From Xestospongia bergquistia (lineage: Eukaryota > Porifera > Demospongiae > Haplosclerida > Petrosiidae): a stretch of DNA of 64,000 bases. Shown here piece after piece: positions 1-64,000 of the stretch. The stretch spans positions 2,108,001 through 2,172,000 of the forward strand of contig OZ014424.1 of assembly GCA_963965975.1 (NCBI GenBank), in the 5' to 3' direction. Under the pieces are notes generated by a model. It did no database searches, was not told the DNA's origin, and saw only the letters and a program-made list of their open reading frames with translations. How positions within the stretch are numbered: the stretch's first letter is position 1; every line of letters starts with the position of its first letter. Made by a program: the position numbers and the translations under genes.

Positions 1-1182
1 TGCTTTCTGACTATGGCAGTAGTATCGTTCATATACGTCATTGTCACTATGTACACGATATCACTTCGACCGCCATTACGGAATCATTATGAAGCATCTC
101 AACAGGCAAAGGTATTTCCCGTTAAGAAAACTTATCATTGTAGAAATCTAAGTACTACAATTTTTAATAGCACCACTACGGTTGGAACTAGGGAAAAATC
201 ATTTTATTATGGATAACATGGTTTGACATAAATTTGTAGAATCACTTGGTAATAGTAGACCAATAACATGTGGACAAAATAAAAATGAATGTTTTCTTAC
301 TGGTGACAAGAATCTTTATTCTAATAGCAGTGCTGTAGTTTTTCATATTAATTTATATTCCAGAAGGTGATTTATTAAAAGTATTATTGCTGCTAGTGAT
401 ATGAGTCGACCACTAGACCAAAGGTGGATTTTCTTCACTCAAGAGCCACCACTAAATATTCTTAGATATCATGAATTTATCCCATATTCCAGATCTTTAT
501 TTAACTGGACAATGACATACAAGTTTACTTCAGATATCAGACAAAGTTATTCTTACGTAGTTCCTGGAAAGTTTAAGGGTGGTTATGATCCTAACAGAAA
601 TTATCTTGAAAACAGAACTAAAACAGCTATTGCTTTTATAAGTAATTGTAAACGTCTTCGTTTACATGCAGTAAGGGCATTAAAGAAACATATTGTTGTC
701 GTCGTCTATAGTAAATGTGGAAATCAATGTAAAGCTGACTGCTTCTCTTTGTTACCAAAGTACAAGTTTTATTTGGCTTTTGAGAATGCTGTATGTGAAG
801 ACTATATTACGGAAAAAACATACAGAAATGCCTTCACTAATGATATAGTTCCAGTAATAATATCAGGGGCAAACTTGTCAAATCCTGAAATCGTTCCTCC
901 CAATTCTTTCATCAATGGACTTGATTTTAAGAGAGCTGCTGATCTGGCTGATTACCTGAAAAAATTGGTAGTGATCCTCAACTTTATAATAAATTCTTCA
1001 AATGGAGAGATGAGTGGTCTATAATAGATGGTGGGACCTATTGTAGTCCTTGTGATGTGTGTAACAAACTGTATGAACCTATTCAATGTATAACAGTATA
1101 TGATGACATTGAACAATGGTATAGTGTCCAATATGACTGTAAACAATATCCGAAATTGAATGAATGGCATCATTTCCTATAG
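1..1182 (+). pseudogene. GT10 fucosyltransferase copy A, decayed, 5' end outside window
   Basis: This is a relic of a Golgi alpha-1,3-fucosyltransferase-type (GT10) gene. The window begins inside the N-terminal membrane anchor; base 1 lines up with 15,061 of intact copy C. The body from about 401 to 950 still reads well and holds the FTQEPP, NWTMTYKF and FENAVCEDYITEKTY motifs. Against copy C it has a frame break near 200-240, about a dozen extra bases near 345-362, one lost A in the A-run near 960, and a changed stop (TGA to TGG), so reading runs on to TAG at 1180-1182. It is the first gene of a duplicated unit whose sister is copy C. Several independent breaks make a working product unlikely. 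Confidence 0.85.
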
Positions 1183-1249
1183 TAAAATAATAATATACGT
1201 AGAAGGCGGAGATTGGAAACTTCGTGGTTGATCACAGAGTCTATTATGC

Positions 1250-2395
1250 ATGATGTCTCTTGACTCCATATTCTCCAATTTAACATTGAGGAAGATTTTA
1301 ATCCTGTGCATTCTATATATGACAGTATCGCTCGTGTACGTCATCATAGATTTGCACGCCGAATCACTTCGAACGCTATCGCGGAGTCATCATGATAATA
1401 CAGCATCTCAACAGCCAAAGGTACTTCCCGTTAAGAAAACGTATCACTGTAGAAGTCTAAGTACCTCAATTTCTGATAAGACCACTACAGTTGGTAGTAA
1501 TGGGAAAATCATTTTATTATGGACAACTTGGTTTGGCATGAATTTTGTTAAGTCACTTGGTAATAGTAGACCAATAACATGTGGACCAAATAAAAACAAA
1601 TGTTTTCTCACTGGTGACAAGAATCTTTATTCTAATAGCAGTGCTGTAGTTTTTCATATTCCAGAAGATAATTTATTTAGAAGTATTATTGCTGCATATA
1701 ATATGAGTCGACCACTAGACCAAAGATGGATTTTCTTCACTCAAGAGCCACCACGACCTACTTATGAATATAGTGGCTTTATCCCATATTCTGGATTTTT
1801 ATTTAACTGGACAATGACATACAGGTTTAGTTCAGATATAAGACAAAGTTATGCCTATGTAGTTCCTGGAAAGTTTAAAGGTGGTTATGATCCTAACAGA
1901 AATTATCTTGAAAACAGAACTAAAACAGCTATTGCTTTTATAAGTAATTGTAAACCTCCTCGTTTACTTGCTGTAAGAGAATTAATGAAACATATTGATG
2001 TTCATATCTATGGTAAATGTGGAAAATCATGTAAACCAAACTGCTTCTCTTTGTTACCAAAATACAAGTTTTATTTAGCTTTTGAGAATGCTGTATGTGA
2101 AGACTATATTACGGAAAAAACATACAGAAATGCCTTCACTAATGATATAGTTCCAGTAATAATATCAGGGGCAAACTTGTCAAATCCTGAAGTCGTTCCT
2201 CCCAATTCTTTCATTAATGGACTTGATTTTAAGAGAGCTGCTGATCTAGCTGATTATCTAAAGAAAATTGGTAGTGATCCTCAAATTTATAACGAGTTCT
2301 TCAAATGGAGAGATGAGTGGTCTATAATAGATGGTGGTACCTATCGTATACCTTGTGTGTGTGTAACAAACTGTATGAACCTAATCAATGTATAA
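1250..2395 (+). CDS. GT10 alpha-1,3-fucosyltransferase-like copy B, frameshifted C-terminus
   Basis: This single-exon gene encodes a type II membrane enzyme expected to transfer fucose from GDP-fucose onto glycans in the Golgi. It has a short cytosolic tail, an anchor near residues 15-33, a stem with N-glycosylation sites, then the GT10 catalytic core (FTQEPP, NWTMTYRF, YGKCG, FENAVCEDYITEKTY, PVIISGANLSN). Two ATGs lie in tandem at 1250 and 1253; copy D starts at the position of the second. One base is missing near 2355 compared with copy D (CCTTGTGTGTG against CCTTGTGATGTG). The shared C-terminal segment with its CDVC pair is therefore replaced by about 14 unrelated residues; the ancestral stop would be at 2467-2469. 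The core is complete, so some activity is possible, but the Cys-rich tail is lost. It may be a recent pseudogene or a sequence error. Confidence 0.75.
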   Translation: MMSLDSIFSNLTLRKILILCILYMTVSLVYVIIDLHAESLRTLSRSHHDNTASQQPKVLPVKKTYHCRSLSTSISDKTTTVGSNGKIILLWTTWFGMNFVKSLGNSRPITCGPNKNKCFLTGDKNLYSNSSAVVFHIPEDNLFRSIIAAYNMSRPLDQRWIFFTQEPPRPTYEYSGFIPYSGFLFNWTMTYRFSSDIRQSYAYVVPGKFKGGYDPNRNYLENRTKTAIAFISNCKPPRLLAVRELMKHIDVHIYGKCGKSCKPNCFSLLPKYKFYLAFENAVCEDYITEKTYRNAFTNDIVPVIISGANLSNPEVVPPNSFINGLDFKRAADLADYLKKIGSDPQIYNEFFKWRDEWSIIDGGTYRIPCVCVTNCMNLINV

Positions 2396-2599
2396 CAGTA
2401 TATGATGACATTGAACAATGGTATAGTGTCCAACATGACTGTAAACAATATCCAAAATGGAATAAATGACATCATTATTTCCAATAGTATAATAAATGCA
2501 AGTCTTATAATAAATTTAAATAATTCGTTTTTTTGGGAAATATAGATACCGTATTCCTTAAAATGCTCAAATTTTAAAAAATCAGTTTCAAAAATCGCA

Positions 2600-2930
2600 G
2601 TACAAATAAATGTCATTACACGGACTTCGTGGCAAGAAAGAAGGAACGGATATTTCAGGGTTTGCGATGAAAAGGAGCTAGAGCAGGAGAATTTAGATAT
2701 AGAGGAGGTGGCAGAGGAGCTTGATAACATTTATGTGGTGGAAAAGGTTGCCGCGAGGTCAGGAAGAAGATATATGGTATCTATTCTCTTGTAACTGCTT
2801 AAATATGACTATTTTGTGTATGGGAAGGAGGATTGTTTGGTTTAATGGGAAGGATATAAGAGGGAGGAGACAGCATGTTTGGCAGCAGCTGAAAAGACTG
2901 TGGCATCTTTGAGGTAACTAATTATAACAT
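2600..2930 (+). other. Chromodomain-like exon relic (fossil)
   Basis: A charged stretch leads into IYVVEKVAARSGRR and then, in another frame, a WEGYKREET segment. Together they resemble a chromodomain (VVEKI...YLVKWEGY..EE.TWEP). Chromodomains occur at the end of some LTR-retroelement integrases and in host chromatin proteins; nothing here tells the two apart. It is broken. A possible splice donor (GAG/GTAACT) follows near 2910. A matching copy lies at 17,650-17,950, so the relic predates the segmental duplication. Confidence 0.45.
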
Positions 2931-3619
2931 CATAATTCTGCATTCAATTCATATATATTGTGATACATTGCACGCATTGAATTTTAGGATGCAGGTGTAC
3001 AGAAATAACAATTTTAAATGTATTTCTACACACCTCAGGGATGTTTGTTTTTATTCTAGCTAGTATATTGACTAATCCAACTCCATGATTAATAATATTC
3101 AATGCTGTCAACTGTCTCACAACACATGTAATTATATATTATAAATTTTTAATAGGGAGTTTTTATTTTTTATTTGATGGTGACAAAAAATAATAATAAA
3201 TGTGGTAAACTATGAAATCAAACTGATTTCAATTCTTGTTGTTTTATAGTTATATATTTGTGTCAGGGAAATCAAAATTATGTATGTCAGAATAGGCTGA
3301 TTTAGAAGACACATATAGAAGGTACAAAGAGTCTCTAGATATTTCACAATATATTATAATTGATATTACACTGTCATAACATTTAAAGTATATTAAATAG
3401 TTGTTGCAAATAAGTTGTTATAGTAGTGACATGATTATAGTGGTGTTTGCTGTTATATAAACAGTAATATAATTTGATTTTTCACAATAACAAAGAACAT
3501 AGAGATATAAGGACATCATATAGTTCACCTCACACTCTGACACCAGACTCTAGTATGTTATTAATATTAAATGTAATTATAGTACATTCTCTGTCAACAT
3601 TACTCACCTCCAGATCTAG

Positions 3620-3805
3620 TAAAATTATGATCATCCTGTTCTCTTAAAGTGTAACATATATCTATGAGATGGGTGGAAATATTGAGCAATGTAGTGATTA
3701 CTTTGAAATCATTTTAAGGATTGTTCTATGCATCATTTTAATTACTTTCTTTAGGTATATTTGGCAACATATATCTTAAAAATGTATAGTACATTACACT
3801 AGTAT
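3620..3805 (+). pseudogene. 3' fragment of a multi-pass membrane gene (paralogue of 38,530-40,697)
   Basis: This stretch aligns with 40,405-40,580, the penultimate membrane segments of the intact two-exon gene: ATTATGATCATCCTG, then the ATCTATGAGA region, then the TTTGGCAACATATATCTTAA region. Indels and a lost frame make it non-coding. It continues downstream into the same 3' flank that follows the intact gene. It shows that the duplicated unit once included a membrane gene beside its FucTs. Confidence 0.75.
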
Positions 3806-3872
3806 AATTATGCTTATATATATATCACTACAAATAGTAGTGAATCATTTTAATCTATCAATTTGTTATTCC

Positions 3873-3965
3873 AGATTCATGTCACTCATTAGTTATGTAG
3901 TGGTGAATAGGATAACTAAACAGATCTACAATGTACATACACACATAATGGATTCCTCACATAAT
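3873..3965 (+). repeat. Dispersed repeat ending in CACACATAATGG, copy 1
   Basis: A segment of about 90 bp runs from ATTCATGTCACTCATTAG through GATCTACAATGTACATAC. Further copies lie at 18,932-19,028 (+), 19,266-19,340 (+), 20,755-20,835 (-), 27,255-27,345 (-), 37,280-37,370 (-) and 40,995-41,080 (+). It usually marks the edge of a FucT or membrane-gene module. Confidence 0.8.
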
Positions 3966-4301
3966 AGTTTCATCAGATGTCTATGGACTAATAATTAATT
4001 ATTTATAAAACTGTACTATTAAGCATCTATAGTATGGATTCTTATGAAATTTATATGGCCATATATGGCTATATACTAAATAGTTATGTATATGCTAGTA
4101 CATTAAGTGTATATATATTACGTGTGTAAGCATTACTGTGTCTTAGTAAATAATACCAATCATGGAATATATACTATTTGAAATCCAATGCACTTTGTTG
4201 AAGATGCTAGTAAATATATTACACTTCAGTAGCTAAGAAGCATTCTGTCATTTTAATTAAGCGAGGCCTTTGTTACAATTAGTTCATTAGGTTATTCAGG
4301 C

Positions 4302-4643
4302 ATGTTTTTGACAAACATTAATGTAACACCTGTAACTGATATTTTCTGCTTTACACATGTTCAACAAAAGACAAGAAGTCTAAGTATTTGGAATGTCTTA
4401 CTACTTCACCCTTTGGTAGTAGTAATTCTTGATACTATTTTAATTACTATTGCTTGTGTACAAAATAAAGACTGGACAAAAGAAAGGGAATGTATAGGAG
4501 CAAAGGAAAGACCAAAAAGGAAAACATATGAAGTATACAGATGTATTCATATATATAAGATGACCTTTTCACTTGTATTTTTCCAAGGACAACTATCACA
4601 AATACAAGAAAACAAAAGAGAAGTCAGACCAATCAACCCATAA
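4302..4643 (+). other. Unrecognised open frame of 113 codons with one hydrophobic segment
   Basis: The frame has a hydrophobic stretch near residues 33-52 (LLLHPLVVVILDTILITIAC), then a basic tail. The equivalent place in unit 2 (19,681-20,010) has a stop early in the frame (CAATAAAAG for CAACAAAAG) and a different C-terminus. That argues against a conserved protein. It may be a decayed exon of a membrane protein. I do not recognise the family. Confidence 0.25.
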
Positions 4644-4699
4644 AGAGATCAAAATTTTTAATTATAATACTATGTTCACTCAGTTCAAATTAAAAATTA

Positions 4700-5094
4700 T
4701 GATTTTTAAACATTTTCACTGTAAAATACTGATCACGTGCTAAAGCAATTATCGCATTCCCTAAGCGTGACCGAACCTCATATATTTTTTGGTGACATTT
4801 TGTTGCACTGTTCGAATTAAGATGCTCGGCAATAAGGATCAGTTTTATTTTGTTGAGTAGCAGTTATAAGCACGTCAGAATTAGTCGTTTGACTACAGCT
4901 GTATATGCTTTCTCAAAGTTTGCTTGAGTATTTATAGGAGGATCGTTCTTGATATGATGACCTTGGCACTCATTATATGCAAGAGTGCATGCATTTTCAT
5001 CAATTTTGACTATGAACTGATAAAATTTCTTAATTGGTGACAAGAAACTCATCAACGTAGCTACAATAATTTGAGGATAATACCTGTACAACAC
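4700..5094 (-). other. Minus-strand protein-like fragment, conserved in both duplicated units
   Basis: Two adjacent minus-strand frames are open: one of 76 codons from 5094 (ending near 4864) and one from about 4860 to 4690 that contains HQKIYEVRSRLGNAIIALAR. In the partner at 20,090-20,475 the second frame is kept through a clean 3-base insertion (an extra AAA), while the first is broken. I do not recognise the protein; it could be a degraded exon or element. Confidence 0.3.
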
Positions 5095-5506
5095 TATTAT
5101 CTAATCATAGGATAGGACTTTGTTTTGTTGGAGTCTATAGCTAGTAATGTAACAAGAACATACAGAAACAGATCCAAACTCAATATATTTATTGTAATAG
5201 CATATACAAAACTATTTAGTACATAACCATATATGGAATTGAATTTTATAAGAATCCATGTTATAGATGCTTAATTGTACAGTGTTATAAAAAACAATTA
5301 TATATTCGTTTATTTATAGACAATTAATTAAATTAGTTATATTTTGGTCGCTATTTGTTAGGCCCTGGTGTTAATGTTTTTCAAGATAGGATCGTTTAAT
5401 TATCGGACGACTTCGAATTCAGCGATATACCTTCACCTACTGTACATTCCATCTCCGTGAGGAAGGGCGGACATTTGCTCCATCAGTTAGAGTGACAGTA
5501 TATTAT

Positions 5507-5745
5507 GATGTTTTCGACTTCTTCAATTTAAAACGGTGAAAGAATTTGTTCGTGTGCACTTTGGCTATGACAGCAGTAGTTAACACTAGTGTATATCAAC
5601 GTGATATCACTTGGACGACCATCATGGAGTCATATAACATATGACAATACTCCCAATCAACATCACCTCCTGTTCAAAAAAGCATCCAATCGATGTAAAA
5701 ATCTAACGACTTCAATTTCTGATATAAGACTACTACAGTTGGTAT
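5507..5745 (+). pseudogene. FucT relic, N-terminal part only
   Basis: It aligns with the anchor and stem region of FucT E (21,082-21,360), including the GGAGAAAGAATTTGTTC-like start, the ACTTCAATTTCTGATA stretch, and the upstream leader with TTTGCTCCATCAGTTAGAGTG. Frame breaks and stops occur throughout. The similarity ends abruptly near 5,745 at the start of another repeat. The catalytic part is absent. Confidence 0.75.
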
Positions 5746-5895
5746 TACCATGAACATGATTACAAAAGCATCTGGGTATGTCTGTTGCACAGACTAATCT
5801 TATCCATTTTAATCAACAAGGAACTGCAATGAAAATAGGTTGGGGGAGGTATCATTGAAGAAGTTTAAAGTTACTTGTCTTCCATTTGTTTGATC
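5745..5895 (-). repeat. Repeat shared with 37,845-38,010; resembles GT92 first exon
   Basis: About 150 bp match 37,845-38,010 at high identity. On the minus strand both resemble the leader exon of the GT92 gene at 47,498-47,602 (a GCTTTCATAA... membrane-anchor stretch) followed by further conserved sequence. It is probably an orphaned first-exon relic abutting the FucT relic. Confidence 0.4.
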
Positions 5896-6110
5896 TAATT
5901 CAGTAGCATACTATATCTGCACTGGCTTCTCAATTTATTGCATTAAATTAATACATGCAATTAGTGGTAGACTTAAGGTATATTGTAGATTAGGTTGAAT
6001 ATAGATTGCGTTTGGTAGGAAATATTTTTTTTCACTGATTAAATGAGTTTCTAAGTTAAAATAAACAATTAATTAAAAACATATTAAGAATATAGGAACG
6101 AATAACTTGT

Positions 6111-6386
6111 TAACCTATGACCCCAGGTATAATTAATTAATTAAACTTTATAATTCATATTACTCAGTACAACAGTCATAACTTCAACAACAAAGCAAAA
6201 AACAAGAGTATTTCACTAAAGGTCAAACCCAATATATACTTATGCACAAAATGTGAAAATAAGTGTTTGTATTGAAGTAGTTTATTAAAAGCATATTAAA
6301 ATCAGCACAACAATGTTGATAAAGGGACCATTAGTTATAACATATTGTGACAACAGGTAAAAACATAAGATATGACTGTTCATTCT
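6111..6386 (+). repeat. Copy 1 of a 230-275-bp repeat with zinc-finger-like core (partner 12,559-12,790)
   Basis: It begins TAACCTATGACC and ends ATGACTGTTCATT, as the partner does. The partner encodes a clean C2H2 finger; here the finger is degraded, although CTKCENK is still visible. It is probably the same exon of one transposon family. Confidence 0.65.
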
Positions 6387-6694
6387 TTCATTTTGGATAG
6401 GTACATGTCAAGTACAGTCTCCATTAACCTTGAGGTGGCTGAAGTGCTTTAAACATAAATGCTTTCGAAATAAATAAGTTTTTGTACGTGTGAAGGCAGC
6501 CATCAACACCACATACCATGTGAAATCTTGGATCATGAACATGGACAGCTCCAACATGTTGAACGAACTGCTTCCATACTCCTTCCTGGTAGAGAATCGA
6601 TGACAATGTGAGCAACTCTAATAGACCTTATGCACAAGACATCACTGATTGCGCGCGATTGGCCATCCTCCATTTTGAGTGGTTAGAAAGGAAA

Positions 6695-6950
6695 ATGGTG
6701 AAAAGCTGTTGTACAATTGGATGGTTCAATAAGTACTCTAAAGGCAGTGGATTGAGTTTCTATAAGTTTCCTGCAGATAAAGGAAGGTGTGATAAATGAT
6801 AGCAGCTGTCAAATGGAAAAACTGGCAACCAAATGAGCACACATGGCTATGTAGTGCTCACTTTGTAAGTGGGAAAAAAGTAATGATCCACTCTCTACCG
6901 ACTTTATACCCAGCATTTTTAGCTTTGTTCCTAGTCCTCAGAAACGCAAA
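6695..6950 (+). pseudogene. THAP-type zinc finger relic
   Basis: From ATG 6695 the frame gives a THAP (C2CH) DNA-binding domain: MVKSCCTIGW..., then FYKFPADKG, then, one frame over, WIAAVKWKNWQPNEHTWLCSAHF. One G is missing where AAATGATAGCAGC should read AAATGGATAGC, at about 6,798, so the frame breaks inside the domain. The second zinc-binding Cys (the C of the usual YGC motif) is Trp here. THAP domains occur in P-element-like transposases and host factors. The acidic frame at 6963-7208 may be its continuation. It is not functional as seen. Confidence 0.7.
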
Positions 6951-7399
6951 AGTCATTGACAATTGAGTGATTACAAGAGAAGGAGAAATGTGATGCAAGT
7001 TAGACTGAAGAACACTGAAAGCTCAGTTGAAAAGGGGCAGAGTGAGGCCACAGAGAATGATGAAGAAAGAGAGATGAACTTTGAGGGTCTTAGTGTTATA
7101 GAAGATATAGAAGGAGGTATGAATGATGAAGGATATATGGAAAGTACTATGATTTCCATACCTTCGTGGTCAATGCCCCACTGTGTTGCCTCAGTGTCGA
7201 ACTTATAGCTATGTGGGTAACAAATTATTTTAATCAGGGATGTACTAGGATTGATGAGGGAACTATGTACTACATTTTTGAAATTTGACACAGCCAACCC
7301 TGTACAAGTACCAAGAGTTTAAATTTGACTGGCTACTTGTAACTTGTTCAACCAGGTGGTAACAATGAACAAGGGGCTGAAGTACATCATATACTTTCT

Positions 7400-7880
7400 T
7401 CATTTGGCTATTGCTTCAGCACAGAAAAGTAGAGCAGCAGTGAGAGAACAAGCCTCACCTAAGCCTGCCATACAAGTACAGTGTGTGCATATTACTGTGC
7501 CATTTTTCTTTGCAGCTACCCAGGGATACAGATGAGGTGATGAAATGCTCAGTGAGTGTCGAACATTAGCCTTTAGCACAACAACATCTTTTACCAGGAT
7601 TTCTACTTTCCCTACCCAGCCTTGAACAAAAAAGTTATAGCCATTGATACTCTTGTAAGCTTTTAGCTGTTCTCTTGTGTATGAGCTGGTAGTATAAATA
7701 AGATAGTTGAAAATGTCGGGGTATTCTATTTCAGGCCAGCGTTCCTATGTATATCCACTCATTACACTGACAAAATTCTTTGAAACATGTGGATCGACTG
7801 GCAAACAAGCCATGTACAGTTTTTCTCTATCTCTCTTCTGTGCTTGACAGTCCAACTTGTCATAATATTTGGAGAAATTC
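7400..7880 (-). pseudogene. SWIM zinc-finger / YqaJ-family protein fragment
   Basis: Reading the minus strand from about 7,880 gives ...YPDIFNYLIYTTSSYTREQLKAY..., then GYNFFVQGWVGKV, VRHSLSISS and CTHCTCMAGLGEAC. This matches the upstream half of a large invertebrate family that joins a SWIM zinc finger to a YqaJ exonuclease-like domain, often with an N-terminal THAP. The SWIM His is replaced by Leu (CSL for CSH), and the frame is broken upstream of ERWPEIEYP. The YqaJ domain itself is missing. The fragment faces the neighbouring THAP relic. Confidence 0.7.
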
Positions 7881-8050
7881 ATCAGTGCTCACACATGAGT
7901 GCAGTCTTCCATTCAAAATGGCTACCTAGCAACACATTTTGTAAGTGTAAAGTATAATTTAACAAATGTAGCAAGATCTGATAACATTATTATCTATACA
8001 TATTATCTGGTAAACTGGCAAATTGGTTGATTTCGACAAATATATGATTA

Positions 8051-8258
8051 TACAGGTTGTATGATGCAAACTGATAGTAAACATATTAAATTTTGATTAC
8101 TATTGTACTATGTAATTGACTATGTACCAAATTAATACTGATTTATGTTAAAAACAATTGTTATTTGTTTTAACATTTTGTAAACGGTTAATTCCATAGA
8201 ACAACTATATAATCAAAACAGTATTATGTTACTTTCAGTTTGCATCATACAGCCTGTA
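8051..8258. mobile_element. Palindromic MITE, 208 bp, TA target duplication
   Basis: The left end TACAGGTTGTATGATGCAAA and the inverted right end TACAGGCTGTATGATGCAAA match over about 35 bp, and the element is bounded by TA on each side (8049-8050 and 8259-8260). There is no coding capacity. A half-copy of the end (CAGTTTGCATCATGC) lies near 51,487. The TA duplication and short palindromic form fit a Tc1/mariner-type non-autonomous element. Confidence 0.75.
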
Positions 8259-8269
8259 TAAATATACAT

Positions 8270-11070
8270 TGGTTAAATCATCATAGTTTCTGTATAAAAT
8301 AATGATTGTGATGTCTCGTTAATAACTGTAGGAACATATACATTTAATATCATCTGAGCAAGAAAAGTTAGAATTATGACAACTGTACTACATAAAGTGT
8401 CCACCTAATACATAAAAAGCAATGAATATATTTCTACATGTCTGAATGTTGATTTCTGAATATACCATCTCAAGTGGCTGGATTTAGTTACTTTTTGATT
8501 AATTCAACAGGCTTCACACTAGCTTCATGTTCTACACAACTGATTTTATTATTGACAACCAACTAAACTAAAGTATACACTTAAAAATTGTGATGGCACT
8601 AGTTATTAGTAATTACAGTTATCAATGAAACACGCACTGGCTCCATTTTAATAGCTTAAATTTTATTCATTGTTTTCTTGTAACATTACATTATATAGTT
8701 ATTGGTGTTTTTAGAGAAATGTTGTTCTTGTCTATGACATGGAGTTCAATGATATAATAAGATAACTGTAAGACACAGAATTTAGTCAACCAGAAAGACT
8801 GAGTAGATCTATACATGGTAGTGTGTGAGTAAACGATTGATTTATATTTATTCCTAGTAATATTGCTTTAAATATGCCTTCTAACATGTCATATGTGTAT
8901 CTCTTATGTTTGTCATAGTCATACATAAGCTTCCAGCAGATGTTTTGTATTTATAATGTCTTTTAAACACTAATTTATGCTTAAAGTAAGAAAAATGTTA
9001 ATTTTTCTCAGACACTATCCCTATATTGACTACCATATTTTACATGTGAGTAGCTCTACCATTTTTAACTTAATACCCTCTGTGTAAGAGATCACTGTAC
9101 ATACTTGTAGCACATTTTTTGGTGATTATAAAGAATTTTAAAACATTTTAGTTATATATGTTGGTAGTAAATAGTCAGTAATATATAATTTAAATTAAAA
9201 TCCAAAAATTTATAAAGATTCTGAGTTGGCAGACATAAACTGCACGGATACGAGTAATATCAGGTAAATGGAGAATAAGTATTAAATTGATTATAAATAG
9301 TAAAAACAGAACTTTAATTTGAACTTTATCAACAAGTGAACTTGACATAAGTCTATGACTGGAAGAGAGTCCCATAAATTCACTACTCTATAAAGTAAAA
9401 AAAATTTAGATAATTGTTTTAATAGTTATTTAATTCATTGAACTTAGAATGAGTTGAGGATTTAGTGTTGGTCATACAGAACATAATAAATTTAGAATAT
9501 TTGATATGATTTTGTGGTTTTTCTACTAAGAACATAACATCTTGTAACTCCAACCAATACACAAGAGTAAACAACTTGAAGTATAATCATTATGAGTATA
9601 AAATTGGTAGCATGAAATTAAATACGTTCTATTAGGTAAATATCCTTTATAAGAGGGGGGGGTCAAACTTGCAAACAGTAACATATTTGAGAGCGAATTA
9701 AGGTCATATATAAAGTTAACTTGATCTTAGAAGAATGAGTGGATGATGTTCTTCTGACAAAATGTAGGATTTGTTACGTACTCTTGAAATAATATTTTCA
9801 TAATGATAACTCCAAAATAAGTCACTACTAAAAACTAGAGAAGAAGGAGATAGAGAGCTGATGAGACGAAACAGATGATTTTAAAACTTATATAGACACT
9901 AAAGAAACAGCAAGATCCTAAGACTGTGAACAGCCATCAATCTGTTAATGTATCATTTTATCAAGTACTTTCTTGTTCCTTACGTACATAACAGAGCTGA
10001 TTCGTGGAAAATCAGTTATTTGTTAACTCGCTTGTAGACAGGCAATTAGACGGAGTTATCCAAATTTTAACCCTTTCATTTACACCAAGGCAACCGACGA
10101 ATGCACACGTTGTCAAAACTCGTGTGTATGACTTTATACAACTTCCAGACATTAAAACTTACTGGATTTGCAACATAGTTAATAACTACTACACCAGCAG
10201 TGCACTACAATGTTAACTTAATCATCCTGCTTTCATACAATTGTATGAATTGATGACAGGGACCAGTGTGAAATATCAAGTTCAGTAATGAATATAAATT
10301 AATATTGTATAAAAATTTGAAAAATAAGCCCAAAAAGTAATAATAATGAATCTTTTCTTTAAAACAGGAGAATATTTTCTGAAGATGATCCTTAATTTAT
10401 GGGATAGTTATCAGTAAGAAGAGAACGTAACAGTGATACTTTCATCTGAGACTATTATATTCAAACCCTAACAAGTAAAAAAAAAAGAAAATTAAAATAA
10501 AAAGATACATTTTCTTCAATGGAGATACACACTTCATTCACACCTCATCAATACTAGGACATTCATGAATAGTATTAACAACTGTTAGAAAACTTTATTC
10601 GATATCTACTTTGAGGTCAGTACAATATATAGAGAAGCAATATTAATAAATGACACAAATAAATTGTAGAATGCAGGATGCCATTAACAAGAATTTTTTT
10701 CCTGAAATTTCTGAAAAAGGCCACTACCGGCTATTTACATTATATTATAATTTATGAGTTTTTAATCATAGCATTGTGTAGTCAATGTCATCACAACATC
10801 ACAAATAGATAAACTTCCAGTGTATTTGAATTAAAAGTACATGACAACATTACAAATGTTATTAACAACATGACAATATTTCTAAAATAGGGCAATAGGA
10901 AAGTATATTTACAAGACTTAATAATAGATGAGCTATATAACTCAGAGATATGTATAGATGTAGTGGGTATACCATATTTTATAATGACAAAATTAATATT
11001 AAATTAATATAGTAGGTGTGGCTGTTATGGAGTCTTACAAACACATTTGTTTACAGAATATCCTAAACTA
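8270..11070. other. Gene-poor AT-rich stretch
   Basis: I see no supported gene. Open frames at 9,190-9,375 and 10,004-10,216 are short, lack family features and look like chance. A run of eight or nine G near 9,655 is the only local oddity. Confidence 0.6.
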
Positions 11071-11079
11071 CGTATTCAT

Positions 11080-11448
11080 CAGGGTTGGGGTCAATTACAT
11101 GAGAATGATTACAATTAGATTACGATTACACAGTGATTATGCAAGGTGATTACACTTACGATTATAAGGAAAAAGCATGATTTGGATAATGATTAAAATT
11201 ACATTCAGCTACAAATATGCAACGTGTATTCAGTTTATTTACATGTTCTTTCATGTATCATTTCATAAATATACACCAGCAGATGCTAACACAGGCAACA
11301 TGTACTTGTTCCATGTACTACTTGCAAAGGCTACCATAATTGCTGTAATCACTTATGATTGTTGATTACAATTACAATTGTGATTACAACAAAAAATGTA
11401 ATTGATTGTAATTGATTACAATTACAATTGTAATCGGCCCCAACTCTG
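11080..11448. mobile_element. hAT-type MITE, 369 bp, 8-bp target duplication GTATTCAT
   Basis: Terminal inverted repeats read CAGGGTTGGGGTCAATTACA on the left and CAGAGTTGGGGCCGATTACA (reverse complement) on the right. The flanks carry perfect 8-bp direct repeats GTATTCAT at 11,072-11,079 and 11,449-11,456. CAG-ended repeats plus an 8-bp duplication define hAT superfamily elements. The interior is rich in GATTACAATTACAATTG-like subrepeats near both ends and has no transposase. The perfect target duplication suggests a fairly recent insertion. Confidence 0.92.
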
Positions 11449-11459
11449 GTATTCATATG

Positions 11460-12550
11460 ACAAAACATCAACAATAATAGTTGAGATCTTTCATAAGTAC
11501 TTTACTCATTTTTATAAATAGAAATGAATTATCAATAGTTCGAGCGTATTAGAATGACTGGCATATGATACCATATACCACATTTGGAGACTTACTACAT
11601 CAACATATTTAACAGATGAGGTAATAAATACACCTTATAACAAAATTAATGATTACTAACATTATTGATATATATGACTATTATCTCATAGGAAGCATCA
11701 ACAATAAACACACAGAGAGCATACAATACTACATTCTATTTGTCAAATTAGGAAGACAGTACTTGTAATTAGTTCATAGTTATTCACATGGATATACGTC
11801 AGTGTCAACATGGTATCAAGGATATATGTCAGTGTCAACATGGTTATTGACTTAGTTAAGAAACAAGGTGAATACTTTCATTCCTATATGGTCTCAGTTG
11901 AAAGCTATTAGACAACACTTGTATATAGTGTACCTGTAAATTTGCAAAAAACATAAGCATATGTGCAACAGTTATTCTTGGAACAACATAGTAAAGAAAA
12001 AAACCAAAAGACACCTGATTGGAATCAAACTTTATAAAGAGACCATATAAAGAGTAGTCTAGTAATACTCTAGGACAAACCAGTTCAAATTAATAGCTTT
12101 GATTGTAAAGATTTGTCACATAATTTCCTTTATGTCAAGTTTTGACAAACAAGGGGATTTTAAACAGGTTTGATAATTGCTATTATTTATCAATTCCAAC
12201 ATGTTAACTAGTAACAAATTTGTGTTATTAGAAAAGTAATATTAGAAGAAATTTCATGTGGACAACTCATGTGAATTGCCTCACTAAAGTATTCATTACT
12301 ATGAAATCATATGTAGGCAATCCAACATGAGGACAATGCTACTATAGTTACCAGTTCCTAGTGGGTTCAAATATCAGCCCGTACTCTTGGAACCTATACA
12401 GCCCATTATCTCATTAATCAACAAGCATACATCCCTGACATCATACAATCAAAACCCTAAGAACAATAGTGTTGACAGTCTTAAAACTACCATTCAGTGG
12501 GATTGTCATTTCACAAGAAATATTTAAAGACAGATGATAGTTTAAGTAAT
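11460..12550. other. No gene seen
   Basis: AT-rich sequence without a convincing frame, except for a short duplicated phrase GGATATACGTCAGTGTCAAC / GGATATATGTCAGTGTCAAC at about 11,790-11,840. Confidence 0.5.
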
Positions 12551-12558
12551 GGCATGTA

Positions 12559-12790
12559 ATAACCTATGACCACAGTACAATTAATTAATTAAACTTCATA
12601 AATTAGTATTACTCTGTACAACTAAAAGCCAAACCTAATAAAAACATATGCACAACATGTGGAAAGAAATATTCATATTGGAGTGGTATATCAAAGCATC
12701 TTAAAAATGAGCACAATAATATTGACAATGTGACTATTAGTTGTAACATATTGTAATAACAGGTAAAGATATAACATATGACTGTTCATT
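12559..12790 (+). repeat. Copy 2 of the zinc-finger repeat; encodes one C2H2 finger
   Basis: The frame around 12,625-12,720 reads AKPNKNICTTCGKKYSYW... with spacing C-x2-C-x12-H-x4-H (TGC at 12,649, TGT at 12,658, CAT at 12,697, CAC at 12,712), a standard C2H2 finger. The flanks match the partner at 6,111-6,386. It lies about 500 bp upstream of MULE-like remains and could have been the N-terminal DNA-binding exon of that element, but this is inference. Confidence 0.6.
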
Positions 12791-13289
12791 ATATAGCAAA
12801 TTACCTGATTAAATTCTTCATAAGAGGGTCACTACTCTTCAAATACATCTACTGCATTGAGGTCTCATTGTCAACTCTCTGTAGAAGAGAGAGATAAATT
12901 AGAACACCATCTAAAGTAAATTAGTTATTGCCAGTAAACTATAGCAAAGGGTAAATATGGATCATATTCTTGATGATGTCAGAGACTCAATACATACCAG
13001 ATTACCAGTATAGACAGAGAACACTAAATTACTAGACAGGACTTTCATAATATTAAGACAAAATAAACATTGAAGAAATTAGCAGATATAAGAATGACTT
13101 CCCTATAATTTTAATTATTTTTTTCAAAGAGCAAGGGAAAATCCAAGATGACAACATGGACAATTTATCAAATGACAACTTCCTTGTATATACAAACAGA
13201 ATTTTAACAGGATATGTACAGAAATTGGACATGATGCTATTTTGATTCTACACATAGGACTAACATGTATGACTTCAATCTATAAATAC

Positions 13290-13960
13290 TATTATTGTTA
13301 TTGATGAGCATGGGGGAGGAATTCCTATTGCATGGATGTTATCAAATAAAGAAAATGCAATGGCATTCAATTTATACTGCACTTAAAAAGACTTGTGATG
13401 TAATTTTACCCAAATGGTTTATGTCTGATGATGCTGTTAACTATTTCAATGCACAGAGAAGTTTTTGCAGAGAATAAAATTTAACTCATAAGTTCATTGC
13501 ATTTAGTTAGGACATGGAGTAAGGCACTTCCAAAACATGTGAAGAACAAACAACAACAAATTACACTTTATCATCATCTTAGAATTTTATTATATGAACA
13601 TAACAAAACTAAATTCCAATTAAGTTATACTGCAAGAATTTTTAACCCATATACATGAAAATTACAACCATTTTTTAATGCATTTTTTCTAATTATAGCA
13701 CACATTTGGCATCTAGATAAATGCATATGCTAACACAATTTCTGTTTTTGGAGCTATTTCACAAAGTTCTAAAAATGATACATTTATATCACAATGCATT
13801 AATAGTTACTTTATTAAAAGTAGCCAGAGACAAGGCATTTGATTTTTTTAGAAAACTCAAAATGAAAAAGACAACACAAACAAACTATATCTTTAAACCT
13901 TTCTTCAATTATATGCAGTGTAAGAAACAAAATAGACTGTTGCATCACAAAGTTCTATAA
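13290..13960 (+). mobile_element. Decayed MULE-like DNA transposon transposase
   Basis: Near 13,295 one frame reads IIVIDEHGGGIPIAWMLSNK and the next frame continues DVILPKWFMSDDAVNYFNA, the two conserved blocks of a MULE (DDE) transposase core: a first Asp in VIDE and a second in the FMSDDA motif. Further on, HVKNKQQQITLYHHLRILLY and a DKAFDFFRKLKMKK region fit the following part. Several frame changes separate the blocks, so the gene is dead. Recognisable remains may begin near 13,130 and trail to about 14,450. Confidence 0.65.
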
Positions 13961-14940
13961 GTAATTATTATTATTCATGTCATGCTTAGATTTAAAGCAA
14001 CATTCAACTGTTTGTAAAGCATATTCACCTTGTACATATGAATACTACAACTGTTGTATCTTAAAAACATGACAAAAATATAGAACCATCTGATAACTGC
14101 TATTTGACTATATATCTTTCAACAAGACGCTAGCTGTACTTAATGTCAGCAAAAAAACATCCTTTACCAGCAAAATTCATGAACTAGAACTATTATGTGA
14201 AATCTGTGAAGACCATGATGCCACTTCTACTGCTAATAAACACCTTCAAGTGGAATCACAGTCATAAAAGCTATCACATAATATCCATCCAAAAACTCTT
14301 TACCAGAAAAAGAAAGAATGTCCAGATGAAAATTGTGAGTACCAACAAAAGTTATTTCAACTAGGAAAACAACTTCAGCAACTATGTCAAACCAACTCAA
14401 ATCATTCTTAGCTAAGAATACACTTGAAAAAAAGAAAAAGTTTGTAGAGGCTTTTTAAAGGTGATAATGACATTTCTGAAACTGTTTAATAGATGCACTG
14501 TGATTCCTGTCTATTGTTGATGCACCTTACATGTACTATTCCATAATTAAATGCAATATCTGATAACGACTTTTTTTGATTCTGTAATACTCAGGATGAC
14601 ACTAAATAGCCTAGATGACAGCTTGTGTCAAAATAATTGCTGTATTCTCTCTTGATTACTAGCATATAATATCATCATATCTCTATTGTTGCCCTAAAAA
14701 ATAAAAATCCTTACCTAAACACTTTTCTTCAATATCTTTTGTTCCTTCTATCAAACAGCTCTTTAGCTCCTCGGACAAGCAATCCTATCACAAAGTGTAT
14801 CACCAAACTTCCGGATCACGTGAGAGAATACGATTCGAGTTGTTCTCCGAAAGACACTTGTATATGGATAATAAAATGTAGCCATGGTAACTGTGGTAAA
14901 GTGCTTCTGGCTCAACGTTGCTTCACGTCCATGTCGAAAT
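13961..14940. other. Element tail and FucT C upstream region
   Basis: From 13,961 to about 14,450 there may be faint remains of the MULE-like element. The rest is the 5' flank of FucT C. Open frames on both strands near 14,740-15,116 overlap the FucT leader and look incidental. Confidence 0.4.
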
Positions 14941-14954
14941 AGTATATATAACGT

Positions 14955-15012
14955 AATACTATCTATAGGAGGAGATTGGAAACTTGATTGATCACTGAGT
15001 CTATCGTGCACA
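14955..15012 (+). promoter_or_regulatory. Conserved 5' leader of the FucT A-D genes
   Basis: The sequence just upstream of FucT C (GGAGATTGGAAACTTGATTG, ATCACTGAGTCTAT) recurs upstream of copy B (1,200-1,249) and copy D (16,250-16,303). It lies directly before the ATG, so it is probably shared 5' UTR or core promoter. Copies E-G have a different shared leader (GATTTGCTGCATCA before ATG), giving two regulatory classes. Confidence 0.45.
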
Positions 15013-16218
15013 ATGTTAGTTGACTTGTTCAATTTAAGATGGAGAAAGATTTTAATCCTATGCCTTCTGACTATGACAACAATATCGTTCATATACGTCA
15101 TTGTCGCTATGAACACGATATCACTTCGACCGCCATTACGGAATCATAAAGCATCTCAACAGGCAAAGGTATTTCCCGTTAAGAAAACTTATCATTGTAG
15201 AAATCTAAGTATTTCAATTTCTAATAGCACCACTACGGTTGGAACTAGTGAAAAAATCATTCTATTATGGACAACGTGGTTTGGCATAAATTTTGTAGAA
15301 TCACTTGGTAATAGTAGACCAATAACATGTGGACCAAATAAAAATAAATGTTTTGTTACTGGTGACAAGAATCTTTATTCTAATAGCAGTGCTGTAGTTT
15401 TTCATATTCCAGAAGGTGATTTATTAAAAAGTATTATTGCTGCCAGTGATATGAGTCGACCACCAGACCAAAGGTGGATTTTCTTCACTCAAGAGCCACC
15501 ACCAAATATTCTTAGATATCACGAATTTCTCCCATATTCCAGATCTCTATTTAACTGGACAATGACATACAAGTTTAGTTCAGATATTAGACAAAGTTAT
15601 TCTTACGTAGTGCCTGGAAAGTTTAAAGGTGGTTATGATCCTAACAGAAATTATCTTGAAAACAGAACTAAAACAGCTATTGCTTTTATAAGTAATTGTA
15701 AACGTCCTCGTTTACATGCAGTAAGAGAATTAAAGAAATATATTGATGTCGACGTCTATGGTAAATGTGGAAACCAATGTAAAGCTGACTGCTTCTCTTT
15801 GTTACCAAAGTACAAGTTTTATTTGGCTTTTGAGAATGCTGTATGTGAAGACTATATTACAGAAAAAACATACAGAAATGCCTTCACTAATGATATAGTT
15901 CCAGTAATAATATCAGGGGCAAACTTGTCAAATCCTGAAGTCGTTCCTCCCAATTCATTTATTAATGGACTTGATTTTAAGAGAGCTGTTGATCTCGCTG
16001 ATTACCTCAAAAAAATTGGTGGTGATCCTCAACTATATAATAAATTCTTCAAATGGAGAGATGAGTGGTCTTTAAGTGATGGTGGGACCTATCTTATACC
16101 TTGTGATGTGTGTAACAAACTGTATGAACCTATTCAATGTATAACAGTATATGATGACATTGAACAATGGTATAGTGTCCAATATGACTGTAAACAATAT
16201 ACAAAATGGAATGAATGA
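15013..16218 (+). CDS. GT10 alpha-1,3-fucosyltransferase-like copy C
   Basis: This intact single-exon gene encodes 401 residues, the usual length of the family. It is a type II Golgi protein: cytosolic residues 1-12, anchor about 13-32, stem to about 75, then the catalytic domain. Landmarks are FTQEPP (158-163), NWTMTYKFSSDI (181-192), YGKCG (249-253), the GDP-fucose-binding core FENAVCEDYITEKTYRNAF (273-291), VPVIISGANLSN (296-307) and PPNSFINGLDF (312-322). The FFKWRDEW motif is followed by a C-terminal tail with Cys 364, 367, 376 and 393, probably disulfide-bonded. N-glycosylation sites include NWT and NRT. ATG 15,013 precedes the anchor directly. Copy D starts 85 bp downstream on the same strand. 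Acceptor and linkage cannot be read from sequence. Confidence 0.92.
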   Translation: MLVDLFNLRWRKILILCLLTMTTISFIYVIVAMNTISLRPPLRNHKASQQAKVFPVKKTYHCRNLSISISNSTTTVGTSEKIILLWTTWFGINFVESLGNSRPITCGPNKNKCFVTGDKNLYSNSSAVVFHIPEGDLLKSIIAASDMSRPPDQRWIFFTQEPPPNILRYHEFLPYSRSLFNWTMTYKFSSDIRQSYSYVVPGKFKGGYDPNRNYLENRTKTAIAFISNCKRPRLHAVRELKKYIDVDVYGKCGNQCKADCFSLLPKYKFYLAFENAVCEDYITEKTYRNAFTNDIVPVIISGANLSNPEVVPPNSFINGLDFKRAVDLADYLKKIGGDPQLYNKFFKWRDEWSLSDGGTYLIPCDVCNKLYEPIQCITVYDDIEQWYSVQYDCKQYTKWNE

Positions 16219-16303
16219 CATCATTTCCTATAGTAAAATAATAATATACGTAGAAGGCGGAGATTTGAAACTTCGTGGTTGATCACAGAGTTTATTGTGC
16301 ACG

Positions 16304-17521
16304 ATGTCTGTTGACTTCATATTCTCCAATTTAACATTGAGAAAGATTTTAATCCTGTCAATTCTATGTATGACAGTATCGTTCGTGTACGTCATCATCG
16401 ATATGAACGCGGAATCGCTTCGAACGCTATCGCGGAGTCATCATGATAATACAGCATCTCAACAGCCAGAGGTACTTCCTGTTAAGAAAACATATCACTG
16501 TAGAAGTTTAAGTACCTCAATTTCTGAAAATATCACTACAGTTGGTAGTAATGGGAAAATAATTTTATTATGGACAACTTTGTTTGGCATGAATTTTGTT
16601 AAATCACTTGGTAATAGTAGACCAATAACATGTGGACCAAATAAAAACAAATGTTTTCTTACTGGTGACAAGAATCTTTATTCAAATAGCAGTGCTGTAG
16701 TTTTTCATATCGTGGAAGATAATTTATTTAGAAGTATTATTGCTGCTTATAATATGAGACGACCACTAGACCAAAGATGGATTTTTTTCACTCAAGAGCC
16801 ACCACCACGTATTTATGAATATAGTGACTTTATCCCATATTCCAGATTTTTATTTAACTGGACAATGACATACAAGTTTAGTTCAGATATAAGACAAAGT
16901 TATGCCTACATAGTTCCTGGAAAGTTTAAAGGTGGTTATGATCCTAACAGAAATTATCTTGAAAACAGAACTAAAACAGCTATTGCTTTTATAAATGATT
17001 GTAAACGTCCTCATTTACATGCAGTAAGGGCATTAAAGAAACACATTGATGTTGATATCTATGGTAAATGTGGAAAACCATGTAAACCAAACTGCTTCTC
17101 TTTGTTACCAAAATACAAGTTTTATTTGGCTTTTGAGAATGCTGTATGTGAAGACTATATTACAGAAAAAACATACAGAAATGCCTTCACTAATGAAATA
17201 GTTCCAGTAATAATATCAGGGGCAAACTTGTCAAATCCTGAAGTCGTTCCTCCCAATTCTTTCATTAATGGACTTGATTTTAAGAGAGCTGCTGATCTAG
17301 CTGATTATCTAAAGAAAATTGGTAGTGATCCTCAAATTTATAATGAGTTCTTCAAATGGAGAGATGAGTGGTCTATAATAGATGGTGGTACCTATCGTAT
17401 ACCTTGTGATGTGTGTAACAAACTGTATGAACCTAATCAATGTATAACAGTATATGGTGACATTCAACAATGGTATAGTGTCCAACATGACTGTAAACAA
17501 TATCCAAAATGGAATAAATGA
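16304..17521 (+). CDS. GT10 alpha-1,3-fucosyltransferase-like copy D
   Basis: Intact, 405 residues from ATG 16,304. The frame is open for three more codons upstream but without another ATG, and copy B's second ATG aligns with this one. Architecture is as in copy C: anchor near 14-33, glycosylated stem, FTQEPP, NWTMTYKF, FENAVCEDYITEKTY and a Cys-rich tail. It is the sister of copy B, with which it shares the ESLRTLSRSHHDN stem that A and C lack. A and C form the other pair, so the gene pair existed before the unit duplicated. The TGA stop at 17,519-17,521 is followed by the same 3' flank as copy B. Confidence 0.92.
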   Translation: MSVDFIFSNLTLRKILILSILCMTVSFVYVIIDMNAESLRTLSRSHHDNTASQQPEVLPVKKTYHCRSLSTSISENITTVGSNGKIILLWTTLFGMNFVKSLGNSRPITCGPNKNKCFLTGDKNLYSNSSAVVFHIVEDNLFRSIIAAYNMRRPLDQRWIFFTQEPPPRIYEYSDFIPYSRFLFNWTMTYKFSSDIRQSYAYIVPGKFKGGYDPNRNYLENRTKTAIAFINDCKRPHLHAVRALKKHIDVDIYGKCGKPCKPNCFSLLPKYKFYLAFENAVCEDYITEKTYRNAFTNEIVPVIISGANLSNPEVVPPNSFINGLDFKRAADLADYLKKIGSDPQIYNEFFKWRDEWSIIDGGTYRIPCDVCNKLYEPNQCITVYGDIQQWYSVQHDCKQYPKWNK

Positions 17522-17649
17522 CATCATTATTTCCAATAGTATAATAAATGCAAGTTATATAATAAATTTAAATAATTCGTTTTTTTTGGGAAATATAGAT
17601 ACCGTATTCCTTAAAGTGCTCAAATTTTAAAAAATCAGTTTCAAAAATC

Positions 17650-17950
17650 GCAATACAAATAATTGTCATGACACGGACTTCGTGGCAAGAAAGAAGGAAC
17701 GGATATTTCAGGTTTTGCGATGAAAGTAGCTGGAACAGGAGAATTTAGATATAGAGGAGGTGGCAGAGGAGCTTGATAACATTTATGTGGTGGAAAAAGT
17801 TGCCGAGATCAGGAAGAAGATATGATATCTATTCTCTTGTAACTGCTTGTGTATGGGAAGGAGGATTGTTTGGTTTAATGGGAAGGATATAAGAGGGAGG
17901 AGACAGCATGTTTGGCAGCAACTGAAAAGACTGTGGCATCTTTGAGGTAA
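17650..17950 (+). other. Chromodomain-like exon relic, second copy (fossil)
   Basis: Partner of 2,600-2,930, reading NIYVVEKVAEIRKK and then WEGYKREET one frame away. It is broken and shares the candidate donor GAG/GTAACT. The origin (LTR-element integrase end or host exon) is unresolved. Confidence 0.45.
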
Positions 17951-18684
17951 CTAATTATAACGTCATAATTCTGCATTCAATTCATATATATTGTGATACA
18001 TTGCAAGCATTGAATTTTAGGATGCAGGTGTACAGAAATAACAATTTTAAATGTATTTCTACACACCTCAGGGATGTTTGTTTTTATTCTAGCTAGTATA
18101 TTGACTAATCCAACTCCATGATTAATATTATTCAATGCTGTCAACTGTCTCACAACACATATATAGACATTGTAGTTTAAATACTAGTTATATTATGTAA
18201 TTATATATTATAAATTTTTAATAGGGAGTTTTTATTTTTTATTTGATTGTGACAAAAAATAATAAATGTGGTAAACTATAAAATCAAACTGATTTCAATT
18301 CTTGTTGTTTTATAGTTATATTATTGTGTCAGGGAAATCAAAATTATGTGTGTCAGAATTGGCTGATTTAGAAGACACATATAGAAGGTACAAAGAGTCT
18401 CTAGATATTTCACAATATATTATAATTGATATTACACTGTCATAACATTTAAAGTATATTAAATAGTTGTTGCAAGTAAGTTGTTATAGTAGTGACATGA
18501 TTATAGTGGTGTTTGCTGTTATATAAACAGTAATATAATTTGATTTTTCACAATAACAAAGAACAAAGAGATATAAGGTCATCATGTAGTTCACCTCACA
18601 CTCTGACACTAGACTCTAGTATGTTATTAATATTAAATGTAATTATAATACATTCTCTGTCAACATTACTCACCTCCAGATCTA

Positions 18685-19227
18685 GTATAATTTAGATCAT
18701 CCTGTTCTCTTAAAGTGTAACATATATCTATGAGATGGGTGAAAATATTGAGTGATTGCTTTGAAATCATTTTAAGGATTGTTCTATGTATCATTTTTAT
18801 TACATTCTTTTAGCTATATTTGGCAACATATATCTTAAAAATGTATAGTACATTACACTAGTACAATTATGCTTATATATATATCATTACAAATAGTAGT
18901 GAATCATTTTAATCTATTAATTTGTTATTTCAGATTCATGTCACTCATTAGTTATGTAGTGGTTAATAGGATAACTAAACAGATCTACAATGTACATACA
19001 CACATAATGGATTCCTCACATAATAGAAACTAACTCTCATGCATTTGAAGAAGACAATCATATGTGACATGCACATGTCATTATATTATATGTCATTCTC
19101 TCATTATATATAAATTATATCTTTAAAATTAATTACACTACTACATGTATATATGATTCTTATCTTTGTCTATTATATTTTAGCCCTTTCTTTTTGTAAT
19201 TAGTGACTTAGCCTAATTTAAATTATG

Positions 19228-19235
<8 letters not shown>
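18685..19235 (+). pseudogene. 3' relic of the multi-pass membrane gene with its 3' flank
   Basis: 18,685-18,860 aligns with the last membrane segments of the gene at 38,530-40,697, and 19,030-19,235 aligns with that gene's 3' flank (GACATGCACATGTCATTATA, then TTCTTATCTTTGTCTAT). The frame is lost. A copy of the dispersed ATTCATGTCACTCATTAG repeat lies between, at 18,932-19,028. It is a better preserved version of the 3,620 relic. Confidence 0.75.

Positions 19236-19269
<34 letters not shown>
19223..19269. repeat. (TA)n microsatellite
   Basis: About 23 TA dinucleotides in an almost uninterrupted run, placed between two copies of the dispersed repeat (18,932 and 19,266), where it may have helped slippage or rearrangement. 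Confidence 0.9.
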
Positions 19270-19271
<2 letters not shown>

Positions 19272-20089
19272 TTATGTAGTGGTAAATAGGATAACTAAAC
19301 AGATCTACAATGTACATACACACATAATGGTTTCCTCACATAATAGTTTCATCAGTTGTCTATGGACTAATAATTAATTATTTATAATACTGTACTATTA
19401 AGCATCTATAGTATGGATTCTTATGAACTTTAATTCCATATATGGCTATATACTAAATAGTTATGTATATGCTAGTACTTTAAGTGTATAAATATATTAC
19501 GTGTATAAGCATTACTGTGTCTTAGTAAATAATACCAATCATGGAATATATACTATTTGAAATCCAATGCACTTTGTTGAAGACACTACTAAATATATTA
19601 CACTTCAGTAGCTAAGAGGCATTGTGTCATTTTAATTAAACAAGACCTTTGTTACAATAAGTTCATCAGGTTATTCAGGCATGTTTTTGACAAACATTAA
19701 TGTAACACCTGTAACTGATATTTTCTGCTTTACACATATTCAATAAAAGACAAGAAATCTAAGTATTTGGAATGTCTTACTACTCCACTCTCTGCTAGTA
19801 GTAATTCTTGATACTATTTTAATTACTATTGTTTGTGTACAAAATGAAGACTGGATAAGAGAAAGGGAATGTATAGGAGCAAAGAAAAGACCAAAAAGGA
19901 AAACATATGAAGTATACAGATGTATTCATATATATAAGATGACATTTTCACTTGTGTATTTTTCCGAGGACAACTATCACAAATGCAAGAAAACAAAAGA
20001 GAAGTCAGACCAATCAACCCATAAAGAGATCAAAATTTTTAACTATAATACTATGTTCACTCAGTTCAAATTAAAAATTATGATTTTTA

Positions 20090-20475
20090 AACATTATCAC
20101 TGTAAAATACTGATCACGTGCTAAAGCAATTATCGCATTCCCTAAGCGTGACCGAACCTCATATATTCTTTGGTGACATTTTTTTGTTGCACTGTTCGAA
20201 TTAAGATGCTCGGCAAAAAGGATCAGTTTTATTTTGTTGAGTAGCAGTTATAAGCACGTCAGAATTAGTCGTTTGACTACAGCTGTATATGCTTACTCAA
20301 AGTTTGCTTGAGTATTGATAGGCTTGTTCTTGATATGATGAACATTGGCGCTGGCTCATTATATGCAAGAGTGCATGCATTTTCATCAATTTTGACTATG
20401 AACTGATACAATTCTTAATTGCTGACAAGAAACTCATCAAAGTAGCTACAATAATTTGAGGACAATACCTGTACA
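20090..20475 (-). other. Minus-strand protein-like fragment, second copy
   Basis: Partner of 4,700-5,094. The frame containing CHQRIYEVRSRLGNAIIAL is open and differs by an in-frame insertion of one Lys codon; the upstream part is disrupted. Family unknown. Confidence 0.3.
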
Positions 20476-20754
20476 ACACTTATCTAATCGTAGGAGGAGG
20501 CTTTGTTTTTGTTGGATCTAGCTACTTTTGCTTCCTTAATTAAGGTAATGTAACAAAAACATACAGAAACAGATCCAAACTTAATACATTTATTGTACTA
20601 GCATATACAAAACTATTTTATATAGCCATATTTAGAATTGAATTTTATAAGAATCCCTGTTATAGATTCTTAATTGTACAGTGTTAAAAAAATAATTAAT
20701 CGTTTATTTAATATAGACAACTAATTAAAATAATTATATGAATAAACCATTATG

Positions 20755-20835
20755 TATGTATGTACATTGTAGATCTGTTTAGTTATCCTATTCACCACTA
20801 CATAACTAATGAGTGACATAAATCTGGAATAACTT
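20755..20835 (-). repeat. Dispersed repeat, inverted copy
   Basis: Reverse complement of the 3,873 repeat (CCATTATG...GTAGATCTGTTTAGTTATCC), ending beside a short TA run at 20,850-20,868. Confidence 0.75.
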
Positions 20836-21081
20836 GTCACCCGTCTCATATATATATATATATATATGTGTGCACTTAACGAAAAAAGTGCAGGTGAAAG
20901 CAGTTTTCTTTGCTAGCCAAAGTGCGAAAACTAGCTTTTTGGTTGCTATTGGTGTTAATCTTGGGCCTTGGTTTAGGAGGATGGGATTGTTTACTGACTG
21001 TTTATCTCCACCTACTGTATGTCCATCTCCTTGAGAAAGGGCGGAGATTTGCTGCATCAGTTAGAGTGAAAGTATATTGTT

Positions 21082-21735
21082 ATGTTTTCTGACTTCTTCA
21101 ATTTAAAATGGAGAAAGAATTTGTTCATGTGAACTCTGGCTATGACAGCAGTAACGCTAGTGTATATGATTGTCAGTATGAACGTGATATCACTTGGACC
21201 ACCATCATGGAGTATTCCTGATTATATAGCATATGACAGTACTACCCAATCAACATCACCTCCTGTTCAAAATAGTACCCAGTCAAAGTTACAACTCAAT
21301 AAAAAAACTTACCATTGTAGAAATCTAAGTACTTCAATTCTTGATAAGACCACTACTGTTGGAATTATTTTATTATGGACAACTTGGTTTGGCATAAATT
21401 TTGTAGAATCACTTGGTAATAGTAGACCAATAACATGTGGACCAAATAAAAACAAATGTTTTCTTACTGGTGACAAAAATCTTTATTCGAATAGCAGTAC
21501 TGTAGTTTTTCATATTGTGGAGAGCAATTTATTAAGTTATTAGAGCGGCTTATAATATGAGTCAACCACCAGACCAAAGGTGGATTTTCTTCACTCAAGA
21601 GCCACCACCACATATATATGAATATCATGAATTTCTCCCATATTCCAGATCTCTATTTAACTAGACAATGACATATAAGTTTAGTTCAGATAACAGACAA
21701 AGTTATGCCTACGTAGTTCCTGGAAAGTTTAAAGA
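21082..21735 (+). pseudogene. FucT copy E, interrupted by a pogo/Tigger-like element
   Basis: It opens like copies F and G (ATG at 21,082), but codon 16 is TGA where F has TGC. A later frame break lies near 21,538 (two residues after ESNLL), and a TAG replaces the Trp of the NWTMTY motif near 21,663. Homology stops after the PGKF motif at 21,735, where transposase sequence begins; the missing catalytic half is not found downstream. The stem carries a unique Gln/Ser/Thr-rich insertion. It is dead by several independent routes. Confidence 0.85.
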
Positions 21736-22870
21736 TCTTTGAGACAAGCATCACAAGAGTACCAAATCCCCAAGTCTACTATTCAAGATCATGCTTCAGG
21801 AAAAGTTTTAAGTGGAAGCAAGAATGGTCAAAAGTACATAACAGATGAAGAAGATTTTATGACATTTTTAACAAAATCTGCAAAAATAGGATTTTCACGT
21901 GCAAGGATGGAAGTGATATTGATATTACAAGCTAAAGTTGATCAAAAAAAGAAGGAATGTGACATTTTCTAGCAGTTGATGAGAGGGATTCAGGAATGAC
22001 ATTCAGAGCTTTCTCTCCGCATTACTGAGCAACTTGCTAACAATCATGCTTCAGCCTGTACCCCAGATGTCTTGAGTAATTATTTCAATATTTTAGAGCA
22101 AAGAGTTCAGGAAAACGACCTTGGTTCAAAGCCCACCCAATTGTTTAACTGTGATGAAACTGGAATGCAACTAGATCCAAAACCTCCAAAGGGCGTGACT
22201 GCTAAAGGTGTCAAACATCCAAAAGCAGGAAATAAAACGAAGATTACAGTCCTTGCATTGTGTAGCGTTACTGGATGCCACCCTTTGTAATATTTGCCCG
22301 AAAGTGTCGGAAACAAGCAACAGTTGATGGAGAAGTCCCCGGGAGTATGTATGGTCTCTCAAAATTGTGGTGGATCAATAGTGAACTGTTTGATTTATGG
22401 TTCGTCCATCATTTTTGGCTTCGTGCCCCAACTATACTACCAATCTTCTCCTATTTGATTGTCATTCTTCACACTATAATTCTTCAGTAATCAATAAGGC
22501 AGAAGTTATCATTTTTTGTCTACCCCCTACATTCATCACATGAAACCCAAGCTCTAGATAAAGGTCCATTTGGACCCTTGAAGTCTTCATGAGGCAGGTA
22601 TGCGGGAAGATTTTAGTCGATAATCCTAGGAAGGTAGCCACAGGGTTCACCTTTTCAAAACTATTTACTGAGGCGTAGGCACATGCAATGATGATGAGAA
22701 TATTCAAGCTGGATTCGAATGCATAGGAATCCACCCCTTGAACAGAGATGCTATTGTTCCATAGAGAAAAGATGCTACAACCACACTTGCACAGCACACA
22801 GGGCTGAAATTTTTACTGCTATATAGCCCTGCACGACGACACAGACCTCCCATTACTAAAGAAGCTGCAT
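21736..22870 (+). mobile_element. pogo/Tigger-like DNA transposon remnant inserted in FucT E
   Basis: The start encodes an HTH (psq-type: RQASQEYQIPKSTIQDHASG), then a CENP-B-like stretch (GFSRARMEV), then the DDE core (YFNILEQRVQENDLGSKPTQ and FNCDETGMQLDPKPPKG, and later SYLIVILHTIILQ). The final GFECIGIHPLNRDAIVP block matches the ISGFRTTGVYPINRA block of the 33,535 copy. The reading frame shifts several times. A 24-bp minisatellite and two 113-bp units also seen in the 32-35 kb element follow, so the inserted piece may extend to about 23,800. No clear inverted repeats were found, so it is truncated. Confidence 0.8.
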
Positions 22871-23289
22871 TCACAAAAGAGGAAAAATCAAGATTTCAAA
22901 AAATATTTCAAGAAGCTTATGATATTACTTGTGATGATTGTTATAACCATATGGAAAAAAAGCATCGATCATTTAATAATGGTAATCCATTCATTGATCA
23001 AAAGCTTAATTTGAGCCCCCAACTATCACACAATGACACAGTTCCTAATGATGCCACCACTCATACTTTTTCTCAATACCAATGTTACCCACCAGATGCT
23101 CCATACCCATATTACGCACAAGACACTCTTCCATATTTTTCTTTTTTGTGCCAGCATTTGATCCTCGTTTTCAAATTTGTGCTCCACTGCAGATGGTATA
23201 TATCCTTTTTGTAACGTTTATTGATTGAGATAACAACAAGTGAACAAGTAAACAAGTGAAGCACACATATAACCAAAGTTACTTATATA

Positions 23290-23465
23290 GGAATACACTG
23301 TACACTGATAATACAATAACACTATACATTGATAATACAATAACACTATACACTGATAATACAATAACACTATACATTGATAATAAAATAACACTATACA
23401 CTGATAATACAATAACACTATACATTAATAATACAATAACACTATAGACTGACAATACAATAACA
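23290..23465. repeat. 24-bp minisatellite, about seven copies
   Basis: The unit is built on CACTATACA followed by (C/T)TGATAATACAATAA, repeated about seven times with few changes. Because 24 is a multiple of three, all six frames stay open across it and give spurious repetitive proteins. It sits in the tail of the element inserted in FucT E. Confidence 0.9.
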
Positions 23466-23559
23466 AGCATGTATTTGTTCTAACACAATGTACATTGTTC
23501 CACTAGACAATTCCACTACACTTTGTCTGTCATCCTTTAGCTTCCAGTACTATGTCATG

Positions 23560-23800
23560 GACATGTTGTTAGTCCCAAAAGGCAACCACTGTCAAGTCTC
23601 CAAGATGTTATTTTTTCTTTTTTCTATTGTATTATTCATGGATATAATAATCTAGCCTCTAGTACTTAGTCTCTGGAGTGTTCTCAGTCTCAAAAGGCAA
23701 CCATTGTCAAGTCTCCAATATGTCAGTTTGTCTGATATCTTTTTTTATATTACTCATTGGTATAATAATTTGGCCACTAGTACTCACATTCTCAGTCTCA
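23560..23800. repeat. Two units of the 113-bp transposon-tail repeat
   Basis: Both units contain GGCAACCA(C/T)TGTCAAGTCTCCAA, preceded by CTAGTACT...TTCTCAGTCTC. The same unit is tandemly repeated four to five times at 34,755-35,215 in the tail of the larger pogo/Tigger-like element, which links the two insertions. Confidence 0.85.
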
Positions 23801-24340
23801 GACTTATTAGTAATCAAGTAACTTAATTTCATTACGAATAGAGTGCAGTCGTAGATGGTGAAATACAATAAGTTCTGAACCAATGATTCAGTAATCATCT
23901 CAAAAGCAATCAGATCAGATCTATATAATAAAGTGCACAAAAAAGTACCAGTAAAGAACAATTATGGTACCTTGCAAGCGTGGCCACACCTACTCAACTA
24001 ATTGCTGTCTGATCAGTTAACAGAATATAGAACTTTGAGTATAGTGTTGTAGCTCAGTCAATACTTGATAGCAACAACCATAGCTCTCTTGCTCAGCTTT
24101 GTTCTTCAAGGAGTAGATGAATCTACATCATACTCGTCCACGCAACAATGCTTCCGATTATCTTTTAGAAAAAACTGTTACTACTCAGACGAGCTTTCTG
24201 ATTTTTTAAAAATACCTTCAATGTGTTTTGATACCAGCGAATTTTAGAAACGCCATAGGAGTTTATCCTGCTAGATACGGCCGGAAGAGATATATCTGTA
24301 CCTCCGCCTACTGTACATTCAATCTCAGATTTGCTGCATC
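23801..24340 (+). other. Intergenic region and FucT F leader
   Basis: It holds a signal-peptide-like open stretch at 24,065-24,247 (IATTIALLLSFVLQG) without an in-frame ATG, not supported as a gene. The FucT F leader (CCTCCGCCTACTGTACATTC, GATTTGCTGCATC) follows. Confidence 0.4.
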
Positions 24341-25564
24341 ATGTTTTCCAAACTCTTCAATTCAAAATGGAGAATGTATTTGTTCATGTGCACTTTGGCT
24401 ATGACAGCACTAACCCTAGTATATATAATTGTCAGTATGAACGTGATATCACTTGGACCACCATCATGGAGTCATCCTGATAATATAACGTCTCAAATTA
24501 TTATCCATTCAAAGTTGTTACCCATTAAGAGAACTTACCATTGTAGAAATCTAAATACTTCAATTCGTGATAAGACCGCTACTGTTGGCAGTAATAGGAA
24601 AATCATTTTATTATGGACAACTTGGCTTGGCAGAGATTTTATTAAATCAATAGGAAGAAGTGGGCCAATAACATGTGGACCAAACAAAAATAAATGTTTT
24701 CTTACTGATGACAAGAATCTTTATTCGAATAGCAGTGCTGTAGTTTTTCATATAGCGGAAAGTAATTTATTAAAAAGTCTTAATTCTGCTAGTAGTATAA
24801 GTCGACCAACTGACCAAAGGTGGATTTTCTTCACTCAAGAGGCACCACCACGTATATATGAATATCGTCATTTTATCCCCTATTCCAGATCTTTATTTAA
24901 CTGGACAATGACATACAAGTTTACTTCAGATATAAGACAAAGTTATGCCTACATAGTTCCTGGAAAGTTTAAAGGTGGTTATGATCCTAACAGAAATTAT
25001 CTTGAAAACAGAACTAAAACAGCTATTGCTTTTATAAGTAATTGTAAACGTCCTCGTTTACGTGCAGCAAGAAAATTAAAGAAATACATTGATGTTGATA
25101 TCTATGGTAAATGTGGAAAGCGATGTAAACCAAACTGCTTCTCTTTGTTACCAAAATACAAGTTTTATTTGGCTTTTGAGAATGCTGTATGTGAAGACTA
25201 TATTACAGAAAAAACATACAGAAATGCCTTCACTAATGATATAGTTCCAGTAATAATATCAGGAGCAAACTTATCAAATCCTGAAGTCGTTCCTCCCAAT
25301 TCTTCCATTAATGGACTTGATTTTAAGAGAGCTGTTGATCTGGCTGATTACCTCAAAAAAATTGGTAGTGATCCGCAACTTTATAACAGATTCTTCAAAT
25401 GGAGAGATGAGTGGTCTATAATAGATGGTGGTACCTATCGTGTACCTTGTGATGTGTGTAACAAGCTGTATGAGCCTATGCAATGTATAAAAGTATATGA
25501 TGACATTGAACAATGGTATAGTGTCCAACATGACTGTAAACAATATCCAAAATGGAATAGGTGA
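24341..25564 (+). CDS. GT10 alpha-1,3-fucosyltransferase-like copy F
   Basis: Intact single exon, 407 residues. Anchor about 12-32 (LFMCTLAMTALTLVYIIVSM), stem, then the core with FTQEAP (Ala where A-D have Pro), NWTMTYKFTSDI, YGKCGKRCKPNC and FENAVCEDYITEKTY, and a C-terminal tail with the CDVC pair. Its closest paralogue is copy G (41,271), near-identical over most of the length and sharing the WLGRDFIKSIGRSGP variant. F, G and the broken E form a subfamily apart from A-D. The ATG is fixed by alignment with copy G. It likely acts on secretory-pathway glycans using GDP-fucose. Confidence 0.92.
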   Translation: MFSKLFNSKWRMYLFMCTLAMTALTLVYIIVSMNVISLGPPSWSHPDNITSQIIIHSKLLPIKRTYHCRNLNTSIRDKTATVGSNRKIILLWTTWLGRDFIKSIGRSGPITCGPNKNKCFLTDDKNLYSNSSAVVFHIAESNLLKSLNSASSISRPTDQRWIFFTQEAPPRIYEYRHFIPYSRSLFNWTMTYKFTSDIRQSYAYIVPGKFKGGYDPNRNYLENRTKTAIAFISNCKRPRLRAARKLKKYIDVDIYGKCGKRCKPNCFSLLPKYKFYLAFENAVCEDYITEKTYRNAFTNDIVPVIISGANLSNPEVVPPNSSINGLDFKRAVDLADYLKKIGSDPQLYNRFFKWRDEWSIIDGGTYRVPCDVCNKLYEPMQCIKVYDDIEQWYSVQHDCKQYPKWNR

Positions 25565-27020
25565 CATAATCATTTCCAATAGTATATTAAATGTAAATCT
25601 TACGACGAGTTCATTGCCCATCATTTGAATGAGAGTGTCACATTATTTTTGGACCTCTTCATATTACAATATAAGTGTATTAGTTTCATAATATTATTAG
25701 AGTATGGACTCCTGTGCTGTACAAATAGCCATTAACTTGAGGATGTAGATCACATAGTTTATCATTTTATATTATAATAATCTACCAACTTCAGATTTTG
25801 TGTGAAAGATATCACTCGAGGGCAGTACCAGCCATTGTACTTGTAGTATTCCATTATGAAAGATCAGGTTAAAGATGTTGCATGACATAAAATCATTATT
25901 GCAGCTGCATATATCAAATTGAGTACTGGACCTGAAGTTAAAAGGACTGATGAAAGTTATGAATTGATGTCACCAATTAATCCACATAAAAAAATCATTC
26001 CATTATTTCAACCAAGTCATCCTTGGTCGTCATAGATTTACCATTGTTGTGATAATTATGAATATGGTAATAATGGTTTATATATTCCAGAATATTCCAG
26101 ATGAGCACATGTTTGTATTGTGTGAGCACGTTTTGAGTCAGCTCTTTTTGAGTTTTGTACAAGTTGACTCTCTCTCTTTATTCCTTTGTATTTATTGTTA
26201 TATGTTGAACCTATCTCGGCCAGGTTACAACAATTGTGATATAAATTAATAATCACTTTTTACAATGATATATATAATTATACATATTCATAATTTAATT
26301 ATTTAAAGATTACTTTGGCTTCCATTTGACTTTATACATATTGTGGTAGACTAGGTTTGGTAACTCACTATTGGGCTTAAATCAAATTGATGTAACTAAG
26401 GCCTCAGTTGAATTGACACAATGCTTCTTAACTGTTAATTAAAATTCATTGGTCTAAAAAATATTATGGACTTCTGAAATGTAATATATTTACTATTGTC
26501 TTTCACAAAGCACACTGGATTTCAAAGAGTATATATTCTATAATTGGTATTACTTACTAAGACACAGTAATGCTTATACATTAAATGTACTAGTATATAC
26601 ATACTTTCGCCTTGAGACATCTGTCACGTCAATTACAATTCTAATTATATGAACGTATTTCTATTATAACAATTATTATTATTAAAATAATAACCAGGCA
26701 TTGTCTTTTGCCATTTAAGGCAGTTATAAAGTGACCGAGGTTCTGTAAAAAAGTTTTAACAAAGAAAGAAGACTGAGAATGCCTGATAGAGGTAGTTGAT
26801 TTTCCGTCTAATGACTCAAAATCATCGACTAACAGGCTTCGTTTCAGAGATATTAAGTCCATTTACACCTGTTGCATTGAGTTCTTCGAATAGGCATAGA
26901 CACTCGTAACAACCTTTTTTGTACGTGACATTGTCTCTTTCTCATCTTCACGAACATGGGAGTAAACCTGTTGTGTTCGCACGTGAACAAATAATGAATA
27001 AACTTAAAATGTACTTCAGC
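25565..27020. other. Intergenic, with an inverted copy of unit-flank sequence
   Basis: 26,390-26,600 is the reverse complement of about 4,080-4,290 (also 19,440-19,650), including the ACTTACTAAGACACAGTAATGC phrase. Open frames at 26,049-26,256 and 26,641-27,071 show no recognisable features. A short protein-like stretch near 25,895-26,010 (STGPEVKRTDESYELMSPIN) could be a decayed exon. Confidence 0.5.
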
Positions 27021-27022
27021 GC

Positions 27023-27361
27023 TAATTGTATTTAATAGGAAAGGGAAATACCTCACCTTACATCCATGCATAAAACACCTTTTAATGAAGGGTTCTTCTC
27101 AGAGTATAGTAATATAGCCAAATATGAAATTGAATTTTATAAGACTCCATGTTATAGATGCTTAATTGTACAGTGTTATAAACAATTCGTCGTTAGTTTA
27201 TAGACAATAATGGTTTCCTCATATAATTAGTTTAATTATTAAACTAATTGTATGAGGAAACCATTATGTGTGTATGTACATTGTAGATCTGTTTATTCAT
27301 CACTAAATAACTAATGAGTGACATGAATCTGAAATAACTTTTCACCCATGTCATAGATATA
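27023..27361. repeat. Host direct repeat, left copy, flanking the nested transposon
   Basis: About 340 bp from TAATTGTATTTAATAGGAAAG to CATAGATATA match 37,065-37,388 in the same orientation. It ends exactly at the TA before the outer element. It includes the inverted dispersed repeat and a palindrome (27,208-27,268) built on AATGGTTTCCTCATATAATT. Confidence 0.85.
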
Positions 27362-28324
27362 GAGTAAACTATTGATATTCGGACACCATGTATATTCGGA
27401 CGTCTTCCCTCTTCAGTAGAAAAGAAAAGCAATGAAACTGGTATATATAAATGTAGGTCATAGATAGATAAAACACTAGATGTGGAGAGCCGCCGTTTTC
27501 AACTTTACTCTTAGCCACAACGATCAGAAACGAAGAATTTCGGAAACGTCTAAGTTCGGATAAAATATTCTATTGTCGTAGACTTGGCTCTTTTCATTGA
27601 AGATGAAACGAAACCGTTGGAAACTAATAGTAAACAAATGTCCTACTAAACGTCTACAGATTCTGCTACAGAACGTTTAAATTATTAGTGGCTTTGGCAA
27701 TGTTCCGTGATCAAAAAGTAGAGTAAATGATCATTGAACGGACACGCCCTATTTTCGGACCGTCGCTCTGCTTTTGCAAGGAACTTTAGAAACATTTGCA
27801 AATGCTTGTGTATAGTGCTAGTCCATATACTTAGATATGCAAAGTATAAGCAAAAGGCAGCTTGCAAGTTTTAAATAACAAGCAGTCCAAAAATTTTTTT
27901 GGATGGTCCTATGTTCGACTAAAGTGTCGTATCGGCGGACATGGGCTGCTGTGCATTGTAAACAGTTTAAATTCATTCATACATGGTATCAAAACACTGC
28001 CCTATCTATGTACTTTAGAACTGATAGTGTTGAATAGCTTTTCTATTGTTGCTGTTTTTTCTGTGAACAGTTTAGCAACACACACCCACAGATCAATAAT
28101 TGGACCACGCCCAAAAGAATGTATTAATAAGATTAATAACTATTGGCAAAACTGGCATTGAAATTCAATAGTTTTTGCCAATTCATAGTCTATGCCAACG
28201 CAAAAACAGTGGAACCAAGTGTCACATTCACAACAGCACACCCATTCAACAACTGCTTTATTGTGTCCACAGTGACCATTTATGCAATCTGTAAAATAAA
28301 GAATATTATAGTACGTCATGTATT

Positions 28325-29150
28325 AATTCCTCACCTCCTCTCTCATTAACTCCTGTGGTAACAGTACTAATTTCAATAGTAACTATAATGAGTCAGTCAA
28401 TGGGGCCATAGTATACACAATTCCTCACCTCCTCTCTTAGTAGCTCCTCTGGTAACAGTACTACTTTCAATAACAGGGACAGTAACTATAAGGAGCCTGT
28501 CAATATGGGGCTATAGTATTACATAATTCCTCACCTCCTCTCTTAGTAGCTCCTCTGGTAACAGTACTACTTTCAATAACAGGGACAGTAACTATTATGA
28601 GGCTACAGTATTACACAATTCCTCACCTCCTCTCTTAGTAGCTCCTCTGGTAACAGTACTACTTTCAATAATAGGGACAGTAACTATAATGTGCCTGTCA
28701 ATGGGGCTATAGTATTACACAATTCCTCACCTCCTCTCTTAGCAGCTCCTCTGGTAACAGTACTACTTACAATAACAGGGACAGTAACTATAATGAGCCA
28801 GTCAATGGGGCCATATTATACACAATTCCTCACCTCCTCTCTTAGTAGCTCCTCTGGTAACAGTACTACTTTCAACAACAGGGACAGTAACTATAATGTG
28901 CCTGTCAATGGGGCTATAGGATTACACAATTCCTCACCTCCTCTCTTAGCAGCTCCTCTGGTAACAGTACTACTTACAATAACAGGGACAGTAACTATAA
29001 TGAGCCTGTCAATGGGGTTGTAGTATTACACAATTCCTCACCTCCTCCCTTTGGAACTCCTCTAGTAACAGTACCACTTTCAACAGTCTCAGGGACAGTA
29101 ACTGCAAATGAACCCATCAATTGGGCATTTGTATATCACACAATTCACTC
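28325..29150. repeat. Minisatellite of about 100-bp units, eight copies
   Basis: Each unit begins TTCCTCACCTCCTCTCTTAG and contains CTCTGGTAACAGTACTAC and a GGGACAGTAACTATAATG stretch; lengths range from about 93 to 107 bp. Open frames here come from the repetition. It lies in the tail of the inner element, just beyond its coiled-coil exon, the same place where the outer element carries its own unrelated tandem repeat. Confidence 0.9.
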
Positions 29151-29274
29151 CTTTCTTTAGATTTCCTTTAACTGCCCTGGCGCCTATAGCTTCATCATTC
29201 GAAGGAACAGCTTTCTTTTTTGATTTTTGATGCTTTAAAGGAATACACAATTATTTTTAAATAGGCCAATATAG

Positions 29275-31225
29275 TCATGTATTATATATACCTTGGTTTT
29301 GTTTTTCATTTCTTTTTCTCTCCTGTTCTTGTTTCTTTTCAAGTTTTTTTCTTTCCCTTTCCAATCTCTTTTCTTCTTTAAGCCGTTGCTCTTCCTGTTT
29401 TTTTCCAATTTTTTCATTCATTGCTTTCTGTATTCTGCACTCGTTATCACTCATGCACATGATTTTTCAGAGATGACTTTGGAAAAAAAAATGTTCTTTT
29501 TTAGCAAATTAGATTGACTTGCTTTGGTTCCCTGAGGTGGTTTTGGCTTTGTTAGCAAAGAAAGCCAGTAGTTATAGCGCTGGTCAGATTTTATGTCATA
29601 TCCTTCTCCAACCTTTTTGCAAACTTGATAATTTCTTCCTGTGAAAAGGGTGTGTGAATATCTGAAGCTGCTATAGGAGAAGAGGTATCATGAACAGCAA
29701 AGGTAACTTAACGAGAGGAAGCAGGAGTTAAAGAAACCTCCAATGATGAAGATAAGATCCTACGGGAGACAATTGGAGAGTGGGAAGTGGGAGTTGAACA
29801 TGACAGTGATGAAAGAACATTAATGGGAGATAAATCAGCAGTGGAGGATGAACTAAATAAGAGAGTGTCATTGAAAGCAGAAGAGGTAGCCGAAGTATCA
29901 TTATGGCTATTATAGTGTGTTTCAGTATGAGATGAGTAAGGACGTGAAGGAGTAAGTAACGGACAAGGAAGGTTTAGCTTCATTTTATCAGAAATACATG
30001 TAGTGTCTTTAGATAAGAGCTTATCCCTATTTACAGGATAAACACCAGTAACTCTGAAGCCACTGATAATGTTGACAGGTATCACAGACTTAAACCATGC
30101 CCGTCCAAATAATAAAGAAAATTGGTACCGTGTGATAACTTTGCCTGGATTGGATTGAATGTATGAATGACATTCTTCTCTTCATGCCTGTTTTAATGGG
30201 CCAAAAACACCTTTGTCCAAAGGTTGTGTTTTGTGCGTGGTGTTGGGAGGAAGACACAAAACAACTACTTCCTCTTCAGCAGCTCTATTAATAAACTGAG
30301 GGCTAAAGTGGCTGGAATGGCCATCCATTAGCAGTAGTAATGGCCTAGAGGCTGGTGCATGCCGTAGGAAGTGGCTTGCAAACCAGTCTCAAAAGATATC
30401 TGAATCCATCCAACCACTGTCACTTAGTCCATACCTAGTATCTGGAACTTCACCACGAATTAGTTCTTCTGTAAGGTTTTTTCGGTCAAAAATTACAAGA
30501 GGTGGTATGGCGTTTCCTGAAGCACTAACGCAAGCAAGAACTGTAATTTGACTCTTTTCTTGTCCATTTATAGAAATGGGATGCTTGGTGCCTCTCTTAG
30601 CCACAACTTTCGGTGCTTTAGGACTAAGTCGAAACCCACTTTCATCTAGGTTGAAAATCTGGCCTGGATGCTCTGTTAGATTACACTGTGTAAGAGTACT
30701 TTCTAAGAGATCAAAGTAGTTGGTTAATACAGAGTCTGACACAGCTGCCATTCTACAGTGAGACATAGGCTCTGGTTGTCTTAAAGTTAATTTGCTGTGC
30801 TGACTTTGAAAAGATTTCCACCACCCAGCTGTTACTTTGGCAGAAATTCCTTTCATGTCAACTGTGCTCTGTCCCAATTGGATGACTTCTTGTTTAGATC
30901 TGGAGTAACCTAAAGAGGCACAATGATCCAAAAAATTGACGAGCTCTATTTCCTCAGTAGAATTCAGATGTCTACGAGGTCCACTTTTAGATCCAGCCAA
31001 TACTTTTCCTACAACTCAATCATGCAAGGTTGACTTTGGGATACCGTATTCTTCTGCTGCTCTACGCACACTCATTCCTTTGCTAACAGCCTCATAAGCA
31101 TAATCGAGTTTTTCTTTAGCATAATCTTTATATTGCAAAGGACGACCAGAGGTTAATAGTGGTTTAATGCTGGATCTGTGTGATATGTAGATACGCTCCT
31201 TCAAAGGTGGACAAGCAACTGCCAT
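29275..31225 (-). pseudogene. Inner-element pogo/Tigger-like transposase
   Basis: From ATG 31,225: an HTH-psq region (GMSVRRAAEEYGIPKSTLHD), one stop, then GKVLAGSKSGPRR, a CENP-B-like helix region (GYSRSKQEV), GWWKSFQSQH, and the DDE core with first Asp in FNLDESGFRLSPKAPK. Then comes a TRYGLSDSGWMDS block and, past another stop near 30,388, the second Asp in LLLLMDGHSSHFSP and the CLPPNTTHKTQPLDKG block. An SGFRVTGVYPVNRDK segment and a Ser/Thr-rich tail follow to 29,708. A separate highly charged coiled-coil exon lies at 29,275-29,460. Only a few breaks separate these parts, so this is the best preserved transposase here. Confidence 0.85.
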
Positions 31226-32599
31226 CGCGTTACACTATAAAAAATACAGCCAATGATATATATATATATATATATATGCCATTACAATTAAGTAAAAAAC
31301 ATGCATGATAAGTATAATACATTATAAGCATAATTTGAATTTGTCACATTTTGAACTGCATCAGCATGAATGATGCCAAAATTGAAGGATGATCACAAAA
31401 TAAACTTAAAGGCAGGTCAAAAGCATTTTGACTCAGTATTCACCTATCGTAAGAAGTTTCCAAACCTATTCTGTTCCGAAGAATAAAGTGAGCGTATTAT
31501 ATATAATAATTAAGTGCATAATATATTGTGACAATCATGAACGCCATTTTGAGGGGCTTGAAAAATATACATGCATGTAAACTTCCTCACCCTTTTGGTC
31601 CTATTATGGTTTCAAAGGCCTTTATTTTTAGCCTTGTAATGAAAATGAAATAATGCACAAAGAAAATAAGATAACAGCTTACAGTGTCTAAGTCGCACGA
31701 GGTTTTTGATGATCGCCTAGCGCTGGGTGGGGCTCCGATTATTGATCTGTGGGTGTGTGTTGCTAAACTGTTCACAGAAAAAACAGCAACAATAGAAAAG
31801 CTATTCAACACTATCAGTTCTAAAGTACATAGATAGGGCAGTGTTTTGATACCATGTATGAATGAATTTAAACTGTTTACAATGCACAGCAGCCCATGTC
31901 GGCCGATACGACATTTAGTCGAACATAGGACCATCCGAAAAGATTTTTGGACTGCTTGTTATTTAAAACTTGCAAGCTGCCTTTTGCTTATACTTTGCAT
32001 ATCTAAGTATATGGACTAGCATTATACACAAGCATTTGCAAATGTTTCTAAAGTTCCTTGCAAAAGCAGAGCGACGGTCTGAAAATAGGGCGTGTCCGTT
32101 CAATGATTACTTACTCTAGGAGGCGTGGCATGTTATTCGTCCGTACATGCTGAGTGAAAACGTCAAGATAGTCTTGGCTCAGTTGTGTTGTTAGAGTTCT
32201 CTATTTCAACTTACAGTACGAAGTCAACAAATTTTACATCTATTCAACTACTTCTACTGTTTTTTTGTCATCATGAAGTGGATCTTTTGCTACGACCACA
32301 GACTAATTATCCTGACTTTTTATCACGATTTGTTATGGTAAATCAATCTGTTACTTTCTAAGTTACAAATTAAAATGATCACTATGTCAAACAGTGTGTT
32401 TTTTACGATGGTCTTGATTTATTCACCACTGTTGTCTGTGTCAATTCAATAGTGAATTGTTTTAGTTAGTAACTGTTAATACTAACTCCTTAAATTTCTA
32501 ATGCAGCTGTCATCTCAACATCTGCTTTTAGCTGACAGAACTTTTTGATCATGCAGTAACCATAGATATTTCCTATCAAGCACATCTTAGCACCCTTCA

Positions 32600-34080
32600 C
32601 AATACAAGCTTTATGAAAAGCATAATTTACTTAAAGCTTATGACGCAGTATTGAGTGGTATGTCTGTCCGAAGAGCAGCTGAAGAATACAATGTACCAAA
32701 AAGTACTTTACATGATCACCTCACTGGAAAAGTGATGTTTGGATCTGCAGTGGACCAACAAAATACCTTGGTGATGTTGAAGAGGAAGAACTTGTGCAGT
32801 TTCTTCTAGGTTGTTCATCTATAGGATTTGCAAAGTCTCGCAAGCAAATTTTAGCCATCATTCCAAGTGTTGTCCACCAAAAAGGCATAAACGTTACTGT
32901 TACAAATGGTTAGTGGGACTCTTTTAAAAAAAAGCATCCATCATTATTTCTTAGAAATCCTGAACAACTTTCCCATGTTAGAGCCGTGTGTACCTTACCT
33001 GAAGCACTTGATCATTATTTTGATATTCTTGAAGAAACATTAGATCAAAATGACTTGTCCAGTAAACCTTGCCAAATATATAACTGTGATGAAACTGGTA
33101 TGCCACTAGACCCAGCACCTCCCAGTCATTGCTCGGAAAGGGCAAAAACATACTCAATTGCCACCTATGATAGTGTTTGACCGAAAGACGTTAAAAGTAG
33201 GAGAGGTGCCAGGGTCAATGTATGGCTTGTCGGAGAGTGGCTGGGTTGATGGTGAACTGTTTAATCTGTGGTTCAGGCATCACTTTCTGTCTCATACTCC
33301 ACCACTTCGTCCATTGCTTTTATTGTTAGACAGACATTCATCTCATTATACTCCATCTGTTATTAATAAAGCTACATTGGAAGGAATAATTATGTTTTGT
33401 TTACCATCTCATTTTACACATTTGACTCAGACCCTTGATAAGGGATGTTTTTCGATTTTAAAGAGATATTGGCGAGAGTAGTGCCATAATTACTTAAGCT
33501 CAAACCCTGGAAAGGTTATCACCAGGTTTACATTTTGTCAGGTTTTTTAACGTGTATGGACTCAAAGCATGAAATGGAAAAAATTATAAGTGGTTTTCGT
33601 ACCACTGGAGTTTACCCTATTAACAGAGCAGTTGTTTTTATTAAAACACCAGTAAAATCTAGAATGGGAAATTTAGAAGCCAAGAAAATCCATTACCTTC
33701 CCCTTTATAGCCCATCTCTATCAAGATATACATCTCCAGTACATAATACTACCTTCACTACTGAAGAGATATTATGTTATGTTATGAGGAAGGCTATGAT
33801 TTAGAGACTGATGTACAATATAACAAGTGGGTTGAAATGTATCATCCTCAAGGTACACCACAGCCTTTATCACCACATGTTGGGGAGCTTTTTCCTTTTT
33901 CTGTTTCATGTTCACCTGATACTTCTAGACCTGAAGTAGAAAAATGTCATGGATCTCAAAGTTGTCAACTTACCTCAGTCACCACTCTTTCCAAAGTTTT
34001 AAATGAAATGCCAAATACAAAACTTCCAAGAAGCAAAGACATCTGCTCGTGTTTTGACAAGCAACAAAAATCATAAGATG
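32600..34080 (+). pseudogene. Outer-element pogo/Tigger-like transposase, main part
   Basis: Blocks in order are an HTH (GMSVRRAAEEYNVPKSTLHDH), a CENP-B-like region (GFAKSRKQI), EALDHYFDILEETLDQNDLS, the first catalytic Asp in YNCDETGMPLDPAPPSH, PPMIVFDRKTLK, SMYGLSESGWVDGELFNLWF, the second Asp in LLLLDRHSSHYTP, and THLTQTLDKGCFSILKRYW. Then come ISGFRTTGVYPINRA and a Ser/Thr-rich tail. Several frame changes are present. A Lys/Glu-rich coiled-coil region follows at 34,085-34,330, apparently split by introns. Confidence 0.85.
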
Positions 34081-34754
34081 CTTGAAGAAAAAGGAAGTTT
34101 TGGAAGAATAGGAAAAGAAAAAAAAGTGCCCTAAAAGAAAGAAATAGGAAGAAAAAAGAAGCTGAACTTAAGAGACTTAAAGAGAAAGATCAAAAAGTAA
34201 TTGCATTAATATAATGAATACTTAATCAATTAACACTCTTTGTATTTGCTACATGTAGAGAATCATATGGCAATTGAAGAAAAAGAAAACAAAATTAGAA
34301 GAAATGAGAAAGAAGGAAGATAAAACAGGAGAAAGAAGTATATATAAATTATGGACACTACAACTTTCACATTCTTATTTGATTAGATCAAGCTAGGATT
34401 GCTCAGTTAAAAAAAATGAATGACTCAGTGTTAAATTTTGATTCTTCAATATTATTATAGAAAGTACTTGCTCTAAAAAGTCCTCTACTGGTTCAGCCTC
34501 TATTGGCAGTTCTCAATCTACATCAAACAATCCCACTGAAGGTAGGTAGTTACATAATTCTTCTTAAGTCTAGCACCTTTCTAACCAGTATCAATGAAGG
34601 TATTCTTATATTATGCTGTAATTAGGTTGCTTATTGTTTACAATACCTGAAGAAATAGAGGACAGTTTAAATGAAGGTATAGTCACTATAGTGTTAATTT
34701 ATTGAATTAGTATACATACCACATCAGGTGCTGCAGGTATCTCCAAGTCTCCAA

Positions 34755-35215
34755 TAGGTGAGTTTGTCTGGTACTTTTAATTATTCATTATAATAATCTA
34801 GCCTCTAGCATTTAATCTCAGACACATTCTCGGTCTCAAAAGACAACCACTGTCAAGTCTCCAATAGGTCAGTTTGTCTGTTATCTTCTATATTATTCAT
34901 TGTTAAATAATCTAGCCTCTAGTACTCAGTCTCTTACATGTTCTCAGTCTCAAAAGGCAACCACTGTCAAAACTCCAATAGGTCAGTTTGTCTGTTATCT
35001 TCTATGTTATTCATTGTTATAATAATCTAGCCTCTAGTACTCAATATTAGACGCATTCTCAGTCTCAAAAGGCAACCACTGTCAAGCCTCCACTAGGCCA
35101 GTTTGTCTGTTTGCTTCTATATTCTTAATATTATAATAATCTAGCCTCTAGTATCAGTCTCTGAGATGTTCTCAGTCTCAAGAGGCAACTACTGTCAAGT
35201 CTCCAATAGGTCAAT
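34755..35215. repeat. 113-bp tandem repeat, four to five units
   Basis: Units contain ATAATCTAGCCTCTAGTACT, TTCTCAGTCTCAAAAGGCAA and ACTGTCAAGTCTCCAATAGG. The same unit occurs twice in the FucT E insertion (23,560-23,800). It lies between the coiled-coil and PHD-like exons of the outer element. Confidence 0.9.
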
Positions 35216-35345
35216 CATTTATTGTGACAATGCAAATTGCTCAATTGGCTGGTGGCATTTTGAATGTGCTAATCTTAAGAGAAAACCAAGAGGGACTTGT
35301 TGTCCTAAATGTGATAGATGGACCAAACTCTTAAATGTCATTTAA
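35215..35345 (+). other. PHD-finger-like terminal exon of the outer element
   Basis: The frame reads YCDNANCSIGWWHFECANLK and then RGTCCPKCDRW and a stop. The order C-x4-C, W, H-x2-C, then C-x2-C is the second half of a PHD finger, which reads histone H3 tails. Together with the upstream transposase and coiled-coil exons it suggests the protein ended in a chromatin-reading module. The first Cys pairs are not visible, and an acceptor site is not certain. Confidence 0.6.
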
Positions 35346-35754
35346 TGAAACTTTTAATTGAGCACCTAAAAAACTGAGTACATATTTCAATATATGTTTG
35401 CATAATGTAACACCTTGTCAGTTGGCATTGAACCTTTAACCACCTTTGCTTATTATAATGTACATGACCTACCCTAAAGTGTTAGTGAATATCTATAGCC
35501 ACACCCATCCAGCTGATTTCCTGAACAATGATTTGTTTTCAGGTAATAAAGCTTAATTGTATGACTTTTATGGTTCACTCATTACTTGATAAGAATGGTC
35601 ATGGCTTTTGGCTGTAAACTATATCTTTAGATTATGAGACTACTATAAATACATCAATCAATAATAAAAATGGATAAAACAAAAATTACCTATATGAGAA
35701 GAAGACTTTTTAGTAATTTAACATGATTCAAAACTTGGAAAATTAATAAACATC

Positions 35755-36530
35755 TGCTGTTTTAATAAAAACAGCTGCTTTGTTAATAGGGTAAACTCCA
35801 GTGGTACAAAAACCACTTATAACATATTCTATTGTCACACTTCTAGTGAATACCTTAACAAGGTTTGAGCTTAAGTAATTATGACACTCCTCTCACCAAT
35901 ATCTCTTTAAAAACGAAAAAAATCCCTTATCAAGGGTCTGAGTCAAGTGTGTAAAATGAGTTGGTAAACAAAATATAATTATTCCTTCCTCTGTAGCTTT
36001 ATTAATAACAGATGGAGTATAATGAGATGAATGTCTGTCTAACAATAAAAGCAATGGACGAAGTGGTGGAGTATGAAACAGAAAATGATGCCTGAACCAC
36101 ATATCTAACAGTTCACCATCAACCCAGTCACTCTCTGACAAGCCATACATTGACCCTGGCATCTCTCCTACAGTCACTTCAGCCTTTAATGTCTTTCGGT
36201 CAAACACTATCATAGGTGGCATGACATAGTAGTAATGGATTGAGTATGTTTTTGGCTATTCTGAGCAATGACTGGGAGGTGCTGGGTCTAGTGGCATACC
36301 AGTTTCATCATAGTTATATTTTTGGCAAGGTTTACTGGACAAGTCATTTTGATCTAATGTTTCTTCAAGAATATCAAAATAATGATCAAGTGCTTCAGGT
36401 GAGGTACACACGGCTCCAACATGGTAAAGTTGTTCAGGATTTCTAAGAGACAATGATGAGTCCCACCAACCATTTGTAACAGTAACATTTATATATGCCT
36501 TTTTGGTGGACAACACTTTGAATGAGGGCT
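35755..36530 (-). pseudogene. Inverted transposase fragment in the right arm of the outer element
   Basis: On the minus strand it repeats 32,855-33,660 of the left half: GWWDSSLSLRNPEQLYHVG, EALDHYFDILEETLDQNDLS, a CDETG motif changed to YDETG, FDRKTLKAEVTVGEMPGS, LLLLDRHSSHYTP and LTQTLDKGFFSFLKRYW. The N-terminal HTH part present on the left is missing. A stop and frame changes disrupt it. With the terminal repeats this makes the element partly foldback. Confidence 0.8.
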
Positions 36531-37064
36531 AAAATGACCAAAAACAGTAGGAGTAGTTGAATAGATGTAAAAATTGTTGACTTCGTACTGTAAGTTGAAA
36601 TAGAGAACTCTAACAACACAACTGAGCCAAGACTATCTTGACATTTTCACTCAGCATGTGCCAACTCGTGTTTAAATACGGACGAATATACATGCCACGC
36701 CTCCTACTTTTGGATCACGGAACACTGCCAAAACCACTAATAAATTTAAACGTTCTGTATCAGAATCTGTAGAGGTTTAGTAGGACATTTGTTTACTATT
36801 AGTTTCCAACGGTTTCGTTTCATCTTCAATGAAAAGAGCCAAGTGTACGACAATAGAATATTTTATCTGAACTTAGACGGGTCCGAAATTCTTCGTTTCT
36901 GATCGTTGTGGCTAAGAGTAAAGTTGAAAACGGCGGCTCTCCACATCTAGTGTTTTACCTATCTATGACCTACATTTTTATATACCAGTTTCATTACTTT
37001 TCTTTTCTACTGAAGAGGGAAGACGTCCGAATATACATGGTGTCCGAATATACATAGTTTACTC

Positions 37065-37388
37065 TAATTGTATTTAATAGGAAAGGAAATACCTCACCTT
37101 ACATCCATGCATAAAATACCTTTTTAATGAAGGGTTCTTTTCAACTGGGACAGAGTATAGTAATATAACCATATATGGAATTGAATTTTATAAGAATCCA
37201 TGTTATAGATGCTTAATTGTACAGTGTTATCAACAATTTGTCATTAGTTTATAGACAACTAATTAAACTAATTATATGAGGAAACCGTTATGTGTGTATG
37301 TACATTGTAGATCTGTTTATTCATCACTAAATAACTAATGAGTGACATGAATCTGAAATAACTTTTTACCCATCTCATAGATATATGT
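37065..37388. repeat. Host direct repeat, right copy
   Basis: Matches 27,023-27,361 in the same orientation, beginning at the TA that follows the outer element. The transposon therefore sits exactly at the junction of a tandemly duplicated host segment of about 330 bp. Confidence 0.85.
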
Positions 37389-37799
37389 GTACTTAAAGAG
37401 AAAAATGCAAGTGAAAACAAACCGGTTTCTTTACAAAATCAAGTAACTGCTAGTCAAAAAGGAAAAAATACTAGCTTTATCATTTTGGTTTTAAGTTTAT
37501 CAGTATATACTAGATAGATAATGCTGAGGCTTCTGAGAGTTGTTAGTTAACAACACCCAATATATTGATTCCAATATTGTGAGTGTCATCCTATCATTTT
37601 CTTGATAGTTTAGTTGATTACAACCTTTTTTGAAATATAGTGTTGCTTACAAGACTAGAATTATATACCTCTTAATAAAGGTGTTATCTGGTAGTACCAG
37701 TACAAACTACTAATTTACACTCTATTTTCAGTGCCTTATTAGATATGACAATGTATTAAAAAATAATAAAAGATATCAACAATACACTCACTCCATTAT

Positions 37800-38110
37800 A
37801 GTACTGCTGCTGTCACATAAACAAATCACAAATACTGCAATACATGTTACCATAAACATGATTATGAAAGCACCTGGTTATGACTTAATATAAAACCTGT
37901 TACACAGACTAACTTTAGCCGTTTTAATCAACAAGGAGCTGGAATGAAATTAGGTAGGCGGAGGTATCACTGAAGAAGTTGAAAGTTACTTGTCTTCCGT
38001 TTGTTTGGTACTGATATGTACATAATGAACAAGCAAGTAGTTGATAAAATAATACACCATCAAAGCAATAAATAAGGCCATTATCATCACAAGTTGTATA
38101 GTTATTCTTC
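37800..38110 (-). repeat. Relic resembling the GT92 leader exon, shared with 5,745-5,895
   Basis: On the minus strand, GAFIIMFMVTCIAVFVICL resembles the KAFINVIVVTCMVIFVISVF anchor of the GT92 gene at 47,498-47,602, with a candidate donor (GAG/TGAGTG) displaced by one base. Upstream (minus sense) lies a short open frame to about 38,110 whose C-terminal part (GRQVTFNFFSDTSAYLISF) is also present near 5,880. No catalytic exon follows. Probably an orphan exon duplicate. Confidence 0.45.
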
Positions 38111-38529
38111 AACAAAACAACAATCCTTCATAGCTTTTTTCATTCTTCTCAAAATATCTATTCCAAAGAAGATACTAACAGTACACGCTACAACACACGC
38201 CTACCAGCATATATTACTAAAACATTTCATAATTCCTTGTGATGGCTGAAAAATGTGCAATAAGTAAGTACATTAAGTTCTCACAGAAACTACTGTCACT
38301 ATTATATGTTAAAATTACTAGAACGTTTTGTACAAAAGACATACCAAAATACAATTGCAAATATATTGACAAAAGCTGCTCACATGTAAAATATGACAGT
38401 CGATATACGTATTATAGTTTCTGAGATATATCTTACTTTATGTCAGCAAAACAAGAAGTTATTTGAAGCATATATTTTATATTAGCATCCGGTATTTAGA
38501 TATTACGGTACTTGCCCCTAGTTGTAGTT

Positions 38530-40697
38530 ATGATGGTTATCGTATGCGCTTTACTTATCTTGGCCGCATTGTGTCTTCCTTCGGTAGTATGGACACAAGA
38601 TTGCATTAGTTCTCTTGTAGATCTTGAGAATTCTATTATTTTCAATAATAATAACATACGAAGTCTTACTAAAGGCTTTTATCCAGCTAATGTGTTTCCT
38701 GCATTGTGGGTAGAAGTGAAGTATTACTTGAACATGACAGATGACAATGAAACCAGTGTTATTGTAAGTCATCCTGTAGAAGATCGCACTGCTAAAAGTC
38801 TACACAGAGAGGACTATGTCTTCTTCTGGGTCTCATCTCCAGTGCTTATTTACGTACATCCTAGACTCTTGGAAGGTATTTCATTGCGTTTTGTAACAAT
38901 CGAGAATCATGTTGTGCATCTGATCATACAAGACTTTTGTGACAATCTAACAACTAATGAGATTCTTGGCCTGTTAAATGAGGCTACTATATGGGTAAGC
39001 TATGAGTAGGTAGTATTAACTCAGCACTTATATAAAACTGTACAAGTGTTAACATTTTTTGTACATATATAGATAAAGTATATCACCATAAAAATAGTTA
39101 TTTTAACAAATAAGTTGTTCTTTGAGATTCACTGGTACCAACTATTAAGTGTGTCCTCATTGTACTTAATCAAGGGTATAGACAATTTTTAGGACCGACA
39201 GACTAAAAATGGGCAACCAAAGAACACTTGATGTAACAACAATTATTAATGACTATATAATTAAATATTTAATAGGGTCTTTTTCACACCTTTATTATTA
39301 CCCCATTATATATATATAGCAATTGACCTTCAAGTGGTTGACAGTCAACTATCTAATTATTTCCTTCTTTTATGTTTCTTCTTATATCTACCTTGGCACG
39401 TAATATATTTATATATCATCTTTCTTTAAATTGGATGATTATCGATATTTATACATTAAGACCCCCCCTGCCCCCTACTGTACACCCTTGAATTGATTGT
39501 TATTTAACCATATAGGAGATATGCAAATTATCATTATATAGCTAATTTGGGTATCAAACACAGGTGTAAACATCATGATCCTCCTCTCATATTTGCATGC
39601 TCATGCATTATTTTGTAACAAAATTAAATGTCATTTTATTTCCATGGCCATATTTCTACAACTTTAATATTTTTTAAACACTGACAGATTAAGCAATAAG
39701 TAAAGTTGTATCATCTATTTTATAACTACAGCTCAAATCATATACAATTAAGAGAAGCTCAACTCTTTATGATGGAATAGATCCTGTTCTGCAGGGGTAC
39801 ACTTCTTATAAACCCAACATATTTAATGAAGATTTTTATGTTTTTGGAAGAGAAGACACCTATCAACGTTATGTGTATGAAATGGTTGTTGCAATACTGT
39901 TAGTGGTTATATTTTGTCAGGTAACTGCACCAATTTATATTTGGAAAACACGTAAACATTTACAAAGACAATCCAAACAAGGTCTCATGCATTCTGGCCA
40001 GAGATTTCGATTCAAGAGCATTATGTGGGCCACAGTTACAACACTATTAATATTGGTGATCATCATAACGGGTTTTGATTTGCATCATATTATTACCTTT
40101 GGTTTAATGTGGAGTGACAGGAATGAATTTTTATATTACCTAATTTTACCAGGACTTGTTCTTGTAGTGACAATTAACTTTATAATTGCTATTATCATCA
40201 CCCTAATAGATTATAAACATAATGAACTGATTGAATTGCCAAACCTGCTTTTTTTCAAGAAAACAGTTATTGTTGTTTTTTTCCAGTTCCTTTTTGTTAT
40301 GACGGAACTCTTAACAATGTTAGTATTCAGTTTCCATGGTTGTGGTATTATACTAGCAGTGTTAGCTAATCCAGTTCAAGTTTTTGCTACTATGGTCTTG
40401 TCAATTATGATCATCCTGTTTTTTCTCTTTAATTGCACATATATCTATGAGAAGGGTGAAAGAATTGTGCAATGTAGTGATTACTTCGAAATTATTTTAA
40501 GGATTGTGCTATGCATCATTTTTATTACGTTTTTAGCTATGTTTGGCAACATATATCTTAATGTTATACTTTTTGCTGGAACAGAACACAGTGGAGTAGT
40601 TAGTTCATTGGGTCAAATATTTCCAGCTATTTTACTCACATTTATGGGTTGGTTAGTAAAAAAACAATATGATAATTTTGTAGGAAAAAGTGCCTAA
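38530..40697 (+). CDS. Two-exon multi-pass membrane protein with signal peptide, unknown family
   Basis: Exon 1 is 38,530-38,994 and exon 2 is 39,732-40,697. The donor TGG/GTAAGC and acceptor TACAG/CTC join in phase 0, giving about 476 residues. The first in-frame ATG after a stop at 38,497 is 38,530. Residues 1-22 form a signal peptide (MMVIVCALLILAALCLPSVV). An extracellular part of about 180 residues carries N-glycosylation sites (NMT, NET, NLT). About six to eight hydrophobic segments follow from residue 206 (MVVAILLVVIFCQVTAPIYI onward), with a basic loop KTRKHLQRQSKQ after the first, and a short Lys-rich cytosolic tail. Receptor- or transporter-like, but I recognise no family motif. Relics of paralogues lie at 3,620 and 18,685 beside FucT genes; FucT G follows 570 bp downstream. 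Confidence 0.8.
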
Positions 40698-40994
40698 TCT
40701 GGGATGTCAACCTTTAAGAAAAAAGTGATATAGTGGACACCAACTCAGATGCATTTAAAGAAGACAGTCAGATGTGACATGCACATGTCATTATATTTAT
40801 ATATCATTCTTCATTATATATACATATCTATAAATTAATTGTACCAATACATATATGATTCTTATCTTTGTCTATTGTATTTTAACACTTTCCTTTTTAA
40901 TTGGTGACTTAGTCTGATCTTTGAATTATGTTTTTTTCTATGTATATCATTGCAAATAGTGGTGCATCTTTTTAATCTATCAATTTGTTATTTC

Positions 40995-41080
40995 AGATTC
41001 ATGTCACTTATTAGTTATGTAGTGGTAAATAAGATAACTAAACAGATCTACAATGTACATACACACACGTAATGGCTTCC
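40995..41080 (+). repeat. Dispersed repeat, copy downstream of the membrane gene
   Basis: Carries ATTCATGTCACTTATTAG through CACGTAATGG. It lies between the membrane gene and FucT G, as in the relic units. Confidence 0.75.
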
Positions 41081-41270
41081 TGATGTAATTAGTTCATTAG
41101 TTGTCTAGACTAATGACTCTAATTGTTTATAACACTGTACAATTAAGCATCCTTCTAATTGAATTCAATTCCAAATAATCATGATTATTTACTAGTACAT
41201 TATGTGTATAAGCATTACTGTGACTTAGTAAGTACTTGCATATAACTAGTTATCTCAGATTTGCTGCATC

Positions 41271-42494
41271 ATGTTTTCCAAACTCTTCAATTCAAAATGG
41301 AGAACGTATTTGTTCATGTGCACTTTGGCTATGACAGCAGTAACCCTAGTATATATAATTGTCAGTATGAACATGACATCACTTGGACCACCATCATGGA
41401 GTCATCCTGATAATATAACGTCTCAAATTATTATCCATTCAAAGTTATTACCCATTAAGAGAACTTACCATTATATAAATCTAAGTACTTCAATTCGTGA
41501 TAAGACCGCTACTGTTGGCAGTAATAGGAAAATTATTTTATTATGGACAACTTGGCTTGGCAGAGATTTTATTAAATCGATAGGAAGAAGTGGGCCAATA
41601 ACATGTGGACCAAACAAAAATAAATGTTTTCTTACTGATGACAAGAATCTTTATTCGAATAGCAGTGCTGTAGTTTTTCATATTGTGGAACATAATTTAT
41701 TAAAAAGTCTTAATTCTGCTAGTAGTATAAGTCGACCAACTGACCAAAGGTGGATTTTCTTCACTCAAGAGGCACCACCACGTATATATGAATATCGTCA
41801 TTTTATCCCCTATTCCAGATCTCTATTTAACTGGACAATGACATACAAGTTTAGTTCAGATATAAGACAAAGTTATGCCTACATAGTTCCTGGAAAGTTT
41901 AAAGGTGGTTATGATCCTAACAGAAATTATCTTGAAAACAGAACTAAAACAGCTATTGCTTTTATAAGTAATTGTAAACGTCCTCGTTTACGTGCAGCAA
42001 GAAAATTAAAGAAATATATTGATGTTGATATCTATGGTAAATGTGGAAAGCGGTGTAAACCAAACTGCTTCTCTTTGTTACCAAAATACAAGTTTTATTT
42101 GGCTTTTGAGAATGCTGTATGTGAAGACTATATTACAGAAAAAACATACAGAAATGCCATCACTAATGATATAGTTCCAGTAATAATATCAGGGACAAAC
42201 CTATCAAATCCTGCTGTGGTCCCTCCCAATTCTTTCATTAATGGACTTGATTTTAAGAGAGCTGTTGATCTGGCTGATTACCTCAAAAAACTTGGTAGTG
42301 ATCCTCAACTTTATAATAAATTCTTTAAATGGAGAGATGAGTGGTCTATAATAGATGGTGGTACCTATCGTATACCTTGTGATGTGTGTAACAAACTGTA
42401 TGAACCTAATCAATGTATAAAAGTATATGATGACATTGAACAATGGTATAGTGTCCAATATGACTGTAAACAATATCCAAAATGGAATAAGTGA
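41271..42494 (+). CDS. GT10 alpha-1,3-fucosyltransferase-like copy G
   Basis: Intact single exon, 407 residues, near-identical to copy F. Anchor about 12-32, FTQEAP, NWTMTYKFSSDI, YGKCGKRC, FENAVCEDYITEKTY and a CDVC tail. Differences from F include loss of the first stem Cys (HYINLST for HCRNLNT), AITND for AFTND at the edge of the nucleotide-binding motif, and SGTNLSNPAVV for SGANLSNPEVV. The stem-Cys change may alter a disulfide. The upstream leader GATTTGCTGCATC is shared with F, and homology with F starts only about 25 bp before the ATG. Confidence 0.92.
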   Translation: MFSKLFNSKWRTYLFMCTLAMTAVTLVYIIVSMNMTSLGPPSWSHPDNITSQIIIHSKLLPIKRTYHYINLSTSIRDKTATVGSNRKIILLWTTWLGRDFIKSIGRSGPITCGPNKNKCFLTDDKNLYSNSSAVVFHIVEHNLLKSLNSASSISRPTDQRWIFFTQEAPPRIYEYRHFIPYSRSLFNWTMTYKFSSDIRQSYAYIVPGKFKGGYDPNRNYLENRTKTAIAFISNCKRPRLRAARKLKKYIDVDIYGKCGKRCKPNCFSLLPKYKFYLAFENAVCEDYITEKTYRNAITNDIVPVIISGTNLSNPAVVPPNSFINGLDFKRAVDLADYLKKLGSDPQLYNKFFKWRDEWSIIDGGTYRIPCDVCNKLYEPNQCIKVYDDIEQWYSVQYDCKQYPKWNK

Positions 42495-43266
42495 GACAAA
42501 GAACATTGTTCTTTTACATGCACAGTTTAAGTAATGCATATTATATTCAAGTCTATACATATCTTATATAGTACTTTAATCACTGGTTTAGAAGTTATAT
42601 GAAATGTCTTGTATCCACTTGATAGATATACAGATAAGTCTTGTGGATATTCTTTACATTATAGTCTTATTATAATATAGACAATAGCTGGAATGACAAT
42701 TCACTAGCTTGGTATTATACTAAAATTAATACTTTAATGACAATCTTACCAGTACATATGTATACTGCAATTCATCAAATAATAAAGGAATTATGTAGTT
42801 TATAGTGTCTTTCATTAGCTGGTATATAAGGTTGAATGTAGTCCATTTATATATAGTGGAGCTAATTATAGATCATCTTCAATCACTTCAATTTAAAAGA
42901 TTATAGCTATATAGTAAATATTTTATGTTGAGATCACAATTCCATACACACAAATATATTTGTATTTTAAAATCATTTTTGATTTCAGTTTATAACTTCA
43001 TGCATTCAATGTAAGTATAGAAACAGAACTGAATACCATGAAAGCCTGCAATAAAATATTTATGTGAAAAACTAAGTATACAAAACCTAGTGATCAGGGA
43101 ATCTAATATATTTGGGTGGGAACCATTATTATACAAAGATGAAAACGACCATTGTATGTGCTGCATACATCTGTGCTGACATCACATTATGTATACAAGA
43201 AAAGCAACTGTAGTGTATGATGTTTAAAAGTAACATATCAGTAATAAGTTCAAAGGAAGTCCTCAA
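42495..43266. other. Intergenic between FucT G and GT92 (tail to tail)
   Basis: No gene seen. The two genes converge, and candidate AATAAA signals occur on both strands (for example near 42,780 plus, and TTTATT-type minus signals near 43,055). Confidence 0.5.
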
Positions 43267-46200
43267 CTAGCACATTTTACTTGTTAGTCTTTGAAAGGTT
43301 TGGTTAAAATATCGACTCATAATAAAAGTTCTTTCCCTTTTCCTCACATTAAATCTGAGTTTATAGCGAAAATGAAACAGTAAACCTACATTGATTGGTA
43401 CATCATACCAGGGAGTATAGCCTTTTTTAGCTTCAGCAATAGAATGAACATCAACCGCTGTCACTGCTTTAGGCTGAACAATTAACTTATGAGTGGGAGC
43501 AGTTTTGCCATCACCTATAGGATCACTACTTCGCAATGTTTGAGTGAAGTAACGAGGCCAACTCATACTTGAACATTTAACTGACTTATTGACTTCAGGA
43601 ACACTCACTCCATCACTTATAAAATGAGTATGAAATAATATATATGCAGCTGCATTTGAACGTAATTTTTTCAGAGTTGGAAGCATATCAGTAATCTTAA
43701 AGTGATTCTTATCTTGTGGAATAAAAAATTCGTCTTTATCCATCAAAGCTAGGTACTTCACACGATACAAATTACGATAAACACATTCATTCATTAGTCC
43801 AACTTGACCCCATGTTTCTGTAAATCCAGATAACACAGGTGGTTTCAAATTCCAGTCTAGTATCTCCACTAAACCTTCATTGATGTATGGTTTCATAATT
43901 TTGTAGAATGATTCAGTAACATTCTGAAAATAAATAGTAATGATTTCTGCACCCAGTACTAAGTTGAGTTCTATCCAATGTAACAATATTTGTGGATCCT
44001 TAATATCATAGAGAGGTTGATGTAAACACACACCAAATGTATAAGTCCTCTTTGGATTATCTCCTTGGATTGGTATGGGTTTTGTCAAGTTATTGCACTG
44101 GCTATTGGTTGAAATTCTAACTTCCCTTGGTTTCTCTGCCAATAACTTAGATTTTGTTCTAAGGATATATGACACCCAATACTGGCTAAATGTTGAATTC
44201 CGACGTCCCACCATTTTCTGATAGCTTACTTGAATACAAAATGTTTGGGTTTCGTGGTAAATTATCTGTGCATATAGTTCAGGTAATTTGTTCTTGAATT
44301 TCATGTCATGCATACTGATAAAAACAATGCCTATGTTAGATTTATCAGTTACATCATAGTAAGCAAGATTTCTAATCTATAAATGAAAGAAAATGACACA
44401 ACAAATAACATAAAATATTAGTATTAATGATAGTCACACTATGCCATATTTTGCATAAAACTGTCATTATCTCTTTAAAAGTTTCAATATACTACAGCAT
44501 GGAAAAACCAGACTGAGTTCTATGTCAAAGGTACATTTTCTTAATACATCAACAGCCTGAGCTCAAGACAGGCTAAACATATAAGCTATATAATTGCTGA
44601 TTCAATAGAGAAACAATAGAGATTAAATTGATTAACAGTTAGAGTCAGTGGCTTTAAATTTCTAATGTACCATCCACTACAACTAGTAATTTGTTTACCA
44701 CAAAGTATCTGTTCACTTTAACCCATAATTGATCAAGGGGAGTAGGATGGGCAAAAGATTGAGTAGTAGTTGGTACCTATATAATAGAAAAATCACATGT
44801 CAAGGTAGAATATATTAATTAATATTGTCTTTGAATTTATTAGAAATAAGTATATTTATTTATACATGCCAACTAGATTTTACTACAATTTGGTATGTAT
44901 GTACAAAGGAGAGATCTACTTTCAAGATTATCATAATAAATAACAAAGGCTATATTTAGGAGGCCAGCATTATTTATGCATAATGGTTGTAAATTTGGCA
45001 CTATTAATGTTTTAATTTTGCAATTTTTTGAAAAAATTCACTAACTTAATGTCTATAATTTTCATATTATTTAGGTCAGTTTTAAATATTTTGCAAACTT
45101 TTAATCCACAAAACATTATTTTAAAAACAAACCATTTTATAGTATCTTAAATACAATTGGTCTTATGAATTATACACACTTCATTTGTGCAGTTAAGTAG
45201 CTATTGTTCTACAACATGATATATATATATATCAGGTCTGGTGAGATGGCAAAGTTTTTGACACAAATTTTATATTGATACACACCTGTTCTAAATTCTG
45301 CACTTCATATGAGTCAGTAGTTGATACCTAAAAAATAATACAAGAAAGCCATTAGTTTTAAAAACAATATCAGATTATTAAAATTTCTGAGAATGACATT
45401 GATTCATTATGGCTCAGAAAAGATTATTGAAATTAAGAACTTGTAATTTGGGATTAATCATAACAGTGCTTCTTTAGAATACACAATGATAACCTATGGA
45501 TGTACAATAGATTGGGCTCCCTAGAGGTTCTAATTAGGTCATAGATTTTTTTTATTAAATTCTAATATTAATTTGTGTTGATAACTGGACTTTAATTTTG
45601 TACTAAACTTTGTACAGTTATCACTTACTAATTGTTTATTAATATTAATTAATTTGTAGTTTTATGGGAGTTGGTCTTGTGGTACTGAATCACACTAACT
45701 TCACAGGTTGAGCATTGTATTTTAAGCGAAATTTTAGATGCTTTGGTTTTTTCAGGTAGTTGTTAAAATTATCTTTCTTTAGATGGGCAAACACACTTAT
45801 ACTAGTTTAACATTATATTATTCCTTTATCCTGTTAACAATTGAGTCAAACAATGTAAGTATTCACTTTTACATAGCTCTACAGCCATCATCCTCAGTGT
45901 CAATAGTACCAGGAAATACCTTAAGTAAACTATTATTTGCGTGCACTAAATTTAGCGAAATTAGCGAAGACTATCAAAAACGCTAAATTAAAGTAACGTT
46001 AATATTAATTTCAATGAATAATTTTGGTTAATTAATTACTAATAAATAAATCAATGGTAATCAGCTGTCTTCATCTTCATCTTCATCTGTGGACTCCAGT
46101 TCATCTGCTTCATCATCAGAGTGGATTGTTTTCAAAATATCAGCTGTAGCATCTGTAAAATTACCATTTACTGGCTCTTGATACAACTCATTAAATAGAA

Positions 46201-47602
46201 TCTCTAACTTTTCTATTCTAGCGTGATTATTGGTGGAATAGTCCATAATTATGGTCACCATAACAGGGATTTCAAGACCTCCTTGCACCAGAGGTGATCT
46301 TCTATAAGCTTCGTCAATCACTTTTAAAGAAACATGCGCTCCGTGTAGCATAATAAACCAGACAAGTCTAGATATCTCTTTGGGTAAGTGGCCAACGATT
46401 CTCTCTTCCAGGTCGCCATGGTCCTGATTATTAAAAAAGGCTGGGAAAAATCAGGAATAACCGCAATAATGAATGGATTGGTTACACTTCCTTCATCAGA
46501 TCCTTTTGCTGAAGTTTGATGTACTGACCTTGTATAACATTATTATGAAATAAAATTATTAATAGTTACTAATTAATGACAATTTTGAGAAAACGCGAAA
46601 TTTAGTAACGCCAAATGTGCATATGTCATTAAACGCTAAAATTAGTAGACACAAATAATAGTTTACTTAAGGTAATAACTTGAGAAACACTGGAAAAAAA
46701 ATGACAACTACACATCAAATTGTGAGTACACAAAAAGTAAACAGCTGGCATTGTACAAGTGGAAACATCCCATAATGTATAATCCCAGAATGTCTAACAG
46801 GTAATAACCAAGTGATAATGAAGTGATTGTAATTAGCTATCTAATCTGAAAAGGTATATCTAAAAATCAAATGAAACAACACAATGTCTGGTTACAGAAA
46901 TGTATGAGTCAACGGTTCTATTTCCATTAGTAAGCTCATCTTTCAGTAATTTTATCTTATCTTCTTTTTGCACTATCTTTCATCTTTTTAGCTTTGTATA
47001 ATCCTCCTGCCTATAGCTGTAGAATAGTGACTTCAGTAGCAATTTCTTCTTTTTGGAAGAGTTTGAGCACTTCATAGAAGTTATGGTGTGTCTCTCTTGT
47101 AATTCTTTTTATCTATTGTGCCATATTTTTAAATGGTTGTTGGTTCTGGAGCCACTGTGAGCAAAGTAGTTCCACATATAGGATCTAAAATGACCATTCA
47201 TTCAAATTAGGGATTAGATAATTCGACATTAGACATTCTGGGATTAGACATTTTGGGAATAGACATTCTAGGATTACACATTCTGGGAATGACTTGTATG
47301 AGCAACATATTTTAAATTTAAAACATGAACAATATAGACTAACTTTAACAATGGATTCATCTGATAATGTCAGCAAACAACTGATAAACACTATATTATA
47401 GGGTTCTGGCAATAAGTCAACACTTAATTATTAGTTATGATAATTGAGTTTTCAAAAATAATAAAAATAAGACTTATACAATCATAATGATACTCACCTT
47501 CCTAATACGCTCACTGCTTAAATAAAATACGGAGATCACAAATATTACCATACAAGTTACCACTATCACGTTTATGAAAGCTTTTTTTCCTAAATCGGAC
47601 AT
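43267..47602 (-). CDS. GT92-family glycosyltransferase, four exons
   Basis: Exons on the minus strand: 47,498-47,602 (MSDLGKKAF then a type II anchor, residues 8-28; donor AAG/GTGAGT), 45,286-45,327 (14 residues, donor CAG/GTGTGT), about 44,717-44,776 (begins VPTTTQSF; donor AAA/GTGAAC preferred, GTT/GTAGTG at 44,681 possible) and 43,267-44,376 (369 residues). All joins are phase 0, giving about 438 residues. The last exon carries the DUF23/GT92 core: YTFGVCLHQPLYD (about 181-193), WIELNLVLGAEIITIYFQN (203-221), EILDW, NECVYRN, and the metal-binding-type motif MDKDEFF (281-287). Members of GT92 are Golgi beta-galactosyltransferases; nematode GALT-1 adds galactose to core fucose. The acceptor here is unproven. 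The first two short stem exons both begin V-[SP]-T-T, suggesting exon duplication. Confidence 0.82.
45919..46672. mobile_element. 754-bp non-autonomous DNA element in GT92 intron 1
   Basis: Inverted ends CCTTAAGTAAACTATTATTT match perfectly over the first 21 bases and with four mismatches over 39, bounded by TA (45,917-45,918 and 46,673-46,674). Inside, a minus-strand frame reads GDLEERIVGHLPKEISRLVW, continuing at 46,061-46,351 through SPLVQGGLEIP to an acidic Asp/Glu tail. This resembles a HIRAN-type domain (VGHVPKEISR) that is frequent in aquatic-animal mobile elements. The upstream NPF.IAV part is in another frame. It has no transposase, so it moved in trans. Sub-terminal AAACGCTAAA-like motifs occur at both ends. 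Confidence 0.75.
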
Positions 47603-47618
47603 AACTGTCTAACTATTG

Positions 47619-47679
47619 CTTAGTCTCATCCCCAGACTGCCACGCCTCTCTGGGTGTGAAGTCTGGGGATGAGACTAAG
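47619..47679. repeat. Perfect 20-bp-stem hairpin 16 bp upstream of the GT92 start codon
   Basis: Arm CTTAGTCTCATCCCCAGACT (47,619-47,638) pairs perfectly with 47,660-47,679 across a 21-base loop. It lies in the presumed 5' UTR or core promoter of the GT92 gene. It is either a tiny foldback element or a structured leader that would hinder scanning if transcribed. The GC content is unlike the surroundings, which favours an inserted element. Confidence 0.8.
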
Positions 47680-47699
47680 ATTTGTGGTAAATTAATAAA

Positions 47700-50290
47700 A
47701 TAAATTTTAGATTCCTACGAAAGTACGGTATAATTACAAGCACTCTAGACACTGCTTTGCTATATGGCTTCTTTTAAATTACAGCAGGTTAACTGATGTT
47801 GGATTTTGGCATTTTTATAAAGATGTTATTTAATTCATAGGTGTACATGAAAGGGATCAGTTGTAAGTAATTTAGATGGTATTTGTAGTCTAAAGACAAA
47901 CTGTTAAGAATATGTATATTTGTTTTGCTTTGTTGTTGTTTGTAGATCCTCTTTAAGGAGACCATATTTTTATGAGTAAAACCCTCCAAACCAGATATAC
48001 AGTTCTTATTCTTTTGTAATATAATATTTTTCCTTCCACAGCTATAATACTTACAATAAAAACCAAACTAAAACACAAAATGTCAAATTCGAACTTATCT
48101 TATAAATTCTTTTATTATTTATAATTTCTTCCAGGCTTCTCTCCTATTGATCCATGCCAAATGTTTTCCAGAAACTTCATCAAATTATCATTCTTCTTTT
48201 AATTAACTCATATGCTTTGATTTTTATCTGTGGACACTAATAAAACAGTCCGCAGTATGACTTCAGTTTAACTGTATACTCATACATATATTGCAATTTG
48301 TGGGGGCAGCTTTAGCAAGAAGTGGGTGTGTTTCATGTACATCACATGTTAGCACGGGTTTTTTTCTTGAAATACATTGGTGAAGAGGTTGTTGGAAGGT
48401 GTTTCTGATGTTCAATAGAGCTCTGAAATGATTATACATCAGGTGTTATCTTAAATTAAGATCATTAAAAAATAAACACATCTTAGATACGTTGATGGAG
48501 TTTGCATAGCGGATTAGAAAGACACGATCAGTCTAGTAGCAGTGTTAGTCTTGTCAATTGTTTCTATAAAATCAACAGTTTCAAAATCTTGGTATGTATG
48601 CAATATAAAGTACCCAATTTTTTCAAGATGTTTAAAATTGAATAGAAATATGAAGACCAGAACCAGTAATATCAAATTGTAGAAAATACAGAAAGGTTTT
48701 GTCAACCAAGCAAAAGATTATTGTTAAGGCTAAAGTAATAGCAATTAAGGATGTTGTATGTATCAGAATGATTCTGAAGGTAAGCAATGAAATTGAAGAA
48801 GCTGCAATGTTGCGCTCTAACGTCAATCAACAACACACAGATTTTTTATGCTTATCTTCTACACTTCTTCATATCGCTTAAGTCTTTGCTGTTGCTTTTC
48901 AGTCTCTATCCTCCTTTGTCAATCTTCTAAACCTAATCTATCACATCTATGTCTTGGGTGTTCTTGTGTATGTTCCCATCTCTCCTCTTCCCTTCTCAAT
49001 GCTCATTTTACTGCTCCGCTGTAACTCTAATGTCTGTTTCAAACTTTTCTAACAAATTCATTCACCCTGTTGTATTGCACAATGTATTACAATTTAGACC
49101 CAATGAAAACATGACCAACGTTACAGACGGAGTTTCATGCATGTACCATTGACTGCTCAATATTGAGGCTCACGAACTTACAAATATATATGTTGATATT
49201 ACCCTCATAGTCTTCATGTACTGTAAAATCTCTCCTTTGATAACTTTAGTGTGTTGTGCCTGTATCATAATTCCATTCCTTGTGATGCATTTCTTGATGG
49301 TAGAAAGGAGGAGAATGGTCACTAGTCACAGGACAAGAGTGAGAGTTGTAGAGTTATCCTGATAATACAGTATCTCATGCTATCAACTGTTTATAAGATT
49401 ATGTGGCATCTGAAAATATGATATGTATGAAAGGATCCAAAAAACAGGATGTGGTTTAAAACAGAATGTGGACATCAGACAAGAGTTTTGTCTTGCTAAC
49501 AAAAAAAGCTGAGGAGTGCAGAGATGCATCAAGTTTACACTGTCAAAAGAAGGGTATTGACATTACACTTTTAGAATGTTTATACACCTATTTAAATTTA
49601 ACAACCTCGTAATCAACATCCCTTTTTAATTGTTGAGTTAACACATCTAAATGTAGCAGTCAGCATTCTTTTAATACTGTCCCAAGCAGTGTAGTCGATA
49701 CAAAATTCAAGTGTTGGTATTATTTTTTGTTGTTAATCAAAATTATTGATATTACAAATAATAAGTAAAAGGTATTTTATATGCAGTTCACAATACATCT
49801 ATATATTATACAAGCTTAAGTTAGAGTTTTCTTCCTTTTTATGGCAATATACCTGTTACTGTGATGATTTGGAGAAAGAGAGAGGAAGAGAGAGAAAGAG
49901 GACATTAATAGAAGATAAATCTTACTAGCTATAGTTGACTAATGTGTAAGAATAATAATTGAGTTGACTGTCTACTACATGACACATTTCAAGAACTCAG
50001 TGTTTTGAGAAAAATAGAGAGGACTTTAGAATAGAAACAATGCAGTGCTTATGTTGCCTTGGTAACCATACAGTAAAACTTACTAATTACATGTGATTAA
50101 ATAAGAATCACAAAATAAAAAAAGGGATTTTGATTACTTCATTTATTATGAGATTGTTAAATTTAAATAGGCACATTAACACCCTAAAAGTTATAATGTC
50201 AATTCTCTTGATTTTAGAAAGAAAAGTAATTATAATACATGTTAAAAATAAAATGTCAGTGTTAAATAAATTAACTTCTAAGAGAGTCCT
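47700..50290. other. No gene recognised
   Basis: Short open frames (47,789-47,989; 48,514-48,881; 48,949-49,152; 49,746-49,928) show no domain, no consistent splice context and no paralogue in the window. I see nothing firm. Confidence 0.5.
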
Positions 50291-50296
50291 TAACTA

Positions 50297-50800
50297 TATA
50301 ACATATTTTACTTGTTAGTCTTTGAAAGTTTTGGTTAAGATATCCACTCATAATGAAAGTTCTCTCCCTTTTCCTCACATTAACTCTAAGTTTATAGCGA
50401 AAATTAAACAGTAAACCCACATTGATTGGAACTTGATACTGTAGAGTGTAGCCTTTCTTAGCTTGAATTATAATATCACTTCAGCTGCTATCACTGCTTT
50501 TGGTTCAACAATTAACTTATGAGTGGGAGCATTTTTGGTGTCATCTACAGGATCACGTTTTGCAATGTTTGAGTGAAGTAACAAGACCAATGCATATTTG
50601 AACATTTGAATGACTTAGTGACTTCAGGAAGACTCACTCCATCACTTATAAAATGAGTATGCATTAGGACATAATTTTTTCAGTGTTAGAAGCATATTAG
50701 GAACTTAAAATAATTCTTCTGTTGTGGAATAAAAATTGGTCTATGTTCATCAATGCTAGGTACTTCACACAATACAAATTACAATAAACTCAATCAATCT
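50297..50800 (-). pseudogene. GT92 copy 2, 3' half only, decayed
   Basis: It aligns with 43,270-43,800 of the GT92 last exon (C-terminal SRYFNQTFQ region, the LIVQPKAVTAVD region, back to the MDKDEF area, where the motif is lost). Deletions and frame breaks occur throughout, and homology stops near 50,800, before the nucleotide-binding half. It shares with copy 3 a downstream flank (about 50,120-50,240 and 52,270-52,380), so the pair duplicated together. Confidence 0.85.
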
Positions 50801-50819
50801 ATGGGATTGAGTTCTTATG

Positions 50820-52260
50820 TAGTAATATGATTATAATTTTATTTTTATTATTAGACTAAAATAGATATTAGCTTTGTAAATTACTATGGATTCATATATA
50901 CACTTCAATTTGTATTATGTATATTGATTATGTTGCTAATGGTTACAACCAATAATGAATTTTTATTGGTATTTTGTATGAATGCATGCAAACGAAATTA
51001 TGTACGTGAATGGATTAAAACAACTTAACATAACCTTATAATTTACCTCTTTAAAAACATTGTATACCAGCATATATACTAGTAACACCAGAAATGTATA
51101 TCATATACTAGATGGGACTGCTGAACTGACCTTTAATCATTTAAGTGTAAATGAGTTAAAGGTTATAGTCAGATCATGGTAGGTTGTATAGATAGGAGTT
51201 CACAGCACAAAATTAAAATATCATTAAGCCTTTTGGTATTTTATGTGAATACAGGTTGTTCATAAACTTCACAAGTAATTAATCAAAAAAGTGCATTCAA
51301 ATAGCACATGCAATTAATTCATTGTAAGTACTGATTGGTTGATTTAGCCACTATATGGCTATACAGATATACATGATACAATTGTTTACAAAATGTTAGA
51401 ACTTATAATGATTTATTTTTAAAATAAAATCATTATCATTTTATGACAATAATAATCAAAGCATTCAATATCATGCTTTTACTTTCAGTTTGCATCATGC
51501 TCTTTGTATTACAATACCAGCTAAATCAACTAATCAGTTTTTATGGGGAATTAAGTTATAATATAGACTGTACTATGGTGTTGTATGAGTTGACAATACA
51601 AGATTGAGTTAAAATGTGTAACACAATGTGTTTTGATTTGTGAAATGGTCATTCATCAGAATTGCATCCTGTCATATCCTGCCTTCGTAACTTATGAATA
51701 TTCATAACATATTTTGTATTTAAGCCTTTGTTTTTGCATTTTCAGTCAGTTAGTGAATGAGTTTTGTTAGTTCCATTTTTGTACCATTCTTATACTGTTT
51801 TTTTTGAGTCATTGTGTTTTCATTTTATTCAGTAGTTCTTTGTGAACTGTGATTGTGTGCATCTCGGTTATTTCACATCCATGCATTCTCTTTGCTGTTA
51901 ATGTTGACATTTTAGTCTGGTTTGCAAACATTAACTGTTTGCTTTGAAAGGTCTTATTGACGTATGTATGTATGTATATATACAATAGTTGTCATTGATA
52001 TGCTCAGAAAGTGTGCACTTTTGTTAAGACTTGCAGGACATACAATTACTAATCTGTGAAATAACGAGTTGCATTATATGGTATTATTATTGGGCATAAA
52101 CCTAACCATAAATAGTCTACATGGTGTTGTTGAAAGCTTGCACAAAGGTCGGAGTTCACGTGCATATTTGAGAAGAAAGTATTGAGAAACAAGGAAAGCC
52201 TCTAGCTATAAGAAGGTATGTTTTAGCTAGAGATAAATATTAACAGATATATTAATTAAC
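50820..52260. other. No gene seen; one MITE half-end
   Basis: Contains CAGTTTGCATCATGC near 51,487, matching the end of the 8,051 MITE, and a short ATGT repeat at 51,963-51,975. No supported coding region. Confidence 0.45.
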
Positions 52261-52404
52261 TCAACAGTTGAAATGGGACTTTGATTACTTCATAATACGG
52301 TTGTTAAATTTAAATAGGCATATTAACATCCTAAAAGTTTTCTTTCTAAAAACTCTTGTTTTTAGAAAGAAAAGCAACTATTATATATACATGTAAAAAA
52401 TTTG

Positions 52405-53310
52405 ACTCTATTGCATACTTTACTTGTTAGGCTTTGAAAGGTTTGGTTAAAATATTGACTCATAATGAAAGTTCTTTCTCTTTTCCTCATATTAAATCTG
52501 AGTTTGTACCGAAAATGAAACAGTAAACCTACATTTGTTGGCACTTGATACTGGAGAGTGTAGCCTTTCTTAACTTCAAATATCATATGAACTCCAGCTG
52601 CTGTCATTGCTTTTGGTTAAACAATTAACTTATGACTGGCAGTAATTTTGGCGTCACCTATAGGATCACTACTTCGCAATGTTTGAGTGAAGTAATGAGG
52701 TCAACTCATACTTGAACATTTGACTGACTTATTGACTTCAGGAACACCCACTCCATCACTTATAAAATGAGTATGAACAAAAACATATGCTGCTGCATTA
52801 GGACGTAATTTTTTCAGTGTTGGAAGAATATCGGTAATTTTAAAGTGTCCTTATCTTGTGGAATAAAAAATTCATCTATATCCATCAAAGCTAGATACTT
52901 CACGTGATACAAATTATGATAAATGCAATCATTTATTAGTGCAGATTGACCCCGCCTTATGTCAAATCCAGGTTGTTCCAATCCAGTATCTCAATTAAAC
53001 CTTGATTGATGTATGATTTCATGATTTCATAAAATATTTCCGGAACATTCTGAAAATAAATAGTAATGATTTCTGCACCCAGTGCTAAGTTGAGTTCTAC
53101 CCAATTTAACAATACTTGTGGATCCTTAATATCATAGAGAGATTGATGTAAACACACACCAAATGTATAAGTCTTCTTTGGATTATCTTCTTGGATTGGA
53201 ATTTGGTGTGTCAAGTGGCTATCAGTTGAAATTCTAACTTCCCTTGGTTTTTTTGCCAATAAGTTGAATTTTGTTCTAAGAATATATGATAACCAATATT
53301 AGTATATTAA
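52405..53310 (-). pseudogene. GT92 copy 3, last exon only, decayed
   Basis: It aligns with most of the GT92 last exon. The 5' part is open (53,259-52,957: YTFGVCLHQSLYDIKDPQ, WVELNLALGAEIITIYFQN, EILDW), then frame breaks occur. The DxD-type motif survives out of frame as MDIDEFF near 52,870, and the C-terminal part (52,607-52,400) is open again (LLFHFRYKLRFNMRKRERTF). Homology ends at 53,310 inside the exon. There is no leader exon, so it is truncated and inactive. Confidence 0.88.
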
Positions 53311-53319
53311 TAATGGTAT

Positions 53320-54910
53320 ATAAATGGGATGTATGTATACTTACTGCTAGGTATAATTAGACTCATTAATAACATTGACATTCCCACTAATATAATAAGT
53401 GGTAACTGTAAGGGAATAACAATATTAATAGTATATTAATTGTTAAATAAAGATAATAGAATAGCGGATCAAATGGAGAACATACCACTCTAATTGTAAA
53501 GTGTCTTATGCATATGATGATTAATTGCTTGATATTCACTTGTTGTATAACTTTTAATGAAATGCAAATTGAAGGAGGTCTCTGCCATTAATGGTGATAT
53601 ACTTCCATGTGATCAAAGATGCTGAAGAAGCTTATTAATTCAGTTCTTAAGCTGTTCATTAGTCCACAAAGCTCAACCCATGCATCAGTACAGTTCTTTT
53701 CAAATATAGTCTGGTAATAAACAGATTTCTCTTCCTAAATCTTCAGTTCTAATGTCAGTCTTTACCTCTTACCAGAACTGTACCTAAAGCTTGACTGTAT
53801 CCTTCAATACATTACATAAAGTCATATTGAAGTCGTATCTTTTACTATTGTACTACATAATTAAATTAAATGTACTACAATTGTGTAATGAGCTATAATT
53901 ATACAAATTGGTATAAGTTCTTGTTGTTAAAAGAAACATTTTTTGTGGTGAAAATCTTGTATATTTCAAAAACACATTGAGTTTAAAAAATTTCTATATT
54001 TTGTAGTTAATTAAAAATAGTTAATCAAACAATTTATTGTGAAAAAGTATGTATTATATTTAAGACCATTTTATTGGAAGAATACAATTCAACGATTAAA
54101 AAGTAGTACAGGAAGTAGTGACTGGATAACAAGTCATGTGATAGGCACATGATCATAAATGTAGACATTTCTTTGTCCATCATTTAATCTTAGGGAATGG
54201 ATCTAGCTTGGACACAATTAAAAAGTAGTATATGAAGGCAAATGATTATAAATGGAAAGAGATGATACTAGTTGAACAAATACAGAAAAACTAAATAGAT
54301 CTTATCAGTTATTGCTGTAATAATAATGATAATATCTTCAAGTAGTATATGAATATGTCCTATGAGAGAGATATGAGATAAAATAATGCCAATAGATGAA
54401 CAATTTGAATGAATAGTAAGAGATAGATAGATAGATACCAGTCCATCCTTGTGTAGTAGAGAGAGTAATACATACTTCATAATTAATATGGTAATGTATT
54501 GCTATAGTAAATGGATCTCTTATACAAACTAATACTATTAAGTGTTCTTATTTTATTACATAGACATGATCCATTGATGTGAGATATATTAAGTATAACA
54601 ACAATATATCACTATATTATCACCAATAATATATCCTATTACAAAACTTTAAGTTATTTTTGTAAACTATATTCATTATTTCATTAGTGCTTGGGTATGT
54701 CTTAATGAACATTGCATATTATTAGCTTAATATTACTAATGATAAATAAAAAAACAGTTATTAAATTACATACAAACACTTGATAAACAAGTATACAACT
54801 GTTAACAAAATTTAATATATCATACATAGATAATATATTTGGCAGTGTAGATGCTAACATGATTTAATTTTTACTAACATGTCAATATGAGATATGTGAA
54901 GAAAGTTTAT
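53320..54910. other. No gene seen
   Basis: AT-rich spacer between the GT92 copies and the ankyrin gene; a short (GATA)n near 54,422-54,437. The open frame at 54,268-54,480 has no features. Confidence 0.5.
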
Positions 54911-54920
54911 TATCTTCAAG

Positions 54921-55135
54921 TTATCTTTTTCTTTAACTCTGTCAATGATATTAAACCAAACAAGTAGTCTGAGACAGGATCAAGTAAAGTCAAAGAAATA
55001 GAAAATAAATCATGGAATAATATGTGAAGTAATTGTATTAGATATTATGAAATATTGGACACTTATATGAAAATATTTAGTTAATATATGTATCTTGTAT
55101 CTTTAATCCATCTTGTATCTATGCACTCAGAAAAC
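54921..55135. repeat. Ankyrin-locus flank repeat, copy 1 (partner 63,680-63,902)
   Basis: About 215 bp match 63,680-63,902 in the same orientation (TTTCTTTAACTCT, AAATCATGGAATAATATGTG, TATTGGACACTTA). Distance is 8.76 kb, about the length of the ankyrin gene plus flanks, so it marks a tandem duplication of the locus. Confidence 0.85.
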
Positions 55136-55286
55136 CCCGCCCATTCATTTTCAGTCCATCTAACATGTGTCCATTGGCCCATTATCCATCCATCTGTCTG
55201 TCTATCTGTCCATCTATCCATTAATCTATTCATCCATCAATGGATATCCATCAACTGATTCATCTAACCTGTTTGATAGTTTTATT

Positions 55287-55487
55287 CCCATTTCCATTAC
55301 TGTTAATAGTCCAATAGATATAACTTCATCTAAAAGATGTACAAGGATACTATATCTTCCATAGTTATCCCCATTTCCATTACTGTTAATAGTCCAATAG
55401 ATATAACTCCATCTAAAAGATGTACAAGGATACTATATCTTCCATAGTCAGCCTCACCCTCTTAAAGGGAGAGGCTGATTATGTCAA
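55287..55487. repeat. 83-bp tandem duplication and adjacent hairpin
   Basis: Two nearly identical 83-bp units start CCCATTTCCATTACTG (55,287 and 55,370). They are followed at about 55,448-55,478 by an inverted repeat TCAGCCTC...GAGGCTGA with an inner CCCT/AGGG pair. Upstream, 55,150-55,260 is low-complexity CATC/TCTG-rich sequence that yields a spurious frame. Confidence 0.8.
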
Positions 55488-56178
55488 CATTTTTTTGTTA
55501 CTTATATCTTACTATAACACTCAGTTGAAGTTAGCAGTACATATTTGTAGGCAGATCTTACTATAACAGTGTTAAAAATCTTGATTGCTGCAGAGAATAA
55601 AGGAAGTCTCAAGTTCAATGCCTCAGAGAATAAGTTCATATAAAACCAGTTATATATATAGTCTATATATATATGCACTATACATCAAACTTCTTTTATC
55701 AAGTAAGTATATATATATATTATATATTATAATTACTTTTGTAGCTGTTTAGAAAGAATTGTTTTGTGTTGTTACTGTTAGAAGTTTGGTGTCTCTTACA
55801 ATAGACTATTGAATATTCCCTCACTACATTGCTTTAGTCAAACAATGTCTGTACATGTAAGTGAACATATTGTATAGATGAACAATCTGAACCTAAATAA
55901 GCAAGAATATGATAATGTTATTGTAAAATTTGTCCTAAGATTATTTTGATGATAATGCTATATACTGCTGTTGTAAGAGACTGGATTATTACTAACTTTG
56001 TAGACCGGAATTATATATCTGTCTGGTTGTCTGTACAAACTATTTATTAATTTCATTTTATTGGAAATACAATAATTATGACCTAAATTATATATATTAT
56101 AAGTAAACCAACTTTTATTAATAATGAGAAACAAAATTATACTTTAAAATTAACTAATAATTATAATAGAAATATATA

Positions 56179-59100
56179 TTAATTAACATTAACAGCATAC
56201 ACTTTTTTAACTTCTTTCTTGTTATCATGTTTCACACTGATATTTCTAAATGTATGAGTAGGGTTTAAAATGTATGAAGTGAATGAACTGAATTTGGACA
56301 TGACACTTGGTATTTGGAATCTCTTTTGTTTCATCTCCCTCTTGATAGTGTATCTATCTGCATAACTTAATGTCTTTGTTATTTCATGAGTTGATTGTAA
56401 TGACTTAACTGGTTCACTTAATTCTAGTAATGATGACATTGTTTCTTTCTCTTTTGTTCCCTCTAATTTAGCTCTTGTTTGTCCTCCATATTTGATTAAT
56501 AGTTCACTAATACTTTCCTGTTTAATATTATTAGCATCATCTAATGGTGTCCTCTTGTCAGCAATAAGATTAGGATTAGCATTTCTCTCTAAAAGTGTCT
56601 CTACTATTGTAAAGGATTTACCTCCTCTAACTGCAAAGAACAAAGGGGTGAATCCCCAATGACTTTCTTGTTTATTAACATCAGCTCCAGTTTGTATGAG
56701 AGCATCCACTATATCAACATGTCCACATGATGAAGCTACCATGAGTGGAGTAAGACCTAGAACCAGTGAAGTATCTGGACTATCTAACGTCTTCATTATG
56801 ACTACAGCTAAATCTCCTTTAACACATGAGTCTAGTAGTTCTCTCTGGTCATTACTGAGGTGTGGAAGTTTATATGAGAGGAAGGTAATGAGAGTAGGGT
56901 GACCACCATAACATGATAGTACTACTGCTTTTTCAATCTCATCATTAGTGGGTTCAGCTTTATCTAAGAGCATATTAACAAGGTCTCTGTTACCACTATA
57001 AGCTGCTAATGAAAATGCTGTTGATCCATCATATGCTAACAAGTGAGGATTTACTTGCAATTGTATCAAACATTCTACAACTTCAAGATGTCCATACTGA
57101 CAAGCTAGCATTAGGGCATTGTAATCATATTTATTTAAAATATTAACATCTACACCCCATTGGAGAAGTCGTTTAACAGTTTGAGTATGACCATTTAAAC
57201 TAGCTAGCATTAGGGCAGTATATCCATTTTCATTCTGAGCATTATTGTCAGCATGTTCTTTTAGCAATAGCTCAGTGATCTGGGTATGACCATTTAAACT
57301 AGCTAGCATTAGGGCAGTCAATCCATCTTTTTCCTGAGTATTAATGTCAGCATCTTCTTTTAGCAAAATCTCAACAACCTGAGTATGACCATTACAACTA
57401 GCTAGTATTAGAGCTGTCACTCCGTCATTTCCCAGGTGATTAATGTTGGCGTGTTCTTTAAGTAGCAGTTCGACAACCTGGGTATGACCATTTTGACTAG
57501 CTATTATAAGGGCAGTCCATCCATCCTTTCTCTGAGTATTAACGTCAGCATGTTCTTTGAGTAGTAGCTCAACAACTTGGGTATGACCATTTAAACTAGC
57601 TAGCATTAGGCCAGTCCATTCTCCTTCTTCCTGAGTATTTATGTTTGCATGTTTTTTAAGTAGCATTTCAACAACCTGGGTATGACCATTTAAACTAGCT
57701 ATCATAAGGGCAGTCCTTCCATCTTTTTTCTGAGTATTAATGTCAGCATGTTCTTTGAGTAGTAGTTCAACAACCTTGTGATGACTGTTTTGACTAGCTA
57801 GCATTAGGGCAGTCCATCCATCTTTTTCCTGAGTATTAACGTCAGCATGTTCTTTCAGCAATAGCTTAACAACTTGGGTATGACCATTTAAACTAGCTAG
57901 CATTAGGCCAGTCCATTCATTTTCTTCCTGAGTATTTATGTTGGCATGTTCTTTGAGTAGTAGTTCAACAACCAGGGTATGACCATTTTGACTAGCTATC
58001 ATAAGGGCAGTCCTTCCATCTTTTTTCTGAGTATTAACGTCAGCATGTTCTTTGAGTAGTAGTTCAACAACCTGATGATGACCCTCTTGACTAGCTATCA
58101 TTAGTGCGGTCCATCCATCTTTTTCCTGAGTATTAATGTCAGCATCTTCTTTTAGCAAAATCTCAACAACTTGGGTATGACCATTTAAAGTAGCTAGCAT
58201 TAGGCCAGTCAATTCATCTTCTTCCTGAGTATTTATGTTGGCATGTTCTTTGAGTAGTAGTTCAACAACCTGGGTATGACCATTTCGACTAGCTATCATA
58301 AGGGCAGTCCTTCCATCATTTTTCTGAATATTAACGTCAGCATGTTCTTTGAGTAGTAGTTCAACAACCTGATGATGACCCTCTTGACTAGCTATCATTA
58401 GTGCGGTCCATCCATCTTTTTCCTGAGTATTAATGTCAGCATCTTCTTTTAGCAAAATCTTAACAACCTGAGTATGACCATTACAACTAGCTAGCATTAG
58501 AGCTGTTACTCCGTCATTTCCCAGGTGATTAATGTTGGCGTGTTCTTTAAGTAGCAGTTCGACAACCTGGGTATGACCATTTTGACTAGCTATCATAAGG
58601 GCAGTCCATCCATCTTTTCTCTGAGTATTAATGTCAGCATGTTCTTTGAGTAATAGTTCAACAACTTGGTGATGACCATTTTGACTAGCTATCATTAGGG
58701 CAGTCCATCCATCTTTTTTCTGAGTATTAACATCAGCATGTTCTTTCAGTAATAGTTCAACAACCTGATGATGACACTCTTGACTAGCTATCATTAGTGC
58801 AGTCCTTCCATCTTTTTCCTGAGTATTAATGTCAGCATGTTCTTTCAACAATAGCTCAACAACTTGGATATGACCATTTAAACTAGCTAGCATTAGGCCA
58901 GTCCATTCTTCTTCTTCCTGAGTATTTATGTTGGCATGTTCTTTAAGTAGCATTTCAACAACCTGGGTATGACCATTTAAACTAGCTATCATAAGGGCAG
59001 TCCTTCCATCTTTTTTCTGAGTATTAATGTCAGCATGTTCTTTGAGTAGTAGTTCAACAACCTCGTGATGACCGTTTTGACTAGCTAGCATTAGGGCAGT

Positions 59101-62100
59101 CCATCCATCTTTTTTCTGAGTATTAACATCAGCATGTTCTTTGAGTAATAGTTCAACAACCTGATGATGACCCTCTTGACTAGCTATCATTAGTGCAGTC
59201 CATCCATCTTTTTCCTGAGTATTAATGTCAGCATCTTCTTTTAGCAATAGTTCAACGACCTGAGTATGACCATTACAACTAGCTAGCATTAGAGCTGTCA
59301 CTCCGTCTTTTCCCTGGTGATTAATGTTGGCATGTTCTTTAAGTAGCAGTTCAACAACCTGGGTATGACCATTTAAACTAGCTATCATAAGGGCAGTCCA
59401 TCCATGTTCTTCCTGATTATTAATGTCAGCATTTTCTTTAAGTAGTAGTTCAACAACATCAATATTGCCATCTCTGGCAGCTTCATGAAGACTGACATCA
59501 ATCTCTATTAAGGATACTAATATGTAATCTTTAGCTTCTATTGAATTTTGAAGAACATATCCGAAGCTAAAGCTATGGTTATAATCTTCTATTAAAATAG
59601 TTTGATCACCAATATATACTTCATAAACACCAACCTGATACATGAACTCCCTTTGATCTATTGCAATGACTATAAGACTGTCTAACTGAGACTTGGGAAC
59701 TACAAACTTACAAACACATGACAATCCTTCTTCCTCAATTATAATGTGATTCAGAAAACGAGTCTCTTCAGAAAATGAGTAATTGAGAAATTTGTGTAAA
59801 TGGACTACATTTTTCTGTTGCCATTGTTCATGAAACTTGATGATCATTGTACATGTCCTTGTTGTAGTAACTGGTGGTTGAAGTAATGGTATGTGTTTAA
59901 TAGCCTGTCCAAACAACTGTAGTTGAGTAGTTTCTTCAAAAACCCTAACCATACTAATGTAGTCTTGTAAACGATTTTGAAGTTTACCTCCAATAAACTT
60001 ATCCACTATTTTCCTTAATAGGTCTATATTTAAGAAATAGTAATGAGGTTGAAGAACATTGAAGAGTTGGTCTATATTGTCCACTTTTAATTCAGTGTCC
60101 CCAAGATAATGATGAAGAAATTCTACAACATCAACAATGAGAACAGTTCCTTCTGTTATTAGTTTCTGTAGACTTGATAGAATTGCTTCATTAAGAATTG
60201 TAAAGCTGTCACAGATTTTCAAGAGTTGTTCAAGTACCTCTTCCTCACTTTTCTTGATCTTCATAACACTAAACTGTTGTAACAATTTACAGATATCTTC
60301 TCTTCCTTCTTCTCTTACTTTATCTACAATACTCTGGTCATTAATAAAGACATTAGATTGAGCACCAGCTTTAAGTAGTTGTTCTATAACTTGAAGTGAT
60401 TTGTGTTTTGTTATAGCATATACTAGTGGACTGTACCCATCATTGTCTGTACTGTTGACATTAGCTCCTGCTTGTAAGAGGACTTGTACTGTCTCTGTAT
60501 GTCCACAAGATAAGGCTATCATAAGAGGAGTGATGCCATTAGCTAGTGTACAATTGATATTGACATTGGTGTCATAAATATGGCTTTTTGTGGTATTGTG
60601 ATCTCCTTCAGCACATAAAACAAAAAGTTGGAATTCATCTGGTATAATGATATCAATGCTTCTTCAACAGCATTCTTGAATTTGTTAAGTGTTGTTGATT
60701 GTTTAAATTCTTCAAGATGCTGTCTGTAAGTCTGCATATCCCATAGCAATCTTTCTTTAATGAGAAAGTCTTCATTTTCAATGATAACTTCTAACACTTC
60801 AATATCAAGGTAGCTGTAATGAGGCCAAAGGGTCTCAAACAGATTGTTCATATCTGTAGTATTGGTTAGCCCTTTTATTCGGAAATATTCTCCGAGATAA
60901 CTTGCAATGCCATTAAATGTAAGTGTTTTCTTTTCGATTAAAGTGTTGAGAGCCTGTTTGGTATTTTCAACTAATTTTACAAATTTACTGTACAAACGTT
61001 TCAAGTTTTCAGCTACAGGATCATCTGGAGTGACTGTTATTTTTTGGAGTTGTCCATCTACAGTTAGTAAATCAAAATGTGAAGACTTCTCATCTTGTTT
61101 TTGTGTCTGTTCATTTTTATCACCTTGTTTAAAAAAGAAACAGTAAAGAATAACAATGAAATTATCATTAACTTACCTCCAAAGGTATTAGTTATCTTTG
61201 TATGATGGGATCCTATATAATGAAAAACACTAATAAAGCAAAGTCCTTACCCAGCCTAGCTTCAGAGCTTAATAGGGATACTAAACAAAACCATCAAAAC
61301 AAAACAAGATGCATGTAGTGACATCAGGTCTATGCATTCAGTAAATAACTTTGTCTGCATATATTGTAGGCTCGAATCTATACCTGTTCAGCAAAAATGA
61401 CTTAAGTTAATTTTCAAAGAAATGTACCATTATTAAGAGAGCACAGTGAAATAGTTTCCTAGAATCTCTCAGAAGAGTAACTACATCCCAAACAGCTAGC
61501 CTCGTATGATTTAATACTTTATTTATGTAAAGTAGTCTATTATTCTATCTATTAGAATGGTGCTAATAGGTTCTCTGATAATCATCACACTATGAAATTA
61601 GTGTATAAGAAAACTCGCTCATAGATTAGAGTATATGATGTTTACATGTAATATATGGTATGTATGTTTATAGACATAATATAGTAATATATTGAACTTT
61701 ATTTTATAATATAATACATTTATAGATTTGTATCCATGGAGGAGTGCACGCTTGTTACAGCTTGCTTAGTTACTATCATAATTTCACAAATAACAGGTAT
61801 GACAAGAATTCTATTGGAATGATACTATACTTTAATTATTTTATTGGTTAAAACAATTTTAATAATGAGAACAATACATATTTGTGGCAATTCATCTCAA
61901 AAATAAGGACAACAATCACTCTACATTACTGACCTTGATGTGTAATATCTTGTTCATCACATGAAAGATCTAGTGAGATATCACATTGCTTTTTGACTTC
62001 TTCCATCCAGTCTTGACATAACTTTTGAGCAGCTAATTTAGTAGGACCACCTTCACTGGAGAGACATTGCAAGAAAAGTTGACAATGTTCTTGTAAATTT

Positions 62101-63174
62101 GAAATATTGCTTGCTAATTTCATTCCACTTTCAAATTCACCAATTACATTATAAACAGTTGGAGAATCTCTGACTGATTCACTTATCAGTCTTTTAGAAT
62201 ACATTGATGCAGAAACTCGTGATAAACATCTACTTAACTGGTTACTTAAGTCAGAAAAATGGCTTGTCAGTACACTCTTCAACACTTTATGAACTTCATC
62301 ACTTTCTGAAGAAAATGTCTGGCCTCCATCCTGGCCAATTATTTCTTCTTTCTGTCCTTCTGGTAGCCCTTGATAAAGAAAGGAAGCTGTAAGGATTGAG
62401 CTTAGATGAGTGAACTGTCAATCTAGTTTCACTCATTTTAATGGAGTAAGTCATATCAGAACTGTATCAAAAGACTAGCTATGTCTTTCAATATATGAAA
62501 TCAATAGAAGATACCTTGTTATGTACTTTACTAAACTATTATACTACATTGATAATTATTTTAAAGTAATAGTATATAATGAACTATATATAGTAGATAC
62601 CTTCATCTTTAATATCTAGTTGTCTTCTAAGTGTAGTAGCTACATCATCATCACAACTCTCAACAGCTGAAATGAGTTCTTCCCAACAAGGGGCAGTACC
62701 ATTTGTAATCCACCATTGTAAACCTTCTTCTAGAGCAAAGTGGTAGTCTTGATCAATGCTGGCCATTGTCTTGAGTCTTCTCCTCTCCTCTAGTGACACA
62801 CCTAGAAGAATAGTGAGTTCGTTCCACTTGTTTTTAACAACAAAACCACTCTTAATAAGAAGTCGTAGAGCATTAATTGATGTTAACTCTATTAAAGTAA
62901 ATTGAATCATCATTCCATCAGTTATATGTTTTTATGCTTACTGACCTGTTTTAGGTCCAGGGTTGAGTTCAATATCACCTGATAAAATGAGGAGAAGTAA
63001 AAGAAACAAAACTAGAGAGAATATCAAAGCACCACCACCCTCATCTCCTGATATCAATAGTGACTTTATCCATCCAGGGGTATCAGTGTTAGAAGGAGTC
63101 TTTTTAGTAGTATATGGTATATGATGACAATACCATAACCCAATACTAGCTCTCCATTGAGAGATATCAATCAT
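56179..63174 (-). CDS. 2A-leader / death domain / ankyrin-repeat protein, four exons
   Basis: Exons (minus): 62,946-63,174, 62,601-62,888, 61,934-62,368 and 56,179-61,123; every join is phase 1 (ACAG/GTCAGT, GAAG/GTATCT, CAAG/GTCAGT; acceptors AATAG, TCAAG, ACAAG). Exon 1 encodes 76 residues with a hydrophobic helix (about 49-64) running into SGDIELNPGP, a 2A ribosome-skipping motif. Exon 2 is a death domain (KNKWNELTILLGVSLEERRR..., then GLQWWITNGTAPCWEELISA). Exon 3 is helical. Exon 4 begins with a helical module (LFETLWPHYSYLDIEVLEVI), two ankyrin repeats, a second module (LFNVLQPHYYFLNIDLLRKI), a beta-rich section, then about 30 ankyrin repeats and a basic tail. About 1,960 residues in all. 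The frame slips by one base near 60,640 (LYQMNS should read LYPDEF), either a real lesion or an assembly error. Probably an intracellular death-fold signalling or immune protein. Confidence 0.78.
57025..59499 (-). repeat. Tandem ankyrin array, 25 units of exactly 99 bp
   Basis: Twenty-five consecutive 33-residue ankyrin repeats without indels, of which the first 23 (59,499-57,223) are nearly identical at DNA level (GHTQVVELLLKEHADINTQ). Blocks recur as higher-order units: the NHLGNDG-VTAL-CNGH run occurs at units 10-11 and again at 21-22, with a near match at 2-3. Degenerate units continue to about 56,500. The homogeneity implies recent expansion or gene conversion. Confidence 0.92.
62953..62979 (-). 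promoter_or_regulatory. 2A-like translational recoding (ribosome-skip) motif
   Basis: Nine codons read GDIELNPGP, matching the consensus D-[VI]-E-x-N-P-G-P, directly after a Leu-rich hydrophobic helix and Ser. In this motif family the Gly-Pro bond is not formed: the upstream peptide is released after Gly and translation resumes at Pro. Predicted products are a leader of about 73 residues and a Pro-initiated body starting three residues before the death-domain exon. The exon is spliced in matching phase to the death domain, so the motif belongs to this gene. Confidence 0.8.
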
Positions 63175-63680
63175 AATGACCTACAAACAATCAATATATC
63201 AAAAGACAACTTGTTCTACATATTTACTTACCTTTTGTTCCTGTCTGTACACCACATACAATGTAATATCAACACTTTACTATATATTCAACAGAAAGAC
63301 TATAGACTAGTAGACAATTGAGTAGCTGTCAAAGACAGAAAGATAAGAAGAAACAATAAGTAACAATAACACAATAAAAACAGCTATCAAGATAGAAAGC
63401 TAGGAAACAGGAAGTTCTTACATATGTTAGGAATTCAAGTTAGCTAATTAGCACTAGTTAATTATCTTGTCAATTTAATTACCAACTACAAGTTAACATA
63501 ATTCTGTTACTGTATATCACTACATGTAGTTCAATATATACTATTATCATTTCATTATCCTTACAATTGTACAACTTTAAAGACTATTTTGTATCCATAG
63601 TATTCAATAGTTATTAATAATTTCTCTACATATTTGTCTGTTTATAATCATGTGTTCAAACTGTTTATTAGTAATTACTA
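63175..63680. promoter_or_regulatory. Presumed promoter / 5' UTR of the 2A-death-ankyrin gene
   Basis: No coding frame. It spans the gap between the start codon at 63,174 and the locus-flank repeat. I see no unambiguous promoter element; a 5' UTR intron is possible because TTACTTACCTTTTG near 63,225 resembles a minus-strand donor. Confidence 0.35.
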
Positions 63681-63902
63681 TCTTTTTTCTTTAACTCTCT
63701 CAATGATACTGAACAAAACAAGACCAAATAAATAGTCTGAGACAAGATCAACTAAAGAACAAAGAAATAGAAAATAAATCATGGAATAATATGTGAAGGC
63801 GGTGTATTAAATATATGAAATATTGGACACTTACATTAAATTACCTAGTAAATATATGTATCTTGCATCTTTGATCCATCCATCTTGTATCTATGTACTC
63901 AG
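63680..63902. repeat. Ankyrin-locus flank repeat, copy 2
   Basis: Partner of 54,921-55,135. It runs directly into the ankyrin coding end at 63,891, whereas copy 1 runs into unrelated sequence. Confidence 0.85.
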
Positions 63903-64000
63903 ATAGGCAGTTGCTCCATCATTTGTCTGGAGATTAATGTCTGCATGCTCTTTGAGTAATAGTTCAACAACTTGGGTATGATCATTTTCACTAGCTGTCA
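63891..64000 (-). CDS. 3' end of a second ankyrin-repeat gene (continues beyond window)
   Basis: The minus strand reads TASENDHTQVVELLLKEHAD, then INLQTNDGATAYLST and stop (TAG, 63,893-63,891). This is one ankyrin repeat of the same subtype as the array at 57-59 kb, then an abrupt end inside the next repeat. It lacks the long degenerate C-terminus of its neighbour, so it is either truncated or spliced differently. Its upstream part lies outside the window. Confidence 0.7.
   Translation of the reverse strand, partial: TASENDHTQVVELLLKEHADINLQTNDGATAYLST

Follow-up and report, generated by a model that had tools for sequence, protein, structure and literature searches.

A family of leader exons with a predicted StopGo (2A) motif at the front of putative immune and cell-death genes in the sponge Xestospongia bergquistia

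The window, that is, the whole 64-kb stretch of Xestospongia bergquistia DNA analysed here, contains on its minus strand a gene whose first coding exon encodes a hydrophobic leader ending in a 2A (StopGo) motif. This leader exon is not a one-off but a member of a family of more than 100 leader exons in the genome, mostly on genes of putative immune or cell-death type, and the exon, its phase, its conservation and its partner genes can be read directly from the DNA. The explanation that we consider likely is that a StopGo exon heads immune or cell-death genes, where skipping would release a tail-anchored leader and a cytosolic body, whereas an unskipped minority would go to membranes. Two proteins would probably be produced from each leader-bearing mRNA.

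The translation of exon 1 in the window gene is MIDISQWRASIGLWYCHHIPYTTKKTPSNTDTPGWIKSLLISGDEGGGALIFSLVLFLLLLLILSGDIELNPGPKT plus one base, followed by GT, with the ATG at 63174 on the minus strand. The leader exon (63174-62946, minus strand) ends in LSGDIELNPGPKT, and its phase-1 donor leads into a death-like exon at 62888-62601. The initial annotation had described a leucine-rich stretch with GDIELNPGP joined in phase 1 to a death-domain exon; letters and coordinates are correct on the minus strand, and the GT donor after 62946 and the AG acceptor before 62888 are both in phase 1. The features of the gene are the following:

62946-63174, minus strand: coding part of exon 1, comprising the 74 leader residues up to and including NPGP, followed by K-T, one further base and a phase-1 GT donor
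63127-63174, minus strand: conserved N-terminal motif MIDxxQWRxxIGLWxC (pN/pS 0.32), with little or no variation at several positions across 29 non-redundant leaders
62983-63030, minus strand: hydrophobic segment ALIFSLVLFLLLLLIL, best 17-mer hydropathy 3.15, ending 9 residues before the Gly-Pro bond
62953-62976, minus strand: 2A/StopGo octapeptide DIELNPGP, with a predicted skip between Gly and Pro
62889-62945, minus strand: intron 1, 57 nt, GT...AG; paralogues with the same second exon have a similar short intron
62601-62888, minus strand: exon 2, type I death-like domain, 288 nt, phase 1-1, AG acceptor before 62888
61934-62368, minus strand: exon 3, phase 1-1, encoding a domain that Pfam does not recognise, with matches at many paralogue loci
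61177-61212, minus strand: possible mini-exon of 36 nt, phase 1-1, the phase being assigned by eye and uncertain
60543-61123, minus strand: exon 5 region, whose frame stops at 60543 in the window copy
56179-60663, minus strand: ankyrin-repeat ORF of 1494 codons, whose frame differs from that of exon 5 in the window copy

GDIELNPGP occupies 62979-62953, after the leucine-rich stretch and ahead of KT, and the leader copy is the sole NPGP in the 64-kb window, no second one being found in six frames. From the start codon onward, the frame is open through exons 1-3. Regarding the region ahead of the start codon, an AG is located 2 nt ahead of the ATG in 11 of the 29 non-redundant leaders and 6 nt ahead of it in 9 (window leader included); this AG resembles a splice acceptor, and the leader exon may be preceded by an upstream non-coding exon. 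Just upstream of the leader exon, at 63891-64000 (minus strand), the end of another ankyrin-type ORF can be recognised by eye, so such ankyrin-type genes may lie in tandem at this place. The window also holds closely similar repeated ORFs, fucosyltransferase-like by eye, at 371-2395, 14992-17521, 24275-25564 and 41250-42494.

The gene had been thought to continue onward to a giant ankyrin protein, which fails for the window copy. There, the ankyrin ORF (60663-56179) does not share the frame of exon 5 (from 61123), because about 870 nt are missing at 60543-60663. This segment is present and open in all 5 distinct paralogues compared (six reads, of which L009 and L022 come from one gene), in which a single open frame runs from the exon-5 domain into the beginning of the ankyrin repeats, with about 290 extra residues between the two. 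The window copy probably stops short of the ankyrin repeats, its body being predicted to end at 60543, and may represent a pseudogene or reflect an error in the assembly. The argument from the family is independent of this damage.

The genome searched comprises 146 Mb in 21 contigs. It contains 162 exact octapeptide-coding sites (90 and 72 by strand) and none for the reversed pattern used as control, which rules out a chance origin of the octapeptide. A 31-residue leader-2A query gave at least 147 matches; six LINE-like rows were removed from these, two of them read (L048, L066) and the others placed by location, leaving 141 leader sites. Related genes, in which the initial annotation had proposed to look for the same exon, do carry it: the leader's first 40 residues, used as query without the 2A letters, found at least 124 places. 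This N-terminus-only search is a less biased test of 2A retention than pN/pS on exons chosen for NPGP. Among the matches listed, 115 of 124 places have a 2A downstream and 9 are broken or truncated. The 2A was recognised by a same-strand downstream leader-2A match in 114 of those 115 and by direct reading in L053 (GDIEINPGP); it is exact by letters in 81, has G for D in one (L063, GGVELNPGP) and is identified by alignment only in 33, and a stop codon lies inside the head in 2 of the 115. All 9 places without 2A were fetched, and stops, frame shifts or truncation were found in each. L075 and L077 keep an open frame as far as the hydrophobic run, their only damage being a frame-shifting loss at or beside the 2A, so that 2A damage is not limited to copies ruined elsewhere.

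Related to this, the exact octapeptide is present, among the sites listed, in 75 of the 81 leader-type matches of the 31-residue query; the other six comprise two broken copies (L065, L068), the G-for-D copy L063 and three that were not read. The donor is equally regular: GT is found exactly 7 nt past NPGP in 43 of the 49 other distinct leaders read, as in the window, and at another phase-1 position, judged by eye, in the remaining six.

The genes downstream of the leader are of the death-like/ankyrin, death-like/CARD-like/NACHT, death-like/GBP and TPR-CHAT kinds. When exons were joined on trial so as to give the longest open frame, the second exons proved to be type I death-like, CARD-like (L031, L040), type III death-like (L038, L042, L067) or TPR (L051), and those of about ten copies have no recognised domain. 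The leaders of L030 and L031 share 95.4% DNA identity, yet they are followed by different second exons. The locus L069 contains death-like, CARD-like and NACHT (E 1.2e-23) parts and a long C-terminal part, and L071 combines a death-like domain with a GBP GTPase (E 1.1e-33). L073 (C1:2168200-2175200, minus strand) is a TPR-CHAT gene (CHAT E 1.3e-44) that begins with a divergent leader-2A exon; of the 13 CHAT places in the genome, it is the one for which a leader was read upstream. Many loci of contig C14 have ankyrin-type repeats downstream, like the window. L070 has a part that resembles ZU5 by eye, with no Pfam match.

These associations depend on strand and position. Among the matches listed, a type I (window-type) death-like exon lies within 1.5 kb on the same strand at 72 of the 141 leader sites, NACHT within 6 kb on the same strand at 47, and GBP downstream on the same strand at 5. 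The type III death family has 903 candidates, and when the best 150 are taken, 24 of them have a leader, with the exon within 2.5 kb on the same strand at 24 of the 141 sites. At least one of these four overlapping partners was found at 103 of the 141 sites and none at 38, again among the matches listed. For type I, NACHT and type III, respectively, the strand-flipped control gave 0, 0 and 0, the maxima of 300 random rotations were 2, 4 and 3, and jitter of 8-40 kb inside clusters reached 13, 21 and 7. Seen from the NACHT side (94 places listed, one match below cut-off having been dropped from 95), 48 are preceded within 6 kb by a same-strand leader, one has an opposite-strand leader within 6 kb, and 19 have a same-strand leader downstream, as expected of tandem neighbours. 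A leader is absent at 46 of these 94, of which 29 form a dense cluster at C2:8.83-9.15 Mb with no leader-2A upstream, apparently a separate NLR-like group. For GBP, 16 of 27 rows were used, weak or split rows being left out by hand, and 5 of the 16 places have a leader upstream.

The name "death-like" given to exon 2 requires some explanation. Window exon 2 has no match in Pfam, including PF00531 (Death) at its curated cut-off; at E values up to 0.1, PF00531 matches weakly 5 of 8 aligned exon-2 members (best 1.1e-4). Two places, C7:2358992 and C7:2506394, match both window exon 2 (E 3.3e-8 and 1.9e-7) and PF00531 over cut-off, and therefore link the exon to the Death model. Single-sequence AlphaFold prediction gave six helices with a pLDDT of 52.8, too poor for a structure search. 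In profile searches of the PDB, the best match of type I was weak (E 0.34) and was to a chain labelled "Leucine-rich repeat and death domain-containing protein", the type III death-like exon had no match up to E 1, and the CARD-like exon matched only designed or unrelated helical chains. The CARD-like label is a reading by eye, without Pfam support.

The leaders themselves are under uneven constraint. In the 50 leaders read, thinned to 29 at 85% identity, pN/pS is 0.32 in the N-terminal motif, 0.96 in the linker, 0.50 in the hydrophobic run, 0.23 in LLILSG (just before the octapeptide) and 0.12 in the octapeptide, this last value being biased low because the exons were chosen for NPGP. Constraint is thus strong on the octapeptide, LLILSG and the N-terminal motif and absent on the linker. 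NPGP is spelled in 12 ways in the DNA of the 50 leaders. Length to the final Pro is 62-78 residues, the last 19 alignment columns being gapless; 35-54 residues, including the conserved motif, precede the hydrophobic run, whose helix ends 3-12 residues before the Gly-Pro bond (7-9 in 24 of 29 leaders).

The octapeptide D(V/I)ExNPGP is in frame and its upstream context is leucine-rich, as in F2A. Like the picornaviral F2A, the leaders have the canonical DxExNPGP, a leucine-rich helix and conserved Leu at F2A positions 6, 7 and 9, which in the sequence comparison is where the hydrophobic run varies least. Skipping by F2A is lowered by L7A and L9A (PMC12846837), and the retention of Leu at these positions is more than a plain signal or anchor would need. 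Unlike F2A, the leaders occupy an N-terminal exon of apparent host genes, and their variable x is Leu in 45 of 50, whereas it is Ser in F2A. With regard to viral relatives, one alignment scan of viral_contigs gave 51 pattern matches, none of which was confirmed by tblastn.

In the mechanism that we propose, exon 1 would be a reusable 5' coding exon which places a StopGo (2A) element at the front of immune and cell-death genes; we infer splicing, skipping, tail-anchoring and dual location from the features described above. The leucine-rich helix and DxExNPGP, both in the ribosome exit tunnel, would block formation of the Gly-Pro bond. A leader of about 61-77 residues with NPG at its end would be released, and the ribosome would continue into the body. 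Release at Gly and restart at Pro are what the canonical octapeptide and the leucine-rich helix predict. The body, whether death-like/ankyrin, death-like/CARD-like/NACHT, death-like/GBP or TPR-CHAT, would start at Pro and be cytosolic. A helix 3-12 residues from the bond is within the length of the exit tunnel at the moment of decision, so skipping would precede signal recognition. Assuming skipping, the hydrophobic segment lies near the C-terminus of the predicted released leader, which by geometry alone is the arrangement of a tail-anchored protein; the leader would be a small membrane protein of this type, made one-for-one with each sensor and with its conserved head facing the cytosol. The minority of unskipped chains would keep the helix near the N-terminus and go to membranes. 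The membrane form may be mainly the released leader itself rather than the unskipped full-length protein.

The nearest precedent is given by the SpNLR2A leaders of NLR proteins in Strongylocentrotus purpuratus (Roulston et al. 2016, PMC4981915). In that work, the leader of SpNLR2A6 has about 80% recoding and its unskipped product goes to membranes, this dual targeting being observed in cell-free, HeLa and plant assays. The resemblance suggested by the initial annotation is well founded, in that a hydrophobic N-terminal leader ending in DxExNPGP stands on a large gene family in both animals, and here also at the N-terminal end of NACHT genes (LRRs are not called by Pfam). The differences concern length (26 residues in the urchin, 62-78 here), the conserved QWRxxIGLW head and the range of partners, since the sponge leader is also found on ankyrin, GBP and TPR-CHAT genes. 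Moreover, the two products per mRNA were demonstrated by assay for the urchin leaders and are proposed here from sequence.

A reading closely modelled on the urchin, which is a serious contender although somewhat short of an even chance, is that the unskipped minority is what matters, the leader acting as an N-terminal signal that directs the body into the secretory pathway or to membranes, with the skipped majority left in the cytosol. It overlaps the explanation that we favour, the difference being which product matters. The urchin assays and the partly shared gene class (NACHT genes) speak for it, but the 35-54 residues and conserved motif that precede the hydrophobic run count against it, because a simple signal would not need a long conserved head. 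A more speculative possibility, to which we give little weight, is that the StopGo exon is mobile and has been distributed among immune effectors unrelated to one another, supplying each sensor with a 1:1 tail-anchored QWRxxIGLW microprotein, maybe a membrane adaptor, and that the pair senses translation. As StopGo needs release and elongation, a translation-disturbing pathogen would in that case move the sensor from cytosol to membrane and trip it.

It is unlikely that the leader is a plain signal anchor whose NPGP tail is a non-skipping relic, the proteins being membrane-bound receptors. Such a reading would agree with the available text of PMC12909245, where transmembrane segments predicted in NLR genes of sponges (Amphimedon, Dysidea avara) are taken as putative membrane-bound NLRs; 2A-like, StopGo or ribosome skipping does not occur in that text. 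It would also agree with the presence in this genome of LINE-like ORFs with a leucine run, DxExNPGP and a PHD finger. Nonetheless, there is less variation in the octapeptide and the preceding LLILSG than in the hydrophobic run. Moreover, wherever a copy that was read has a substituted or missing 2A, its frame is broken as well (L065, L068, L074-L082); the exception is L063 with G for D, a class described as still working in some contexts (PMC12846837).

The LINE-like 2A ORFs (C4:8.60-8.91 Mb, C1:11.04 and 20.45 Mb) are a separate class in the same genome, whose LINE label we assume by resemblance. Odon et al. 2013 are said to have described 2A-bearing non-LTR retrotransposon ORFs, and the leaders are like these in having a leucine run and DxExNPGP. 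Unlike the leaders, the LINE-like ORFs lack the QWR head and read on in open frame into a PHD finger, which is over cut-off in 2 of the 3 scanned (L048, L052, L060), L066 being similar by eye. The initial annotation had asked whether exon 1 could be part of a LINE, and it does not lie in such an ORF: a LINE origin was rejected given that the leaders have a donor instead, PHD is found only in the other class, and partners follow downstream on the same strand. In favour of a retrotransposon one may cite the familiar occurrence of 2A motifs in viruses and non-LTR elements, as well as the 20 of 100 octapeptide sites, among the sites listed, that have no match to the 31-residue leader-2A query (of ten read, three are leader-type, L051, L053 and L055, and L052 and L060 have a PHD finger over cut-off). 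It is nevertheless most improbable that exon 1 lies within an upstream non-LTR retrotransposon with no splice link to the death-like exon, since the donor place is common to the leaders and a death-like exon or NACHT follows on the same strand in 88 of the 147 leader-2A matches listed, against 0 of 141 when strands are flipped. The LINE-like 2A-PHD ORFs are a possible source of the leader 2A.

Among the papers listed from the open-licence literature, none reports 2A leaders in sponges, nor is there any mention of them in the available portions of PMC5009743 and PMC5890393 ("2a-like" in the latter belongs to the name of an unrelated gene). Rao et al. 2025 (Cell Rep 44, 115822), which is outside that scope, is reportedly a survey of viral and cellular 2As and may include such genes. 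New features are the scale, the range of partners, the conserved head QWRxxIGLW and the resemblance of the leader in shape to a tail-anchored microprotein. The use of StopGo in cellular genes is described as rare (PMC12846837), and in this sponge selection has preserved the motif in about a hundred host genes, which belong to several immune types. Should skipping occur as predicted, NLRs now considered membrane-bound could in some cases be mostly cytosolic, and an extra conserved peptide, which annotation would overlook, would come from each gene. These data also raise the question of whether the urchin and sponge leaders have a shared origin or have arisen twice.
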